Below are positions 1 to 64,000 of a stretch of DNA of 64,000 nucleotides, piece after piece. Source of the DNA: Candidatus Chlorohelix allophototropha (GTDB lineage Bacteria; Chloroflexota; Chloroflexia; Chloroheliales; Chloroheliaceae). The notes beneath the pieces are model-generated. The model was not told where the DNA came from and searched no databases. It saw only the letters and a list, made by a program, of their open reading frames with translations. The stretch lies in NCBI RefSeq assembly GCF_030389965.1, contig NZ_CP128399.1, forward strand, positions 2,098,934-2,162,933, written 5' to 3'. Position 1 is the stretch's first letter. Each line of letters opens with the position of its first letter. A program made the translations under genes and the position numbers.

Positions 1-561
1 GGCAAACTTGGCGCCGACCGCGCGCAAAGCTTGCTCCAATCGTTGGTTGAGATTCCGAATCTCTTAGCCAATACGCTACTTGAAAACTCCATTTATGACC
101 AGATTTCTAGAAAGTTTTATACTGCCAAAGACTTTCTATATCTCGGTAGGGGTATTAATTATCCGATTGCACTGGAAGGCGCACTCAAGCTTAAAGAGTT
201 AAGCTATATCCATGCGGAAGGTTATCCTGCCGGAGAATTAAAGCACGGACCGATAGCGCTTATAGACGAGGGGTTGCCGGTAGTAGCAATTGTGGTAAAA
301 GATGGGCTGTATGACAAGGTGGTTTCGGCGGTTGAGCAGGTAAAAGCCCGTGATGGCTTTGTACTGGCTATTGCGAGTGAAGGTGATGAACTGATAGCAG
401 GTAAGGCAGACAAGGTTATTTACATACCTAATACTGACCCGCTTTTGATGCCCTTGCTCACAACTATACCGGTGCAACTGCTTAGCTACCATCTAGCTGA
501 AATTCGTGGTTGCGATGTGGATCAACCGCGTAACCTAGCCAAATCTGTAACCGTAGAATAA
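1..561 (+). CDS. glmS: Glutamine-fructose-6-phosphate aminotransferase, C-terminal part (5' end outside window)
   Basis: The reading frame is open from base 1 and ends with TAA at 559-561, giving the last 186 residues of the protein. The enzyme makes glucosamine-6-phosphate from fructose-6-phosphate and glutamine, the first step to UDP-GlcNAc for peptidoglycan. The visible part is the second SIS (sugar isomerase) domain. It carries the family signature ALKLKELSYIHAEGYPAGE followed by LKHGPIALI, and the canonical C-terminal tail DQPRNLAKSVTVE, in which the Lys closes the sugar site. The N-terminal glutaminase domain is not in the window. A rho-independent terminator follows directly, so the gene ends its transcription unit. 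The TTG at 31 lies inside the gene and is not a start. Confidence 0.97.
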   Translation, partial: GKLGADRAQSLLQSLVEIPNLLANTLLENSIYDQISRKFYTAKDFLYLGRGINYPIALEGALKLKELSYIHAEGYPAGELKHGPIALIDEGLPVVAIVVKDGLYDKVVSAVEQVKARDGFVLAIASEGDELIAGKADKVIYIPNTDPLLMPLLTTIPVQLLSYHLAEIRGCDVDQPRNLAKSVTVE

Positions 562-586
562 GCACTTATAATAAAAAACCAGTACG

Positions 587-615
587 CCGCTATGTGTAAA
601 TATAGCGGTTTTTTT
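587..615 (+). terminator. Rho-independent terminator of glmS
   Basis: A 7-bp perfect stem (CCGCTAT / ATAGCGG, 587-593 with 602-608) with an 8-nt loop is followed by seven T residues at 609-615. It starts 25 bases after the glmS stop codon. Confidence 0.85.
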
Positions 616-681
616 ATTGAAGGGAAAAGTAGTTTAGACTCTGAATTATTTACCGGAAATATACCAGTTTTTACTTAGCTG

Positions 682-711
682 TTGACTTGGGTATGTTAAA
701 AAAAGTGTAAT
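682..711 (+). promoter_or_regulatory. Predicted sigma-70-type promoter for the radical SAM gene
   Basis: TTGACT at 682-687 and TGTAAT at 706-711 are separated by 18 bases, in an AT-rich stretch about 80 bases upstream of the start codon at 791. This is sequence resemblance only. Confidence 0.45.
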
Positions 712-790
712 ATGTTTTTACTTACCACTTACTTGTCTGTCGTGTTTAATTCCACAAAAATTATTATAGTATTTGAGAGGGGTTTTCGCG

Positions 791-2020
791 ATGCATCCAA
801 TACGCCAACCTGCCCATTTAATACGTCAACCTGCCTATGATTTAAAAGAGCGACCCTTCATGGTTATCTGGGAAACAACTCAAGCCTGCGACCTAGCCTG
901 TAAACATTGCCGTGCCGAAGCCCGCCCAGACCATAATGATCCTCTTGCTCTTACTTTTGAAGATGGCTGCCGCTTGATTGATCAAATTGAGAGTTTCGGT
1001 ACGCCACGCCCCCTGGTTGTATTTACAGGCGGCGACCCATTTAAACGTGAGGACATTTTCGAACTAACCAAATATGCCTCCGCCAAAGGGCTTCCGGTGG
1101 GTGTATCCCCTTCCGGTACGCCGTTGTTAAACTTTGACAACCTTACTAAGCTAAAAGAGGCTGGCGCGAGAGCAATTTCCCTTAGTCTTGACGGCTCCAC
1201 TGCCGAGATTCACGATGAATTCCGCCAAGTTCAAGGCTCTTATGACTGGGTTATCAATGGCTGGAAAAACGCCCGCAAGATCGGCTTAAAATTGCAGGTC
1301 AATTCTACGGTAACTCGCTATAACCTTGATGATCTACCCGCCCTGTTTGCGTTGGTACGTGAGTTAGGCGCTATGACTTGGAGCCTTTTCTTCCTCGTAC
1401 CGATGGGACGCGCAATTTCGGAAGACGAAATCTCTCCTGAAGATTACGAAGCGGTGATGAACTTCCTTTACGATGCCTCCAAGTATATCAGCGCAAAAAC
1501 TACCGAAGGGCATCAGTACAAGCGCGTAGTGCTACAACGTGCTGCTCTTGAAGCGCGTGGCTTAGCCCCGGAAGATTATCTGCCTCTAAACGACACCTAT
1601 CGGAAGTTGAAAGCCGGATTAGCGGAAGTGACCAAGAACACCCCGCAGCCTGATCCGGGTGACCATATCCGCCGCACGCCTATGCATATCAACTCTGGTG
1701 ACGGGTTTGTGTTCATTAACTTGCGAGGCGATGTATATCCTAGCGGCTATCTGCCGGTTATCGGTGGAAATGTACGCGAGAAATCTCTGGTAGAAATTTA
1801 CCGTGAGAGTCCTCTCTTCCAATCACTGCGCGATAAAGGTCAGTTAAAAGGTCGCTGTGGCGAATGCGAATTCAAGTTTGTTTGTGGCGGCTCCCGCTCC
1901 CGCTCCTATGCTATGACTGGTGATGTGCTTTCGGAAGAACCATTCTGTGTGTACGAACCGGGTAGTTTCCCCTTTGCCAACGAGATAAAAGAACTAGAGC
2001 TGGCAGTAGCTAAAGGTTAA
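791..2020 (+). CDS. Radical SAM/SPASM domain protein (TIGR04053-like)
   Basis: This is a 409-residue radical SAM enzyme. The start is ATG 791, preceded by GAGAGGGG at 775-782; an in-frame start at 773 has no ribosome site in front. The N-terminal CDLACKHC motif (Cys33, 37, 40) binds the SAM-cleaving 4Fe-4S cluster. A GGDPF motif follows near residue 80. The C-terminus holds a SPASM-type cluster region with Cys356, 359, 365 and 386. The TIGR04053-like family is related to the haem-pathway enzymes AhbC/AhbD and to peptide-modifying enzymes. The next gene is a protoporphyrinogen oxidase, which fits a tetrapyrrole role, but the two genes are separated by 309 bases with a hairpin and may not be co-transcribed. 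The exact substrate cannot be read from the sequence. Confidence 0.85.
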   Translation: MHPIRQPAHLIRQPAYDLKERPFMVIWETTQACDLACKHCRAEARPDHNDPLALTFEDGCRLIDQIESFGTPRPLVVFTGGDPFKREDIFELTKYASAKGLPVGVSPSGTPLLNFDNLTKLKEAGARAISLSLDGSTAEIHDEFRQVQGSYDWVINGWKNARKIGLKLQVNSTVTRYNLDDLPALFALVRELGAMTWSLFFLVPMGRAISEDEISPEDYEAVMNFLYDASKYISAKTTEGHQYKRVVLQRAALEARGLAPEDYLPLNDTYRKLKAGLAEVTKNTPQPDPGDHIRRTPMHINSGDGFVFINLRGDVYPSGYLPVIGGNVREKSLVEIYRESPLFQSLRDKGQLKGRCGECEFKFVCGGSRSRSYAMTGDVLSEEPFCVYEPGSFPFANEIKELELAVAKG

Positions 2021-2046
2021 TTCTGTATCTGGCAGGTGATGGCGAA

Positions 2047-2080
2047 TTTGACTTCTCTCTCTTCACAGAGAGAAGTCAAA
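2047..2080 (+). terminator. Strong hairpin after the radical SAM gene
   Basis: This is a perfect 14-bp inverted repeat (TTTGACTTCTCTCT at 2047-2060, its complement at 2067-2080) with a 6-nt loop, 27 bases after the stop codon. There is no T-run after it, so it may be a Rho-type 3' end, an mRNA stabiliser or a regulatory palindrome. The rest of the 309-bp gap up to hemY is AT-rich and shows nothing else recognisable. Confidence 0.5.
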
Positions 2081-2329
2081 CCTGACAGGTAAAAGCACGG
2101 TAAAAAGGTTGAATGTTGTTCACTTTAGCTTGAAATAAAATTCGCTGTAGTCTGTACTACCTACTACTTTATCACCTACAAGTATCATAGTGTTGAAATA
2201 TAGCTCCATTCTTGCTGCATTAAATCTCAGCTATTAATATATTCTGGCATAAAATCCGGTTACGCCATCCGGCGTATTTACATTTACATTGCCATTTTTC
2301 TGGTAGTTAAGCAAAGGGGGATAGAGCGC

Positions 2330-3706
2330 GTGAATCGTGTGGTAATTATCGGTGGTGGTATTACTGGCTTGGCGGCTGCTTGGGAATTACAGCAACAGGG
2401 TATTGATTATTTGTTGCTCGAAGCCTCCAATAAACTTGGCGGCAAAATAGCAACCGAACGAGTGGATGGCTTTATCATTGAAGGTGGGGCTGACTCATTC
2501 GTTACCTATAAGCCGGCAGGGGTGCAATTGTGTCTGGAAATGGGGCTGGGCGATAAGATTATCGGTACGAGTCCCACTACCAAAAGCACCTACATCGTCA
2601 GAAATGGCAAACTACACGATATTCCACGCGGGTTACGTTTGATTGTCCCTCTCGATGAGCAAGGCTTACGAGAGTCTGATGTCATTTCCGAAGATGCAAA
2701 AGCGCGAATGCTGAATGAGGTAAATATACCGCCTCGAACCGAGGAAGGCGATGAAACGCTTGCCTCTTTTGTAAATCGCCGCTTTGGTGAAGAGGCGCTG
2801 GTAGTATTTGCCGACCCTATGCTTGGGGGTATCTACACTGGCGACCCTGATACGATGAGTATGCAGGCTACTTTCCCGAATTATCTTCAAATGGAGAAGA
2901 AATATGGTAGTCTGATTGCAGGTCATAGGAATGCACCTCCCCCACCACCAGCCAAATCTGACGTGCCTAAAAGTATATTTGTTTCAATGCGCAACGGTAT
3001 GGGTGAATTGATTGATGAAATCAGGGCGAGGTTAACCGGCGAAATTCTCACCGGGCAAAGAGTAATTCGTATTGACTCGGAAGGCACTGTATATACTGAC
3101 ACTGGTGAGGTATATAAAGCCAGTGCGGTTGTGGCTACTATACCCTCTATATACCTGCGGGAAATGCTGCACGACTCAGCGCCCCAATTAGCGCAGGAGT
3201 TGCGCCGAATCAGAACTGTAAGTAGCGCCACTATTTCAATGGGCTTTAAAGAAAGTGAATTAGCGCGACCTCTAGACAGCTACGGCTTTGTAGTAGCAGG
3301 GGATGACCCTACGCCACTACGCGCTAGCACTTGGAGTAGTACCAAATTCGCCGGACGCGCCCCGGAAGGTTACGCCCTTTTAAGGGTATTTGTGGGCGGA
3401 CATCGCAGCCCTGAACTGGTCACACGTTCTGATGAAGAATTGATTACATTGGCACTTGCTGAATTGAAAAAACTGTTAGGAATTGAAGCCACCCCGGTTA
3501 TTTCCAGAGTATTCCGTTGGATAAATGCGAATCCTCAATATGAAGTTGGTCACTTGGATAAAGTTGCCAACATCAAGGCTACTTGCCCACCTTGGTTGGT
3601 TCTGGCAGGGGCTGATTTCGAGGGTGGTGGCATACCTGATTGTATTAGAACTGGGCGCGAGAGCGCAAAACAAGCGCTTGCTTCTAGGCTGGTATCAAAT
3701 CTCTAG
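2330..3706 (+). CDS. hemY: Oxygen-dependent protoporphyrinogen oxidase (HemY/PgoX type)
   Basis: This is a 458-residue FAD-dependent oxidase that converts (copro)porphyrinogen to (copro)porphyrin, late in haem synthesis or at the branch to chlorophylls. The GTG start at 2330 is preceded by AAAGGGGG at 2313-2320. The N-terminus is a dinucleotide-binding fold, VIIGGGITGLAAAWEL (residues 5-20), followed by the conserved GGKIATERVDGFIIEGGADS stretch that contacts FAD. GIYTGDPDTMSMQATFP in the middle and GGGIPDCIRTGRESA near the end are typical of the HemG/HemY (PPOX) family, and the length is normal. Whether the substrate is protoporphyrinogen or coproporphyrinogen cannot be decided from sequence. 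The neighbouring radical SAM gene upstream may work in the same pathway. Confidence 0.93.
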   Translation: MNRVVIIGGGITGLAAAWELQQQGIDYLLLEASNKLGGKIATERVDGFIIEGGADSFVTYKPAGVQLCLEMGLGDKIIGTSPTTKSTYIVRNGKLHDIPRGLRLIVPLDEQGLRESDVISEDAKARMLNEVNIPPRTEEGDETLASFVNRRFGEEALVVFADPMLGGIYTGDPDTMSMQATFPNYLQMEKKYGSLIAGHRNAPPPPPAKSDVPKSIFVSMRNGMGELIDEIRARLTGEILTGQRVIRIDSEGTVYTDTGEVYKASAVVATIPSIYLREMLHDSAPQLAQELRRIRTVSSATISMGFKESELARPLDSYGFVVAGDDPTPLRASTWSSTKFAGRAPEGYALLRVFVGGHRSPELVTRSDEELITLALAELKKLLGIEATPVISRVFRWINANPQYEVGHLDKVANIKATCPPWLVLAGADFEGGGIPDCIRTGRESAKQALASRLVSNL

Positions 3707-3729
3707 CCTTTAGTTATGCTGAAATTTTA

Positions 3730-3754
3730 ATTCTCTGCTTGTAAAGCAGAGAAT
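3730..3754 (+). terminator. Hairpin after hemY
   Basis: An 11-bp perfect stem (ATTCTCTGCTT / AAGCAGAGAAT) with a 3-nt loop lies 24 bases after the hemY stop. It is flanked by T/A-rich sequence but lacks a clean T-run. It probably separates hemY from the lipoprotein gene. Confidence 0.55.
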
Positions 3755-3801
3755 AAAATAGAAATTTGAAACCAAAGCGCTGTACCCTTGGAGGAGATAA
3801 G

Positions 3802-5631
3802 ATGAAAGATAAGCGCGCAGCACTGCTCTTAGCAGGCGTGCTACTACTGACCACGTTACTTTATGCTTGCGGTGATAGTCCCACCGCTACCGTCACAACA
3901 ACTGCGGCTGCTACTACGGTTGCAAAGACGACTGCTGCTGCGACTACCGCAACAACTACAGCAGCAACCACAACTGCGGCTGTCACAGCTACCACTGCGG
4001 CTGCTACCACAGTTGCCAACGCCAAACCGGCAGTGTTTCACTGGGCGAAAACCGGCGAGCCTCTGACCCTTGACCCTGCCTATGTTACTCTTACCGATGC
4101 GATCGGTAGCCAACTTGCCGATAATCTTTTTGAAGGTTTGCTCGAACTCAATCCTCAAATGAAGGTTATACCGGCTTCGGCTGAAGCCCTCCCAACTGTT
4201 TCGGCAGACGGCAAGTTATATACTTTCAAGCTGAGAAAAGACCTGAAGTTCAGCAATGGCGACCCGCTTAACGCCACAGATTTTATCTATAGCTGGAACA
4301 GAGTTGCTCGGAGTGGTATAACTGCTGCTGCTGGTAGCGCTTTCAGTTTGGTAGATGGTTTTGACACGGTCTGGAACCAGAAAGATGAAGCCACCAGAAC
4401 CGCTATGACCGTTTCCGGCTTTAAAGCGGTTGATGACTACACCATCGAAATAACCTTGAAGAAACCGGGCACTTACTTCCTGACCCAGAGTACCTTACCG
4501 GGCTTTTATCCGGTCAATCGCAAGGTCATTGAGGCAAACCCTGCCAAAGTTGGTGAGCCTAACAAGTCCTTTATGAGTGCCGAAACTGTTGTAAGCAACG
4601 GACCGTTCTTGATTAAGGATTGGAAGCGCGATACTACCATTCGGTTAGAGCCAAATCCGTATTACAGTGGCAACCCGAAACCAAGTGTAAGCGCTGTGAC
4701 TATCGATGTAATCAAGGATGCCACTACCTCCAAGCTCAAATATGATAACGGCGAACTGGATGAAGTCGGTGTGCCTCTCGCAGATATGCAAACCGCTCCC
4801 AAAGACCCCAAGTACAAGGATGCCTATGTGCAGGTTCCGCTGGCGCGTACCACTTGGTTGGCTTTCAATATGTCAGGGGATAACGTTTTCAGCCGCAACC
4901 TCAAACTGCGTCAGGCTTTTGCCTACTCGCTGGATTTAACCCTGATTACACAAGGCGCGCTTAGTGGTAGCGCCTTCTCCGCGACCAGTTTGCTACCTAA
5001 AGGTTTTCCCGGTTATCACGAAATGAATAATTTCGCCTATAATCTGGATAAAGCCAAGCAACTATTTAAAGATGCCGGTTATGATACCCCTGAGAAGATT
5101 AAAACTCTGGAGCAGGAAATTAATAACTGGGGTAACGGCGGACTGGGCGGCGGTTTGGTAAATAGCGGTGACCGCAACGCTAACAAGGTAATGATGGAAA
5201 ATATCCAACAGCAGTTAAAAACCGCTTTTGGTGTGGAACTGAAAGTAAACCTTGTAGCTACCTTGAAGGAATTTGTTCAGCGTCGCGATCAGAATCATGA
5301 GTTCCTGCTTTACCGAGGAAACTGGGAGGCAAACTATCCTGACCCGCAGACCTTCTACGAGTCAACCTTCTTTAGCACTTCCAGCGGTAACTCCAGTGGG
5401 TACAAAAATCCGCTTTACGATGAGCTAGTTACAAAGGCTAACAGCGCCAGCGATAGCAGCCAACGCTACGACCTCTATTATCAAGCGGAACAGGTACTTC
5501 AGAATGATGTAGCCTATATACCAATGTATAACGCCGTTGAACCCCGCCTAATTAGACCCACAATTCAAAATTGGGGTTATAACGCGCAGGGTCCGATGAA
5601 GCTTAAATACATGCAGATAAAACCATCATAA
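3802..5631 (+). CDS. Peptide/nickel-type ABC transporter substrate-binding lipoprotein (family 5)
   Basis: This is a 609-residue OppA-like extracellular solute-binding protein. The start is ATG 3802 with GGAGGAG at 3790-3796; an earlier in-frame TTG at 3766 is less likely. A signal peptide ends in the lipobox LLYAC (Cys23), so the protein should be lipid-anchored outside the membrane. Residues 27 to about 78 form a low-complexity Thr/Ala/Val linker, typical of surface lipoproteins in this phylum. The rest is a full SBP_bac_5 domain: GEPLTLDPAYVT at its start, the ADGKLYTFKLRKDLKFSNG stretch, and NYPDPQTFYESTFFS near the C-terminus. No permease or ATPase genes lie next to it, so its transporter partners are encoded elsewhere. 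The ligand is most likely an oligopeptide, but this is not certain. Confidence 0.9.
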   Translation: MKDKRAALLLAGVLLLTTLLYACGDSPTATVTTTAAATTVAKTTAAATTATTTAATTTAAVTATTAAATTVANAKPAVFHWAKTGEPLTLDPAYVTLTDAIGSQLADNLFEGLLELNPQMKVIPASAEALPTVSADGKLYTFKLRKDLKFSNGDPLNATDFIYSWNRVARSGITAAAGSAFSLVDGFDTVWNQKDEATRTAMTVSGFKAVDDYTIEITLKKPGTYFLTQSTLPGFYPVNRKVIEANPAKVGEPNKSFMSAETVVSNGPFLIKDWKRDTTIRLEPNPYYSGNPKPSVSAVTIDVIKDATTSKLKYDNGELDEVGVPLADMQTAPKDPKYKDAYVQVPLARTTWLAFNMSGDNVFSRNLKLRQAFAYSLDLTLITQGALSGSAFSATSLLPKGFPGYHEMNNFAYNLDKAKQLFKDAGYDTPEKIKTLEQEINNWGNGGLGGGLVNSGDRNANKVMMENIQQQLKTAFGVELKVNLVATLKEFVQRRDQNHEFLLYRGNWEANYPDPQTFYESTFFSTSSGNSSGYKNPLYDELVTKANSASDSSQRYDLYYQAEQVLQNDVAYIPMYNAVEPRLIRPTIQNWGYNAQGPMKLKYMQIKPS

Positions 5632-5657
5632 CTTAAGGCATCTACCTTCCTATTTTC

Positions 5658-5690
5658 AAAGTCCTTCTCAATATGAGAAGGACTTTTTTT
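5658..5690 (+). terminator. Rho-independent terminator between convergent genes
   Basis: A 13-bp perfect stem (5658-5670 with 5674-5686) with a 3-nt loop is followed by a T-tract through 5690. It follows the lipoprotein gene by 26 bases. The A-run on its left side means it may also stop transcription of the convergent cupin gene. Confidence 0.88.
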
Positions 5691-5723
5691 ATTCATAGCC
5701 ATCATAAGGAATCAGTTGAGGGG

Positions 5724-6179
5724 TTATACTCGAATAAATTCGGCTATTTGCGGGTTACTGCGTAATTCTTCAAGGTTTTCGGCATTGGGCAGTTGTGGCT
5801 TGTCACGCTCAATATTGACTAAGCAGAGAAAACCAAGCGGTTCGTTATTGGTAGCGCGGAACTGGTGCCACGTATATGAGGGGATTTGCAAAACATCAAA
5901 ACAATTAAGTTCAATTATTTGATTACCTAGCAGTGCTTTGCCGCTACCGCGAATAATCATTACCACATGAATATGCTCATGGCGTTCGAGGGTTGAGTTA
6001 CCTTCTGAATCAATTTCAAAATAGCGCCATTGTACCGGAAGAAGTGGGTCACCCTCAAATAGAACCTGACGGGTGATACTTTTGAAATGCGCCCCTTCTT
6101 CTTTATAGGCAAGCAACGGAACGGACTCCCATTTAAATTCAGCTTGCCAATGTTTTACCTGATTCATAGCTTGATTCAT
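5724..6179 (-). CDS. Cupin-domain protein
   Basis: This is a small single-domain cupin of 151 residues if translation starts at ATG 6179, 10 bases after the TAG of the upstream RuBisCO-like gene. A start at 6221 would overlap that gene by 32 bases. Cupin motif 1 is seen as ERHEHIHVVMIIRGSG with His67, His69 and His71, and motif 2 as DVLQIPSYTWHQF with His105. A metal (Fe, Mn or Zn) site is therefore likely. The close spacing implies translational coupling with the RuBisCO-like protein and a related substrate. Cupins of this type include sugar isomerases, dioxygenases and binding proteins, and the reaction cannot be named from sequence. Confidence 0.8.
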   Translation of the reverse strand: MNQAMNQVKHWQAEFKWESVPLLAYKEEGAHFKSITRQVLFEGDPLLPVQWRYFEIDSEGNSTLERHEHIHVVMIIRGSGKALLGNQIIELNCFDVLQIPSYTWHQFRATNNEPLGFLCLVNIERDKPQLPNAENLEELRSNPQIAEFIRV

Positions 6180-6189
6180 TTCCTCAAAC

Positions 6190-7365
6190 CTAATGGGCAA
6201 CTGCTCTGCGTTCCTCACCAAAATGTTGCCGGATACCTTCCATAAATACTGAGGCGCTTTTCTCCAAATCTCTGGAATGTTGCATCAACGCCCCGCCAAT
6301 CAGCATCACGGTATCTTGACCAAACGATTGTGCCATCGCTTCGATACGGTCGAGCCGCATCCCGCCACCCGGACATGGAAAAGATGGTTTGATATGTCCC
6401 AATGTGCCACGCAATGCGATTGCGAGGTCTTGGCATTCTTCTTCGGTAACCGCGAATCTGCCTCCAGAATTTATGAAAATTGAGATGTCTGCCCCGATAA
6501 GCCGGAAGATTGTGCCGAGCAATACAGCCGGGGTCATTCCATGGGCAGGATCATGAAAATGCGTGCCGGTAAAGCTTGGGTGTGTCATGATTGCCAGTTT
6601 GTACTTACGCGCCAAAGCTCGCACAGTATCCACACCTACCAACAAGGGCGCAACCAAAATTCCTTTTATATCGAGGCTTTTTGCCAGCGCAACCTGCTGT
6701 TCAATTTCATCAAAACCGCCTGAAATCATGGGGAAGAAAAGGGTATTGCCTCCGGTCTTGGCATTTGCCTCTCTAACCGCTTCTTGGAAACGTGGTACTC
6801 GCTCAACGAAGCGATGGTATGCCATATCTGCCATACCGTGATCTTCCTTGATTATATCCAACCCACCGCGTGCATACTCGCCTGCCATTTTGGCAAGTTG
6901 GTTTGTGGAAAGTCCAAGCGGTTTAAGGGCGGTACAAGCGAGCGGACGTTTGTATGTTCCAGTCAGGGCGCGTATTCCCTCTATACCATAAGCGGGACCA
7001 CCAAAAACTTCGAGTAAGGCTGAAGTTAGATCGAGCTTGATAATTTTGATACCTTTTTTAAGCGAAATGTTGCCGTAAATTACATTTAAAAACTGGGGTA
7101 TAGAAAAGGCGGTATTATCGCTGCGATAGCTGATAACCACATCGTGCTGATTTCGAGTGTGTGGAACTAGCTCAATCGACTCAATCCAGCCGACAATACC
7201 ACGCTCATGAATTTCATCTGGAATGCAGTCGTGTGGGATTTCTACGCTCTGTTCGACCGTAATATCTCTGGCATGTTCATCGATGCTGCGATTATCATAT
7301 ACAGTTATCCGGTATGTAACCGAGAATCGCTCATCGGATTCTTTTCTTTTTAAAGCCTCATTCAT
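6190..7365 (-). CDS. RuBisCO-like protein (form IV), KEDHG type
   Basis: This is a 391-residue homologue of the RuBisCO large subunit with an N-terminal domain (about 1-120) and a TIM barrel. The segment GGLDIIKEDHGMAD (residues 167-180) aligns with the GGLDFTKDDE segment of true RuBisCO: the carbamate Lys is kept (Lys173) and Asp175 is kept, but the metal-ligand Glu is replaced by His176. The KP motif near 148 is altered and lacks the second active-site Lys. Phosphate-binding Gly runs survive (PGGGM at 332-336, IGGAL at 356-360). Such changes exclude CO2-fixing RuBisCO and place it among RuBisCO-like proteins. Members with a KDDHG motif include, from memory, the 3-oxo-isoapionate-4-phosphate enzymes of apiose catabolism. 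The partner gene is a cupin, and no other sugar-catabolic genes are adjacent. The exact reaction is unknown. Confidence 0.88.
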   Translation of the reverse strand: MNEALKRKESDERFSVTYRITVYDNRSIDEHARDITVEQSVEIPHDCIPDEIHERGIVGWIESIELVPHTRNQHDVVISYRSDNTAFSIPQFLNVIYGNISLKKGIKIIKLDLTSALLEVFGGPAYGIEGIRALTGTYKRPLACTALKPLGLSTNQLAKMAGEYARGGLDIIKEDHGMADMAYHRFVERVPRFQEAVREANAKTGGNTLFFPMISGGFDEIEQQVALAKSLDIKGILVAPLLVGVDTVRALARKYKLAIMTHPSFTGTHFHDPAHGMTPAVLLGTIFRLIGADISIFINSGGRFAVTEEECQDLAIALRGTLGHIKPSFPCPGGGMRLDRIEAMAQSFGQDTVMLIGGALMQHSRDLEKSASVFMEGIRQHFGEERRAVAH

Positions 7366-7431
7366 GCATTTCTTCCCGCTTAGATGGCATTTTAAAACAT
7401 TAAAACAATTTTATAATGGGAAATGTAGCAG

Positions 7432-7460
7432 ATAGTGAGGGCAATTACAACCCTCACTAT
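7432..7460 (-). terminator. Hairpin downstream of glgB
   Basis: A perfect 10-bp stem (ATAGTGAGGG at 7432-7441 with its complement at 7451-7460) and a 9-nt loop lies 12 bases after the glgB stop and before the RuBisCO-like gene, which runs the same way. There is no long T-run, so termination may be partial. Confidence 0.55.
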
Positions 7461-7472
7461 AAAGCTTCTGTC

Positions 7473-9422
7473 TTACGGTCTTGGGCTTCGCAAAATGATT
7501 GTACTGAGTGGCGGTAAAGTAAGCTTTACCGAATGATAATGTCCGCCCCATGCCACATTTTCACTGTCTAACCCGCCGCCATTTCCCATGTTGCTACCCC
7601 AGTAGCTTTCCGAATCACTATTCAAGATTTCTTGATAATAACCGGGTTTTGGTACACCAATGCGATGTCCCTGTCGTGGCACAGGCGTAAGGTTACAAGC
7701 AATAATAAGCTCATCATTGTGGTCTTTAGCGCGGCGTAAGAAAGCAATGGTGCTATTATCCACATCGCTTGATTCCAGCCACTGGAAGCCTTCCCAACTT
7801 GTATCAACCTCATATAGCGCCGGTTCGTTCCGGTAAAGGTGCAACAAATCCTTCATAAACTTTGATAAACCGCTGTGAGTATCATATTGAAGCAATTCCC
7901 ATTGCAACGCCTCACGTTCGTTCCATTCCTTCCATTGCCCGAATTCGCCACCCATAAAGAGCAGTTTTTTACCGGGGTGAGTGAACATATACCCGTAAAA
8001 AGCGCGCAGGTTAGCAAATTTCTGCCACATATCTCCCGGCATTTTATCCAGCAAAGAGCGTTTAAGGTGCACTACCTCATCATGTGATAGCGGTAGGATA
8101 AAATTTTCACTGAAGGCATACATCAATGAGAAGGTCAGGCTGTTGTGATGATAGCGGCGATATATGGGTTCGTTCTTCATATATTCGAGCATATCATGCA
8201 TCCAGCCCATATTCCACTTCAGGTCAAACCCCAGACCTCCCGCGTAGGTAGGCCAAGAAACCATAGGCCAGTCGGTTGACTCTTCCGCACAGGTCAAGGT
8301 ATTTGGGAACTCAAGGTGTACTCGTTCATTAAAGCGTTTGATGAAGTCGATAGCTTCAAGGTTTTCTCTCCCGCCATAGCGGTTGGGTATCCATTCTCCC
8401 GGATTACGAGCATAATCCAGATATAGCATGGAGGCTACCGCATCGACTCTTAGCCCATCGATATGGTATTTGCCTAGCCAGAATAGAGCGTTGGAAAGCA
8501 AGAAGTTGCGTACTTCATTGCGACCGTAGTTAAAGATAAGCGTACCCCATTCGGTATGCTCGCCCTGACGTGGGTCGGAATGTTCGTATAAATGCGTACC
8601 GTCAAAGTAACCCAAACCGATAGAATCTTTGGGGAAGTGTGCCGGAACCCAATCTAAGATAACGCCAATATTATGCTGATGACATTTGTCCACCAGATAC
8701 ATGAAATCATATGGATCGCCAAAGCGGCTGGTTACCGCATAATATCCGGTAGTCTGGTATCCCCATGAGCCATCAAAAGGATGTTCGGTAATGGGCATAA
8801 TTTCGATATGGGTAAAACCCATTTCTGTAATATATTCCACCACTTGGTCTGCCAGTTCACGGTAGGTTAGATAGCTCTCATCGTGGCTACTGCTATTCCA
8901 ACGCCGCCGCCATGAACCAAGATGTAACTCATATATAGATACAGGCTTGTAAATATTATTATGCTTAGCGCGTCCTTCGTTAACCCATTCCTGATCTTGC
9001 CACTCATACTTATCAAGTTCAAATACTATCGAGGCAGTTTTAGGGCGCATTTCGCTGAAAAAACCGTAGGGATCGCATTTCTGGACATAGAAGCCATTGA
9101 AGTGGGATTGAATACCATACTTATATTTTTCTCCTGCGCCAATTCCCGGAATGAAAAGTTCCCAAACTCCCTGCGACTCATGCTTGTGCATAAGGTGTTT
9201 AGTTTTATCCCAACTGTTGAAATCACCGATTACTGCTACCCAATCAGCATTAGGCGCCCAGAGTAGGAAATTGACTCCTTTTACCCCATCACGTTCAATA
9301 ATATGAGCGCCGAATTTCTCGTAACTCTTGAAGAAATTCCCCTCACCAATAAGTTGCATATCAAAATCAGTAAGGATCGAACCAGAAAGGAGTTTTGCAT
9401 CCTGTTCTTTAATTTCCGCCAT
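7473..9422 (-). CDS. glgB: 1,4-alpha-glucan branching enzyme
   Basis: This is a GH13 glycogen branching enzyme, 649 residues from ATG 9422, which has CGGAGA eight bases upstream; an in-frame start at 9461 is less well supported. It transfers alpha-1,4 chains to alpha-1,6 branch points in glycogen. An N-terminal CBM48-type domain ([20 protein letters not shown]) precedes the catalytic barrel. The four GH13 regions are visible: [21 protein letters not shown] with the nucleophile Asp327, the acid Glu in [10 protein letters not shown], and [10 protein letters not shown]. The C-terminal beta domain is complete. The gene stands alone with its own promoter-like sequence; no other glycogen gene is near. 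Confidence 0.95.
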
Positions 9423-9474
9423 ATAATTATCTCCGGTTTGGGTTAATTTAGAACTTTTCAAGAATAATTCTCTT

Positions 9475-9503
9475 ATTATAATGAGACTTCACCTAGTTGT
9501 CAC
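9475..9503 (-). promoter_or_regulatory. Predicted promoter of glgB
   Basis: On the minus strand, GTGACA (9503-9498) and a perfect TATAAT (9480-9475) are 17 bases apart, about 53 bases upstream of the glgB start at 9422. Confidence 0.6.
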
Positions 9504-9762
9504 GTTTCTAACAATAATCAAAAAAGGACGTAACAATTCAGCCCAAATCACAGGTATAGGCTCGGCAGTACACGCGGATGTTCGGTTCCGGCGAATTTCA
9601 GACAAGAGAACAAATATTCCTCTCGTAGCATCCTTTCAGCTTTAAACTCCTATTTCACTTTGCCGCCATACTAACTGCCTGTTCGTAAACTTACCCTTGA
9701 GCTGGTAAAACTTGCTGGCGAAATCTGCCCGCCTCCACCTTGCACCTCTCCCATCTTTATGG
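9504..9762. other. Intergenic stretch next to the ORF-less intron
   Basis: No gene is recognised here. On the minus strand this is the 3' exon side of the group II intron at 9763-10497. It contains short open frames with no recognisable product, so the host gene or site of the intron is unknown. Confidence 0.4.
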
Positions 9763-10497
9763 GTAGGGTGGGTCGCCAGCGCGGTAACTGATTACTCAAT
9801 CCCGTTTCTGTCGACCTCCCTCCAAACCACTCATACTACTTTCGCAGTAAGTGGCTTTCCCATTTTCCCTCATCTTTAGCTAAAGCTACCGATGAGTGCG
9901 GTAAAGCTAGATTTGTTTAATGCACTATGTGCTACTCCTCTTAGCTTTAACGCTGGAAAATCTAGCAGGCTTCGCCCTGTATGCGGTTTTCCCGCATTCC
10001 GTGAGTGGTGCGCAACTACCACTGACTACTACCCTGCTTCCGTAGTCTGGGGTGATATTCAGACCCTGTGGTCATAGCCTTTTTGAACAGGCTTTCACCC
10101 TCGGACTATCCCCGTTTAGACTTCAATCCAGATGCGATAGGTTTAGGTAGTCTTTTCGGACCTTGTCTTGCTATGCAAGCTGTGTCGCCAAAGTGAGTAT
10201 CTCCACCTTGAAAGGCCGAAATGGAGATTTCAGCGAGACTGGGTGTCACCATCGTTCCCAGCCGGTGTGTAGTTAACCCACACGTCCTGGACTTTAAGCA
10301 GTCTAGCTTTTACCATGCCTATCTTGTTCTGAGAAACGCTTAGGTTTGATGGAACCCTTGCTTTCCCTTTTCACATCGTGCTGTGTTTCCCCATTGGTCT
10401 TTCGACCGCCGGGTAAGATGCTGAACAGTTCCCCTACCCACAGGGAACGGGGTGTTTGATAGCCCCGCTGAGATTAAGTCCCTTTTAACGGGCGCAC
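9763..10497 (-). mobile_element. ORF-less group II intron
   Basis: On the minus strand the element begins GTGCGCCC at 10497, the group II 5' consensus (GUGYG). Domain V is a 34-nt hairpin at 9857-9824: it starts AAGCCACTTACTGC, has a GAAA tetraloop and ends GAGTGGTTT, with the AGC catalytic triad at its start. A domain VI-like stem with GGTCG/CGACC arms follows, and the predicted 3' end is CACCCTAC at 9770-9763, the same distance from the stem as in the intron at 57121-59592. The domain I part holds many conserved short stems, including an ACTACGG...GGGTAGTAGTC segment reminiscent of Ll.LtrB. At 735 nt it has no reverse transcriptase gene, so it would need a maturase supplied in trans to splice or move. 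It is not just a random decayed piece, because both ends and domain V are preserved. Confidence 0.8.
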
Positions 10498-10699
10498 CCT
10501 TCCGTACACATTGGAAAAATTTCGGGCGGTAAGGTTTTTACTGTTTTAATCGTAATTGTAGAATACGGGAAGGAAAGGAAAAGGATTCCGGGATAAAAAT
10601 GCCGTTTTGGGTTTCTCTTAGAAGACCAATTTTGTAGAATAGTTGTTCTAGCAACACTATTGGCAAGAAGGGTGAGAAGAGAGGAGCTACGAGAAGGAG

Positions 10700-12223
10700 A
10701 TGTTAGAAGTTATGGCCAGAAGCGCAATAAAGTACCACCGGAAACGAGGGGACAACTACAACGTAATTGCGGGCAAAGTGCAACATGATGCCCGTACCGT
10801 AAAAAGAGTGCTAAATGAACCTAGCGACAAGGTACAAACCCGCCCCAATCGTGAAAGTAGTGTGGCAGTCTTCAAAGAACAGATTGAAGGCTGGCTAGAA
10901 CAAAAACTACAAGTGAAAAGAATGCTGGAACTAGCGTGGGAAGATCCCAAACAGCCCTACTGTGGCAGACCCACCGCCTTCTATGACTATGTGCGCAAGC
11001 TCAAAAAAGCCAGAGAGAACCAGGCTCATCAGGTACAGATACGTTTTGAGGGCTTACCTGGAGAGTTTTTGCAAATAGACTGGGGTGAAATTCGGGGAGT
11101 GCTGTTCAGTAAACAAGATAGTGTACCCCAAACCTTCTACTTTTTCTGTGCCCGGCTGAAATACTCGCGTTTTATGTATGTGAGCTTTCAGAAAGATATG
11201 GCCGAAGAAACGCTGGTGCGCTGCCTGGTGGAAGCCCTCAACCGGATGGGGGGAGTACCGTGGGTAATTACCACGGATAATATGAAGACGGTGGTACTGA
11301 GGCGAGATGAAAAGAACCAACCAGTGTGGCATCCGGTGTGGCAGAAACTGGCACTAGAATTCGAGTTTCACCCGGAAGCCTGTGCCCCGGCCAGCGGAAA
11401 CCAGAAAGGTGCCGTAGAAAATTTGGTAAAGTATACCAAAAACAATTTTCTAGCTGGTCGTACATTCTACGATGCGGCGGATCTGGTAAGGCAGTTGGAA
11501 GAATGGTTAGGGGTAGTGAATTACGAGCGTACATGCGCAGCGACCGGGGAAATTCCGGGTAGCTTACTGGAAATAGAGCGTAAACACTTCAGCCCATTGC
11601 CTGCTAGTGCCCGGGATTACGGTTTATTTACCAGCCTGGTGGTAAACCGGGAAGGGGTAGTCATTTTTGAGACCAACAAATATAGCGTACCGGCGGAACT
11701 AATGGGACAAACCCTGACAGCCCGGATACATCGGGAATGGCTGAAGTTATGGCGGGGTACGGAACTGGTGGCACAGCACCCCCGTTGTTATTCCCGAAAC
11801 CGCCGCTTAGTAATACCGGAACATTACACCCAAGCTTTTGAGATCAAACCCAGAGCCAGAACCATGGTGTGGCGGGATTGGTTGTTAAATTTAGGACCGC
11901 AAGTGTACCAGTATGTGGCGGTAATCTGTCGACGGCAAAGAGCCACCATGAGTGAACAAATCCACCAACTATACGCGCTGGCCCAGCAGGTAGGGCTGGA
12001 AGAATTCCAGGCGGCGGTGGAATTGGCAACGGAACAACAGCTTTACGGGGCGGAATATCTCAAGGGTTTATTACTCAAGCCAGCGGGTTCAGGCAGTAAT
12101 GCCGCTACCCTCAAGCCCACTCAACCAGCGGTGGAACGGCTACTCAGTGAATACGAACCACTGGTGGCCAACCGTTTTTCGGCCATACCTGAGGAAAATG
12201 AAATAGAAAGGGCGGTGGGATGA
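10700..12223 (+). CDS. istA: IS21 transposase IstA
   Basis: This is a 507-residue DDE transposase of the IS21 family. The N-terminal region (about 1-50) is helix-turn-helix-like. The catalytic core shows Asp in QIDWGE, Asp in ITTDNMKT and Glu in NQKGAVENLVKY. A C-terminal Mu-transposase-type beta-barrel follows (VVIFETNKYSVPAELMGQ). Start ATG 10700 has AGAAGGAG directly abutting it; ATG 10712 has better spacing and may be the real start. The gene is intact and overlaps istB by ATGA, so the two are translated together. Confidence 0.93.
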   Translation: MLEVMARSAIKYHRKRGDNYNVIAGKVQHDARTVKRVLNEPSDKVQTRPNRESSVAVFKEQIEGWLEQKLQVKRMLELAWEDPKQPYCGRPTAFYDYVRKLKKARENQAHQVQIRFEGLPGEFLQIDWGEIRGVLFSKQDSVPQTFYFFCARLKYSRFMYVSFQKDMAEETLVRCLVEALNRMGGVPWVITTDNMKTVVLRRDEKNQPVWHPVWQKLALEFEFHPEACAPASGNQKGAVENLVKYTKNNFLAGRTFYDAADLVRQLEEWLGVVNYERTCAATGEIPGSLLEIERKHFSPLPASARDYGLFTSLVVNREGVVIFETNKYSVPAELMGQTLTARIHREWLKLWRGTELVAQHPRCYSRNRRLVIPEHYTQAFEIKPRARTMVWRDWLLNLGPQVYQYVAVICRRQRATMSEQIHQLYALAQQVGLEEFQAAVELATEQQLYGAEYLKGLLLKPAGSGSNAATLKPTQPAVERLLSEYEPLVANRFSAIPEENEIERAVG

Positions 12224-13017
12224 ATAGTCTGGAACATAAACTCACCAGCCTAAAACTGGGCAGGGTAAAACAGGTATACAGCGATTGGATTGAACGGGCA
12301 CGCGAAACCGGAATGGATTACGGGGAGTTTTTAGAAGAATTGTTAAGCGAAGAGTTGCTATCTCGTCAGGAGAACCAACTCAAAAAGCGTTTGCACTCAG
12401 CCAGTTTCCCTTTTGAAGCCAGCCTGGAACAATTCGATTTCAGTCGCCACCCGGAACTGAAGCGCAGCGTGATTTTACGCTATTTCGACAGCAGTTTTGT
12501 AGAAAAAGCTGGGAATTTACTCCTAATCGGGGCAAGTGGGCTTGGGAAAACCCATCTTTCGATTGCAGCCGGAATTAAGATGGTGCAGTTGGGTTACACC
12601 GTAAAGTTCATTACGGCTCAACAACTGGCGAACCAAGTGATTGCGGCTAGCACTCGCCAGGAAATAGCCAGGATTTTAGAGCCGCTTTTGAAATGTCAGG
12701 TGTTGGTATTAGACGAACTGGGCTATTTACCGATGGACGCACGTGTAGGTCCGGCCTTATATGAGCTGATCAGCGGACGTTACCTCAGAGGTGCTACGAT
12801 CATTACCAGTAACAAAAGCCTTTCTAACTGGGGCGAACTGATCGAGGGTGGTGATACTGCCTTGATGGTGGCGATTATTGACCGTTTATTGCATCACGGA
12901 GAAGTTTTTTATTTAAGAGGTAGCAGTTACCGCACTTTAGGAAAGGAGAGTTACGGCTTAGAGCGTCGGCAACTTCCACCAGAAGAAAAGAAACCGGAAG
13001 CGGGAACTGGTTCTTAA
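12220..13017 (+). CDS. istB: IS21 helper ATPase IstB
   Basis: This is a 265-residue AAA+ ATPase of the DnaC/IstB type that helps IstA choose targets and assemble on the ends. Walker A is IGASGLGKTH (around residue 103) and Walker B is VLVLDELGYLPMD; the arginine-finger region follows as RYLRGATIITSNKSLSNWG. Length is typical. The start ATG overlaps the istA stop (ATGA), and the gene looks intact. Confidence 0.94.
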   Translation: MNSLEHKLTSLKLGRVKQVYSDWIERARETGMDYGEFLEELLSEELLSRQENQLKKRLHSASFPFEASLEQFDFSRHPELKRSVILRYFDSSFVEKAGNLLLIGASGLGKTHLSIAAGIKMVQLGYTVKFITAQQLANQVIAASTRQEIARILEPLLKCQVLVLDELGYLPMDARVGPALYELISGRYLRGATIITSNKSLSNWGELIEGGDTALMVAIIDRLLHHGEVFYLRGSSYRTLGKESYGLERRQLPPEEKKPEAGTGS

Positions 13018-13192
13018 AGATTTCAAGAGGCTAAGATTATTTCAGCCTAATAAGAGCTGGTTGAGCGCAAAAGCTTGGCTTTTGTGCGAACGCCAGCGTG
13101 CGACAGGCCACTGCCTGGAGCTTTTTCTTAAAAAAGTGGGTTAAATTCAGATGCATTTTTAGCCCGGAATATTAGGTCTTGACAACCGCAAT

Positions 13193-16066
13193 CTACAGTA
13201 ATTCCCTCAATTTAGTCCGCCCCAACTCTTCTTCCATATTAAATTGGTACCTTCCGTAAGGGTTCACATGTTCGCTTCGAGTAGGGGAAAGGTGCGGATA
13301 GTCGACTTCTTCAGGAGGTTGGTTTCCTGTTTTTAGTTGCTCTAATATTTCAGTCATATACACTGTGTTCCAGATTACTACCGCGTTGGTCACTAGGTTG
13401 AGGCAACTGGCCTGGTTGGCTTGGGCCTCTAATTGACGCTTGCGTAACTGTCCACGATTGGCAAAGAAAATAACTTCCCGGAGAGCGTGTAATCCTTCCC
13501 CCTTGTTTAGCTGAGCCTCAATCCGGTGCTGGTATTCTTCGCTCTCATAATAGCGCAAGATAAAAATGGTTTCCACAAGCTTCCCATATTCTTCCAGGGC
13601 TTGTGCCATCGCGTTCTTCTGAGGCAGGGATTGCAGCTTACTGATCAGAAGCGAAGCTGTCACATAACCTAGCTTTAATGACCCGGTTATTCGTAATAAT
13701 TCATCATAATGCTTAACAATCACACGCTGCTTTAAAAGGTTTTTAATCAGGGGTTTTAGCACCGGGTGTTCTTTTAAGCGACCTAAGCGGTACAAGCGTT
13801 GTTCACCCATATCCCGAATGCGCGGCGAAAACTGTAGTCCCAACAGTGAAAACAAGGCAAAAATAATGTGAGTGCTGCCCGCTGTATCAGATGTATGTTC
13901 GTAGAGCGGTAGTTCTGTTTCATTGTTGAGAATTTCATCCAGGATATAAAGGGCATCCCGGTCGGTGCTGACTGTCGGTTTACTACCATACTGCGAGTTT
14001 TCATCGGAGGTCCAGGTATAGAAAGGCAGCCCCTTGCCATAACCGAAATACTTTGGTAAGGCCTTGGCTTTGCGATTAGAAAGGGCTACTGGAAAGCGCT
14101 GGCCATCCGAGGAAGAAAGGGTGCCGTTGCCCCAATGGCGGGCGAGCGGCTGGTGGTGCTGGAAGTTCACCAATTTAGTAATGGCGGGACGCAACGTTTC
14201 TTCTCTTAAATACCAATGGGTGTAATAAGCCAAACGCTCTTCTGTGAAATCTGTAGCCTTTTCCATTCGCGCCAGACTGAAATTGCAAGCCTGGGTCAGG
14301 ATAGCGATATAGAGATGGGCTTTAGCCTCGGCATCACAGAGTTCATGCCCACTGGCGTGTACAAAACAATCGCTGTATTTAGTCCAACTATCCACCTCGA
14401 TCAACAGCGCAATCAGTTCCACCCAGGGCAACCTTTGGTTGATCTGGTGCTGGAGCTCACTGACCCGTTTAGGTAATCCGCTCGCTTCCAAAGAGCTAAG
14501 CACGAATTTTCCCTCTTCGATGCGAACTTTGGTCTCCTCTTTACCTAGCCGCTGCTCCAATTTGGTCATCGCCGTTTCCAATTCCGCCGCAAGCAAGTTT
14601 AATTGTTTGGCCCCATCTTCAGTAATACCGAGTTGGCGGCACACTTCCGGTCGCAAACCAGGCCACTGTTCGCGCGGAATAAGATAGGATTCGAGGGTGG
14701 CATAGCGGCGACTACCTGTCACCCAGACGTTGGCCGAGCGTAGCGCTGCCCGCAGTTCCCATAACACGGCCAGTTCATAATATTCTTTATTGATAGAGCC
14801 ATTGGGGTTCAGGACATAGTTCATCCATTTGCCAGGCACAAAAGGGAGGGTCGAGTGATCGGAAAGGTGTTTTTTGCGAGAGGCATTGAATTGGCACAGG
14901 GTCTTTATGGCTTGCAACAGCGGGGCAGTGGCTACGTTCGAGTGAAAAGTGAAAGCTGCCAGAAACCTGGGTGAGAAATGACGAATAGCCTTGTAGCTCT
15001 TTAGCAGGAAATCATAGTGGGTATTGTCGATTGGGCGCACCAACATGGTGCATTCCTCTACCGCTGCCTCCAGTGCCGCTCGAGGTAAATACTGGAAAAT
15101 AGACTCGCGCAGTTTGTCGCCCACAATTTCCTCGCTCAGCACAAAACTGCCAAGAGCCTGAAAATGACGCACCTTCTCGTCCATGGCCCTGGCCTTATTC
15201 AGGCGGAACTCTTCCAAATCGTTGATGGCCCTGGAATTGGCTTCCTCCAAATAACCAATGAAGAGATCCAGCGTTTCATCGATGATGTCCTCGTAAGATT
15301 GAACCACGAAAGCCAGCAGAATGGGCAGGCGGCGTTCAGTTTTTAACCTGGACAATAAATAGGGGGTGGATTTTCGACCTACTTGGGTGAGAAACTTGCG
15401 CCGGTTGGGGTTAAGTCCGGTAAGCTGCCACGTATCCACGCCCGCCTCCCGCAGGAAATCCAGTTTGGTAAGGTTCTCAAGAATGAACTTGCTGCTGTTG
15501 GCGGTAGCGCCTTGCCGTAACCATTCCAGCCGGGAACTGCCTAACTCTTTATTGGCTTTGAGGAGACCATCCAAAAAAAGAATGCGTTCCTCGGTGAGCA
15601 AAGGCGCCAGTAGTCGGTAGGTTTCGAGGGTGGCTTTTTCTCTGGCGCTGTCCACCAACTGCGCCAGACGGGTAATCCCTGGACGAACCACTTTAGCGGT
15701 GTGGAGTTTCTGGGTTGCTAGACCCAAGAGAGTAATCGGTCTGTCATGTTCCAGCGCCCGCTTGAGCAGCCATTCCGCCAATTCTTTCAAATCATTCTCG
15801 GTGGCTTCTCGGTAACCCAGGTATTCCTGCACCTCGCGGGTATGCTGGGTGCGAGTTTTATCACGCTGCCCATAATTGGCTAAAACCTGCGGCTCTACTC
15901 CTACTTGTCCGGCCAGGTAGCTGACGATCGAAGCCGGAACCGTTTGCAAGTCATTGGGACAAAAGCCCAGGTAGCGTAAAGCCGTCAGTTGCAGAGCCCA
16001 GCCGAGCTTATTCTCATCACCCCGATGTTGTTTGATTTGGATATGATCCGCTTCGGTGTAGTAGAC
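13193..16066 (-). pseudogene. tnpA: Tn3-family transposase, N-terminally truncated
   Basis: This is a long minus-strand frame of a Tn3-family DDE transposase. Catalytic features are visible: Asp in SSSDGQRFPVALSNRKAK, Asp in YEHTSDTAGSTHIIFALF and Glu in the C-terminal part. The frame remains open upstream of the first plausible start (TTG 15949) to about 16066 and reads YYTEADHIQIKQHRGDENK then LGWALQLTALRYLGF, which matches the normal N-terminal domain of TnpA. The first roughly 40-45 residues are missing, because homology stops at a probable IS481-type end (about 16067-16081). No resolvase gene or complete 38-bp Tn3 ends were found. The truncated protein could still start at 15949 (918 residues), but is unlikely to be functional. 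Confidence 0.85.
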
Positions 16067-16185
16067 AGAACTAGATCGGACAGTAGTGACTTAACTGACA
16101 AGAGCGGTAGTAACCGCCTGACTATTAGGGTGTGTTGTTTCTATCAGTTTATCCAATCGTTTCTGATCGAGAGTGTATCCTAACG
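16067..16185 (+). mobile_element. Possible solo IS481-type end
   Basis: ACTAGATCGGACA at 16069-16081 is identical and in the same orientation to the left end in front of the IS481 transposase stub at 47418. It sits just where TnpA homology stops. A 13-base match alone could be chance in a window of this size; the position is what makes it suggestive. Nothing else is recognised up to the IS256 end. Confidence 0.35.
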
Positions 16186-17491
16186 TGTGTAAAAGGAAAA
16201 AGCTGATGGTAAGATAGCCGAAAATAAAAACAGCTATTAAGGAGAAAACCAGTGGCGGCTAACAACAAACCAGCAAATCCAGCAAAACCCATCAATTTGC
16301 CATCAGTAGAAGTGGTCCAGCAAGAACTGGACAAGGCTAGCTCCATCGAAGATTTCTTTGGTCGGGAGGGGATTTTCGCCAAACTGTTCGCTCGCACCCT
16401 GGAGCAAATGCTGGAGGCGGAACTGACCAACCAGTTGGGTTATGAGAAATATGAGGCTAAAGGTCGTAATAGTGGTAATAGCCGAAACGGCAAAGTTACT
16501 CGCCAGCTAAATTCCTCAGCCGGTAGCACCACCATCCAGGTGCCAAGGGATCGCAATGGCGAGTTCGAACCCACCCTACTCAAAAAGTACGGTCATAACA
16601 CCAACGAACTGGAAGAAAAGATCCTGGGTCTGTATGGCAAAGGGCTCTCTACCCGAGACTTGCAGGAGACTTTACAGGATCTGTATGGGGTGGAAATCTC
16701 GCCCGCTACCATCAGCGCCATGATCTGGCCGATGGTAGAAGCCTGGCAGAACCGGCCACTGGCAGCTATTTACCCGATCATCTATCTGGACACCATCTTT
16801 GTGAAAATGCGCCGGGAAGGCAAAGTCGAGAATATGGCAGTTTACAATGTGTTGGGGGTCGATCTGGAAGGGCGGCGCGATATTCTGGGTCATTGGGGAA
16901 GGAGCTAAATTCTGGCTGGGAGTGATCAGTGCTCTGAAAGGGCGTGGGGTCGAGGATATTTTTATCGCTTGCGTGGACGGGCTAAGCGGTTTCAGTGAGG
17001 CGATCCAGGCGGTCTTTCCCTACGCCCAGGTTCAGCGCTGCATTATTCATCAAATCCGCACCAGCCTGCTCTATGTGGTCTGGAAGGATCAGAAAGCCTT
17101 TATGGCTGACTTGACAAGGCGGCTACTCGGGAAGAAGCCGAACTCAACCTGCTAAATCTGACCGATAAATGGGTGGGAAGTATGCCATTGCGGTAAAGAG
17201 CTGGGAGAACAATTGGGCGGAGCTGTCCACCTATCCACCTGATATCCGGCGGCTGATCTACACCACGAATTCCGTCGAGGGCTACCATCGCCAATTGGGT
17301 AAAGTGATCAAAACCAAGGGGGCTTTTCCCTCCGCGGAGTCAGTAAGGAAGTTATTTTACCTGGCAAATTGTGATATTACCAGCGATTGGACCATGCCGA
17401 TACCTAATTGGGCATGTATTTTGAACCAGCTTTCGATCTGTTTTAAGCAAAGAGTAACTATTTGAATTCAGCAATCAATTCCATTTACACA
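16186..17491 (+). mobile_element. IS256-family element (degenerate)
   Basis: Imperfect inverted ends begin TGTGTAAAAGGAA at about 16186 and, inverted, TTCCATTTACACA up to 17491. The element encloses the frameshifted transposase. It interrupts a minus-strand transposase gene whose 5' part remains at 17492-17600. Confidence 0.7.
16252..17465 (+). pseudogene. IS256 (mutator-type) transposase with two frameshifts
   Basis: Three consecutive frames together make one IS256 transposase. Frame 1 (16252-16908) starts MAANNKPANPAKPINLP and contains FFGREGIFAKLFARTLEQML, NGKVTRQLNSSAGSTTIQVP and the catalytic Asp of IYPIIYLDTIFVKMR. It shifts at about 16895, where the expected GHW-GEGAKFWLGV junction has lost bases. 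Frame 2 (to about 17120) contains the catalytic Asp of IACVDGLSGFSEAI and RCIIHQIRTS. Frame 3 from about 17169 contains the catalytic-Glu region YTTNSVEGYHRQLGKVIKTK. Both shifts would prevent a full product, so the element cannot move by itself. Confidence 0.9.
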
Positions 17492-17600
17492 AAACTATTG
17501 ACATACCCTCAAGTCGAGCCACCTTTTCAGTAAGGAGGGCTACTTGGGCTTTGACAGCGGCATTTTCGGTTCTTAGTTGCAATTCTTCTTCTGTTCTCAT
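17492..17600 (-). pseudogene. 5' stub of a transposase gene cut by IS256
   Basis: From ATG 17600 on the minus strand, with AAAAGG just upstream, the frame reads MRTEEELQLRTENAAVKAQV and then ALLTEKVARLEGM before running into the IS256 end at 17491. This Glu/Leu-rich coiled coil is typical of the N-terminus of IS66-type transposases. About 33 residues remain. Confidence 0.55.
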
Positions 17601-17973
17601 ACCTTTTATTTTACAGCCTTGTCAAGGACATGAGTAATTACTTCCCTTCATTGCTTCCAGTCCTTTCACATACTAATCTGCTTTTATTCTACCCATTTCT
17701 TTTTAGTTTGTGGTCTAGTCTGAAAGGGTTCACTCCACTTCGGAAATCTCACCTATATACGGATTAATTTCTTAAAGTTCATAAACTTCAGAAAGCCCAA
17801 TAATAACGGTTAGCTCATTTAGATTTCAAATATGTAATCTGGCATATAAGCTATTTCACATCCTTATTAATCGTACAAATTATACTATTCTCAATAGATT
17901 TTCTCCTGTATATACAGGTGGCGATTGATAATTAGGGCTAATCGAGCACATACTAGAAGTAGGAATTTGAAGA
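17601..17973. other. AT-rich intergenic region
   Basis: No gene is seen in these 373 bases. They form the boundary between the mobile cluster and the chromosomal genes, and presumably hold the promoter of the gene at 17974. Confidence 0.4.
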
Positions 17974-19068
17974 TTGAATAGGACAGAAAATAAAGCTTAT
18001 ATTACTGTCGAAGAACCTTTGATTTCTTCCTCCAATCATTTCAGGTGGTACGAAACGACTCCCTCACGTTTGCGCCTGAAAAGTGAAATTAGCAAGCTTG
18101 AAAAAAATGGACACCGTTTGGTAGAAAAGGAAGAACTGAAAGAGTTTTTTCGACTTGAAGTTCAGCCTGCCGGGTATGAGGATTATCTTTTAATCTTTTC
18201 TTGCGCCGATGGTTTTCCCTCACGTGCTCCTGAATTGCAGATTAAAAGAGCAAATAATGAGGAAGTTCCTTTCAAGTCAGAAGTTTTGCGCTATTGGAAT
18301 GATCGTTGCACGCTGGCGATGGTGGTTAAAGAGTTTGTTGTTTCAAAGCATGGGTTTAGCTTTGACTCTTTTTTGAATCTTTTTGGACAGGCGCTTCGCT
18401 TTTTCCTTAAGCCGATTTCTTTAGGGTTTATAGCGCTGGCTCTGTTTATCATTTTGCTGGTAATTTATATCGCTGCCATCGTTAATGAGCAGGGACCAAG
18501 CCAATTGAGAGTTACTACCGATCTTGAATTAACCAGAAACGTCTCCATTGGGGATTTAACTGTAGGTGCGTCTAACATCTCAAATTTGAACAATGCCGAT
18601 AACCGAGCTAAAAATCAGCCTACCCGCACTGCGATAGGTCAGGAATTGAATCAGGCTAAAACCCAACAAGCTACTGTAATCGCACGGGCTACTCAGGTGG
18701 GCTTAGAGATGCTTACCAATAGCGCCAAGCTATTGGTTTATACAGTACAGACCAGTGACCTTAAACGTGCTACACCTACACCACCCCCTAATCAGGGATT
18801 GCCGCAGGTTCCACAACAAGTAGCCCAACCAACAGCAACTCCTGTGCCGGTTCAGACTACTGTGACAACGGTTGTGCCTACTACCGAAAGCGCTACTGTC
18901 GCCACAACTGAGCTTGTTACAACTGTAGTAGCTTCAACGACACCAGCACCGACCAGGGTTGTTGTTACAACGACACCCGCACCCACGACAAACCCTGCGG
19001 GAAATTCGGCAACTACTACGGCTGCGCCAAAAACGACAACAGTTCCGGCGACTACCAAAAAACCTTAA
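17974..19068 (+). CDS. Membrane protein with UBC/RWD-like N-terminal domain and Thr/Pro-rich tail
   Basis: This is a 364-residue protein of unknown function. The TTG start at 17974 (AGGA about 10 bases upstream) is the only good option. Residues about 60-125 read like a ubiquitin-conjugating/RWD fold: a beta strand FFRLEVQPAGYEDYLLIFSC, then DGFPSRAPELQI in the position of the YPxxPP motif, then LRYWNDRCTLAMVVKEFV in the place of the W-x-P-A-L-T-I helix. The catalytic Cys loop of true E2 enzymes is not evident. One membrane helix follows (about 149-171, ISLGFIALALFIILLVIYIA). The C-terminal half is extracellular, and the last 100 residues are Thr/Pro/Val low complexity. The UBC/RWD assignment is an inference from pattern. 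No E1, JAB or ubiquitin-like gene is next to it. Confidence 0.6.
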   Translation: MNRTENKAYITVEEPLISSSNHFRWYETTPSRLRLKSEISKLEKNGHRLVEKEELKEFFRLEVQPAGYEDYLLIFSCADGFPSRAPELQIKRANNEEVPFKSEVLRYWNDRCTLAMVVKEFVVSKHGFSFDSFLNLFGQALRFFLKPISLGFIALALFIILLVIYIAAIVNEQGPSQLRVTTDLELTRNVSIGDLTVGASNISNLNNADNRAKNQPTRTAIGQELNQAKTQQATVIARATQVGLEMLTNSAKLLVYTVQTSDLKRATPTPPPNQGLPQVPQQVAQPTATPVPVQTTVTTVVPTTESATVATTELVTTVVASTTPAPTRVVVTTTPAPTTNPAGNSATTTAAPKTTTVPATTKKP

Positions 19069-19180
19069 GGGAAGCTAAAAGGAAGCTTTTCGCAATACCG
19101 ATCATACTTGGTTGAGAATATTAAGTGAAAATACGTTAGTCGAAGTTGATAATCACTAACTAAAGGAGTTATAAATTTAA

Positions 19181-20419
19181 ATGAGTCGTCAAAACCGCGT
19201 ATTGATGGTTTTCAATGCTAAAGTAAATGAACGTAAACAGCAACTTAAAAAACACGGCAGAGGCGCAATTCCTTATTCTGATTATATTGCGTTAACCGAA
19301 AATGTTGATGTTGATTACATTGATAGAGAAACAATTGATTCTATCCTGTGGGCTAAGCTGGTACGTCGCTTTCTGGGTTATATGATGGCGCTGGTATTGG
19401 TGGCTTTTGTGAAGAGTCGGAAATACGATACTATCTATGCTGACTGCGAACCGATTGGGTTACCGCTTGCTTTCCTTTTCAAATTATCAAAAAGCAAAAA
19501 AAGACTTTTATTCATTGCCCATTGGCTTACTCCTTTCTCTCGGACGGTTTTTCTTGATTATTTGAAAGTGCAGAAGCAAATTGATACCGTCTTTGTACAT
19601 ACTTTAGCACAGCAAACTGTCGCTATAGCTCGCTGTGGCTTTGCCTCCAAACAAATCCAACTTATCCCTTACCAAATCGATACCGAATTTTGGAGCCAGC
19701 AAGCCTACGAAACGCAATTGGCAAAAGAGAATCGTAGCCGACCTGTACCTGAGAAGCCCTATATTTGCAGCGCCGGTTTGGAATGTCGTGATTACGGTAC
19801 TCTAATCAAAGCGATTGAGGGTCTTGATATTGAATTAAAACTGGCAGTTGGTAGCCACTGGTCGAACACCACCGGCGCAGGCTTGGAAGGTGAGTTGCCG
19901 CCCAATGTTAAAGTGAAATTCTATAATTACACCGAATTACGCGAATTGTATGCAAACGCTGCCTTAGTAGTAGTGCCTACCCGCGATGTTGACCATGCTG
20001 CAGGTATTACTGTTATTCTCGAAGCGATGGGGATGGGGAAAACGGTGATTTCTACTCGTAGCGTTGGACAATCGGATGTAATAAACGATAAACGCTCCCA
20101 TAGCAGAGGCGATTTCAAGCGGATTTCAATCAGTACCTTCCTTCGTATGTTTGCCTCGGATGAACTCAGCGATTTACAAACCGGGTTTTATGTGAACCCC
20201 GGTGAAGTTGAGGAAATGCGAAGGTCTATCGTTCATTTAATGGAAAACCCCGAAAAGGCGAAACAAATTGGACGCAATGCTAATTTGGTAGTAAATGAAG
20301 TAATGACGGTGGGGCATTTCAAGGATAGAGTGCTTGCCCATGTTATCGGCTCAACTTACGTGGCGGATACACGAGTCGGAACGAATCCGGAACTATTTCG
20401 AGAAGCGGTTATGCTATAG
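19181..20419 (+). CDS. Glycosyltransferase, GT4-like
   Basis: This is a 412-residue GT-B glycosyltransferase. ATG 19181 is preceded by AAAGGAG. The C-terminal domain shows the nucleotide-sugar E-x7-E type region: ALVVVPTRDVDHAAGITVIL followed by EAMGMGKTVISTRSVGQSDV. The N-terminal half has a hydrophobic stretch around residues 65-80 (YMMALVLVAFV) that may dock on the membrane. It is followed within 14 bases by a GT2 gene, so both probably act on one glycan or glycolipid. Donor and acceptor cannot be told from sequence. Confidence 0.85.
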   Translation: MSRQNRVLMVFNAKVNERKQQLKKHGRGAIPYSDYIALTENVDVDYIDRETIDSILWAKLVRRFLGYMMALVLVAFVKSRKYDTIYADCEPIGLPLAFLFKLSKSKKRLLFIAHWLTPFSRTVFLDYLKVQKQIDTVFVHTLAQQTVAIARCGFASKQIQLIPYQIDTEFWSQQAYETQLAKENRSRPVPEKPYICSAGLECRDYGTLIKAIEGLDIELKLAVGSHWSNTTGAGLEGELPPNVKVKFYNYTELRELYANAALVVVPTRDVDHAAGITVILEAMGMGKTVISTRSVGQSDVINDKRSHSRGDFKRISISTFLRMFASDELSDLQTGFYVNPGEVEEMRRSIVHLMENPEKAKQIGRNANLVVNEVMTVGHFKDRVLAHVIGSTYVADTRVGTNPELFREAVML

Positions 20420-20433
20420 ATTCGCAGGTAATT

Positions 20434-21690
20434 TTGGTAGCTTTAGCCTCTTATAAGCATAGCTGTAAAAGAAAATATGAGGAAGGGCTGAACTTAGCAC
20501 GCGAGGATTTGGCGGCGGCTACTTCTCAAAACTCGAAACTCTGGCAGACCTGTCAGAGTTTTAATATCTATTCTCCTATTTTCCGTTTTCTGTTATTAAA
20601 AGTTATATCCCTCAATAGTCTATATCGTTTTACCTTGCTTTTGCTCATGGCAATGGCAGGTAAAACCCGCCGGTTGACCGAAACGATTAGTTATTATCGA
20701 GGGTTGGTGGTAGGGCTAGGTTCCATTGAAGCCTTTCGCACCTATACAAGGGCGCTTCCAAGGAGCAATTCAGACTCTGCTCAGGGTATCAGCCTTATAC
20801 TTTGCACCCGCAACCGCGCTGCTTTCCTGCGCACTTGCCTTGCCTCAATCCTTGCGACTGAATATCCCGAACTTGATTTATTGGTAGTTGACCAGAGCGA
20901 TAATAATCACTCAGAGTTAGTATTCCAGGAATTTTCCACCGATAGCCGGGTACGTTACCTTAAGCTCGAAAGTAAGGGTAGGAGTAGAGCCTTTAACGCC
21001 GCTTATCCGCTTGCTCGTTACTCCATAATAGGGATATTTGATGATGATTGCCGTCCTGAAAAAGACTGGCTTAATAATATCGCAGCAATTTTCCGCAATC
21101 GCCCGGAAGTGGGAATGTTAGTAGGGCAAGTGTTACCTTCGGACTATAACCCCCAATTGGGTCATATTCCTTACTTTCTGCTGCCTCACGCCCGTTATTG
21201 TGGCATTCAACGTTTATTAGAGCCGGGCGGCGCAGGTATGGGCGCAAATATGATCGCTCGTCGCGAAGTGTTTGAAGCTTCCGGGTTGTTTGATGAACAG
21301 ATCGGTCCCGGTACTCCTATCCCCGCTTCCGATGATTTTGATCTAGTTTTCAGAGCGGTACGTACCGGCTTTCTGGTATTTCAATCACCTGCCTCTACTA
21401 TCTGGCATGACGGGTTTCGCGCGGGTGAAGACCTTTCAAAGCTGATAGATGGCTACCAACTTAGCGGTAGCGCAGTGTGTATGAAGTACGTAAGGGCAGG
21501 AGAGCTAAAGGGCTTGCTATTGTTATTAGGGCTGCTGTGGAATTCGGTAAGTTACCTGACTTTGCGCCTGCTAAAAAGGCAACAACCTTTAGGTTTACGC
21601 GCTTTAAAAGCTAATCTCAAAGGCGTTTGGGTCGGACTTAAGATGCCGCTTGACTTAAAAAACCGTGTATTTATCGAAAAGCCTCTTTAG
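20434..21690 (+). CDS. Glycosyltransferase family 2
   Basis: This is a 418-residue inverting GT-A glycosyltransferase. The core begins about residue 116 with ISLILCTRNRAAFLRTCLAS, followed by LLVVDQSDNN and the metal-binding DxD in IIGIFDDDCRPEKDWL. A conserved acceptor loop IPASDDFDLVFRAVRTGF with its ED-like acidic pair and a C-terminal hydrophobic stretch (LLLLLGLLWNSVSYLTL) follow, so it may be membrane-bound. The start is uncertain: TTG 20434 lies 14 bases after the GT4 stop and gives a 115-residue extension before the GT core. It is probably in one operon with the preceding GT4 gene. Confidence 0.85.
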   Translation: MVALASYKHSCKRKYEEGLNLAREDLAAATSQNSKLWQTCQSFNIYSPIFRFLLLKVISLNSLYRFTLLLLMAMAGKTRRLTETISYYRGLVVGLGSIEAFRTYTRALPRSNSDSAQGISLILCTRNRAAFLRTCLASILATEYPELDLLVVDQSDNNHSELVFQEFSTDSRVRYLKLESKGRSRAFNAAYPLARYSIIGIFDDDCRPEKDWLNNIAAIFRNRPEVGMLVGQVLPSDYNPQLGHIPYFLLPHARYCGIQRLLEPGGAGMGANMIARREVFEASGLFDEQIGPGTPIPASDDFDLVFRAVRTGFLVFQSPASTIWHDGFRAGEDLSKLIDGYQLSGSAVCMKYVRAGELKGLLLLLGLLWNSVSYLTLRLLKRQQPLGLRALKANLKGVWVGLKMPLDLKNRVFIEKPL

Positions 21691-21859
21691 ATTCTTCCTA
21701 CAAATACACAAGAACTAAATAGTATTCAAGTGTAGTTATAGCTACTGACAATGCCCTTGTTCACAAATAGGATTATATGATGTGGAAACTAGGATCATTG
21801 TTTATCCCACTTTACATAAATAAATACCTTGTACGCAATATCTGCCTCAAGGAGGTTAT

Positions 21860-23290
21860 ATGAAAACGCACTCTCAATATACAAGCCTACCTTTGGCTTC
21901 TCTTTTAGATGAAAGCAAACCTGCTCGTTCTTTACATGTACATTTTATCAATCCGCCTGTACCTACTCTAGATAAAAGTTATGCCAAGTTACTCACCTTC
22001 AACACCATTCCGTTGGCGCTACTCTACCCTGCCACAGTTCTCAAGCAAGCCGGACATCATGTGACGATTAACGATGTGAAATCCGGTGAAAAGCTTCAGA
22101 TTCCACGCAGCGCGCATATTGTGGGTATCACTACCGATACTGTGCGCTATTATGATGCCATTGCCATTGCGCGTCTTGCTAAAAAGATGGGCAAAATCGT
22201 GGTGATGGGTGGAAATCATGTGACTTTTGATACCGAAAAAACCTTGCGAACCGGGGTGGTGGATTTTATTGTACGCGGTGAAGGGGATGTAACTATACTT
22301 AACTTGGTGAATGCCCTGTCTCAAAAAGACGGCTGCGACCCGCACACAATTAATGGCGTAAGTTGGTACAACAAAAAAGAAGATGTGGTTGTTAACAACC
22401 CTGCCGGTCATTGGATTCAAGACCTCGACGCTTTGCCCTTGCCAGATCACAGCATCTTGAACAATATGGAACTGTACCGCAAGAAAGGTTTTAACCGCTT
22501 TGGTAAATTGGGCAAACCGCAATTCCAGATTTCCGGTAGTCGCGGTTGTCCTTATGAATGCTCTTTTTGCATCGTTACTTCGGTTTACGGCGCGAAATGG
22601 CGGCATCGTAGCCCCGATAGTATCTTGCATGAGGTTCAGCAAGCCTTGAAGCTCGGCTTTGATACCATATTTTTTACCGATGACATTTTCAGCATCAACT
22701 ACAAGCGGACTATGGAGTTTTGCGAGGAGGTTTTGCGCCGGAACATGAAGTTTTCTTGGACTTGCCAGTGTTCATGCGACTCGATAGCGAAACATCCCGA
22801 TATGGTTGAACTGATGGCAAGAGCGGGTTGCGAAGCGGTTTTGTTGGGGGTGGAGAGCATGGATGAGAGCGCTCTGACGCTTTATCGGAAACGCGCCACC
22901 GTTGACAACAACTTTGAAGCGGTCAAGAATCTCAAGAAGCACAATATTATTAGCTTGGCATCTACGATTGTGGGAACACCACAAGAAACCCATGAATCAA
23001 TTAATCGCAACTTCGGTTATTTGATGGAGCTTGCCCCTGAAATGCTCTGGGTTAATATTCTTACTCCCTATATTGGCACCGACGATTGGGAACTCTATCA
23101 GGATCGCATTTTCGACCGGAACTGGCAGCATTACGATGTTTATCACAGCGTGATGAAGCTAGATAACCTGTCGCCAAGTGAGGTAGAGTTCGCGCAACGC
23201 CGGATGATGACCATGTACTATACGCGCCCTAAATATATGTTTCGCACTTTGCCAAATCTTTTTAACAAACAACTTTGGTCAAATAACTAA
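21860..23290 (+). CDS. B12-binding-domain radical SAM protein
   Basis: This is a 476-residue class B-like radical SAM protein. ATG 21860 has a perfect AAGGAGG at 21849-21855. The N-terminal half is a cobalamin-binding-type Rossmann domain (LYPATVLKQAGHHVTINDVK, then VVMGGNHVTF and FIVRGEGD). The radical SAM core carries SGSRGCPYECSFC with three Cys for the 4Fe-4S cluster. Later motifs include FFTDDIFSINYKR and LLGVESMDESAL. This architecture is shared by anaerobic cyclase BchE, hopanoid and bacteriochlorophyll methylases and many uncharacterised enzymes. The gene follows two glycosyltransferases with a 169-bp gap and ends in a strong terminator. The substrate cannot be assigned. Confidence 0.88.
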   Translation: MKTHSQYTSLPLASLLDESKPARSLHVHFINPPVPTLDKSYAKLLTFNTIPLALLYPATVLKQAGHHVTINDVKSGEKLQIPRSAHIVGITTDTVRYYDAIAIARLAKKMGKIVVMGGNHVTFDTEKTLRTGVVDFIVRGEGDVTILNLVNALSQKDGCDPHTINGVSWYNKKEDVVVNNPAGHWIQDLDALPLPDHSILNNMELYRKKGFNRFGKLGKPQFQISGSRGCPYECSFCIVTSVYGAKWRHRSPDSILHEVQQALKLGFDTIFFTDDIFSINYKRTMEFCEEVLRRNMKFSWTCQCSCDSIAKHPDMVELMARAGCEAVLLGVESMDESALTLYRKRATVDNNFEAVKNLKKHNIISLASTIVGTPQETHESINRNFGYLMELAPEMLWVNILTPYIGTDDWELYQDRIFDRNWQHYDVYHSVMKLDNLSPSEVEFAQRRMMTMYYTRPKYMFRTLPNLFNKQLWSNN

Positions 23291-23307
23291 CCGCAATAAA
23301 GCGCATT

Positions 23308-23348
23308 AAAAGAGGATGGTCGGGTTATATCAGTACCATCCTCTTTTT
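23308..23348 (+). terminator. Rho-independent terminator of the radical SAM gene
   Basis: A stem of about 13 bp (AAAAGAGGATGGT with ACCATCCTCTTTT) is followed by T residues to 23348. It lies 18 bases after the stop codon. Confidence 0.88.
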
Positions 23349-23373
23349 ATTTATCAATAAATGTAACGATTCA

Positions 23374-23395
23374 CCCCCTAACCCTCTCAAGGGGG
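23374..23395 (-). terminator. GC-rich hairpin downstream of the udg/rnj cluster
   Basis: A CCCCCT / AGGGGG stem (23374-23379 with 23390-23395) lies 34 bases beyond the stop of the last minus-strand gene. It has no U-run. It could be the cluster's 3' hairpin or a copy of a dispersed palindrome. Confidence 0.35.
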
Positions 23396-23428
23396 AAGGC
23401 GCGCAATCTGTTCACTGTTTTGACGACC

Positions 23429-23737
23429 CTATTTTGGCTCATCCTCATCTTTTTTAATATCTTCCAGTTCACGACGAAATATCTCTTTATAAGCATTCGT
23501 CCGGTCAACAGGATGACGCTCTTTCACAAAGAGGAAAAGCACCGCGCCAATCACCAAGCAAGTTAAGGCAGATACTTCTAACACACCGGAAGGAATACCC
23601 AATTGTTCGGTTAGTTGGTCATAAACTAGAGTCAGGAATAAAGCCAATCCCACCAGAATATAACTTGTAATTCTAGCCCAACCGGGAGGTTTCCTGTCGG
23701 CGTTCGGTTGCTTGGAAGGTTCGTTATTATTTTGCAT
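23429..23737 (-). CDS. Small two-helix membrane protein
   Basis: This is a 102-residue hypothetical protein with a polar N-terminus, two predicted membrane helices (about 22-40, ARITSYILVGLALFLTLVYD, and about 55-72, VSALTCLVIGAVLFLFV) and a charged C-terminal tail rich in Glu/Lys/Asp. Its start lies 4 bases after the RNase J stop, so it is the last gene of the udg-rnj cluster. No family was recognised. Confidence 0.75.
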   Translation of the reverse strand: MQNNNEPSKQPNADRKPPGWARITSYILVGLALFLTLVYDQLTEQLGIPSGVLEVSALTCLVIGAVLFLFVKERHPVDRTNAYKEIFRRELEDIKKDEDEPK

Positions 23738-23741
23738 TTTC

Positions 23742-25406
23742 TTAGATTTTCATTACAACAGGCAAAACAACCGGGCGTCGTTTAGTCTGCATATAGAGCA
23801 AATCTCCCACAAAGTCTTTAACCTTGCGTATAGTGCCCGCTTGATCTGACAGCAAGTCTTCATCGCCGAAACGTTGCTCTACTTTTTGCTTTACGAAGTC
23901 CATCAATTCTCCGGCTTCACGCACATAGACAAAGCCCCGACTCACCACATCGGCAGGTCCTACCAGCAAACCGGACTCTTGATCTGCAACCAGTACCACC
24001 ATCAATACCCCGTCACGTGCCAGTAAGCCTCGGTCTTTGATAACTATATCGCCGATTTCTCCAATGCTTGAGCCGTCGATGTAAACTGCCCCTGAAGGTA
24101 CAGTGCCGGTAACTCCTCCAAAGTTTGGACCAACTTCCACCACTTTGCCATTTTCGGCGATGAAGATATTTTCAACGGTATAGCCCAATTCTTGCGCCAG
24201 TTTCGAATATAACGCTAGATGGCGTGGTTCGCCATGTATGGGCATCAAGTAGCGGGGGCGTACCAAGTTTATCATCAATTTGAGTTCTTCTTGGCTGGCA
24301 TGCCCGGAAACATGGACGCGCTGGATGGTACTATAAGTTACATCTGCCCCTTGCCGGATTAAATTGTTAATGCAATTACCAACCGCCGTTTCATTGCCCG
24401 GAATGGGAGTGGCGGAAATTATAACCATGTCGCCCTGCTGAATGGTCAAGGTCTTGTGCTCACGATTGGCAATCCGACTCAAAACTGCCATTGGTTCCCC
24501 TTGCGCACCGGTTACCACAAAGGTCAATTGCGACGGGTCATATTTGGAAGCTTCGCCCGCTTTTATCAAGGTGTTTTCGGGAATATCTAAATAACCTAAC
24601 TCACGCCCCATTGCTACGTTATTCTCAAGACTTCGCCCGACTACGACTACTTTTCGTCCGTATCGGTAGGCTACATCGACCACTTGCTGCACACGGCTGA
24701 TAAGCGAGGCAAAGGTAGCCACGATTATGCGCCCTTCCGCTTCCCGGAAAATCTGATCGAAGGTTTGGGTTACGGCGGCTTCGCTAGGCGTGATGCCGGG
24801 GCTTTCTACATGAACGCAATCGCTCATCAACAGTAATACCCCACGCCGTCCAAACTCGGCGATTTTACCGAAATCGGTGATTCTGCCATCCACCGGAGTT
24901 TGATCAAATTTGAAATCTCCGGTATGGACAATCGTTCCAGCCGCAGTGGAAATAGCCAGACCCACGCCATCCGGTACGCTGTGCGCTACCCGGTACGGCT
25001 CAATCGTAAAACTTCCCGCTATAATTTTGTCATCTGGGCTAATAACACGCAGGTTAGCGGTTTCAATTAATTTGCGTTCTTTTAGTTTTACTTTGACCAG
25101 CCCGGCGGTAAGCGTGGTGCAGTAGATTGGAATTTCTATCCCCAGTTGTGGAAGCAGGAAAGCTAACGCTCCAATATGGTCTTCGTGACCATGAGTGAGA
25201 ATGATCGCTCTGATATATTCCTTTTTATCATCGAGATAGGAAATATCAGGAATTACGAGGTCAATACCATGCATTTCCTCGCTCGGAAATCCCAAACCTA
25301 CGTCCACAATAATCAGATCGTCTCCATATTCGAAGACAGTCATATTTTTCCCTACTTCGCCGACACCGCCAAGTGGAATAATTTTTATTCGATCAGTTGT
25401 ATCCAA
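23742..25406 (-). CDS. rnj: Ribonuclease J
   Basis: This is a metallo-beta-lactamase/beta-CASP ribonuclease that matures and degrades RNA by 5'-3' exonuclease and endonuclease action. The core starts IKIIPLGGVGEVGKNM. The metal site motif is LTHGHEDHIGAL (HxHxDH), followed by VHTGDFKFDQTPVDG. The beta-CASP part has VVVVGRSLENNVAMG, and the later motif is HVSGHASQEELKLM with PIHGEPRHL. A C-terminal domain of about 100 residues completes it. TTG 25406 (554 residues) is preceded by GGAGG 12 bases upstream; the longer frame from 25463 has a hydrophobic extension not expected in the family. It lies in a run of four minus-strand genes. Confidence 0.95.
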   Translation of the reverse strand: MDTTDRIKIIPLGGVGEVGKNMTVFEYGDDLIIVDVGLGFPSEEMHGIDLVIPDISYLDDKKEYIRAIILTHGHEDHIGALAFLLPQLGIEIPIYCTTLTAGLVKVKLKERKLIETANLRVISPDDKIIAGSFTIEPYRVAHSVPDGVGLAISTAAGTIVHTGDFKFDQTPVDGRITDFGKIAEFGRRGVLLLMSDCVHVESPGITPSEAAVTQTFDQIFREAEGRIIVATFASLISRVQQVVDVAYRYGRKVVVVGRSLENNVAMGRELGYLDIPENTLIKAGEASKYDPSQLTFVVTGAQGEPMAVLSRIANREHKTLTIQQGDMVIISATPIPGNETAVGNCINNLIRQGADVTYSTIQRVHVSGHASQEELKLMINLVRPRYLMPIHGEPRHLALYSKLAQELGYTVENIFIAENGKVVEVGPNFGGVTGTVPSGAVYIDGSSIGEIGDIVIKDRGLLARDGVLMVVLVADQESGLLVGPADVVSRGFVYVREAGELMDFVKQKVEQRFGDEDLLSDQAGTIRKVKDFVGDLLYMQTKRRPVVLPVVMKI

Positions 25407-25527
25407 AATGTTTAAGTACCTCCAAAATATATAAATAAGGGTTAAAAAACAATGTGAGGTCACTAACCTCCAATTTCCAAGAATAAACAGTTTTCAGATG
25501 GCGGCCCAATCGCCTTGAATTGCCTGA

Positions 25528-26214
25528 TTACTGTTTGAGATAGCCCCTGATTTCGGCAAGAAGGTTAGCCCGGTCGTCCAAAGCCGGGTATAACAGCATC
25601 TGGTCGGGGCGGCGTGCTTGCGGATATAGCACTCTAGTCCAAAGGTTTAACGCTCGCCCATCGGCATGGGTAGCGCGTGTTTGAATAAGAGACAACCCTT
25701 GCTTGCGACGCTGACGGGATAGCTTGCGTTCTTCACGATTTGCATTGCGATCCGGTTCACTCAGAAATGTACCGGAGTGGTTTTCTTCAGACGCTATTTC
25801 GGGAATATCGTGAGTGCTGATGCTGAGACGGGCAACCGAATCTTCCTGAATAGATTCTAGCACATCGATTCTGCTGACTTCAGACCAGCGATAATAAATC
25901 CGATAACCCGGCGCGGTTATGCCAATGCCATTATCAGAAACTTCAATATGGGTAAAGAGTTCTACCAGCAAATACCAGCACACCGGAATACAGGCAAGCG
26001 CTACAAGACTCAATAATAAAGCCGGGAGGGTGGTATTCAGGTTTAAACCAAAGAGAAGTAGGTCGGTATCTTTTTTAGGTGAGTTTTGCCACAGACCAAA
26101 CGCTTTTCGGGCAGTGTACAAGAAAAGAATCCCAATTGTGGTCAGCAATATTCCAGCCCGCACTTTCCCTTTGTTTGAAACCCTGTACACCTTCATAACT
26201 TTGACTCGTTTCAA
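25528..26214 (-). CDS. Two-helix membrane protein with PH-like domain
   Basis: This is a 228-residue protein of unknown function. Two membrane helices (about 20-37 and 61-86) form a hairpin. They are followed by a soluble domain opening FTHIEVSDNGIGITAPGYRI and YYRWSEVSRIDVLE, the pattern of bacterial PH-like (YdbT/bPH) membrane proteins. A charged insert rich in Arg/Glu interrupts that domain (about 155-175, REERKLSRQRRKQG). The TTG start directly follows the TGA of the glycosylase gene; ATG 26196 is an alternative. It probably belongs to the same transcript as udg and rnj. Confidence 0.7.
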   Translation of the reverse strand: MKRVKVMKVYRVSNKGKVRAGILLTTIGILFLYTARKAFGLWQNSPKKDTDLLLFGLNLNTTLPALLLSLVALACIPVCWYLLVELFTHIEVSDNGIGITAPGYRIYYRWSEVSRIDVLESIQEDSVARLSISTHDIPEIASEENHSGTFLSEPDRNANREERKLSRQRRKQGLSLIQTRATHADGRALNLWTRVLYPQARRPDQMLLYPALDDRANLLAEIRGYLKQ

Positions 26215-26997
26215 TCAGAACAGGGTTAACTGCTCGGCGGGTGGCTCATCCTGTTTTTTTTTGCGTGTTTTAGCGGCTTTAGGGGCTTTTTCTTCTTTAG
26301 GAATATCCACTACAGGTTCTGTATTAACGCTGGGTGGGGTCAACTCGGAACGCTGCTCTGCTATCTGTACCGATATTTCGGGAGTGGCTTCTTCTACAGG
26401 CGTGTAGGTCTGCCCCCATAATTCGGTAAGGGCTAATTCTTCTGCTCTTTTTAGCAAATCGGGAATGGTATAGGCATCTTCTCTGAACATTTTGTAAGTG
26501 CGGTCACGGTCGCGCAGAGCTGCGGCAGGATGGAACATCGGCATAACAATACGCCCGTTATCTTCTTTAGGCTTGCCGTGAATCTGGCTGATTCGTTCGT
26601 TGGGGAACCAACGGCGCATCGAAAATCTTCCGAGCGTAACGATTAAGCGAGGATTGAGGGCAGCAATCTGACGATCAAGATAACTTTTGCAAGCGGCTAT
26701 TTCAGAATCCTGCGGATCACGGTTATCGGGTGGGCGGCATTTAACTACATTGGCGATAAACACGTCTTGACGGCTATAACCAAGCGCGACAAGCATTTTT
26801 TCCAGCAATTGCCCGGATTGCCCAACAAAAGGCTTGCCCTGAATATCTTCATGATAACCGGGCGCTTCCCCAATAAACATAATTTTTGCTTCGGGGCTTC
26901 CTTCGCCGGGAACAGTTTTAGTGCGTCCTTTGCAAAGAGGGCATTTGGTACATTCTGCCACCTCCTCCGCTATTTTAGCCAGTATCTCCGCCGACAT
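26215..26997 (-). CDS. udg: Uracil-DNA glycosylase, family 4
   Basis: This is a 260-residue iron-sulfur uracil-DNA glycosylase that removes uracil from DNA to start base-excision repair. The four cluster ligands are present: Cys16, Cys19, Cys87 and Cys103. The active-site motif MFIGEAPGYHED (40-51) and the second motif MFHPAAALRD are characteristic of family 4. Residues after about 215 form an extra charged, Lys/Pro/Ala-rich tail that is longer than usual. It is the first gene of the minus-strand cluster, with a predicted promoter at 27065-27094. Confidence 0.95.
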   Translation of the reverse strand: MSAEILAKIAEEVAECTKCPLCKGRTKTVPGEGSPEAKIMFIGEAPGYHEDIQGKPFVGQSGQLLEKMLVALGYSRQDVFIANVVKCRPPDNRDPQDSEIAACKSYLDRQIAALNPRLIVTLGRFSMRRWFPNERISQIHGKPKEDNGRIVMPMFHPAAALRDRDRTYKMFREDAYTIPDLLKRAEELALTELWGQTYTPVEEATPEISVQIAEQRSELTPPSVNTEPVVDIPKEEKAPKAAKTRKKKQDEPPAEQLTLF

Positions 26998-27064
26998 TTA
27001 TTAGTGGTCAACTCCGAATTGAAGCTTATAGATTTTTAGCATTGTAATATTCACTATCGAGTAA

Positions 27065-27094
27065 ATTATACTCTATTTTGGAGTAACCCGGCAA
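27065..27094 (-). promoter_or_regulatory. Predicted promoter of the udg-rnj cluster
   Basis: On the minus strand, TTGCCG (27094-27089) and TATAAT (27070-27065) are spaced 18 bases apart, about 68 bases upstream of the udg start. Its -35 lies only 4 bases from the -35 of the divergent relA promoter. Confidence 0.5.
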
Positions 27095-27098
27095 GCAA

Positions 27099-27127
27099 TT
27101 GACATATCACAAGGTGGAGAATATAAT
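27099..27127 (+). promoter_or_regulatory. Consensus sigma-70-type promoter of relA
   Basis: TTGACA (27099-27104), a 17-base spacer and TATAAT (27122-27127) make an exact consensus promoter. It lies 190 bases upstream of the relA start, leaving a long 5' leader of about 185 nt in which no clear hairpin-attenuator was recognised. Confidence 0.75.
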
Positions 27128-27319
27128 TTTAATTGGATTCATTTTCCGGTTTTGTACTGGATTCAGATATTTGCCTCTTTTGCCGCATCCGAACTTAGGG
27201 TGGTAGTATTACGGTAGTTGCTCGGCAGAGTTAATAGTTTGTCGCCGAGCTTCTTTTAATTGATAATTACTCCGAGCCTTCCCCTGTTACATACGGCTGA
27301 AGCGGAAGGATTTTAGCTG

Positions 27320-29662
27320 ATGCATGATTCTGATAAAACGGCTCCAACTGTAAAATCTGGCGTTATTGAGCGGCAGGTAGAGCAGAATGGGCGCTCAACT
27401 GAAAAAAAGATTGCAGGAGCTACTGTAGAAATACCCGATACTACTAAATTGATTGAGGCTGTTTCAGCCAGTTTACCTGAGGCTGACCTTGCAATTATAG
27501 AACGGGCTATTCATTTTGCTGCTTCTGCTCATGCCGGACAATATCGCGCCAGTGGCGAGCCTTATGTAATACACCCAATTGCAGCAGCTACCACCATTGC
27601 TGAAATGAAACTTGACCGCGATTCGGTAATCGCTGCCCTTCTCCATGATGTTCCCGAAGATACCCACGTTACCATCGAACAAATTCATGATGTTTTCGGC
27701 GAAAAGGTTGCCAAGCTTGTTGACGGCGTAACCAAATTAGGGAAAATCAAATGGGATCCGGGTACTGAGCATACCACTAAGGCTATGCATGAGAAACAGG
27801 AACAGGCGGAGAACCTGCGTAAAATGTTTCTGGCGATGGTGGACGATGTGCGGGTTGTGCTGATAAAATTGGCAGACCGCCTTCACAATATGCAGACTCT
27901 CAAGTTCAAGTCGCGCGAAAAACAGATAAAGATTGCCACCGAAACCCTCGAAATCTTTGCTCCTCTCGCCAATCGTCTTGGTATTTGGAATATAAAATGG
28001 CAACTGGAAGACCTTTGCTTTTACTATCTACATCCTGATAATTACCAAGAAATAACTCTTGCTATTTATGACCAGCGCGAGACCCTGCAAAGCTACCTTG
28101 AGAAAGTTATAAACACGGTTGAAAAGGCATTTGAAGAACAGGGTATCCACGTTCTGGAAGTAACGGGCAGACCGAAGCACATTTACAGCATTTATAAAAA
28201 AATGATGCGTAAGAGTCGCGCTTTTGACCAGATTTATGATTTGCTGGCAATTCGCATTATGGTTGAGGATGTGCGCGATTGTTATGCCGCGCTTGGCGTA
28301 ATTCATACGCTTTGGCGACCGATACCCGGCGAATTTGACGATTACATAGCCAACCCCAAAGAGAGTATGTATCAATCGCTTCATACGGCGGTGTTGGCTT
28401 TGGATGGGCGTTCGCTGGAAGTGCAAATACGCACTAAACAGATGCACGAAGTGGCAGAATACGGTATCGCGGCACATTGGCGCTACAAAGAGGGCGGCAA
28501 ACGGGATGTTGAGTTTGAGGCAAAAATCGCTTGGTTACGCCGTCTGATAGATTGGCGCGAGGATTCCGGCGATAACTCGGATGCTATGGATTTTGTTGAA
28601 ACCCTCAAGTCTGATGTATTTCAGGATCAAGTTTATGTATTTACCCCTCGCGGCGACATAATTGATTTACCTGCCGGGGCAACTCCGATTGATTTTGCCT
28701 ACCGGATTCATACCGATATCGGACATACTTGCGGTGGCGCAAGGGTAAACGACCGCCTAGTGCCGCTCAGTTACCAATTGCAAAACGGCGAAGTGGTAAA
28801 AATCATTCAGGTGAAGAATCGCAAGGGACCGAGTCGCGATTGGTTGAATCAAGCGCTAGGTTATATCAAAACGGCGGGAGCACGCGATAAAGTTAAACAG
28901 TGGTTCCGCAAGCAAGAGCGCGAAGATAACCTCTCTCACGGTCGGGATATTCTTGAAACCGAACTTAAAAGGCTTGGCTTGGATAACATCAGCTTTGAAA
29001 GTGTTGCCAGCCATTTCCCTAAATATGATAAAGCCGATGATTTTCTGGCTGCGCTCGGCTATGGCGGTATAACCATAAATGCTGTAGCTAACCGCTTGCT
29101 AGAAGAGAAGAAAACCCAACAGAGCCTGCCAGAGTTTGCCCAACCCAATAGCATCGTTACCAGCGGTAACGACAAAGCGCCCGTACTAACTGCTAATATG
29201 CAGGTATCGGGGATGGATGGGTTACTTACCAGCCTAGCTAAATGCTGCCATCCCGTACCCGGTGATGAGGTGGTTGGTTATGTTACCATGACCAAAGGCA
29301 TCTCAGTACATCGCTCGGATTGCTCGAATATTCTCCACATTCCAGAGAAAGATCAGGGTCGCCTGATGCGGGTAAACTGGGGAGATAAAAGCGTTCAATA
29401 CTATCGCGTGCCTATACGTATGGAAGCAATGGATAGAGTAGGATTATTGCGAGATATTTCGGTACTTGTAGCGGACGAAAATATCAACATGAGCGATTTT
29501 CGAACGCTTCAGACCAATTCGCGTGGCATTATAACCATCCTTTTCAATGTGGATGTTACTAGTGTTGATCAACTCTATCGGGTGTTTCACAAACTTCAGG
29601 GTGTAAAGGATGCGCTTGAGGTGCGGCGTGACGTGCCCAATAGCAGTCGTACAAAAAGCTAA
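27320..29662 (+). CDS. relA: Bifunctional (p)ppGpp synthetase/hydrolase RelA/SpoT
   Basis: This is a 780-residue Rel protein of the stringent response. It makes and degrades (p)ppGpp from GTP/GDP and ATP. The N-terminal HD hydrolase domain (about 65-190) contains HAGQYRASGEPYVIHP and the intact HD pair in ALLHDVPEDT. The synthetase domain (about 250-370) contains KHIYSIYKKMMRKS, YDLLAIRIMV and YQSLHTAVL. TGS (VYVFTPRGDIIDLPAGATPI), zinc-finger-type (AKCCHPVPGDEVVGYVT) and ACT (VGLLRDISVLVADENINM) domains follow. Both catalytic domains look intact, so both activities are expected. ATG 27320 has GGAAGGA upstream. Confidence 0.96.
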   Translation: MHDSDKTAPTVKSGVIERQVEQNGRSTEKKIAGATVEIPDTTKLIEAVSASLPEADLAIIERAIHFAASAHAGQYRASGEPYVIHPIAAATTIAEMKLDRDSVIAALLHDVPEDTHVTIEQIHDVFGEKVAKLVDGVTKLGKIKWDPGTEHTTKAMHEKQEQAENLRKMFLAMVDDVRVVLIKLADRLHNMQTLKFKSREKQIKIATETLEIFAPLANRLGIWNIKWQLEDLCFYYLHPDNYQEITLAIYDQRETLQSYLEKVINTVEKAFEEQGIHVLEVTGRPKHIYSIYKKMMRKSRAFDQIYDLLAIRIMVEDVRDCYAALGVIHTLWRPIPGEFDDYIANPKESMYQSLHTAVLALDGRSLEVQIRTKQMHEVAEYGIAAHWRYKEGGKRDVEFEAKIAWLRRLIDWREDSGDNSDAMDFVETLKSDVFQDQVYVFTPRGDIIDLPAGATPIDFAYRIHTDIGHTCGGARVNDRLVPLSYQLQNGEVVKIIQVKNRKGPSRDWLNQALGYIKTAGARDKVKQWFRKQEREDNLSHGRDILETELKRLGLDNISFESVASHFPKYDKADDFLAALGYGGITINAVANRLLEEKKTQQSLPEFAQPNSIVTSGNDKAPVLTANMQVSGMDGLLTSLAKCCHPVPGDEVVGYVTMTKGISVHRSDCSNILHIPEKDQGRLMRVNWGDKSVQYYRVPIRMEAMDRVGLLRDISVLVADENINMSDFRTLQTNSRGIITILFNVDVTSVDQLYRVFHKLQGVKDALEVRRDVPNSSRTKS

Positions 29663-29705
29663 ACTATCTACTTTCATCTTTATTTAAATATATCGGGACT
29701 ATTAT

Positions 29706-31538
29706 ATGTCTTCAGTAATCCGACCACGTCTCGACGAATTCTTGTTAGCAGTGCTTTGGCTGGTTACTGTTCCTGTTTGGGCTTATTTTGGTCTAGCCGG
29801 GTACTTTATAAACCTGTCCGAACCCCCGAATTTCAAATTGCCCGGTTTTATCATCGGTTTCTTTTTTCTCTGTTTGATGGTATTTGGGCTTCGGTTTACC
29901 ATAAAAATATTCTTGAGACTTCCCAAAACCCCACCAAAATGGGTTGATAGCGCCGCTCCGGTTGTTATGGGTATTACCCTTTTGCTGGGTTCTTTATTCA
30001 GCTTTTTCACTTTGGGAGTGGTGCTATATTATGTATTCTCAACCACTCTTGAGAAATTAATGTTTGCGTGGGGTTTCATTACAGCAGTAGGCATATTGGT
30101 ATTTGGTATTTATCTGCTGCTGGCAGCCCTTTATAGTTTTGAGCCGTTTCTTCTGCTGTTTGATAAGTCGAACAATCAAAAACCGCCTTGGTTCTTGAAT
30201 TGGGCTATCTGGATAAATCAATTTAGAGTAAAAATGCTTTCTAGCGGTTTGGCAAGGTCACAATCGGAACGTCGGTTGCATGGGCCGCTGGTGTTTGAGT
30301 CAGATTCACTCTCTATTATCCATGACGAAAAAGCAGGTGGTCGTCCTGCTCTGGAAAAGACCTTGATTGGGCAAGGTGGTTGGCACGTCACTACTTTGGG
30401 TATTACGGCTAATGCCTCAGTTATTTTCGCCGCCAGTGATGGCTCAGTCCCACACTTTCAGGCAGGTGGAAGAAAAGGGATTTTGTTCCCGCCCGAAATC
30501 AAGTTCTGGGATTGGCATAGCAATAAGGTACAAACTACCACTCTCGGCAAAACTCAGTCTTTTATAACCCGAAATCAGCAAGTACCCGAATCACTCCTTA
30601 ATTATGCTTTCCTTGTGCCGGCGGGCGGAGGGAAATTTACTTGGATTACCCCCACTGCGGTTTATTTGGGTGACTGGCAAAATGATACAGTCAAAGTTTT
30701 AAAGCCGGAAGGTGAGCTATTCTTAAAGGGAAACGGGGGGTTTGCGCCCGTAGCTATCAGCCCTGAAGGCACAAAATTTGCGTGGTGTGATGCCACAGGG
30801 CAAATCTTTTTCTGGGATGTAGTCGCTGACCAGACCCGCCCACTGCGTTCGTATCCCATCGGGCACAATGCTCAATTTGGCAATGAAGAAGGTATTTGGG
30901 GTTTAATTTTTAGCCCTGACGGTACAAAAATAGCAACTATTGCTAAGAAAGGCGTATTGCTACAAAATGTTTATACCGGCTGGCGCTGGTTTGCCGAATT
31001 AAAAACAAGCGTAGAAAAACTGACTACCTTTGCTTTTAATCATGATGGGTTTGAAATGGCTATCGGTATAATGATTCTGGAAGAAGCGATTCGCCGACCT
31101 TCGAAACGTTCCAAATATAGCCGCCCACCTGTTCTCCAGCAATTGCCGCCCGGTAGTACCGATTCTTCCGGTAAGACATGGTATTCAGTAGTACGCATCT
31201 GGGATTTAAGAGCAGCCGATTATATTGATATTGTGGTTGGAGCTAGTCCCATCCGCGACCTCGCTTTTAGCCCCGATAATCGGGTTCTCGCGGCGGTTGA
31301 CGAGGAAGGGGTTTTGAAGCTGTGGGATATTATGCCGGAAGGCAGCGCGATTAATCCCCCTCGCTTGGCGGCTTTGCTGGAATTGGGTATAACCGGGCGA
31401 AAGACTAGGGTAATTTTCTCACCCGATCTCAAACGCCTGATTTGCGCCACCGATAATCGCATTTTAATCTGGAATATTGAGAAAGTGCGGCAGGAGTGGA
31501 AAGCCGTGGATTCTCAAAAATCAGTAACAGATGTATGA
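29706..31538 (+). CDS. Membrane protein with WD40-like beta-propeller
   Basis: This is a 610-residue protein. Four predicted membrane helices occupy the first 155 residues (about 11-34, 46-70, 87-109 and 117-143), then a soluble C-terminal region. That region contains WD40/YVTN-like repeats with FSPDGTKIATIAKKGVLLQN, VVRIWDLRAADYID, LAFSPDNRVLAAVDEEGVLK LWD and FSPDLKRLICATDNRILIWN. Such propellers bind other proteins; no enzymatic motif is visible. The gene follows relA by 43 bases and may be read through from it. The function is unknown. Confidence 0.75.
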   Translation: MSSVIRPRLDEFLLAVLWLVTVPVWAYFGLAGYFINLSEPPNFKLPGFIIGFFFLCLMVFGLRFTIKIFLRLPKTPPKWVDSAAPVVMGITLLLGSLFSFFTLGVVLYYVFSTTLEKLMFAWGFITAVGILVFGIYLLLAALYSFEPFLLLFDKSNNQKPPWFLNWAIWINQFRVKMLSSGLARSQSERRLHGPLVFESDSLSIIHDEKAGGRPALEKTLIGQGGWHVTTLGITANASVIFAASDGSVPHFQAGGRKGILFPPEIKFWDWHSNKVQTTTLGKTQSFITRNQQVPESLLNYAFLVPAGGGKFTWITPTAVYLGDWQNDTVKVLKPEGELFLKGNGGFAPVAISPEGTKFAWCDATGQIFFWDVVADQTRPLRSYPIGHNAQFGNEEGIWGLIFSPDGTKIATIAKKGVLLQNVYTGWRWFAELKTSVEKLTTFAFNHDGFEMAIGIMILEEAIRRPSKRSKYSRPPVLQQLPPGSTDSSGKTWYSVVRIWDLRAADYIDIVVGASPIRDLAFSPDNRVLAAVDEEGVLKLWDIMPEGSAINPPRLAALLELGITGRKTRVIFSPDLKRLICATDNRILIWNIEKVRQEWKAVDSQKSVTDV

Positions 31539-31574
31539 ATCAGGGATTCGCTTAGAGTAGTAAGAATGTGAAGA

Positions 31575-31594
31575 CAAGGGGCTTAAACCCCTTG
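31575..31594. terminator. Hairpin between convergent genes
   Basis: A perfect 7-bp stem (CAAGGGG / CCCCTTG) with a 6-nt loop lies between the WD40 gene (plus) and the acyl-CoA dehydrogenase pair (minus). No T-run flanks it. Confidence 0.4.
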
Positions 31595-31605
31595 CCTGAA
31601 ATCGC

Positions 31606-32874
31606 CTATAATTCCTTGCTGGAATAACCGAGCATGCGCCGTGCCACTACCAGACGGTTAATCTGTCCTGTGCCTTCGTACAGGTCGTTAATCTTGCCGT
31701 CACGCATCCACTTTTCGACCAAAAGTTTGCAGTCGTAGCCCTCTGCGCCTAGCAATTCCACCGCTTTCTGCGTAACCCACGTTACCGCTTCGCCCGCTTT
31801 CACCTTGCACATCGAGGCTTCCAGCGAATTGGAGATACCGATATCCATTTGCCATGCGGCACGTATGGTCAGCAACCACGCTGCCCGCAATTGCGCTTCC
31901 ATCCGCATCACATCGCGCTCAACCGCCGTCAGTACATTAGGGGGCGCATCGTAGCGAATAGTAACCCCCTGTTTGAACAGGAAATCTTTAGTGAAATCGA
32001 GCGCGGCGCGTCCCACTCCGATGGCGCTGGCGGCAACCAAGGGGCGAGTGGCATCAAAGGTTTTCATTGCGCCTGCAAAACCCTTGCTATCCTTACCCTC
32101 TGCTTTTGCCAGTTCGGGGCTACCGATAATATTATCATAGGGGATGCGGCAATCGGCGAAGGTGAGGGCGGCAGTATCGCTGGCGCGAATCCCATGCTTT
32201 TTCTCCAAACGCGCTACCGTCATACCGGGAGTGTTGCCTTCTACCACGAAAGCGCGCATCCCGGCGCGACCCGTACCGGGGGCAATAGTAGCCCACACCA
32301 CCACGATTCCGGGCGATTCCTGCGCTGCCATCAAACCGTTGGTGACGAAAATCTTTTCACCGTTGAGAATCCATTCCTTACCGTCTTCGGTCAGTTTGGC
32401 GGTGGTGCGGATATTGGCGGTATCGCTTCCGGCTTGCGGCTCGGTCATTGCCATTGCGCCCCACTTGGGTTCGCCCCCTTTGAAACGGGTGAGGAAGCGT
32501 TCGCGCTGTTCGGGGGTTCCGGCTGCTTCTACGGCGGCTGCCCCTAACGCGCCTCCGGCAGTGGAGAGGTATAAACCGCAATCGCCGTAGGAGAGCATCT
32601 CCACGGTGTACATCAGCGCGAGGTTGCGGATTTTCGGACCGCTGACCTTTTCGCCACCTTCGCCACCCGACATGGAGAGCAAATCGCCGCTTCCGGCACG
32701 TCCCCGATACCCGGCGTTATTGCCACCATCCCACATCAGCTTGATATAATCCCACGGGCGATCATGCTCATGCACATCAAAATGGCGGGAAGCAGGACGC
32801 ATTACGTTTAACGCCACCTGCTCTAGAATTTGTAACTGTTTGCCTAAAGAGGCTGGAATTTCAAAATCAATCAT
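31606..32874 (-). CDS. Acyl-CoA dehydrogenase, catalytic-base subunit
   Basis: This is a 422-residue FAD-dependent acyl-CoA dehydrogenase of beta-oxidation-like pathways. It shows the FAD motif AMTEPQAGSDTANIRTTAKL, the substrate-side WILNGEKIFVTNG, and the catalytic glutamate in DLYEGTGQINRLV near the C-terminus. The order of N-terminal helical, beta and C-terminal helical domains is complete. ATG 32874 has AAAGAGG upstream. It follows a second acyl-CoA dehydrogenase gene by 18 bases, so the two are co-expressed. The acyl substrate is unknown. Confidence 0.92.
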   Translation of the reverse strand: MIDFEIPASLGKQLQILEQVALNVMRPASRHFDVHEHDRPWDYIKLMWDGGNNAGYRGRAGSGDLLSMSGGEGGEKVSGPKIRNLALMYTVEMLSYGDCGLYLSTAGGALGAAAVEAAGTPEQRERFLTRFKGGEPKWGAMAMTEPQAGSDTANIRTTAKLTEDGKEWILNGEKIFVTNGLMAAQESPGIVVVWATIAPGTGRAGMRAFVVEGNTPGMTVARLEKKHGIRASDTAALTFADCRIPYDNIIGSPELAKAEGKDSKGFAGAMKTFDATRPLVAASAIGVGRAALDFTKDFLFKQGVTIRYDAPPNVLTAVERDVMRMEAQLRAAWLLTIRAAWQMDIGISNSLEASMCKVKAGEAVTWVTQKAVELLGAEGYDCKLLVEKWMRDGKINDLYEGTGQINRLVVARRMLGYSSKEL

Positions 32875-32892
32875 CGTTTTGCCTCTTTCTTT

Positions 32893-33987
32893 CTACAGCA
32901 TTGCCGCGCCGGTAAGGCTGGCAAAAGCGCGCGCGTTGCGTAAAAGCTGTTCAACCGGATTCTCACGGATGTAGCCGTGTCCGCCCCAAATCTGAACTGC
33001 TCGGTCTGCCACCGTCATAACCGTATCGTTAGCATAGTTCAAGCCTAACACACATTCGCGGGTAGCTTCGTTGCCTTTATCCAGATTCCAAGCCGCTTCC
33101 CATGTCATCAGTCGCGCCGAGTCAACTTCCATTTGCATTTCCGCCAACATAAAGGCGATGCTTTGGAACTGGGCGATAAATTTGCCGAAAGCCTGACGTT
33201 GTTTGGCGTATTCAAGGGCATGCTCAAGGGCTATGCGGGCTACTCCCACGCCCAAGCCCGCCACCGTCACGCGGGAAACGTTTAGCAAGTGGCAAATGTC
33301 GCACCCGCTATCCTCACCGAGACGTGCTGTTGCCGGAACGCGACAACCTTTCAAGGTAACGCTGTAAGTGGGCAAGGCGCGCAAGCCCATCAGCGATTCG
33401 CGCTGGCTTATCTGCAAACCCTCTGTGCCTTTTTCTATGATAAACGCTTGGGTTGCGCCGTTTTCATTGGCATAAACTAGAATGGCATCTGCCCCTTCTG
33501 CGTTTGCAACCCGTACCTTTACGCCGTCCAATATATATTCATCACCCTCACGGCGAGCGGTGGTTTTCATACTATTAGGGTCAAAACTCCAGCCGTTTTC
33601 GGTAAAAGCCGCGGTAAGGGCGGGTTGTTTGTCTTCGCCCAAAAGGGGCAACCAGCGCGCTTTTTGGGCATCGCTGCCGAATTTGAATACCGGCAAGCCA
33701 AACAACGCGGGGGCAAGCACCTGCAATGCCAGCGCAAGGTCACCGTAAGCCAATTCCTCAGCGTAAATAGCGGCGCTAATTGCCGAATGTGGCTCACCCA
33801 AACCGCCAAATTCTTCGGGCAGCCAGCCGCCTACTATACCGAGCCGCCAGCCTTCTTGTACCAGCGCGGGTGTAAAAGCGTTATTTTCGTCTGCATCATG
33901 GCGCGCCCGGCTTACCTTGTCGCGGGAAAAGCGGCGGATAGTATCAATAACCGCCTGTTGCTCTTCAGTTGGCGCAAAGGAAATCAT
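32893..33987 (-). CDS. Acyl-CoA dehydrogenase-like protein lacking the catalytic Glu
   Basis: This is a 364-residue acyl-CoA dehydrogenase homologue, shorter than its partner. FAD-side features remain (LTAAFTENGWSFDPNSM region, QIWGGHGYIRENPVEQLLRN). However, the usual YEGT segment with the catalytic Glu is replaced by ASLTGAAML and the protein ends there. The alternative base position used by isovaleryl/long-chain enzymes also has no Glu (LLNVSRVTVAGLG). Alone it should not dehydrogenate. Together with the downstream gene it resembles heteromeric acyl-CoA dehydrogenases known from actinobacterial steroid degradation, where only one subunit carries the base. ATG 33987 has GGAGAG five bases upstream. 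Confidence 0.85.
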   Translation of the reverse strand: MISFAPTEEQQAVIDTIRRFSRDKVSRARHDADENNAFTPALVQEGWRLGIVGGWLPEEFGGLGEPHSAISAAIYAEELAYGDLALALQVLAPALFGLPVFKFGSDAQKARWLPLLGEDKQPALTAAFTENGWSFDPNSMKTTARREGDEYILDGVKVRVANAEGADAILVYANENGATQAFIIEKGTEGLQISQRESLMGLRALPTYSVTLKGCRVPATARLGEDSGCDICHLLNVSRVTVAGLGVGVARIALEHALEYAKQRQAFGKFIAQFQSIAFMLAEMQMEVDSARLMTWEAAWNLDKGNEATRECVLGLNYANDTVMTVADRAVQIWGGHGYIRENPVEQLLRNARAFASLTGAAML

Positions 33988-34175
33988 TCTTACTCTCCAA
34001 TTTGGTTTTATAGGGTCTTTTTGAACCGAGCACCACTGCTCGGCGTTACCTGAGAATAGTGGATTGAGCCGAAGGTGTCAATTACAATTACTTGTGATAA
34101 GATAAACGTGCAGGCAATACGGTAGTGTTAGATGGGGGCGCTACTGCTCCGTTTTTTAGCGAAGGAGAATGAGAC

Positions 34176-34688
34176 GTGGATTTAAGGGACTGGATTCGCG
34201 ATGTGCCAGATTTTCCCAAGCCGGGTATCCTTTTTAAGGATATTACGCCACTGCTGCAAAACCACGAAGCGATGACGTTCGCTTTTGATCAGATGGCGGG
34301 TTTATTCAAAGGGCAACCAGTTGATTTGGTAGTCGGAATTGAATCACGCGGTTTTATCTTTGGTGCGCCTCTTGCCGATAGATTGGGCGCAGGTTTTGTA
34401 CCCATTCGTAAGGTTGGGAAGTTGCCTTACAGCACTATCTTCGAGGAATACGACCTTGAGTATGGCACCAACAAGATTGAAATTCATGAGGATGCCATCA
34501 AGCCGGGTCAGAATGTTTTAATCGTGGACGATTTGCTAGCTACGGGCGGTACGGTAACAGCTGCTGCCAATCTGGTAGAGAAGTTGGGCGGGAAAGTGCA
34601 GGGTATGACTTTCCTGATAGAGCTAAGATTCCTCAATGGGCGTGAGAAGTTAAGCCGTTTTGAGGTTAAGTCGCTGGTAGAGTATTAG
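34176..34688 (+). CDS. apt: Adenine phosphoribosyltransferase
   Basis: This is a 170-residue purine salvage enzyme that makes AMP from adenine and PRPP. The N-terminal DLRDWIRDVPDFPKPGILFK and DITPLL are characteristic of Apt, and the PRPP-binding loop is VLIVDDLLATGGT. GTG 34176 is preceded by GAAGGAG. A terminator follows, so it is a single-gene unit divergent from the acyl-CoA dehydrogenases. Confidence 0.97.
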   Translation: MDLRDWIRDVPDFPKPGILFKDITPLLQNHEAMTFAFDQMAGLFKGQPVDLVVGIESRGFIFGAPLADRLGAGFVPIRKVGKLPYSTIFEEYDLEYGTNKIEIHEDAIKPGQNVLIVDDLLATGGTVTAAANLVEKLGGKVQGMTFLIELRFLNGREKLSRFEVKSLVEY

Positions 34689-34699
34689 AAGCCGAATTT

Positions 34700-34737
34700 A
34701 AGAGCAAAGGGTTCTTTAAAACTCCCTTTGCTCTTTT
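34700..34737 (+). terminator. Rho-independent terminator of apt
   Basis: An 11-bp perfect stem (AGAGCAAAGGG at 34701-34711 with CCCTTTGCTCT at 34724-34734) is followed by a short T-run. It lies 12 bases after the stop. Confidence 0.8.
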
Positions 34738-34838
34738 CTGTTACACTTGTTTTGCTTACCTTCAAAACTCTTGCAAAAATAGCAAGACTTATAAGCTGCT
34801 ATATACATTATTTCAAAGAATCATAAGAGTAATCCTTG

Positions 34839-36560
34839 ATGTCGGAAAATAACCTGCGAAAACTACGAGTAGCGAGCCTGCAACTGGAAGCGCTCGACCT
34901 CCCACGGGCGAATGAGGCATTGCAACGCGCTTTGGCTTTGATTGACCGCGCCGCCGCCGAATATCAGCCCGACCTGATTGTTACCCCCGAATGTACCTAT
35001 CCCGCCTATGTGTTGGGTAATGAGAAAGAATTCAAGACACATTATCCCGGCGACCCGCTTCCTCACTTTGCTGAGAAAGCGCGTCAACATAATTGCCATA
35101 TCATAGTGGGTCTTGCCACTCCCACCGAAGACCCGGAAGGCAAGTTGCTTCTATATAATGAAGCGGTACTGATTTCACCTGCTGGGGATGTAATCGGGCG
35201 GACTGCCAAGAGCCTGTTATGGCACTTCGATAGCAAATGGTTTTGCCCCGGCACAAGTTATCCGGTGTTTGATACGGAAATCGGGCGTATTGGAATGATT
35301 GTCTGTGCCGATGGACGGCAGCCCGAAATCAGCCGTATATTGGCGTTGCAAGGCGCACAAATCATCGTTGACCCAACGGCGTGGGTGACTTACGGCACAG
35401 ACCGCCAGGCTCTTACCAACCCCCAAGCCGATTTTATGTTGGCAACCCGCGCTTTTGAAAATGGCGTTTGGTGCGTGGCTTCGGACAAGGTAGGTTTAGA
35501 ACGCGGCACGGTGCTTTACGCCGGACGCAGCAGCATTATCAGCCCTGAAGGTAAGAAAGTAGCGGTAGGTTCATCCTATAAAGAAGAAATTGTTTTTGCC
35601 GAAATCGAGTTGAAGCCTCGCCCCTTGCCTTCTGCCCCACGTTACCCAAGCCTTTATCACGATCTAGTAAAACCTATTGAAAATCAGCCCATCCATTTTA
35701 TTTTGCAAGAAGCAATTGTGCCACACCACGCCCATATTCGGGCAACCGTAGCGCAATATCGCTCTTTTACCAGCACCGAGGAGATGGGCGAAGTTGCGCG
35801 TACCCTGCTGAAGCAACTGACCCGTGAATCGTCTGATTTGGTGGTATTGCCCGATATTGCGCCCGGTTTTGCCGATGAAGCGGCACAGCGCGGCGATTTG
35901 GTCTTTCCTTTTTATCGTATTCTCAGCAAACTGAGCGGCGTGGCTATACTGGCGACTGCCGTTGAACACGAGGGTATTCGCCGCTACAAGACGGCGCGTC
36001 TATTTCAGAATGGAATAGAACTCGGTATGTGGCGGCAAACCCATTTTACCGCACAGGATGAGGGTTACTGGACACCTGCCACCGAGATTGGTGCTGTTAT
36101 CAAGCTGAACGGTAGCGAGGCACGTATTGGGGTAATGCTAGGCGCAGATGGCTATGGTCCGGAAGTAGCGCGGTGCTTGATGCTCAAAGGGGCGGACGTG
36201 ATTTTATATCCAACCCGCGCTGTTTTGCCTACTACCGATTTCAGCTTGGCACAGTTGGTACGTTCGCGCGCTTCTGAAAACAGGGTATATGTGCTGGCGG
36301 CTACTCCCTTGGAAACGCTTAAAGATTTGTCTGGAAATAGCCTGATCGGTTCATCGCTAATTGCCGACCCATCCGGCGCGGTAATTGCCCCTGCCTTGCC
36401 CGATACTGCGATGGCGGTCAGCGCACAACTTATGTTAGGCTTGAGCCGCAACAAATTAAGCGCACCCGGTACGGATGCAGTTTACAATCGTATGCCTGAC
36501 GCTTATCATATGTTGGTAGAGGATGAGAACTCCGGGACATCAGAAAAGAATCCGGAATAA
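34839..36560 (+). CDS. Tandem carbon-nitrogen hydrolase (nitrilase-like), second domain degenerate
   Basis: This is a 573-residue fusion of two nitrilase-superfamily domains. Domain 1 (about 9-275) has the full Glu-Lys-Cys triad: Glu51 in VTPECTYP, Lys124 in GRTAKSLLWHF and Cys156 in GMIVCADGRQPE. It should hydrolyse an amide or nitrile. Domain 2 (about 293-550) aligns with the same fold but has LPDIAPGF (Asp for Glu), MWRQTHFT (no Lys) and GVMLGADGYGPE (Gly for Cys), so it looks catalytically dead and may be structural or regulatory. An ATG at 34839 follows a TTG at 34836. The substrate is unknown, and no pathway partners are adjacent. Confidence 0.87.
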   Translation: MSENNLRKLRVASLQLEALDLPRANEALQRALALIDRAAAEYQPDLIVTPECTYPAYVLGNEKEFKTHYPGDPLPHFAEKARQHNCHIIVGLATPTEDPEGKLLLYNEAVLISPAGDVIGRTAKSLLWHFDSKWFCPGTSYPVFDTEIGRIGMIVCADGRQPEISRILALQGAQIIVDPTAWVTYGTDRQALTNPQADFMLATRAFENGVWCVASDKVGLERGTVLYAGRSSIISPEGKKVAVGSSYKEEIVFAEIELKPRPLPSAPRYPSLYHDLVKPIENQPIHFILQEAIVPHHAHIRATVAQYRSFTSTEEMGEVARTLLKQLTRESSDLVVLPDIAPGFADEAAQRGDLVFPFYRILSKLSGVAILATAVEHEGIRRYKTARLFQNGIELGMWRQTHFTAQDEGYWTPATEIGAVIKLNGSEARIGVMLGADGYGPEVARCLMLKGADVILYPTRAVLPTTDFSLAQLVRSRASENRVYVLAATPLETLKDLSGNSLIGSSLIADPSGAVIAPALPDTAMAVSAQLMLGLSRNKLSAPGTDAVYNRMPDAYHMLVEDENSGTSEKNPE

Positions 36561-36626
36561 GCGGTAAGGGCTTTAAGCCTTATGCCCGATTGACTTCTGA
36601 ATACTAGAACCAGGAGATGCTCGAAG

Positions 36627-37652
36627 ATGATTGAGATAGAATTAGCTTCTACTACCGGTAACCGCCGGATTGATAATATTTTGGGTGGGGTGGTCGGTTT
36701 GCTGGAAATTGTTTTTCCCGGCAGAATCTTGAGTTATTACCTTACCGGAAGTTACGCTGATGGCAGCCAGGTTGAAACCAGCGACCTAGATATAGAGCTA
36801 ATATTCAAAGGGGTTTTGACTTCGCAGGAGCGTGACCTAGTTAGAGATATAAGCATGCAACTTTCTTTGCTTGCTCAAATATTCATAGATGTGCATCCTC
36901 AAGGTGAAAGCACCTTGCAAGAAAAGGTTAACTATTTTATAAAATTGGGAGGACACTTTATCTACGGTGAAGATATTCGGGATACAATTCCAGAAATATC
37001 CACCGAAAAATATGTACATTGGGCGGCGCATACCCCGATCAGTCGCATGTTATTCTGGCGTGGTGTTCCCCAATTTTTGCGCTATCCGCTTGAGGCGGTA
37101 AATCCGGCTGAGGAATTTTATGGCTATGCTCAGCGCGAACTAATCTTGCCAGATGGCGAACATGTGCATAGTATCAAAGAAATGGTGGCAGCAGTGGGCT
37201 GGATGGCTACTGCAATCATTGCTATGAAAACCGGGAGAGTTGCCATTGGCAAGGAAAACTGCTTGCGGTTATACCTTGAATTGGTGGCAGATGAGTGGGC
37301 TGGTTTTGTAGAGGACGCTTTTTATAAGGGTCGCAACCTATGGCATTATTTAATACCACAGGAAGTGCAAGACCGCGAGGCATTGCGTGAAATCTGTGGA
37401 CGTGTCCCGCTTTTTGAGAATCATTACCTGAACCTATATCGTAATTTCTTGTTAGATGAAATTAAATCTCCAGATCGGGATGCCCGTAGAGTGGCAATTC
37501 ATCGGTTAGGAGAAATAATTTATCCCGGTGACGAAGCGTTAATAGCTTTAAAAGGCTTGGAATCGGGTGATGACCTAGAGTTGCAATCGGAAATTAATCA
37601 GGCTATATATAACATTCAAGAGGCGCAAAGCTTAAATGAGCAAAAAGGGTAA
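36627..37652 (+). CDS. Nucleotidyltransferase-fold protein
   Basis: This is a 341-residue protein whose N-terminal part has the polymerase-beta-type nucleotidyltransferase signature YLTGSYADGSQVETSDLDIE (about residues 39-58), with the GS and DxD metal ligands in place. The middle is a helical region like that of aminoglycoside adenylyltransferases. The last 70 residues look like HEAT-type helices (DARRVAIHRLGEIIYPG). Its end overlaps the phosphofructokinase start by 17 bases, so the two are translationally coupled. It might modify a small molecule or protein by adding a nucleotide. It is not recognisable as a known resistance gene. Confidence 0.78.
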   Translation: MIEIELASTTGNRRIDNILGGVVGLLEIVFPGRILSYYLTGSYADGSQVETSDLDIELIFKGVLTSQERDLVRDISMQLSLLAQIFIDVHPQGESTLQEKVNYFIKLGGHFIYGEDIRDTIPEISTEKYVHWAAHTPISRMLFWRGVPQFLRYPLEAVNPAEEFYGYAQRELILPDGEHVHSIKEMVAAVGWMATAIIAMKTGRVAIGKENCLRLYLELVADEWAGFVEDAFYKGRNLWHYLIPQEVQDREALREICGRVPLFENHYLNLYRNFLLDEIKSPDRDARRVAIHRLGEIIYPGDEALIALKGLESGDDLELQSEINQAIYNIQEAQSLNEQKG

Positions 37653-38859
37653 CTTGCTAATCGGGCAATCGGGTGGCGCTACCGCTGTAATAAATAGCAG
37701 CTTGGCAGGCGCGCTCAGTGAAGCTCTAAAAAACGACAAAGTCGGCGAAATCTATGGCATGCTCGAAGGTGTGCAGGGTTTATTGAACGACCGCATTGTT
37801 GACCTGCGTATGCAAGCAGGCACTCCTGCCGTGCTTGAACATCTCAAACGCACTCCTGCTGCGGCGTTAGGGATGTGCCGCTTAAAATTGGGCGAAGCGG
37901 AAGCCGAACGGGTATTGAAGATTTTGCAGAAACACAATATCCGCTATTTCATTTATATCGGTGGCAATGATAGCGCCGATACTTGCCATCGCCTTGCCTC
38001 ACTGGCGAAAGCGCAAGGTTATGATCTTTATGCAATCGGCATCCCCAAAACCATTGATAATGACCTGCCTGATATGGATCATTGCCCCGGCTACGGAAGT
38101 ATTGCCCGCTACATTACCCAAGCAACACGCGACACCTCGATAGATACTGCGGCTGCGGCAGTAGTACATCCGGTCAAGGTGCTTGAAGTGATGGGTCGCA
38201 ACGCCGGGTGGGTGGCTGCCAGCGCGGCTATGGCAAGGGTGAATGAGAATGACCCGCCGCATCTGATTTATACCCCCGAACGTGGCCTAAACCCTGATGA
38301 TTTTCTGCGGGACGTAAAACGCACCTATGCGTTATACGGCTATTGCGTGGCGGTAATCGGTGAAACGGTCAAGGACCAGCACGGTAAGCCTTTGTCGGGT
38401 AGGGGCGAGCCTTACTTCGTGGATAGTTTTGGGCATCGTTATTATCAGGGTCCTGCCAGTTACCTGACCGGGTTGGTGATGAAGGAACTAGGGTTAACCA
38501 GCCGTTTTGATAAGCCCGGCACACTTCAGCGCATGAGTATGAACTGTGTGAGCGAGGTTGACTTAGAAGAAGCTTGGTTGGTAGGGGCTGAAGGGGTGCG
38601 CTTGGCTCTTTCGGAACACTCTGACTTGATGGTTACTATCCAGCGAGTAAATGCGCCAAACGAGGAATATGCAATAACAACCGGGACAACTCCTCTTTTG
38701 AATATCGCGCATAGCGAGCGCAAAATGCCTGCCGATTATATTAATAGCGCGGGCAATAATGTTACTCAGGCTTTTCTTGATTATGCGAAACCGCTAATCG
38801 GTAGCGCCATACCGGACTATTTCCACTTCGATAAAACTCGCCTTGTGGCGAAGAAGTAG
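37636..38859 (+). CDS. pfp: 6-phosphofructokinase, PPi-dependent type
   Basis: This is a 407-residue phosphofructokinase. It phosphorylates fructose-6-phosphate in glycolysis and, if PPi-linked, can run in reverse. The nucleotide/PPi site reads IYIGGNDSADT, where ATP enzymes have GGDGS; an acidic or amide residue here (usually GGDD) favours PPi. The catalytic loop is GIPKTIDNDLP, with the Lys typical of PPi enzymes in place of the Gly of ATP enzymes. The substrate motif EVMGRNAGWVAA is intact. PPi use is therefore likely but not proven. ATG 37636 lies within the end of the nucleotidyltransferase gene. Confidence 0.9.
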   Translation: MSKKGNLLIGQSGGATAVINSSLAGALSEALKNDKVGEIYGMLEGVQGLLNDRIVDLRMQAGTPAVLEHLKRTPAAALGMCRLKLGEAEAERVLKILQKHNIRYFIYIGGNDSADTCHRLASLAKAQGYDLYAIGIPKTIDNDLPDMDHCPGYGSIARYITQATRDTSIDTAAAAVVHPVKVLEVMGRNAGWVAASAAMARVNENDPPHLIYTPERGLNPDDFLRDVKRTYALYGYCVAVIGETVKDQHGKPLSGRGEPYFVDSFGHRYYQGPASYLTGLVMKELGLTSRFDKPGTLQRMSMNCVSEVDLEEAWLVGAEGVRLALSEHSDLMVTIQRVNAPNEEYAITTGTTPLLNIAHSERKMPADYINSAGNNVTQAFLDYAKPLIGSAIPDYFHFDKTRLVAKK

Positions 38860-38882
38860 AAAAGCTTCAAAATTTGGATTAG

Positions 38883-38909
38883 GGCGAGTCATAAGGCTCG
38901 CCTTTATTT
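38883..38909 (+). terminator. Terminator after the phosphofructokinase
   Basis: GGCGAG (38883-38888) pairs with CTCGCC (38897-38902) across an 8-nt loop and is followed by TTTATTT. It lies 23 bases after the stop. Confidence 0.75.
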
Positions 38910-38954
38910 ATTCGGCTGCTTCCAGACATTTAGAGTTATCAGGAGGTTATCCGC

Positions 38955-39368
38955 TTGAAAAGTCTTACAAAGTATCTGACCGTCAATACCCGTAACGAGC
39001 ATGAGTATATCAATATTACCCGTGAGGTTGCGGATGCAATTCGGGAAAGCGGTATTAAGGAAGGGCTGGCATATGTCGGCAGTATGCATATCACCAGTTC
39101 AGTTTACATAAATGATGCAGAAGATGGTTTAATCCACGATATTGAACAGTGGTTGGAGAAGCTTGCGCCCGCTCGCTCAGACTATCTGCATCATCGCACC
39201 GGAGAAACCAACGGCGATGCCCATCTTAAAAACCTGTTGCTACATTCTTCGGTAACGTGTCCGGTTACCAATGGCAAACTCGATTTCGGACCGTGGCAGC
39301 AGATATATTATGCCGAATTTGATGGTCGCCGCCAGAAACGAATCATAATAAAAATAATTGGGGAGTAG
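38955..39368 (+). CDS. yjbQ: YjbQ/UPF0047 family protein
   Basis: This is a 137-residue single-domain protein. The signatures are [30 protein letters not shown] and the His/Glu-rich [20 protein letters not shown] motif that forms the putative active site. C-terminal [18 protein letters not shown] is also typical. Members are annotated as having thiamin-phosphate synthase-like activity, based on complementation in E. coli; the real role is not settled. TTG 38955 is preceded by CAGGAGG. Confidence 0.93.
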
Positions 39369-39477
39369 CGAATTATCATTGGGGGTTTGGTTAACTAACA
39401 TTATATGGTAGAATACTCCTCAATTACCGCATTTATTATGATGTAGGGGCTACTCCTGAATGTGAGGTTTTGAAAGT

Positions 39478-40539
39478 TTGACTGAAATTAATCGGTATCC
39501 TACGCGCCATTTGAGCGACAGCCTGAAAGAATTACCCTTTAACCCTGATTATCGTGAGGGCGCGCTTAACGCGATCAATACCTGCCTTAAGGTTCAACCC
39601 GGCGAGGTAATGACGGTTGTAACTGATGAAGAGACAATCGAAATTGGGGCATCGCTGTTTGAGGCTTCCGTAAAAGCAGGCGCAATTGTTACGCCCTATG
39701 TAATAGAGGATTACAGCACGCGCCCGATGGTAAATATGCCTAAGCCCATCCTTGAAGCTATTGCCAAAAGTCAAGTGGCGCTTTACGCGGTGCAATCTCA
39801 GCAAGGCGAGTTACCTGCCCGCAAACAGTTTGTAAACATCATCGAGCAAAAGCAAATTCGCTATGCCCATATGGTGATGATTTCGCCCGAAATAATGCTG
39901 CAAGGTATGCGGGCTGATTACACTGTGGTAGATAGTATTGGGTCTAAAATCCATAGTATGGTATCTGCTTGCCACACTATCAATTGTAAAACCGCTGCCG
40001 GAACCGATATTGAAGCTACTTTTGACCCCGATATTAAGTGGATTAAGACCTGCGGGATGATTACCCCGCAAATCTGGTCGAATCTACCTGCCGGAGAGGT
40101 TTTCACTGCCCCGCAGAACGTGAACGGCATCTACGTAGTGGATGGCACAATCGGCGATTACTTTTCCCAGAAATACGGTAATCTTGAAGAATTTCCGATT
40201 ACACTGGAGATTGAAAATAATCGGCTACGTTCGGCGCACTGCGATAACAAATATCTGCAAACCGAGTTCTGGCGTTATGTACATCTGAGCGAGAACAGCG
40301 ACCGCATTGGGGAGTGGGCAATCGGGGCTAATATCGGCGTAAAGAAGATGATTTACAACCTGTTGCAGGATGAAAAACTGCCGGGTATGCACATTGCGCT
40401 TGGTGACCCCTATGGTAGCCAGACCGGCGCCGATTGGAGCGCACCTACCCATGTGGATGCCATTGCTAAGAATTGCAATATCTGGGTGGATGGCAACGAG
40501 ATTATGCGCGGCGGCAAATTCACCTTCCTCGCACAATAG
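39478..40539 (+). CDS. Aminopeptidase, M29-like
   Basis: This is a 353-residue protein resembling thermophilic metallo-aminopeptidases of family M29. The N-terminus has LKVQPGEVMTVVTDEETIEI, and the middle has TDIEATFDPDIKWIK and NLPAGEVFTAPQNVNGIYVV. The C-terminal metal/active-site region reads HIALGDPYGSQ, then SAPTHVDAIAKNCNIWVDG (His and Asp). It is somewhat short for the family (about 400), so some metal ligands may differ. TTG 39478 has only a weak ribosome site. Cytoplasmic peptide breakdown is the likely role. Confidence 0.8.
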   Translation: MTEINRYPTRHLSDSLKELPFNPDYREGALNAINTCLKVQPGEVMTVVTDEETIEIGASLFEASVKAGAIVTPYVIEDYSTRPMVNMPKPILEAIAKSQVALYAVQSQQGELPARKQFVNIIEQKQIRYAHMVMISPEIMLQGMRADYTVVDSIGSKIHSMVSACHTINCKTAAGTDIEATFDPDIKWIKTCGMITPQIWSNLPAGEVFTAPQNVNGIYVVDGTIGDYFSQKYGNLEEFPITLEIENNRLRSAHCDNKYLQTEFWRYVHLSENSDRIGEWAIGANIGVKKMIYNLLQDEKLPGMHIALGDPYGSQTGADWSAPTHVDAIAKNCNIWVDGNEIMRGGKFTFLAQ

Positions 40540-40576
40540 GAATCTGCGCGGTTCGTTCTTTAGGACGCGCCGCTTT

Positions 40577-41812
40577 TTAATTACCTCTGGTTCTGATACA
40601 TTCCAGCATGTGGTAAAGTTCGAGGGTACGTTCGGCGGTTTTGCGCCACGTAAATTTTTGTGCCTGAATCGGACCTAGTTCTGACAATTCCCGGCGTGCG
40701 CTTGGGTCGGAAGCCACTTTTACGATAGCATTTGTCCAGCCTTTTTCATCTTCGGGCGCAACAAGCAATGCCGCTTGCCCCACTACCTCCGGTAGTGAAG
40801 TGGCATTTGAGCAGATAACCGGCGCGCCACTGGCTAAGGCTTCTAACGGATCGAGTCCAAACCCTTCGTAGCGGGAAGGAAAGACATACATATCTGCCTC
40901 GCAATAGAACAAAGGTTTATCGGCTTCGTCTATAAGCCCGGTAAAATGGACGCGCTTGGCATCCTCGCCCTCACCCAAAGCTTTGCGGATAGGCGTTTGC
41001 AAGTCTGGATACATAATCGGATTGCTACTATGCCGCTTGCCGCCCAATACCAACGTCCAACGTCCGCCGTCGTCCTGTTGTTCCAGTTCTTTTAAACGGG
41101 GGAGGGCGCGGGCAAAAGCGTTTACCAACATGGGTAAATTCTTTCGTACATCAAAGCCGCCCAGATAAAAAATAATGCGCTCATTCCCGTTCAAACCGTA
41201 GCGTTTTAAGAGGGCTTGCCGCTCTTGCTCAGCCACACGCCCCGCTTGATAACGCGCTTCTACCCCCAGATAGACAACTGCAACTTTAGAGGGAGGCACT
41301 TTAAGGAATTTCAGAATATCTTGTTTGCTGTACTCGGAGTCTGCAAAGATGAGGTCGGCACGTCGGGCTGCCGCGCTTACAAGACGAAAATATAACGAGG
41401 CAGCGCGACCGGAACTGTAAATCGGTAGGGCAAGAGGAATTAAATCATGGATGGTTACGGCTAAGGCAGCATTTTTTTTCAAACCGAGCAGTGGAGCAGC
41501 AAAATAGGGGTAATGCACCACATCGAGCGTTTGTTTGAGGGTAGAATTACGCTCTACTAGGGTGGGTAAGCCTATTTGCTCCCACCAAACCTTTTGAACA
41601 TTACCCCCAGCGCGTCGTAGCGGAGCGAGCGGTTGTATCTGGAATTGTTGGTCGGTGGCAACCCCCTTAAAGGATACGCCATCGCCAAGCAGGTAATACG
41701 AATCTTCAAGCGCGGTATTGAGTTCTAAAAGTTCGTTCCAAAGGTGACGAGTATATTGCCCGCTTCCGGTAAATTCCTGATTCCAGAACTGCCCGTTTAT
41801 TGCAACCCGCAT
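40577..41812 (-). CDS. Glycosyltransferase, GT4 family
   Basis: This is a 411-residue GT-B retaining glycosyltransferase. The N-terminus [20 protein letters not shown] holds the Gly-rich acceptor loop. The C-terminal domain has [20 protein letters not shown] and the E-x7-E signature in [19 protein letters not shown]. It precedes a small membrane-protein gene on the same strand with a 5-base gap from it. Sugar specificity is not visible. Confidence 0.9.
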
Positions 41813-41817
41813 TGAGA

Positions 41818-42021
41818 TTAATTAATGCTCCAATTGTAAGCTATTCTACTATCTACCAGCGTGTAACCGGCTACGCTCGAAGAGGGCGTATAGATAACAG
41901 CTTTTTTAGGGGCGGGATTTGCATCCGCGTAACGCGCCCACTGTACTCCTAGCAAAACCAAACTTAACACGGCAGCGAACAATAAACCTAATAGTAAAGC
42001 TGTTCCAACTATTCTTGACAA
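41818..42021 (-). CDS. Small single-helix membrane protein
   Basis: This is a 67-residue hypothetical protein. The N-terminal helix (about 5-28, VGTALLLGLLFAAVLSLVLLG) is followed by a short external tail. It lies directly upstream of the GT4 gene (5-base gap), so the two are probably co-transcribed. No family was recognised. Confidence 0.55.
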   Translation of the reverse strand: MSRIVGTALLLGLLFAAVLSLVLLGVQWARYADANPAPKKAVIYTPSSSVAGYTLVDSRIAYNWSIN

Positions 42022-42248
42022 GGCTTTTCACCTCTTTCATCTAGATAAAAAATCTGTAATGCTATAGATATATTTATTACATTACACATTACGTATCCTG
42101 CATTATAATTATTAAGTGGAGATATTGTACAGAAATTCACAGCCTCTATATTATAGCATAATTTTATTTGACCGATTTTGAGTTAATGTAATTAATGGGT
42201 TGTAATAATTCCTGTCACAAATAAATTTAACCCATCATTGGAGTATAA

Positions 42249-43058
42249 ATGTCCCAGACGCTTAAAGAAACGTCTTTAAATCAAGAAATAAAGGAATTGC
42301 TAGGGCAGATTTACCCGGTAGAAGATGTTTATTGCCGAGTAGGTGCGCTACAAGTACATTATCAGGTCAGTGGCGCGCTGGATAAGCCACCGCTGATTTT
42401 GATACATGGTATTGGTGGCAAGCTGAACTGGTGGCATGAGAACATGCCCTTGTTCAGCAAGTTCTATCGTACTTATGCGTTGGATTTGCCCGGCTTTGGC
42501 AGGAGTAAAAGGCTGCCCGGTAGGTTTACGATTAATCGGGGCGCGGATTTTGTAAAAAGCTGGCTGGATTTAGTCGGATTAAAAAAGGTTCATTTGGTAG
42601 CGCATAGCATGGGAGGGCAAATAGCCGCAAGGTTAGCGGCGAATCACCCTGAAATGCTGGATAAATTGGTGTTGGTTGCGCCCAATGGCATTCCGCTCTC
42701 TTTTAAGGCTTGGGCGAGTTATGTCAGCAAAGTCCCAAAAGTGAAAGTGCCGCTGAACCAGACTATCTCAATTGCGGTTGGCACAATGCGCACCGATATG
42801 CTGGCGCTTGGGCAAAGTATTTATGCAATTTTCAATGACCCGGAAGTGGAAGAAACCCTGCGTAAAGTGGTTACGCCTACGCTGGTGGTATGGGGTACTG
42901 CCGATTCGGTATTGCCTCCACAGTTAGGGCAGCGCACCTTAGCTTTATTGCCGAATGCCCGTTTGGCTTTGATCGAAAACGGCACTCACAGCTTGATGTT
43001 TGACCAATCTTATGTTTTCAATAGAGAAGTTCTGACGTTTTTAAGAGCTGAACATTAG
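42249..43058 (+). CDS. Alpha/beta hydrolase
   Basis: This is a 269-residue alpha/beta-fold hydrolase. The oxyanion region is LILIHGIGGKLNWW, the nucleophile elbow is LVAHSMGGQIAARLA (Ser in GHSMG-like AHSMG), the acid is in VWGTADSVLPP (Asp) and the catalytic His is in LIENGTHSLMF. It probably hydrolyses an ester or a C-C bond; the substrate is unknown. The 227-bp upstream gap to the divergent small membrane protein is AT-rich and presumably holds both promoters. Confidence 0.9.
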   Translation: MSQTLKETSLNQEIKELLGQIYPVEDVYCRVGALQVHYQVSGALDKPPLILIHGIGGKLNWWHENMPLFSKFYRTYALDLPGFGRSKRLPGRFTINRGADFVKSWLDLVGLKKVHLVAHSMGGQIAARLAANHPEMLDKLVLVAPNGIPLSFKAWASYVSKVPKVKVPLNQTISIAVGTMRTDMLALGQSIYAIFNDPEVEETLRKVVTPTLVVWGTADSVLPPQLGQRTLALLPNARLALIENGTHSLMFDQSYVFNREVLTFLRAEH

Positions 43059-43206
43059 AGAAAAATTAACTTGATACTCTTTGACGTTAAAAGATGGTAA
43101 AAACGCATTGGTTTAGTTGCAGTCGTGTTTGATTTGGGTTATTCTTGGTTTCTAGGGACTGTTGCTTAACATTATCTCTCAGTTGAGGTTTGTTATGTAA
43201 TGTAAA

Positions 43207-43244
43207 AAAGTTAATCGGCAACGATTTATCGCTTGATTAACTTT
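43207..43244. terminator. Hairpin in the gap after the hydrolase
   Basis: A perfect 10-bp stem (AAAGTTAATC at 43207-43216 with GATTAACTTT at 43235-43244) encloses an 18-nt loop. It lies 150 bases after the hydrolase stop. The rest of the gap 43059-43256 shows nothing recognisable. Confidence 0.35.
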
Positions 43245-43256
43245 ACCGAGTAGCAA

Positions 43257-43436
43257 ATGCGCTTACCATTTTTGGATACCCACTTGCTAGAGGTTGTTTG
43301 TGAATATCTTGACAATTCTAGTAAACTAGAATTAGAGGGAAATATTCTAGGATCCAAAGGAGTATCGGAAGTTATCAAGGGGTATTCCAAGCCCATCCGC
43401 TCTTTAGGGAGCGGGGATAGCAATGGCTCAACCTGA
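43257..43436 (+). pseudogene. Short open frame, possibly an asparagine synthetase-like remnant
   Basis: A 59-residue frame starts MRLPFLDTHLLEVVCEYL and ends in TGA at 43436, in the same frame as and directly before the next open frame. The RLPFLDTHLLE stretch resembles the conserved R-x-PFLD segment of asparagine synthetase C-terminal domains, but the remainder does not fit well. There is no good ribosome site. It is either a gene fragment or chance. Confidence 0.25.
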
Positions 43437-43511
43437 TTGAACGTTACAGAATCAATTCAGCTGGTTCCCGTATATGCGGTTGAGTCAGACTCTTTTTGGA
43501 GAAAATTCATA

Positions 43512-44006
43512 ATGATTGTTAAGGAAGAATTCATCATCGATTGTCCCCACGCGGATGCTTGGGAGTTTTTATCTAATTTTCCTTCTCCTATTCTTGTCAT
43601 TCCCGGCGTAATTAAAGTTACCGAAGCTAGTCCACTTCACTATTTAGGTGCAGTGAAGGTTCACATCGGTCCTTTTAATTTTGTGTTTACCGGAAACATG
43701 AATATCACCCTGATAGATCACAGAACCTGCCGGGTTGATATTGATGGGGGCGCAACCGATTGTATGACCGGGGCGCACTTTAAGGCTACTGCCAGAACGC
43801 AAACCTTACCGTTGGGGGAAAAACGTTCGAAGGTTACGATCGAGGTTGAGGTAGGTCTTGGGGGATTATTGGGCAAAATGGGTTGGTATATATTGCGCCC
43901 TAAAGCCCGACAGGTAGTGCAAGCTTACGCCAAATTGGTGCATAATGATATAGTAAGCCGTAAAAGGGCGCATCATGTCCCGGCACTACAATTGGCTGCT
44001 GTATAA
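43512..44006 (+). CDS. SRPBCC/CoxG-like protein
   Basis: This is a 164-residue protein if it starts at ATG 43512 (TGGAG about 11 bases upstream); the frame is open back to 43437 but without a ribosome site. It reads IVKEEFIIDCPHADAWEFLS and PILVIPGVIKVTEASPLHYL, with GPFNFVFTGNMNITLIDHRT further on. This is the pattern of the polyketide-cyclase/START-like SRPBCC fold and of CoxG (carbon monoxide dehydrogenase subunit G). It likely binds a lipid or hydrophobic ligand. No CO dehydrogenase genes are adjacent. A GT4 gene follows after 6 bases, in the same operon. Confidence 0.75.
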   Translation: MIVKEEFIIDCPHADAWEFLSNFPSPILVIPGVIKVTEASPLHYLGAVKVHIGPFNFVFTGNMNITLIDHRTCRVDIDGGATDCMTGAHFKATARTQTLPLGEKRSKVTIEVEVGLGGLLGKMGWYILRPKARQVVQAYAKLVHNDIVSRKRAHHVPALQLAAV

Positions 44007-44012
44007 GACCTG

Positions 44013-45140
44013 ATGAAAATATTGACCGTTACGAAAGCCGCGCTTGGTGTAGGGCAGCGCAAGCTCGAAGAACTTGCCGCCATACCGGGAGTAGAGCAAC
44101 TTACTCTTATTGTTCCACCTTATTGGGAAGAACCGAGAGTTGGGCGCACTTACCTAGAAAAGCTTTACACCAGCGGGTACGAACTTATTGTTGAGCCAAT
44201 GACGCTCAACGGAAATTTCCATCTCCACTTTTACCCCGGTCTAGGAAAATGGATAAAACGCCTTCGTCCCGATATTGTGTTCATGGAGGAAGAGTCGTTT
44301 AATCTTGCCACCGCGCATGGTAGTTGGCTTGCGGAGAAATATGGGGCTGTTTCGGTCTTTTTTAACTGGGCTAACACCTATCGAGAGTATCCCCCTCCTT
44401 TCAAAAACTTCGAGAGCTACAATTTCAAGCATACTGCGGGCGCACTTGCCGGAAACGATGAAGCCCGCGCCTTACTACGGCGTAGGGGTTATGCTGGGGC
44501 GTTGGCGGTTTGTCCTCAGTTTGGGGTAGATACCACCCTATTTCAACGCTGCGAACCACCTACCGGATTCAAAAAGCCGGGTGTATTTACGGTGGGTTAT
44601 ATCGGCAGGCTCGTGCCGGAAAAAGGTTTGGTTACTCCGGTGGAAGCCTGCGCTCGTCTAAAGGGTGATTTCAGGCTCGTATATATCGGTGCAGGTCCGC
44701 AAAAAGCGGTTATCGAGGAAGCGGCGCAAAGGCTTGGCATTGCGCAAAAGGTCGAATTTATTCCGGCTGTCAGTAGCATTGAAATTCCCGCTTACATGAG
44801 TGGGCTGGATGCGCTTGTGTTACCTTCGCTCACTACCTCGAACTGGAAAGAGCAGTTCGGGCGAGTATTGGTGGAGGCAATGGCTTGTGAAACTCCGGTG
44901 GTGGGCAGCAGCAGCGGAGAAATCCCCTATGTGATTGGCGATGCCGGGTTGGTTTTCCCCGAAGGCAGTGCTCTTGCGCTGGCGGAAAACCTACAAAAGC
45001 TGATGGATGATAGCACCTTGCGCACAGAGTTAGCACAACGCGGCTTGGAAAGGGTCAACGCCAATTATACCCAAGCTCAAGTAGCACGTCGCCACTATGA
45101 TTTGTTTGCGCAAGCGCTGAACACCTCAAAGAACAAGTAA
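44013..45140 (+). CDS. Glycosyltransferase, GT4 family
   Basis: This is a 375-residue GT-B glycosyltransferase with VGYIGRLVPEKGLVTPVEAC at the start of the donor-binding domain and the E-x7-E region VEAMACETPVVGSSSGEIPY. The ATG at 44013 follows the SRPBCC stop by 6 bases. Together with the other GT4/GT2 genes of the window it points to an elaborate surface glycan, but the structure cannot be deduced. Its end marks the border of the second mobile zone. Confidence 0.9.
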   Translation: MKILTVTKAALGVGQRKLEELAAIPGVEQLTLIVPPYWEEPRVGRTYLEKLYTSGYELIVEPMTLNGNFHLHFYPGLGKWIKRLRPDIVFMEEESFNLATAHGSWLAEKYGAVSVFFNWANTYREYPPPFKNFESYNFKHTAGALAGNDEARALLRRRGYAGALAVCPQFGVDTTLFQRCEPPTGFKKPGVFTVGYIGRLVPEKGLVTPVEACARLKGDFRLVYIGAGPQKAVIEEAAQRLGIAQKVEFIPAVSSIEIPAYMSGLDALVLPSLTTSNWKEQFGRVLVEAMACETPVVGSSSGEIPYVIGDAGLVFPEGSALALAENLQKLMDDSTLRTELAQRGLERVNANYTQAQVARRHYDLFAQALNTSKNK

Positions 45141-45397
45141 CTATTCATCCCCTAACCCCCGATGACATCCCGATTTATGTGTAGAGCAGCCTAATCTACA
45201 AATAGAATGACTTATAGATTTTCCGGTTACGACCTGCTAAGAATGATTGCGAATTTCCTTCAATAAAACCAAAATAAAATTGCTGATCGAAGGCCTTTTC
45301 CCCTCTTTAGGCACAAAAAGCCCACCTCCAACCTAACCACCAACCAGTGGTCTTGTTCTATAGCTTAAATTTTACCTGGAATGCGCCGGCTAGCATG

Positions 45398-45434
45398 GTT
45401 TCAATCCCCTTCCGAGGATTAGGTGTCTTCCGAC
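45398..45434 (+). CRISPR. Solitary CRISPR-type repeat (single 37-nt unit)
   Basis: A 37-nt unit begins GTTTCAATCC and ends GTGTCTTCCGAC. Inside, AATCC pairs with GGATT across a short loop, and GGATTAG follows, the pattern of many type I/III CRISPR repeats, including those in Chloroflexota (from memory). Only one copy is present, and no cas gene is in the window. About 40 bases later the IS110 end begins. Nothing else is recognised in 45141-45474. Confidence 0.4.
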
Positions 45435-45515
45435 CTTAAAGCCCGGTCAGAGCCTAGAAAAACTTCTAAGCTCGACTTATATAATAGTTTTGAAGAAAGA
45501 AGCCATCGTAGTTTG

Positions 45516-46793
45516 TCAAGCCACCTGAGCAACCAATGGTAACTCTTTGGCCACAAACTTAGCACCGATCCAGACTTTTTTCGGGTCGAAGGTGCTGTCG
45601 TTCTTTAACAAAGAGTAAGCTGTGATTAACATCTTACGCATAACCGCCATCAATGCACTGCGCCCATTCATGCCACGCTTCCTTAATTCGCGGTAATAGT
45701 CCCCAAAGGCAGATACTTTAAGACGCAAACTGACTAATGCCACCATGTATAACAGGCGCCGCAACCGACCACTGCCACGCTTGGAAAGTTTCACCTTGCC
45801 TTTCCATTTTCCGCTTTCCTTCACGGTTAAATCTAGCCCAGCGTAGGCCACCACCTGATTACAATTGGTAAAACGTCCAACTTCGCCTAGCTCTGCCCGT
45901 AACCCTGCGATGGTTTTTGGTCCAAATTCGGGGATTTCAGCCAACTTCTTGGCTGCTTCATCTTTTTGCAGTAGTTGAGCAATTTCACTTTCTAAAATCT
46001 CAAGGTTAGCCTGGGTATGTAGCAATTGGTCGCACAAAATCACTAAGCCATGGGCACGGGCATTACTGGCAAGCCCACTACTGGCAGATTTTTTACTCAA
46101 TGTAAGTAGCCGTTCAGCGGTTTTCAAACCATAATGACCGTTACTTAATTCAATGAGTTTAGCACTTAGAATTCCTATAGGAACTTCTGCAATTGCTTGA
46201 CGGCTAGGATATAAGGACAGGGCAGTGGGGCGGCAGGGGTCAGCAAAGACCTGAGTATATTCTGGAAATATAACAAAAAGTAAGGCGTGAATTTCATTTC
46301 GATAGCGACCAATTTCATCGGCTAGGTTGGAATGAAGCCGAACTAATTCGCGATAGGTCGCCACCAAATCACCTGGCACATAAGCTGGTCGAGCCTCATC
46401 GCTTAGGACTACCCTGGCAATCGTTCCAGCATCCAAGGCATCAGTTTTAGCCCGTAAACCACGACGTTGTGCGAACTGATGGGTTTGGACCGGATGTAAA
46501 AGAATTAAATTATAACCCAATCTGGCTAGATAGTGATACAAGTTTTCCCAGTAACGTCCAGTCGCTTCCAAGCCGATGGTGATTTGAGCTGGTATTACCC
46601 CTAAACTTTCGAGCTTAGTCAGCACAAAAGCATAACCTTGCGCGTCATTAGTAAATTCGAGAGGCTTGATGACTACTGTTTTGTCAGGGCGAAGTACACT
46701 TATACTACACTTCTCACAACCTACATCAATACCCACGGCAAACAGCCGACCTATTGAGGCTTGCTTTGGGGTTTCACATGGAGGAGTAATCAT
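45516..46793 (-). CDS. IS110-family transposase
   Basis: This is a 425-residue DEDD (RuvC-like) transposase from ATG 46793, which has AAGGTG six bases upstream. A longer frame to 46904 would use a non-coding leader. The RuvC-like domain starts LFAVGIDVGCEKCSISVLRP (first Asp) and has IGLEATGRYWENLYHYL (Glu) and RAKTDALDAGTIARVV (Asp pair). The C-terminal transposase_20 domain is IPEFGPKTIAGLRAELGEVG, with the serine-containing RGSGRLRRLLYM region. It appears intact. In this family target and donor are specified by a bridge RNA made from the element's non-coding end. Confidence 0.92.
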   Translation of the reverse strand: MITPPCETPKQASIGRLFAVGIDVGCEKCSISVLRPDKTVVIKPLEFTNDAQGYAFVLTKLESLGVIPAQITIGLEATGRYWENLYHYLARLGYNLILLHPVQTHQFAQRRGLRAKTDALDAGTIARVVLSDEARPAYVPGDLVATYRELVRLHSNLADEIGRYRNEIHALLFVIFPEYTQVFADPCRPTALSLYPSRQAIAEVPIGILSAKLIELSNGHYGLKTAERLLTLSKKSASSGLASNARAHGLVILCDQLLHTQANLEILESEIAQLLQKDEAAKKLAEIPEFGPKTIAGLRAELGEVGRFTNCNQVVAYAGLDLTVKESGKWKGKVKLSKRGSGRLRRLLYMVALVSLRLKVSAFGDYYRELRKRGMNGRSALMAVMRKMLITAYSLLKNDSTFDPKKVWIGAKFVAKELPLVAQVA

Positions 46794-47080
46794 TTTTTGC
46801 ACCTTAGTCCAGCTAAAAGGGCTGCTACACAATGCACTATTGAACTTACGGGACACCCAACCATTCAGCGCGTGCGTAAGCTTATCGCGGATAGCCAGTC
46901 GCATAACTGCGCTGTAACAAGCCTAATTGCCGCTACTAGCGCTAATGGTCGGGGAACAGTCTTTGCAAGTCGGTCTTCTCCACTGCTATCCAGTTATGAA
47001 GCCGTAAGTCGAGACCTCGGTTCTCCCGTTACCATCAGTCTATTAGCTTTTGAGTACTTTGCTGTAGTCTAAGCTTTTCT
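46794..47080 (-). ncRNA. Candidate bridge RNA region of the IS110 element
   Basis: This is the non-coding stretch between the 5' end of the IS110 transposase gene and the element's right end (minus-strand upstream side). In the IS110 subgroup the bridge RNA is transcribed from this position. The stretch is about 290 nt, enough for the usual 150-200 nt RNA, and contains local inverted repeats. The RNA boundaries, guide loops and target match were not determined. Confidence 0.45.
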
Positions 47081-47173
47081 TTGTTCAAAACTATTATATA
47101 AGTAGAACTCACATCGAGACCAAGCAGAACCGGGGGAGATTTTTACAGAACATTTTGTTGAGCGATAATAAAG

Positions 47174-47290
47174 ACTGGCTCATCCGCAATCTCGCTGATT
47201 CAGCTACATTTTGAACCGGAATTGTGTAACCTTAACCGTAATCTAATCTCAAAATGGATTACACATCAGCGAACCTGCGGATGAGCCAGT
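47174..47290. repeat. 117-bp palindromic (MITE-like) element
   Basis: ACTGGCTCATCCGCA (47174-47188) is perfectly inverted at 47276-47290. Inside, TCGCTGAT and CATTTTGA also have inverted partners, so almost the whole unit can fold into one long imperfect hairpin. No gene is inside. It lies between the IS110 and IS481 remnants. No obvious target duplication is seen. Confidence 0.6.
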
Positions 47291-47417
47291 TTTGGTTCTG
47301 TCTCAATCTTGCTGATTCGGGGGGTAGGTACATACACTCAACTTTAAGTGTAATGATTAGGACTAGATCGGACACATATGCTAAACTAAAACCAAACACT
47401 AGCAGAAGGAGTGTCCG

Positions 47418-47711
47418 ATGTCAGCCGAACAAAAAATCATTAAAGCCCGCGTGGGCTTGCTCAAATTAGCCGAGGAGTTAGGCAATGTCAGCCAGGTCCT
47501 GGGCTATTCCCGCGATACTTTCTACCGCTACCGCGAACTGTTCGAGAGCGGTGGTGAACTGGCCCTGCTCGATGTCAGCCGCAAAAAGCCTCTCCCGGCT
47601 AACCGGGTCGAACCCTAGGTCGAAGAAGCCGTGGTCACCTTCGCCTTTGACCAGCCGGCTTTCGGTCAGTTACGGGTCAGTAATGAGCTCAAGATGTTGA
47701 AAGTCAATTAG
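47418..47711 (+). pseudogene. IS481-family transposase, N-terminal stub with amber codon
   Basis: From ATG 47418 (AGAAGGAG upstream) the frame reads [20 protein letters not shown] and [20 protein letters not shown], the helix-turn-helix domain of IS481 transposases. TAG at 47616-47618 interrupts it. The same frame continues with VEEAVVTFAFDQPAFGQLRV to a second stop at 47711, after which homology ends. The DDE catalytic domain is absent. An IS end-like ACTAGATCGGACA lies at about 47363. Confidence 0.8.
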
Positions 47712-47973
47712 AAAGGTATGCGAATTGCCTCAAGAAAGAATCTTACCGGAGAGAAACCATTGCCTCACGAGTAATATTACCACTCCGAATAGCACAATTG
47801 ATTGCTTCATTATAAATCTTACCCTACTCTACCACAATATCCTTCAGACTTTTACTATTTGCGACCGAAGAGCGGCCAGCTTGTCTGGTCGCGGTGAGGT
47901 CGGGCTGGCGGCACAAATGCCGCCAGCCTTTTCTTAAAATTACTTAACCCTTAACCGCGTGAGCAAGCTAAAA

Positions 47974-48456
47974 TCAAACTTGGCTGGGCTCATTTTCCAG
48001 TATTAGAGTCATCTCACTCGCCCGTAATGGCCGTGGTAAAATCTCCTGAATAGCCAGATCTTCCTGCAACCAATCATCATCAAATTCGATTATCATCTCG
48101 GCCCGCCACTCTTTCATCCGACGCTGCAAAGTTCGCACTTGCACCGCCGGAAACTTACCAGGGTACTTCCTTTGTAACTTTTGAAACAGCGACGTTATCG
48201 TGCCACCAGGTTCTTCTCGAAGCCAGGTTTTCAATTCGTCGTTTACCTCTAAAAAAGGATCTATTCGGGTGCGATAGCTACGTGGTACTGCTGATTTCTG
48301 GCTACAATGATAGTGACGTTTACCTCTGGTTAAATCAAGGGCTATTTCTAGCGGCTGCAAAGTTAACTCGCCATCACCACTAATTATTCGACTATTTGCA
48401 CCCACGCAACTTTTGACATCAAATTTGACGGCATTCGTAGGTGTAGTTGCTACCAC
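47974..48456 (-). CDS. Accessory protein of the DDE element
   Basis: This is a 160-residue protein downstream of the transposase in the same element (42-base gap). The central part reads AVPRSYRTRIDPFLEVNDEL, then FQKLQRKYPGKFPAVQVRTL and QRRMKEWRAE, a helix-rich DNA-binding-like pattern also seen in N-terminal parts of Mu/IS21-type transposases. It probably helps the transposase bind DNA. The TTG/ATG choice of start is uncertain. It could equally be a split-off domain of the transposase. Confidence 0.7.
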   Translation of the reverse strand: MVATTPTNAVKFDVKSCVGANSRIISGDGELTLQPLEIALDLTRGKRHYHCSQKSAVPRSYRTRIDPFLEVNDELKTWLREEPGGTITSLFQKLQRKYPGKFPAVQVRTLQRRMKEWRAEMIIEFDDDWLQEDLAIQEILPRPLRASEMTLILENEPSQV

Positions 48457-48498
48457 TCCTACCGGCTCAAAAGCTTTTGCTGGTAAGAGAGCTTGCTT

Positions 48499-49650
48499 CT
48501 ACAAAGCATTTTGTAATGTTTGGAGTTGCGCCAGAAGTTGTACCGGGTCAAGAGCACGGGCTACCTCTTCCAGCTGATTTTTAGCCTCAGCGGTCAGTAT
48601 CTGAGCGTCCCCAAGCCGTTGGAAGGGAGTTTGGGCTTGATCATATTTACGGTAGAGGCTACTCCCTTTCCGAGTTTTAACCGGTAGTTTCATCGAGGGT
48701 TGGAAAAAATTGACATAGAGCCGCGTGGCCCGATAGACCTCCGCTAATTGCCGGTAGCTTTTTTCGCCTTCAAAACGGTCATAACCAATCAGTTGGCGTA
48801 CCATCGCACCATTTTTCTGCTCGACAAAACACTGATCATTCTTTTTGTAAGGTCGCCCACGGGTGAAAGTAATTTTCTCCCGTTCACAATAAGCAATCAG
48901 CTCGTTATTAATAAACTCACTTCCATTGTCAGAGTCTATTCCCAGTATTGGAAAAGGTAAAAGTAGCCGGACCCGATCTAAAGCCTGAATTACGGTGTGT
49001 TGACTACGCTGAAGTAAAGCCTGACATTCAGTCCAGCCGGTGGCGACATCGGTTAGGGTCAGGGTGTAAAGGTAACTACCTTCAGCACTATTGCCACAAT
49101 GAGCCACCAGATCAATTTCCAGAAAACCGGGTTTGACCTCATTCCATTCGGCGAAAGTGCGGATTGGCACCTGATGTTTAAGCAACTTCCCAGCTTTAGT
49201 GGTACTAATGCCGTGAGGCTGGTCAGCTTGTCGGGCAGCTTTAAGCAGGCGGTCAGCCGTAGCTGGACTAATTGAAAGGAGTTGAGCGCGAAGGGAATTG
49301 GTAAGGGTTAAATGACCGTGCCGCTCGAGAGCAAGGATTAGTTCTGGCAAGAATGGTACCAATCGTTTAGCACAAATAAAATTAGCGGCGGCCCAAGCAG
49401 TAGTCAGGGCATCTTTAACCGCTGGACCATAAATTGGTGGGCGAGGGCGGCTAATCCGAGTTAGTGGGGTGAGAGTAGGATCAGTCTGAGGCTGGGTAAG
49501 TAACCGAATAGCATATTTACGGGCATAACCAGTGGTAGCGATAAATTCGTCGAGGATCAGCGATTTTTGGGAAAGGTTAGCTTCCCGATACCGAGGGGCT
49601 ACCCGATCCAGAAGTTCACGTTTGGATCCATAACTCATAGTTGATTTCAT
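48499..49650 (-). CDS. Integrase-core (rve) DDE transposase
   Basis: This is a 383-residue transposase. The N-terminal helix-turn-helix region (about 1-110) contains EFIATTGYARKYAIRLL. The DDE core has Asp in FLEIDLVAHCG, Asp in LGIDSDNGSEFINNELIAY and Glu in NDQCFVEQKNGAMVRQL. C-terminal YVNFFQPSMKLPVKTRKGSS is typical of the group. It looks complete and is inside the 16-bp inverted repeats, so the element may be active. Confidence 0.88.
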   Translation of the reverse strand: MKSTMSYGSKRELLDRVAPRYREANLSQKSLILDEFIATTGYARKYAIRLLTQPQTDPTLTPLTRISRPRPPIYGPAVKDALTTAWAAANFICAKRLVPFLPELILALERHGHLTLTNSLRAQLLSISPATADRLLKAARQADQPHGISTTKAGKLLKHQVPIRTFAEWNEVKPGFLEIDLVAHCGNSAEGSYLYTLTLTDVATGWTECQALLQRSQHTVIQALDRVRLLLPFPILGIDSDNGSEFINNELIAYCEREKITFTRGRPYKKNDQCFVEQKNGAMVRQLIGYDRFEGEKSYRQLAEVYRATRLYVNFFQPSMKLPVKTRKGSSLYRKYDQAQTPFQRLGDAQILTAEAKNQLEEVARALDPVQLLAQLQTLQNAL

Positions 49651-49719
49651 TTATTACCCTCCACAAGATTTTTTAGCTAGAAATGTTAGTAAAAAATGTT
49701 TCGGGTAATATTACTCGTG

Positions 49720-50045
49720 CGGCAAATTTCAGGTCAAGGTTACTTTTCCCGCGAGGAAGCGCGGTACAGAGCTTCAGCCTGATAGCAGAGAGCAAAAGCC
49801 GCCAAGATGACGATCCGCCCATCGGTAATCAGGCACAGGTGCAACCACTCCAACTGGCAGGAGTAGTGGCAGGCAAGAAAAGCAGCAGCCGCAAAAGCCG
49901 GAAAGCGGTCTAGCGGGAGAAGGGTCGGTAACCACTCCGACCCTTAAAAACTCACAAATCCCCCCACACTCCTCATACATCTCCATCGCGCCCCTTGCGA
50001 GCCAGCAGCGGTCAGTCCCGAAACGGATTGACCGCTAAATTGTTT
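49720..50045. other. Gap with hairpins and unrecognised remnants
   Basis: No convincing gene is seen. A terminator-like hairpin (AAGGGTCGG / CCGACCCTT, 49920-49945) lies in the middle, and a second one (AGCGGTCA / TGACCGCT, 50007-50036) sits just beyond the yceI stop and may end its transcript. A short frame ending at 49913 (…KKSSSRKSRKAV) may be the tail of a gene cut by the element to the left. Confidence 0.4.
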
Positions 50046-50591
50046 TCAGTTCAATCCAACTCGGCTTTCATAGGATTTAGCTAAGTGAAGCGCTGCAGAA
50101 TAATTAAGGGCTTTGACCTGGACGCTTATTTCTACTTCACGCCCAATGGGCATCCGGTTGAAGTTCAAGCCAAAATCCCTGCGAAGAAGAGTAGTTGCTG
50201 CCCTGAATTGGGGTGCTTCAATATTGGATTCTTCAATTAAGGTAACGTCTAAAGTTACCGTACGGGTTATATTTCGAATAGTAAGCCCCCCCTTTACCGA
50301 TAAATGAGTCTCATCCGACTGTTCAATACTGGCGCTTCGGAAAGTGATGAGCGGATAGCGTTCTACCTCGAAGAAATCTGCTGTTTTTAGGTGTTTATCG
50401 CGTCGGGCATTTCCGGTATTTACGCTTGCAGGGTCTATCTCGGCGTAAACTGACCAATTCCCTGGATTGACCCCCTCAAGATTAAAATTAGCCAGTCGCA
50501 TTGTCATTTTTCCCCTGACTTTAACCAACCCCCAAAACTTCTTAACCCTGAACTCAATCAGCGTGTTTTCACCTTCTATTTTCCAGCCCAT
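50046..50591 (-). CDS. YceI-family protein
   Basis: This is a 181-residue lipocalin-like YceI domain protein. The start is MGWKIEGENTLIEFRVKKFW, with typical internal motifs RRDKHLKTADFFEVERYPLI and RNITRTVTLDV, and a final RMPIGREVEISVQVKALNYS. YceI proteins bind long isoprenoid or lipid ligands. No signal peptide is visible, so it is probably cytoplasmic, unlike E. coli YceI. ATG 50591 has AAAGGAT seven bases upstream. Confidence 0.92.
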   Translation of the reverse strand: MGWKIEGENTLIEFRVKKFWGLVKVRGKMTMRLANFNLEGVNPGNWSVYAEIDPASVNTGNARRDKHLKTADFFEVERYPLITFRSASIEQSDETHLSVKGGLTIRNITRTVTLDVTLIEESNIEAPQFRAATTLLRRDFGLNFNRMPIGREVEISVQVKALNYSAALHLAKSYESRVGLN

Positions 50592-50705
50592 TTTTGTTAT
50601 CCTTTCTAAATCTGTTGGTACTCAGTAATTCAAGCTTATTTTTCTTTTCTGGAGCGCCAGCCACACGCTCATATATATCTACGGTAAAAACATTGAAGGT
50701 TTTTT

Positions 50706-51254
50706 TCAATCCAACACCTTGCGCATTATGGACTGAGTTTGGACAAAACCTTCGCGGCGGTAAAAGCTGATGGCGCGCTGATTGCTGGCGGTTACATAGA
50801 GTTGCACTACCGTCTGCCCCTTTTCCAACGCCCATTCACCAGCGGTTTCTAGCAAAGCTTCAGCCATGCCACTGCCCCGCCACTGATTCTCGATAAAGAG
50901 CGCTTCTACTTCTGCCCACTCCCGGCACCGCCAGAGAACTGAATCCCGGTGGATCGCCGCGATCAACATCCCGCAAGCTTTGCCACTTTCTTTATCGCGC
51001 GCCAGCCAGCAAATCGCCTTGTTTCCTTCCACTATTTCGGCTAGGTGCGTCTCAAAACAGCTTTCCCATTCCTCGGATAGAGCAAAACGATGATCCAGCG
51101 CAGAGTTAAAAGCGTGCAATTTCCAGAAAAGCGCCTTGATCTCAGCTCGATCATCAGCGGTGGCGGATGTCACCGTCCAGGTCAGCGTTTGTTGCCCGTT
51201 TTTGGCACGGGCGGTGTTCTCGAAAAGTTTGTTTGAACTGATTGCCGCTACCAT
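50706..51254 (-). CDS. GNAT-family acetyltransferase
   Basis: This is a 182-residue N-acetyltransferase. The acetyl-CoA-binding motif is ALFIENQWRGSGMAEALLET, the R/Q-x-x-G-x-A/G loop of the fold, followed by QLYVTASNQRAISFYRREGF. ATG 51254 has AAGGAGG with good spacing. The acceptor is unknown. It stands between the YceI gene and the NB-ARC regulators on the same strand. Confidence 0.9.
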   Translation of the reverse strand: MVAAISSNKLFENTARAKNGQQTLTWTVTSATADDRAEIKALFWKLHAFNSALDHRFALSEEWESCFETHLAEIVEGNKAICWLARDKESGKACGMLIAAIHRDSVLWRCREWAEVEALFIENQWRGSGMAEALLETAGEWALEKGQTVVQLYVTASNQRAISFYRREGFVQTQSIMRKVLD

Positions 51255-51437
51255 CGCCTGCCTCCTTGAAAACTTTAGTTGAATTACCTGTTTAAGCTGG
51301 TTTCAGTTTAGCGTGGCAAACTAAAGTAGGCATCGGTGAGTACACCTAACACTCTCACCTATTCGCCCGCTTAGACTGAATAGGTGAGGTTACTTATTGT
51401 GGTTCAGGCATAAATGGAAGAGTTATATCAGGTGAGC

Positions 51438-53768
51438 TTATTTTCCACCGCGAAACGGGTGGCAGCAGTGCGAGAGGTGACATCTATTTTGGCGAATATA
51501 GAGCGTAAATGCGCCTCCACGTACTTCTACCTCGCGTTCTGATAGGCCCGCAGGAGAGGTTGAACCAGACGGGGATGTATCAGCCGGATAAGGTTTTAGT
51601 TCGGGTTCTGAGTTAACGATTTGTTGCGCCAGCGCCAGCGCTTCCTCCATTGCCAACCGTTTGCCTTCTGTTACCATAGCCTCGTAGGTGGCTTCGTCCA
51701 ATTGAGAGCGAATAGCCTGCAGCAGCGGTTCTCTGATTCTTTTTGAGAAAGGCGGCTCATCTCCTAGGGTCCAGTTTTTTCCTAGCTCCATGGAGGCACT
51801 CATTAACCGTGCACCTAGTCGGGCGCTTTCCGGTCCTGTCTCATTGGCTTCCAAACCCGCCAACCCCGCAATATGAACCAGCGCCACCAGCATCGCAATT
51901 TTATTTTTATATTGTAATATCAGTGGTAAATTTTCCTTAAAAAGTTTTCTTGCTGCCTTGTAATCTCCCGCCACCAGCATCATAGAGCTAAGCCCAATGA
52001 AACCGGTGGTGGCGCTGTAGAAATCTCCCGTCTCCTGAAAAAGCCTGTTCCCTTCATAAGCCAGCGGAATAGAACTGACCGGGTCTTGGTCGGCGATAGC
52101 CAGCAAGCAACGTAAAGTAAGTGCGGCAGCGATGCGCCATTTATCGTTTAATTGGCGGGCTAATGCCTCGCTTTCCCGGCTCAAGTGGTGGGATTTCGCC
52201 AGATCATGCTGGTAATTGAAATATACCCAGCCCAACCCGTTATAGGCATCGGCAATGCCAGCTAGGTCGTTCATCTCTTGTCGCAAGCGCAGGTTTTCCT
52301 GGTGATAATATAGCGAACGTTCAAAATCCAGCGTGCTCAATAAAATAGCCAGCCCGTGATAAGCCCTCGCTTTAAGCTGAATCGGCACGGGTTTTCCTTC
52401 TGCCAACGCTACCGTTTTTTCCAGCCAGCGCGAGCCTTCTATGGTGTGAATATGCAATTGCCAAAAACGCCAGAGCGCCCCGCCTAGCCGTAGCCCCACC
52501 AGATAAGGCTCAGAGAAGTCAGGCGAAATTGAATCGTTTGTCTGCTCTGGTACAGGGGCAGTAGCCCAGCCCAATACCGCCCTCAGATTATCGTGCTCGG
52601 TTTCCAGCCGCTCCAGCCAGTAAATCTGCTCCGATCCGGTGAGTCTGGTACGGGCTTGTTCTGCCAGTTCTAGGTAATACGCGGCGTGACGTTGGCGGGT
52701 GACTTCAAGGTCGCCGCTTTCAGAAAGCTTTTCCAGCGCGTACTGGCGAATAGTTTCGAGCATGCGATAGCGCACATTTGGAGTCTGCTCCATCTGTACC
52801 AGCGACTTATTGATTAACTGACTCATTAGATTTAGCACTTCAGCCTGATCAATTTGCTTTTGCCCCGTTTTAGCTTGAAATCTACCGGCGCACACGGACT
52901 CTGCTGCCTCAAGAGTCCAACCTCCCGTAAATATTGACAGTCGGAGAAATACAACCTTTTCCCTTTCAGGTAACAGACTATAACTCCATTCAATAAGCGC
53001 ATAAAGGGTTTGCTGGCGTGGCTCCGCAGTGCGGTCGTAATTGGTAAGAAGATGGAAGCGGTGATCCAGCCGTTCGGCAATCTGCTCTACCGATAAAGAC
53101 CGAGTGCGAGCAGCCGCCAGTTCTAGCGCCAGCGGTATGCCTTCCAACTTCCGGCAAATCTGTGAAACCGGCTGCGCATTATTAGCATTAATAACAAAGT
53201 TGGGATGTACTGCCCGCACCCTCTCAGTAAAAAGCTGAAGCGCCTCGGAACCGTTAAGCCCTGTTTCAGCGGTTGGCAACGATAGAGGCTGAATAAGTAG
53301 AGTATTCTCGCCTGCAATAGATAACGCCTCTCGACTGGTTGCCAGAATTTGCAGATATGGGCAATTTTTCAAAAGTTGGGAGGTAATCCGGGCGCATTCC
53401 TCCACCAGATGCTCGCAGTTATCCAGAATTAATAGAATCTTTTTATCCCGCCAGTACACGGCCAGTGCTTCAAGCAGTGGGGTATCTTGCTGTTCAAGCA
53501 AGTCCAGCGCGCGGACGATAGTCTGGGGTATCAGTGTCGGGTCGGAGATAGCTGACAGCTCGATGAACCAGACTCCGTCGCGGTAGTTTTCAAGCAAAGA
53601 GGTAGCCGTTTCTATCGATAATCTGGTCTTGCCAGAACCACCCGGTCCGATGAGGGTAAGCAGTCGGGCGGTATTCATAAGTTGTCTGATCTGTTCCAGT
53701 TCTTTGCGGCGACCCACAAAGCTGGTTAGAGAGGCAGGAAGGTTATGCTTTTGACCGAAAATACTCAT
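51438..53768 (-). CDS. NB-ARC/TPR regulator with deleted LuxR helix-turn-helix
   Basis: This is a 776-residue signalling ATPase of the LuxR/MalT-like class. Walker A is LTLIGPGGSGKTRLS; Walker B is ILLILDNCEHLVEEC; TSREALSI and LEGIPLALELAAAR follow in the NB-ARC region. TPR-like helices fill the rest. The family's C-terminal LuxR DNA-binding domain starts (AGLSEREVEV) but the protein then reads RGGAFTLYIRQNR and stops. In the next frame the same bases encode VEAHLRSIFAKIDVTSRTAA, the end of the helix-turn-helix (51435-51520). An internal deletion of about 24 codons plus a frameshift removed the recognition region. The intact paralogue is next door. The protein may retain ATPase and ligand sensing but not DNA binding. 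Confidence 0.85.
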   Translation of the reverse strand: MSIFGQKHNLPASLTSFVGRRKELEQIRQLMNTARLLTLIGPGGSGKTRLSIETATSLLENYRDGVWFIELSAISDPTLIPQTIVRALDLLEQQDTPLLEALAVYWRDKKILLILDNCEHLVEECARITSQLLKNCPYLQILATSREALSIAGENTLLIQPLSLPTAETGLNGSEALQLFTERVRAVHPNFVINANNAQPVSQICRKLEGIPLALELAAARTRSLSVEQIAERLDHRFHLLTNYDRTAEPRQQTLYALIEWSYSLLPEREKVVFLRLSIFTGGWTLEAAESVCAGRFQAKTGQKQIDQAEVLNLMSQLINKSLVQMEQTPNVRYRMLETIRQYALEKLSESGDLEVTRQRHAAYYLELAEQARTRLTGSEQIYWLERLETEHDNLRAVLGWATAPVPEQTNDSISPDFSEPYLVGLRLGGALWRFWQLHIHTIEGSRWLEKTVALAEGKPVPIQLKARAYHGLAILLSTLDFERSLYYHQENLRLRQEMNDLAGIADAYNGLGWVYFNYQHDLAKSHHLSRESEALARQLNDKWRIAAALTLRCLLAIADQDPVSSIPLAYEGNRLFQETGDFYSATTGFIGLSSMMLVAGDYKAARKLFKENLPLILQYKNKIAMLVALVHIAGLAGLEANETGPESARLGARLMSASMELGKNWTLGDEPPFSKRIREPLLQAIRSQLDEATYEAMVTEGKRLAMEEALALAQQIVNSEPELKPYPADTSPSGSTSPAGLSEREVEVRGGAFTLYIRQNRCHLSHCCHPFRGGK

Positions 53769-53786
53769 CATCTGACCAACTCACTT

Positions 53787-56144
53787 TCAAACTGATTGGA
53801 GCAAACCGTTTTCCACCGCAAAACGAGCCGCCGCTGTTCGGCTGGTTACGTCCAGCTTATTGAAGATAGAGCGCAAGTGCGCCTCCACAGTGCGACGACT
53901 GAGCACCAGTTTTTCAGCAATTTCCGGGTTAGATAATCCCTGCGCCACTAGCCGTAGCACTTCCACCTCCCGCTCAGATAGGTTTGCGGGATAACCAGTA
54001 TCCGATTCAGGTTGCACTTCGGGTATATCTGGTTTTAGTATCTCAGCGGCTAAAGCTTTGAATTCTTCAAGAGTAAGCTTTTGACCGGTGGCGGTCTCCA
54101 GCGCGTATCTTTCTTCCCCAAGCCCCTGCCTTATTTCTTCAATTATTGGATTGAGAAAAGCTACTACATTGGGCGGTATTACTTGTAATTGATAATTTGA
54201 TAAGTACCAATCACGTGTCTTGCCCATCAAGCGGGCGGCTTGAACCAGCCCTTTCGGTCGATTGTTTGCTTTAACGGCAATGGTAAATAACAAATTGCCC
54301 AGCATACCGCTTGCAATCGGGTTAGGTAATAGTAACAGGTTTTCGGCTAACAAAGATTTGGCTTCTTCGTAATGGCCCTGTTGCATCTGGATAATTAATA
54401 GTGTGGCGGAGCTTGAAAGCAAACTGCCGGCATCGCCCAATTCGCGCCAGAGCGCCAGCGCTTCTTCTTCTACCGGAAATACTTCATCAAATCTTTGGCT
54501 ATGAAGCAGGGTAATCCCTTTGAGATGAAGCGCCGCCGCAATCGAGCGTTTATCGCCCGTTTCTCGCGCCACTGCCAGGCTTTCCTCAGCATAAGCCCGC
54601 GACTCGGTCAGTTTTACCTGGATAAAGTAGCACCAGCCCAGATCCATTAACGCTCTGGCAATCCCGACCCTGTCAGCTAATTTCTGCCAGATAGCCAATG
54701 CCGCGTGGTGGCACTCGACCGCCAAACTGTAGCGTCCGGTATTATGATATAAAATTCCAAGCCGATTCAGTAAATTAGCTTGTAAAGGCGCTGCGAGTGG
54801 CTGTTTTTTTATTGATTGGTGGATTAAATCTAACCAGTAAATCCCTTCAATCGGTATGGAATACATCCAAAAGTTATGGAGCGCGATTGCAAACCGGGCT
54901 GCAAAATCCATTTCCCCCTGTTCAATTGACCAGCCAATAGCTGCTCTCAGGTTATCGAACTCCTGCTCAAGTTTCCATTTCCAGCTTAGTTGTTCCGGGC
55001 CTTCCAACTCCCGCTCGACCGCTTCAGTCCATTTCAGGTAATAATCTCTGTGACGCCGGAAGGAGGTCTTTTCTTCTCCAGCCTCCTGTAATTTTTCCAG
55101 GGAGTATTGCCGGATAGTCTCCAGCAAGTAATAGCACCCTTCCTCCCGCTCCAACTGCACCAGCGATTTGTTGACCAGTTCCAGCAAGGTATCTAAAACT
55201 TCCCCCGTAGTAAGAATTCCGCCACCCGCATATTCTCCACTGCAAATTGCCTCGGCCGCCACCAGCCTCCATTTGCCGCTAAATACCGCTAGCCGCCTTA
55301 GCACTACCTTTTCTCGCTCTTCCAGCAGATCAAAGCTCCAATCTACCAATGCTTTAAGAGTTTGTTGCCGTGGAAGGGCCACCCGATTACCACTACTTAA
55401 CAACCGGAAACGGTCGTCTAACCGCTCGGTTAGTTGCTCTACCGTCAGGCTGCGCAATCTGGCAGCGGCCAGTTCCAGCGCCAGCGGTATACCGTCCAGC
55501 CGTACGCAGATCTGGACCACCGGTCGAGCGGTTTTCCCGTTCAACTTAAAATCCGGTACAGCCTGTCTCGCTCTTTCCAGAAACAGCCGAACCGCTTCAT
55601 AACCGGCCAGTTGCTCAGGGTTGTCAGGTAAATTGAAAAGGGCGGGCACGGGCAGGGAGGGCACTCGCAGAGTGGTTTCACCATCTATCATAAGTGCTTC
55701 ACGGCTAGTAGCCAGAATTCGTAAGTCAGGACAGCTTGCCAGAATATTACTGGACAACCTGGCACACTCTTCCAGCAAATGCTCGCAATTGTCCAACACC
55801 AGCAAAAGGGTTTTATTATGCATGGAAGCCTTCAGCGTATCTACAACCTGATTATCGGTAGTTTCTTTCAAGCCAAGCGAACTGGCTACTTTTTCAGGAA
55901 CCAGATTAGGATCGTTAAGCGTGGCTAATGGTACAAACCAGACCCCGTCCGGGAAAGTATCCGCCAGAGAGGCAGCAGTTTGGATGGCCAACCGGGTTTT
56001 GCCAACGCCGCCGGTACCGGTGAGAGTAACGAGTCGCTGATTAAGCACTAAAGTCTTGAGTTGCGCCAGTTCTGCCTGGCGGCCGATAAAACTGGAAATC
56101 TGGTGGGGTAAATTATGCAAAGGACGCGCAGGTTCTATCGTCAT
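53787..56144 (-). CDS. NB-ARC/TPR LuxR-family transcription regulator
   Basis: This is a 785-residue regulator. ATG 56144 has GGAG nine bases upstream. It opens with PHQISSFIGRQAELAQLKTL, Walker A VTLTGTGGVGKTRLAI and Walker B LLLVLDNCEHLLEECARL, then TSREAL and LDGIPLALELAAARLRSL. TPR-like repeats follow (about 430-690). The C-terminal LuxR helix-turn-helix is complete: NLSEREVEVLRLVAQGLSNP then EIAEKLVLSRRTVEAHLRSI. It probably binds a small ligand or partner, oligomerises with ATP and activates transcription. It is a paralogue of, and 18 bases upstream of, the HTH-deleted gene. The target genes are not evident. Confidence 0.92.
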   Translation of the reverse strand: MTIEPARPLHNLPHQISSFIGRQAELAQLKTLVLNQRLVTLTGTGGVGKTRLAIQTAASLADTFPDGVWFVPLATLNDPNLVPEKVASSLGLKETTDNQVVDTLKASMHNKTLLLVLDNCEHLLEECARLSSNILASCPDLRILATSREALMIDGETTLRVPSLPVPALFNLPDNPEQLAGYEAVRLFLERARQAVPDFKLNGKTARPVVQICVRLDGIPLALELAAARLRSLTVEQLTERLDDRFRLLSSGNRVALPRQQTLKALVDWSFDLLEEREKVVLRRLAVFSGKWRLVAAEAICSGEYAGGGILTTGEVLDTLLELVNKSLVQLEREEGCYYLLETIRQYSLEKLQEAGEEKTSFRRHRDYYLKWTEAVERELEGPEQLSWKWKLEQEFDNLRAAIGWSIEQGEMDFAARFAIALHNFWMYSIPIEGIYWLDLIHQSIKKQPLAAPLQANLLNRLGILYHNTGRYSLAVECHHAALAIWQKLADRVGIARALMDLGWCYFIQVKLTESRAYAEESLAVARETGDKRSIAAALHLKGITLLHSQRFDEVFPVEEEALALWRELGDAGSLLSSSATLLIIQMQQGHYEEAKSLLAENLLLLPNPIASGMLGNLLFTIAVKANNRPKGLVQAARLMGKTRDWYLSNYQLQVIPPNVVAFLNPIIEEIRQGLGEERYALETATGQKLTLEEFKALAAEILKPDIPEVQPESDTGYPANLSEREVEVLRLVAQGLSNPEIAEKLVLSRRTVEAHLRSIFNKLDVTSRTAAARFAVENGLLQSV

Positions 56145-57120
56145 AAAAATCACTCTCCACAATGCAGCCGTGAAATTTAAACTGATAAAGTCAATTTTTG
56201 CTCCAGAAATGAATATGCTAAAAATTATATGATATATAAACGATAATTTCCACCAAAATTAAATTTCTGCAGTAACCAGAATATGGTTAAGGGTGTTTAT
56301 GATAATTTAAAAATGGTTCTGGCGCACTATGCGTGAATCGGTGGAAAGGGTAGCTAGCTATTATTGGTATAATTTAGGGGGTAGTAATTGTGTTCTAATT
56401 CCTAGAAATAGCTAGCCTATGTTAGAAGAAATTGTTTTACCTACACGCTGGGAAATTCAGCTTGATGCCTGTAAAGAAGAAGGCAGTACCCTGCTTCTCG
56501 AAGCACATTTAACATACCAGACTACACAATGTCCGAGTTGTAGATTTACGGCGGAGCGGGTGCATAGCCGTTACAAAAGACAACCGACAGACTTGCCGTT
56601 AATCGGGCAACAAGTAAGCTTGAGTTTAACCATACGCCGTTTCTTTTGTGATAATTCTGGTTGCCCGCGTCGCACTTTTGCGGAACAAGTACCAATTCTG
56701 CTCGAAAGAAAAGCCAGGCGTACCATTCGCCAATATCATTTGCTCGAAAATCTGGCTTTTGCGCTGGGAGGTAGACCGGGTGTTCGGCAAGCTGCTAAAG
56801 AGGGTGTAAAAGTAAGCCGTGATACTCTATTACGCATTATTCGAAAAACGCCGATCCCTTTACAACCTACTCCTCGAATTCTAGGAGTGGACGATTGGAG
56901 TTACAAGAAAGGGGTCGAATACGGCACGATCTTGATCGATTTAGAGCAACATTGCCCGGTAGATTTACTAGCTGACCGAAAAGCCGACACATTAGCTAAA
57001 TGGCTGGAGGAACATCCAGGGGTGGAGGTAGTCAGTAGGGATCGTGCCAGTGCTTATGCTGATGGTGCCAGGCGAGGAGCACCAGAAGCGATTCAGGTGG
57101 CTGATAGATTTCACCTCTTG

Positions 57121-59592
57121 GTGCGCCGTATAGACGCTTGTTGGATACCTTTTAGAGAAAGGAGCGGTTGAGAGTAACAGACCGTTAGGACGGTGGCTTA
57201 CTCGATGGGGAAAACCCAGACAGGACAGTAGCATGCCACAAAACCTCAGCAGACTGAAGACGTTTAGGTCTGGTTGAGGGTGTCCTGCTCGCTATGGTGA
57301 AGCTGAATTGCCGAACCTAATCTACCAACGGTGGTAAGGAACACTCAGCGTTAATAACGTTTATCGCGCTGTCACCGAAATATGCATCAGATTACGAGGG
57401 ATGCAAAACACTCTCTTCGGTGAGTGATGGGTAATGAACCCATTCAAGGAGATGAAAGGGCACCTAAGGCGAGCTAGAACGTCTAACAAGTGGGATGCGG
57501 GATGACCTACGGGTCGCGAGACCTACGGTCACGGAACCCCCATAGTAGTCCGGGCTGAGGAAAACTCAGTACATGGCGAAGGGGCAGCCTTTGAAAGAAG
57601 GCCAGAGTTGACCCTTTGACAAAGGTCAGCAGGGTAGGTGTCGGCGAGTTGAGTATAGAAAGGGGCGCGTGATGCGTGAAGCCCGTAATATCCTCGAACT
57701 CATCCAAAAGCGCGGTACTCAAAACTTACCACTAGAAAGAGTGTATCGCCTTCTCTACAATCCTAATCTCTACCTAATGGCTTACGGTAAGATATATCGG
57801 AACAAAGGAGCCATGACGGCAGGAGCGGATAAAGAAACCGCTGATGGGATGAGCCTGACTAAAATTGAAGCTATCATCGAGAAATTACGTCAGGAGAAAT
57901 ACCATTGGAAACCAGCCAAACGAGTTTACATTCCACGCAAAGATGGCAAACAGAGACCGCTCGGTCTACAATCTTGGTCGGATAAACTGTTACAAGAAGT
58001 AATTCGCCTCATTCTTGAAGCTTACTATGAGCAAAGTTTCAGCAACTTCTCACATGGATTTCGACCAAAACGAGGTTGTCATACCGCTTTACAACAAATC
58101 TATCATAATTGGGTTGGCACAGTTTGGTTTATAGAAGGAGATATCTCAAAATGCTTCGAGAGTCTGTCTCATGAAAAGATTGAGGCCAGGCTCAGAGAGG
58201 ATATTAAAGATGAGAGGTTTGTTCGGCTCATCAGCCAATTGCTAAAAGCAGGCTACCTGGAAAATTGGCGATGGAATGCCACCTATAGCGGAGCACCGCA
58301 GGGTTCAATTCTTAGCCCCCTTTTGTCGAACCTACTTTTAGACCAACTGGACAAATGGGTCGAAACTACACTTATTCCAGAATACACCAGGGGCGAACGA
58401 AGAAGACTTAATCCACAATACGAGAAGATCAAGCACAGTGCCTATTACCAAACTTCCAAAGGGCGAACGGAAATAGGACGCGAACTATGGAAACAGGTTC
58501 AAAAACTGCCTTCGCAAGACCCTGATGATCCAAACTACCGACGTTTAAGATACATTCGGTATTGCGACGACTTTCTATTAGGTTTTATTGGCTCTAAGGC
58601 GGAAGCAGAAGAGATTAAGCGAAAAATCGGAGAGTTTTTAAGCCAGAAATTGGAATTAAAATTATCCGAGGCTAAAACGTTGATCACGCATGCCAAAACC
58701 CAAAAAGCCAACTTTCTCAATTACGAGATACACACAATCCACGAAAACAGTCGGCGCGATACAACTGGTCGTCGTTGTGTCAATGGAAACATTGGCCTCA
58801 GAGTGCCAAAGGAGGTTGTGAAAAGTAAATGCCAGCGTTACAAACAACACAGCCGCAAAGTTTTACAAAGAACGGAACTAATTAACGATAGCGTTTTCAC
58901 CATCATAAATCTGTATCGTTATGAGTTTCGAGGGTTAGTCGAATACTACCGACTAGCCTACAACCTCCACACGTTTACCCGATTAGATGGGGTAATGGAA
59001 ACTTCCTTAACCAAAACAATAGCGGCAAAACTCAAATTGTCGGTACCTAAAATCTACCAGAAATACCAGACAGAATATGAGTTAGAAGGAAAACGTTACA
59101 AAGTCTTGGAAGAAACCATTGAAAGACCAGGGAAGAAACCGTTGGTAGCACGCTGGGGCGATATTTCACTGAAGTGGGATATTAAAGCCTCGATTGAAGA
59201 CGAGAAGAAAGTTTTCAACTGGCCACCTCGAACGGAATTGGTCAAACGACTTTTAGCGGACAAATGTGAAAATTGTGGAGCCAGCGGAAAAGCTGAGCGA
59301 ATACAAGTCCATCACATTAGAGCGTTAAAAGAGCTTGAGCGATACCCTGGGCGAGAGAAGCCAGGCTGGGTCAAAGTAATGGCGGCAAGAAAGCGCAAAA
59401 CTTTAGTTTTATGTGAAAGTTGCCATCAAGATGTAACCTATGGACGACCATTTCGACGAGTACCGAAGTCCGCGACAGGCTAGACCGATGCTGGAAAGCG
59501 GTGTGCATTGAAAGATGCCCGCACCGTTTGGGAGAAGGCCGTTGGAAAAGTGCTTTTCTTTGGAAGAGTAACTCGCTGGCGGCCCATCTCAC
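57121..59592 (+). mobile_element. Group II intron with its own reverse transcriptase
   Basis: This is a 2,472-nt retroelement inserted in the sense direction in the ISL3 transposase gene. The 5' end is GTGCGCC at 57121; the 3' end is CATCTCAC, ending at 59592. Domain V is a 34-nt hairpin at 59496-59529 starting AAGCGGTGTGC, with a GAAA loop and ending CACCGTTT. A domain VI-type GGCCG...CGGCC stem follows. The reverse transcriptase gene is in domain IV. The 5' exon end (…TTCACCTCTTG) is the presumed IBS1 that base-pairs with EBS1. Confidence 0.92.
57672..59483 (+). CDS. ltrA: Group II intron reverse transcriptase/maturase/endonuclease
   Basis: This is a 603-residue intron-encoded protein. The reverse transcriptase shows RVYIPRKDGKQRPLGLQSWS, DKLLQEVIRLILEAYYEQSF, APQGSILSPLLSNLLLDQLD and the catalytic YCDDFLLG (YxDD). 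The maturase (X) domain follows to about residue 540. The C-terminal HNH endonuclease has CENCGASGKAERIQVHHIRA and CESCHQD. The start is ATG 57672 (AAAGGGG upstream). All domains look intact, so the intron may be able to splice and retrohome. Confidence 0.94.
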   Translation: MREARNILELIQKRGTQNLPLERVYRLLYNPNLYLMAYGKIYRNKGAMTAGADKETADGMSLTKIEAIIEKLRQEKYHWKPAKRVYIPRKDGKQRPLGLQSWSDKLLQEVIRLILEAYYEQSFSNFSHGFRPKRGCHTALQQIYHNWVGTVWFIEGDISKCFESLSHEKIEARLREDIKDERFVRLISQLLKAGYLENWRWNATYSGAPQGSILSPLLSNLLLDQLDKWVETTLIPEYTRGERRRLNPQYEKIKHSAYYQTSKGRTEIGRELWKQVQKLPSQDPDDPNYRRLRYIRYCDDFLLGFIGSKAEAEEIKRKIGEFLSQKLELKLSEAKTLITHAKTQKANFLNYEIHTIHENSRRDTTGRRCVNGNIGLRVPKEVVKSKCQRYKQHSRKVLQRTELINDSVFTIINLYRYEFRGLVEYYRLAYNLHTFTRLDGVMETSLTKTIAAKLKLSVPKIYQKYQTEYELEGKRYKVLEETIERPGKKPLVARWGDISLKWDIKASIEDEKKVFNWPPRTELVKRLLADKCENCGASGKAERIQVHHIRALKELERYPGREKPGWVKVMAARKRKTLVLCESCHQDVTYGRPFRRVPKSATG

Positions 59593-60710
59593 GTGAATCT
59601 GGGAGACCATCTCAAAACTATGTTTGAGCGTAAAAGTGCTTGTTTACTCCCCAGGCAAGTTAAGACGGAGCAACTGGAATGTAGCCGGGTAGAACAAGTT
59701 GAAAACCAAGAATTTGAGCCTGTAATTCTTTCAGAGAACGAACAAAGAAGGAAGGTAGGGCTAAAACTTGAGACTGCTTTAACCACCCTAGAAAATGAAG
59801 ATAAGGAAATTTCTGCTGAAGAAACGCCACTAACCATACCAATTAGTCGCAAAGATTATTTATTTGAACATATTAAGGCACTATGTGAGGAGGGCTTAAC
59901 CCAACGCAGAATTGCCAGGGAATTAAGAATTAGCAGGCAAACTGTAAAGAAATATTTGATAGCCGAACAAGTACCACGTTACACTCCCCGTGCCTCCGGG
60001 CCAAGTATATTGGATTTGTACAAACCTTATATTGCACTGAGATAGGCAGAAGGAGTTTACAAAGGGGTACAACTTTTCCTTGAGATTAAAGAGCGTGGTT
60101 ACACCGGGTCGTGGGCACTTATGGCTCAATATCTGGCAAAATACCGATTGAATCATCCTCCGCCAAAACCACTGAAAACTGGTCGTGGAAGACCACCTGG
60201 AGCAAGTAGTGCAGAAGGTAAGGCGCTCCCTAAGCTAAAACCACAACCACTGCTAAGTGCCAGAAAAGCCAGTTTTGTAATGTTGAAGAATACAGAGGAT
60301 TTAACCGAAAAGCAGCAGGAGTTGTTGATCCATCTACGAACCTTTGATAGTGAAATAGAGACAGCTTACCAACTCAGTCAGGAATTTGTGAAAATGCTGC
60401 GAGGGCGGCAAGGTCAGAATTTAGAAGAGTGGCTGAAAAAGGTGGAACAGCAGGTGGGGCTGGCACAATTACAGGAATTGGGAAGTTTTGCGAATGGGAT
60501 AAGGCAAGACCAGGCAGCAGTGAAAGCTGGTCTAACCTTGGAGTTCAGCCAAGGTCAGGTAGAGGGTCAGGTTAATCGATTGAAAACGATTAAGAAAACA
60601 ATGTTCGGTCGCGCTAGATTCACGTTGCTAAGGGCGAGGGTATTACGCCCTACTGCGGCTTAACTAATCTGGGTTATCGCCCATATTTTCACGCAAAGTG
60701 CGCCAGAACC

Positions 60711-61042
60711 CTTTTTCCCTTGACAAAAACATGTCTAGGGCAAACTGGGTTAACACAGCGAAAACGGCGTACCGCAAGTAACAGACGAACTGCTTTATCA
60801 GTGACAGGCAAATCTTTAGGTCTACGAGTGTAATAACTGTGAACTCGGTTCGACAGGGTCTGACAAATGGGACAAGCGGCTTCCCTGGAAGTTGCATTAG
60901 CTGAAATCAATAATTTGGAATCATTCTGGTAAAAGCGGTTAAAGCTAAAGCCAGCTAAATTAAATGGAATAGTTATCAAGATTTCCACCGTTCTTCTAGA
61001 CTTTGGGTTAAGTAATATTGGTCTATTCCATGTACGATTCAC
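60711..61042 (-). pseudogene. N-terminal remnant of a second ISL3 transposase
   Basis: This minus-strand frame from 61042 reads the ISL3 zinc-finger start: ATSREAACPICQTLSNRVHS, YYTRRPKDLPVTDKAVRLLL and RRFRCVNPVCPRHVFVKGK. It ends where the ISL3 element's right end begins; the last few codons are from that element. Its sequence differs from the other ISL3 copy, so it is a distinct, older element. Confidence 0.8.
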
Positions 61043-61181
61043 GGTTTCGTTACTTTTAGCACTAGAGTTGCGGCTGAACCGAATTTTCTAACCCATTATA
61101 AAATGCATGCCGCGCCACAGGTGAAAAAATCCGCCGAATCTTTATTGCACTGTGTTAAGGGGACAAATTCCCCAAGATATA

Positions 61182-61209
61182 ACTTTTGACAACCGTGATT
61201 GTCATAAGT
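61182..61209. promoter_or_regulatory. 28-bp dif-like palindrome
   Basis: ACTTTTGACAA (61182-61192), a 6-bp spacer CCGTGA, then TTGTCATAAGT (61199-61209) form two 11-bp arms that match as inverted repeats except one position. The 11-6-11 layout is that of dif and other tyrosine-recombinase core sites. It lies 141 bases upstream of a tyrosine recombinase, and a TATAAT with a TGG extension (61225-61230) follows, so it could instead be an operator. The rest of the 61043-61350 gap holds a GGGG/CCCC hairpin at about 61159-61173 and nothing else clear. Confidence 0.5.
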
Positions 61210-61350
61210 TACATGGAAATGTGGTATAATTAACTCCATTACAGAGGGAGAATCGCCTTATAAGGAGGCGTGGAACCTCTACCTATTAGATAGTGGATAT
61301 TGCGATACAGTTAACTTGCTGGATTGAGCAACCGAAAGAAGTGCCCTAAT

Positions 61351-62349
61351 ATGCCAGAGCCTCAAGAGATAAATTCCGAGACCATCATTCTGCCTGCCGA
61401 TTCCATGGAGTTGGTCACAGTAGAACTGCCCCCGTCGCTGCCCCTCGACCAGAACCCCGCTGCCATCTACCTCGCCTCCCTCCGTCCAGTTGGTCGGCGT
61501 GGCATGCGACGTGCTCTGGCTGCCATTGTTGAGACCATCAAGGGGGAACCCTCCGACCCACTCGACTTCCCCTGGCACTCTCTCCGTTTCCAGCACACCC
61601 AAGCCTTGCGCGCCAAACTGGCCGAACGCTACCGTCCCGCCACCGTCAACCACATGCTCTCCGCTTTACGGGGGGTACTCTCCCAAGCCGAGAATCTGGG
61701 GCTTATCTCCGCCGATGATTTCCGCCGCACCACCAAGCTTAAAGGCATCAGAGGCGAGAGCCTACCCAAAGGCAGGGCGCTGATTCCCAACGAAGTGACC
61801 CTCCTCTTACGGGTCTGCCAGAAAGATAAAAGTCCCAAGGGGGCAAGAGACTTGGCGCTGGTGGCGGTGCTGTACGGCGCAGGTCTCAGACGCAGCGAGG
61901 TGGTCAAGCTGGACTTGAAGGATTTTGATACCAAAGACAATTCCTTGAAAGTTCGCTCCGGGAAGGGGGGCAAGGATCGGATCACCTATCTAGGGCAGGG
62001 TTCGGGTACGGTGCTGGCAGCGTGGGTTAAAGTCAGAGGGGAAGAGAGCGGACCACTGTTCTTGCCGGTGAACAAAGTGGGAAAGCTGCAGAAGCGGCGT
62101 TTGAGCGACCAGGCGGTGCTATGGATCTTGTCGCAGCGGGGCAAGGAGGCGGGGCTGGAACATTTTAGCCCGCACGATATGCGGCGCACCTTCATTTCGG
62201 ATCTGTTGGATGCGGGAGCGGATATTGCCACCGTGCAGAAGTTGGCGGGACATGCCAGCGTCACCACCACCGCCCGCTATGACCGGCGGGGAGAGGTTGC
62301 CAAGCAGAAGGCCGCCGAGTTGATCAAGCTGCCCTTCGACCAGGAGTAA
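61351..62349 (+). CDS. Tyrosine recombinase/phage-type integrase
   Basis: This is a 332-residue site-specific recombinase from ATG 61351; an in-frame TTG at 61324 has no ribosome site. Catalytic residues are present: Arg in GAGLRRSEVV, Lys in SGKGGKDRITYL, His-x-x-Arg in SPHDMRRTFIS, His in LAGHASVTTTARY and the nucleophile Tyr in that stretch. The N-terminal core-binding (SAM-like) domain includes YRPATVNHMLSALRGVLSQA. The gene is clearly more GC-rich than its neighbours, suggesting recent transfer. It may act on the palindrome upstream. No attachment site pair was found. Confidence 0.92.
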   Translation: MPEPQEINSETIILPADSMELVTVELPPSLPLDQNPAAIYLASLRPVGRRGMRRALAAIVETIKGEPSDPLDFPWHSLRFQHTQALRAKLAERYRPATVNHMLSALRGVLSQAENLGLISADDFRRTTKLKGIRGESLPKGRALIPNEVTLLLRVCQKDKSPKGARDLALVAVLYGAGLRRSEVVKLDLKDFDTKDNSLKVRSGKGGKDRITYLGQGSGTVLAAWVKVRGEESGPLFLPVNKVGKLQKRRLSDQAVLWILSQRGKEAGLEHFSPHDMRRTFISDLLDAGADIATVQKLAGHASVTTTARYDRRGEVAKQKAAELIKLPFDQE

Positions 62350-62689
62350 AGTAAGGGATTGCCTTTCTTTGAGCGAATGTGTCCCCAATAGCAGGGGGTG
62401 AAGCCAGTAACAAGGCAACGCGATAGGCTGAAATGGGTTTACTAAAGAGGAGCGTAAGCAAGTAACCCCCGTTATGAGCGCTAAAGTAATAATCAGGGTT
62501 CCAACCCACTTGCGAAATTCTTCAAAATACAATGGAATAAAATGATACAATACTCAATACCTTGTACTCAGCAATCTGGGAATTGAGTCAGTCTATTCCG
62601 TTGCTGATAAAGTGGGTTCAGTTCCTGGTAAAGTGGCAACTAAAGAAACCGAAACCCTTATTTTGATTGAATTTGCCCTTCAATTCCGA

Positions 62690-62758
62690 TAGTCTTCGGC
62701 AAATGAATGAGTTGATAGGTTCTATTTTTTGAGTGTTATCAACTCGCTCGGAAGACTA
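62690..62758 (+). promoter_or_regulatory. Leader hairpin upstream of the ABC-F gene
   Basis: TAGTCTTC (62690-62697) and GAGTTGATA (62709-62717) pair with TATCAACTC (62737-62745) and GAAGACTA (62751-62758) to form a long imperfect hairpin ending 52 bases before the ABC-F start. No T-run follows directly. The remainder of 62350-62689 shows no gene. Confidence 0.45.
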
Positions 62759-62810
62759 CCAGAAATTCTATATATTCTTATATCTAACTTTTTTACTATT
62801 GGAGCAAACC

Positions 62811-64000
62811 ATGCTGGTGCGTGCAATCCAGGTTAATAAATATTTCGGTGGCAATCTAGTTTTTGATAACCTGGACTTTGAAATTAAAAGGGGCGATAAA
62901 ATTGCCTTGATCGGTGAAAACGGCAGCGGAAAATCCACGCTGTTTAAAATCCTGGCTGGCAAACAGCCGCCCGATTCTGGGACGGTGGTTATTCCACGAG
63001 GTACCTCGATTGATTATTTAGAACAAGAACCGCAGGCTAATCCGGATGATACCGTACTGGATATGGTAATGAGCGCAGACCCAAAAATTGTCAGTCTCCA
63101 TAAGCAACTCCAGGAATTGGAAGCCCACATGGGTGACCCTGCGGTTACCGCTGACCCAGCCCAGTTCCAGAATATTTTGGACAAGTACGGCCTAATCCAG
63201 GAGCAGTTCGACCGGAGCGGGGGTTACAATTACGAGGCCAAAATTAAGTCGGTTCTTAAAGGTATCGGCTTTTCCGAGGAACAACTCAGCCAACCGGCTA
63301 CCAAACTGAGCGGTGGTGAGAAAAAGTTAATCGGCTTAGCCCAGTTGCTGGTAAAGGAACCGGACTTACTTTTACTGGACGAACCGGATAATCATCTGGA
63401 TATCAAAGCTAAAGACTGGCTAGAACAATATATTATGTCCCACGATGGCGCAGTAGCCACCATTTCCCACGACCGCTATTTTTTAGACCGTTTTATCAAC
63501 CATATTTTCGAGCTGGAAGATGGCAAGATTTACGAGTACCACTGTAACTATTCGGGTTTCCGAGAGGCCAAACAACGCCGGTTGGAAAAAGAAGCCCAGC
63601 TTTACGAAATGCAAAAACGCGAGCTAAAGGAGTTGGAAAAAACCGCCCGTCGGTTGAAATTATGGGCTTCTTTGAACCTGAAGTTTGCAGGTCGGGCTCA
63701 GAGCAAAAAGCGGCAGCTCAATGCCCGCAAAGCCGAACTGGAAAATACCCCCAAGCCGACCCTCAACCGGAACACGGTCGAGCTTGAATTCGGGCAAGAG
63801 GAACGCAGCGGCAAAATAGCCTTGCGGCTGAAAGCAGTAGCAATGACCTACGGCACCCGCCAACTATACGCCCCTTTTGACCTTTCAATCCACTATGGTG
63901 AAAGAATTGGCCTGGTTGGGCCAAATGGCAGCGGAAAAACTGCTCTTTTCAAATTGATCCTTGGCGAAGAAATACCAACCACCGGCACCGTCCAACTGGG
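62811..64000 (+). CDS. ABC-F family ATPase (3' end outside window)
   Basis: The frame from ATG 62811 (GGAG upstream) runs open to the window end, giving the first 396 residues. It has no membrane domain and contains two ABC ATPase domains in tandem, the second cut. Domain 1 has Walker A LIGENGSGKSTLF, signature LSGGEKKLIGLA and Walker B DLLLLDEPDNHLD, then the H-loop ISHDRYF. A charged helical linker (KQRRLEKEAQL, MQKRELKELEKTARRLKL) follows. Domain 2 shows Walker A LVGPNGSGKTALF. ABC-F proteins act on the ribosome as translation factors or antibiotic-resistance proteins. The upstream hairpin would fit inducible control, but a resistance role is not proven. Confidence 0.93.
   Translation, partial: MLVRAIQVNKYFGGNLVFDNLDFEIKRGDKIALIGENGSGKSTLFKILAGKQPPDSGTVVIPRGTSIDYLEQEPQANPDDTVLDMVMSADPKIVSLHKQLQELEAHMGDPAVTADPAQFQNILDKYGLIQEQFDRSGGYNYEAKIKSVLKGIGFSEEQLSQPATKLSGGEKKLIGLAQLLVKEPDLLLLDEPDNHLDIKAKDWLEQYIMSHDGAVATISHDRYFLDRFINHIFELEDGKIYEYHCNYSGFREAKQRRLEKEAQLYEMQKRELKELEKTARRLKLWASLNLKFAGRAQSKKRQLNARKAELENTPKPTLNRNTVELEFGQEERSGKIALRLKAVAMTYGTRQLYAPFDLSIHYGERIGLVGPNGSGKTALFKLILGEEIPTTGTVQL

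Follow-up and report, generated by a model that had tools for sequence, protein, structure and literature searches.

The window, the whole 64,000-nt stretch of DNA analysed here (C1:2098934-2162933, in a genome with replicons of 2.96 Mb, 2.45 Mb, 375 kb, 241 kb and 55 kb), carries on its minus strand a 735-nt element (10497-9763) that an initial annotation had taken for a group II intron without a reverse transcriptase (RT). Rfam detects two group II introns within the 64 kb, at 9763-9859 minus and 59494-59592 plus. The former match (RF00029, 9859-9763 minus) covers the full model with a score of 50.8 bits (cut-off 40, E 5e-7), and the open reading frames inside the 735 nt include no RT reading frame, both in agreement with the annotation. 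The element starts with GTGCGCCCG at 10497 and ends with CTAC at 9763, and these GTGCG...CTAC termini fit the GUGYG 5′ and AY 3′ rule and line up with the ends of ORF-containing relatives. Domains I-III (9964-10497) are followed by a shortened domain IV (D4; 9862-9961), a 34-nt domain V (D5; 9824-9857) and domain VI (D6) with the 3′ end (9763-9821). Domain V, read from 9857 to 9824, shows the AGC triad and GNRA-type loop (GAAA) that had been noticed before, while the reported domain VI-like stem folds with a bulged A at 9769, the putative branch point, which lies at position −7 from the 3′ end, within the 7-8 nt of the rule; the alignment places an A at −7 in the relatives too. The element is a group II intron retaining all domains, and its ends are arranged as in the second intron of the window, at 57121, as the annotation had remarked.

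The fold of the ribozyme is preserved. We aligned nine introns after taking out the ORF and derived from them a consensus structure of 224 pairs, 204 of which are formed by the window intron, a count that is favourable by design because prediction and counting used the same sequences. Specifically, 132 of the 204 pairs are doubly changed in at least one relative, and domains I-III keep 151 of 160 consensus pairs, with 103 doubly changed in at least one relative. Sliding the pairing partners by 1-3 columns cuts the pairing of the window intron to 33-46%. On this modelled six-domain fold, so many compensatory changes would be hard to explain without constraint.

A whole-genome search revealed relatives of the window intron in two neighbouring genera, together with fragments in its own genome. 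The ORF-containing relatives in the same bacterial family share 62-69% core identity with the window intron and encode RTs of 610-618 aa (L021, 611 aa, and L022, 618 aa, both in G002; L024, 610 aa, in G003), and the whole-core phylogeny puts the window intron with L021. Among solved structures, these RTs are closest to LtrA, which is encoded by the IIA intron Ll.LtrB of Lactococcus lactis (E 6e-126 for the L021 RT). The likeness to Ll.LtrB extends to a full-length match between the relatives' RT and LtrA, to a delta position adjoining EBS1 and to an ORF start in D4a; the window intron differs in that the RT ORF is deleted. Judged by the LtrA-like RTs of its relatives and by its delta pairing, the window intron is group IIA-like, of the LtrA/mitochondrial-like (ML) lineage. 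L022 interrupts a DinD/BRO-N gene, and its excision at the aligned ends gives the junction TTTAGTGGCC C|AG AACGGC in the exact frame ...LVAQNGDPRKP..., a restoration that validates the ends assigned to the window intron. The same site in a BRO-N gene holds, in the genome of the window intron, the 265-nt 5′ end of another intron from this lineage (L015:1958-2222, C4:102957), which is cut off after these first 265 nt and followed by transposase genes. A further fragment of 59 nt (L016:3416-3474, C3:235415), comprising D6 and the 3′ end, is 93% identical to the window intron and is possibly a 5′-truncated insertion product.

Domain IV holds the trace of a lost ORF. In the window intron it consists of a 7-bp basal stem (ATTTTCC/GGAAAAT), D4a with the hairpin GCACATAGTGC (9932-9922) and a D4b stem (9896-9869), at the place where the relatives carry an RT of about 611 aa. 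The relatives' ORF begins inside D4a (MKEEHIV...) and stops just 5′ of D5. In the frame of that ORF the window intron reads TAG CAC ATA GTG CAT TAA, the stretch kept being GAGGAGTAG CAC ATA GTG CAT TAA.... Because D4 retains remnants of both the start and the end of the relatives' ORF, the sequence comparison identifies the window intron as ORF-deleted, with the body of the RT ORF removed from D4b. The earlier label of an ORF-less intron therefore stands as regards the absence of an RT inside, and does not stand if taken to mean primitively ORF-less. LtrA-type proteins bind D4a, and the D4a hairpin kept here is likely the maturase-binding site. The window intron belongs to a known minority of bacterial introns that lost the RT gene by deletion; the annotation called compact ORF-less introns uncommon, which is right in that they are a minority, but they are not exotic, as 281 of 2,381 introns in representative genomes lack an intron-encoded protein (PMC8919778).

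The site of insertion lies among mobile elements. A 36-nt repeat (10498-10533 minus), which is probably a mobile-element tip, makes up the 5′ exon, and the 3′ exon consists of the 3′ end of an element with an IS6/IS240-type transposase (9583-9761 minus, 96% identical to C1:985316). The intron ends can be joined to an intron-free site, in that about 36 nt of 5′ exon and the first 2 nt of 3′ exon align with intron-free copies at C5:15043 and C2:660591, a short stretch of evidence. Beside the 5′ exon, an IS21-family element (istA, istB; 10557-13197 plus), present in at least seven more full-length genome copies, ends 59 nt upstream of the intron. The window intron thus sits amid mobile-element debris. 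Since each exon is the end of a mobile element, we rejected the idea that splicing at this site restores a gene. Nor is the intron likely to have a role in the glgB-like gene downstream of it, since a near-consensus promoter (9503-9475 minus, 11/12) separates the two. Elsewhere in the genome, a degenerate domain V (L018:3977-4054 minus, C2:660976; 39 bits) lies about 360 nt from an intron-free 5′ exon repeat and also near an ISAzo13 transposase gene. In the window itself, 6190-7365 minus encodes a 391-aa protein of the RuBisCO large-chain family, with a cupin gene adjacent.

The guide sequences of the window intron match its exons. EBS1 (CCTTTC, 10210-10215 minus), in a hairpin loop, pairs at six of six positions with IBS1 (GGAAGG, 10498-10503 minus), the final six bases of the 5′ exon, and EBS2 (CTACACA, 10266-10272 minus) pairs at six of seven with IBS2 (TGTGTAC, 10504-10510 minus). 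In addition, the delta G at 10216 forms a G-C pair with the delta-prime C with which the 3′ exon begins. The insertion target reads TGTGTACGGAAGG|C, and the joined exons are predicted to read GGAAGG|CCATAAAG. The homologous positions of L021 pair at EBS1 (6/6), EBS2 (7/7) and delta, and those of L024 and L022 pair at EBS1 and delta, each relative having a different exon. An equally good EBS1 plus EBS2 fit occurs at just 5 of 127,979 window positions (both strands), two of them with delta. Since EBS1, EBS2 and delta all pair with the flanking exons, the window intron sits at a genuine target site for its lineage.

The intron lost its RT through deletion of the D4b loop and kept the D4a hairpin and a complete ribozyme; we consider it probable that it moved as an ORF-less RNA with the RT of a sister intron acting in trans. 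In this scheme the RT of an ORF-containing sister would have served the ORF-less RNA in trans, both in splicing it and in carrying it, and the RNA would have reverse spliced into GTGTAC-GGAAGG|C at the mobile-element tip, with its own EBS1, EBS2 and delta as guides.

An argument for movement after the loss comes from a second ORF-less intron, L023 (737 nt), in another genus (Chloroflexi bacterium 54-19, G003, contig MKTJ01000083.1). In D4a, the window intron and L023 agree at 60 of 89 aligned columns, as against 34-42 for the ORF-containing relatives, and 17 columns are exclusive to their D4s, which also have in common two in-frame stops and an insertion of 3 nt. Common descent of the two D4s is favoured by these characters, not proven. 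Given a D4 homologous to one in another genus, the ORF deletion is probably older than the insertion at the window site, and a deletion older than the insertion would imply movement with an RT acting in trans.

Outside D4, the core separates the two introns. The whole-core phylogeny puts L023 with Ktedonobacterial introns, and grouping L023 and the window intron in one ORF-less clade is rejected on the whole core (p 0.003). By domain, D4 joins the two introns and D5-D6, the chief seat of the conflict, separates them, with D1 and D2-D3 undecided, so the common short D4 requires recombination or convergence. A tentative reading, which we hold to be rather unlikely, is that an ORF-less D4 module has passed between ribozyme cores: the short derived D4 is common to both introns and their D5-D6 ancestry differs, and ORF-less introns may arise by recombination that swaps in an ORF-free, maturase-binding domain, and may then persist across genera after the cognate RT is gone. 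L023 pairs poorly with its own exons (EBS1 5/6, EBS2 3/7). A D4-D5 covariance model built on the window intron and L023 found no third strong match among 158 genomes from the class and 400 from the phylum, the next best hit scoring 60 bits versus 193-197 for the two introns. A 17-base D4a pattern matched 45 times in genome contigs and three times in viral contigs; blastn of both ORF-less introns against these contigs returned one homologue, which was L023 again (L107), and otherwise just two marginal matches that covered about 25 nt at the pattern. A distant blastn search of a plasmid collection gave no match.

The best-surviving alternative is that the intron arrived with its RT and lost the ORF after insertion, leaving a relic, perhaps capable of splicing, that never moved in ORF-less form. 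The genome contains one full-length copy and not several, and hence no direct sign of recent spread; this single copy, the other relics of the lineage at C4:102957 (265 nt) and C3:235415 (59 nt), and a nearest core relative, L021, that contains an ORF all agree with loss in place. The D4 characters held in common with L023 in another genus speak against it, and we regard loss in place as rather unlikely.

The helper question has to be put to the present genome, which encodes two types of RT. One belongs to the ORF-containing intron at 57121-59592 plus (RT 57669-59483), which the annotation proposed as a candidate helper; the other is a single RT on C4. It is improbable, in our judgement, that the 57121 RT actively helps the window intron today. 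That intron is intact, has three identical copies and a full-length RT, and its RT is the closer of the two types; however, it is only 38-40% identical to the lineage RT (30% for the C4 RT), blastn finds no similarity between the two intron RNAs, a nucleotide alignment of them had no usable overlap, D4a is different, and EBS1, compared by eye, apparently differs as well. Trans action in T. elongatus, moreover, involved RTs 84-100% identical to one another (PMC2882425). The proposal of the 57121 intron as helper is therefore doubtful. With RT types only 40% and 30% identical and the C4 copy of the lineage cut off, the cognate RT seems, on sequence grounds, to have been lost from the genome, which would leave the window intron with no good helper today and makes its present mobility doubtful. 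The weakest alternative, a self-sufficient ribozyme in no need of protein, has the precedent of C.te.I1 of Clostridium tetani (PMC4424553), a conserved fold and the lack of a close RT in its favour, yet it would leave the kept D4a hairpin unneeded, and a matched insertion site implies the action of an RT on at least one occasion, so that we think it very improbable.

The two resident introns have their own settings. Within 56419-60045, the 57121 intron splits a transposase gene of the ISL3 type, and its further copies lie at C1:988717-991187 and C2:667815-670285 (L020, L019). Because the three copies show no difference across 2,472 nt or in the 60 nt of flank read on each side, the intron seems to be carried along by the IS. 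The C4 intron (L058:2072-4436 minus) is of a second kind, the D1D4-7 type, with a 561-aa RT, and it ends where an unrelated 656-aa ORF on the opposite strand, CHAT-like by eye, ends.

Movement of ORF-less RNA with an RT in trans, the reading we prefer, has parallels within the phylum and beyond it. The D4-D5 model search also brought up further introns that lack an ORF and have a different D4: one in G078, and families of several copies in G475 and G439. The latter two, from Ktedonobacteria, have several near-identical copies at different sites, so such forms spread in this phylum, where ORF-less introns are, from these copies, frequent and apparently mobile. They resemble the window intron in having a short D4 followed directly by D5 and no RT, but differ in the sequence of D4, and are probably ORF losses separate from that of the window intron. 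C.te.I1 likewise lacks an ORF and has no related RT in the genome of its bacterial host (PMC4424553); the window intron, unlike it, has ORF-containing relatives in neighbouring genera and remnants of its lineage in the same genome.

By analogy, the closest precedent is Thermosynechococcus TeI3. The TeI3 introns are of group IIB, and the lineage of the window intron is IIA-like. As a compact case, the window intron offers a test of functional lifetime after RT loss and of maturase specificity. For the ORF-less TeI3 introns, trans action has been shown, and the likeness to them lies in an ORF deleted from DIVb with ORF-end remnants and DIVa kept, in a small DIVa change common to the ORF-less copies and in good EBS/IBS matches at intergenic sites (Mohr et al. 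2010, PMC2882425). The difference is that TeI3 has 17 copies and the RTs of its parent introns in the same genome, whereas here there is one full copy and no close RT, the two RT types being 40% and 30% identical. What the window intron records is the ORF loss itself, with D4a retained and D4b emptied, in a IIA-like lineage.
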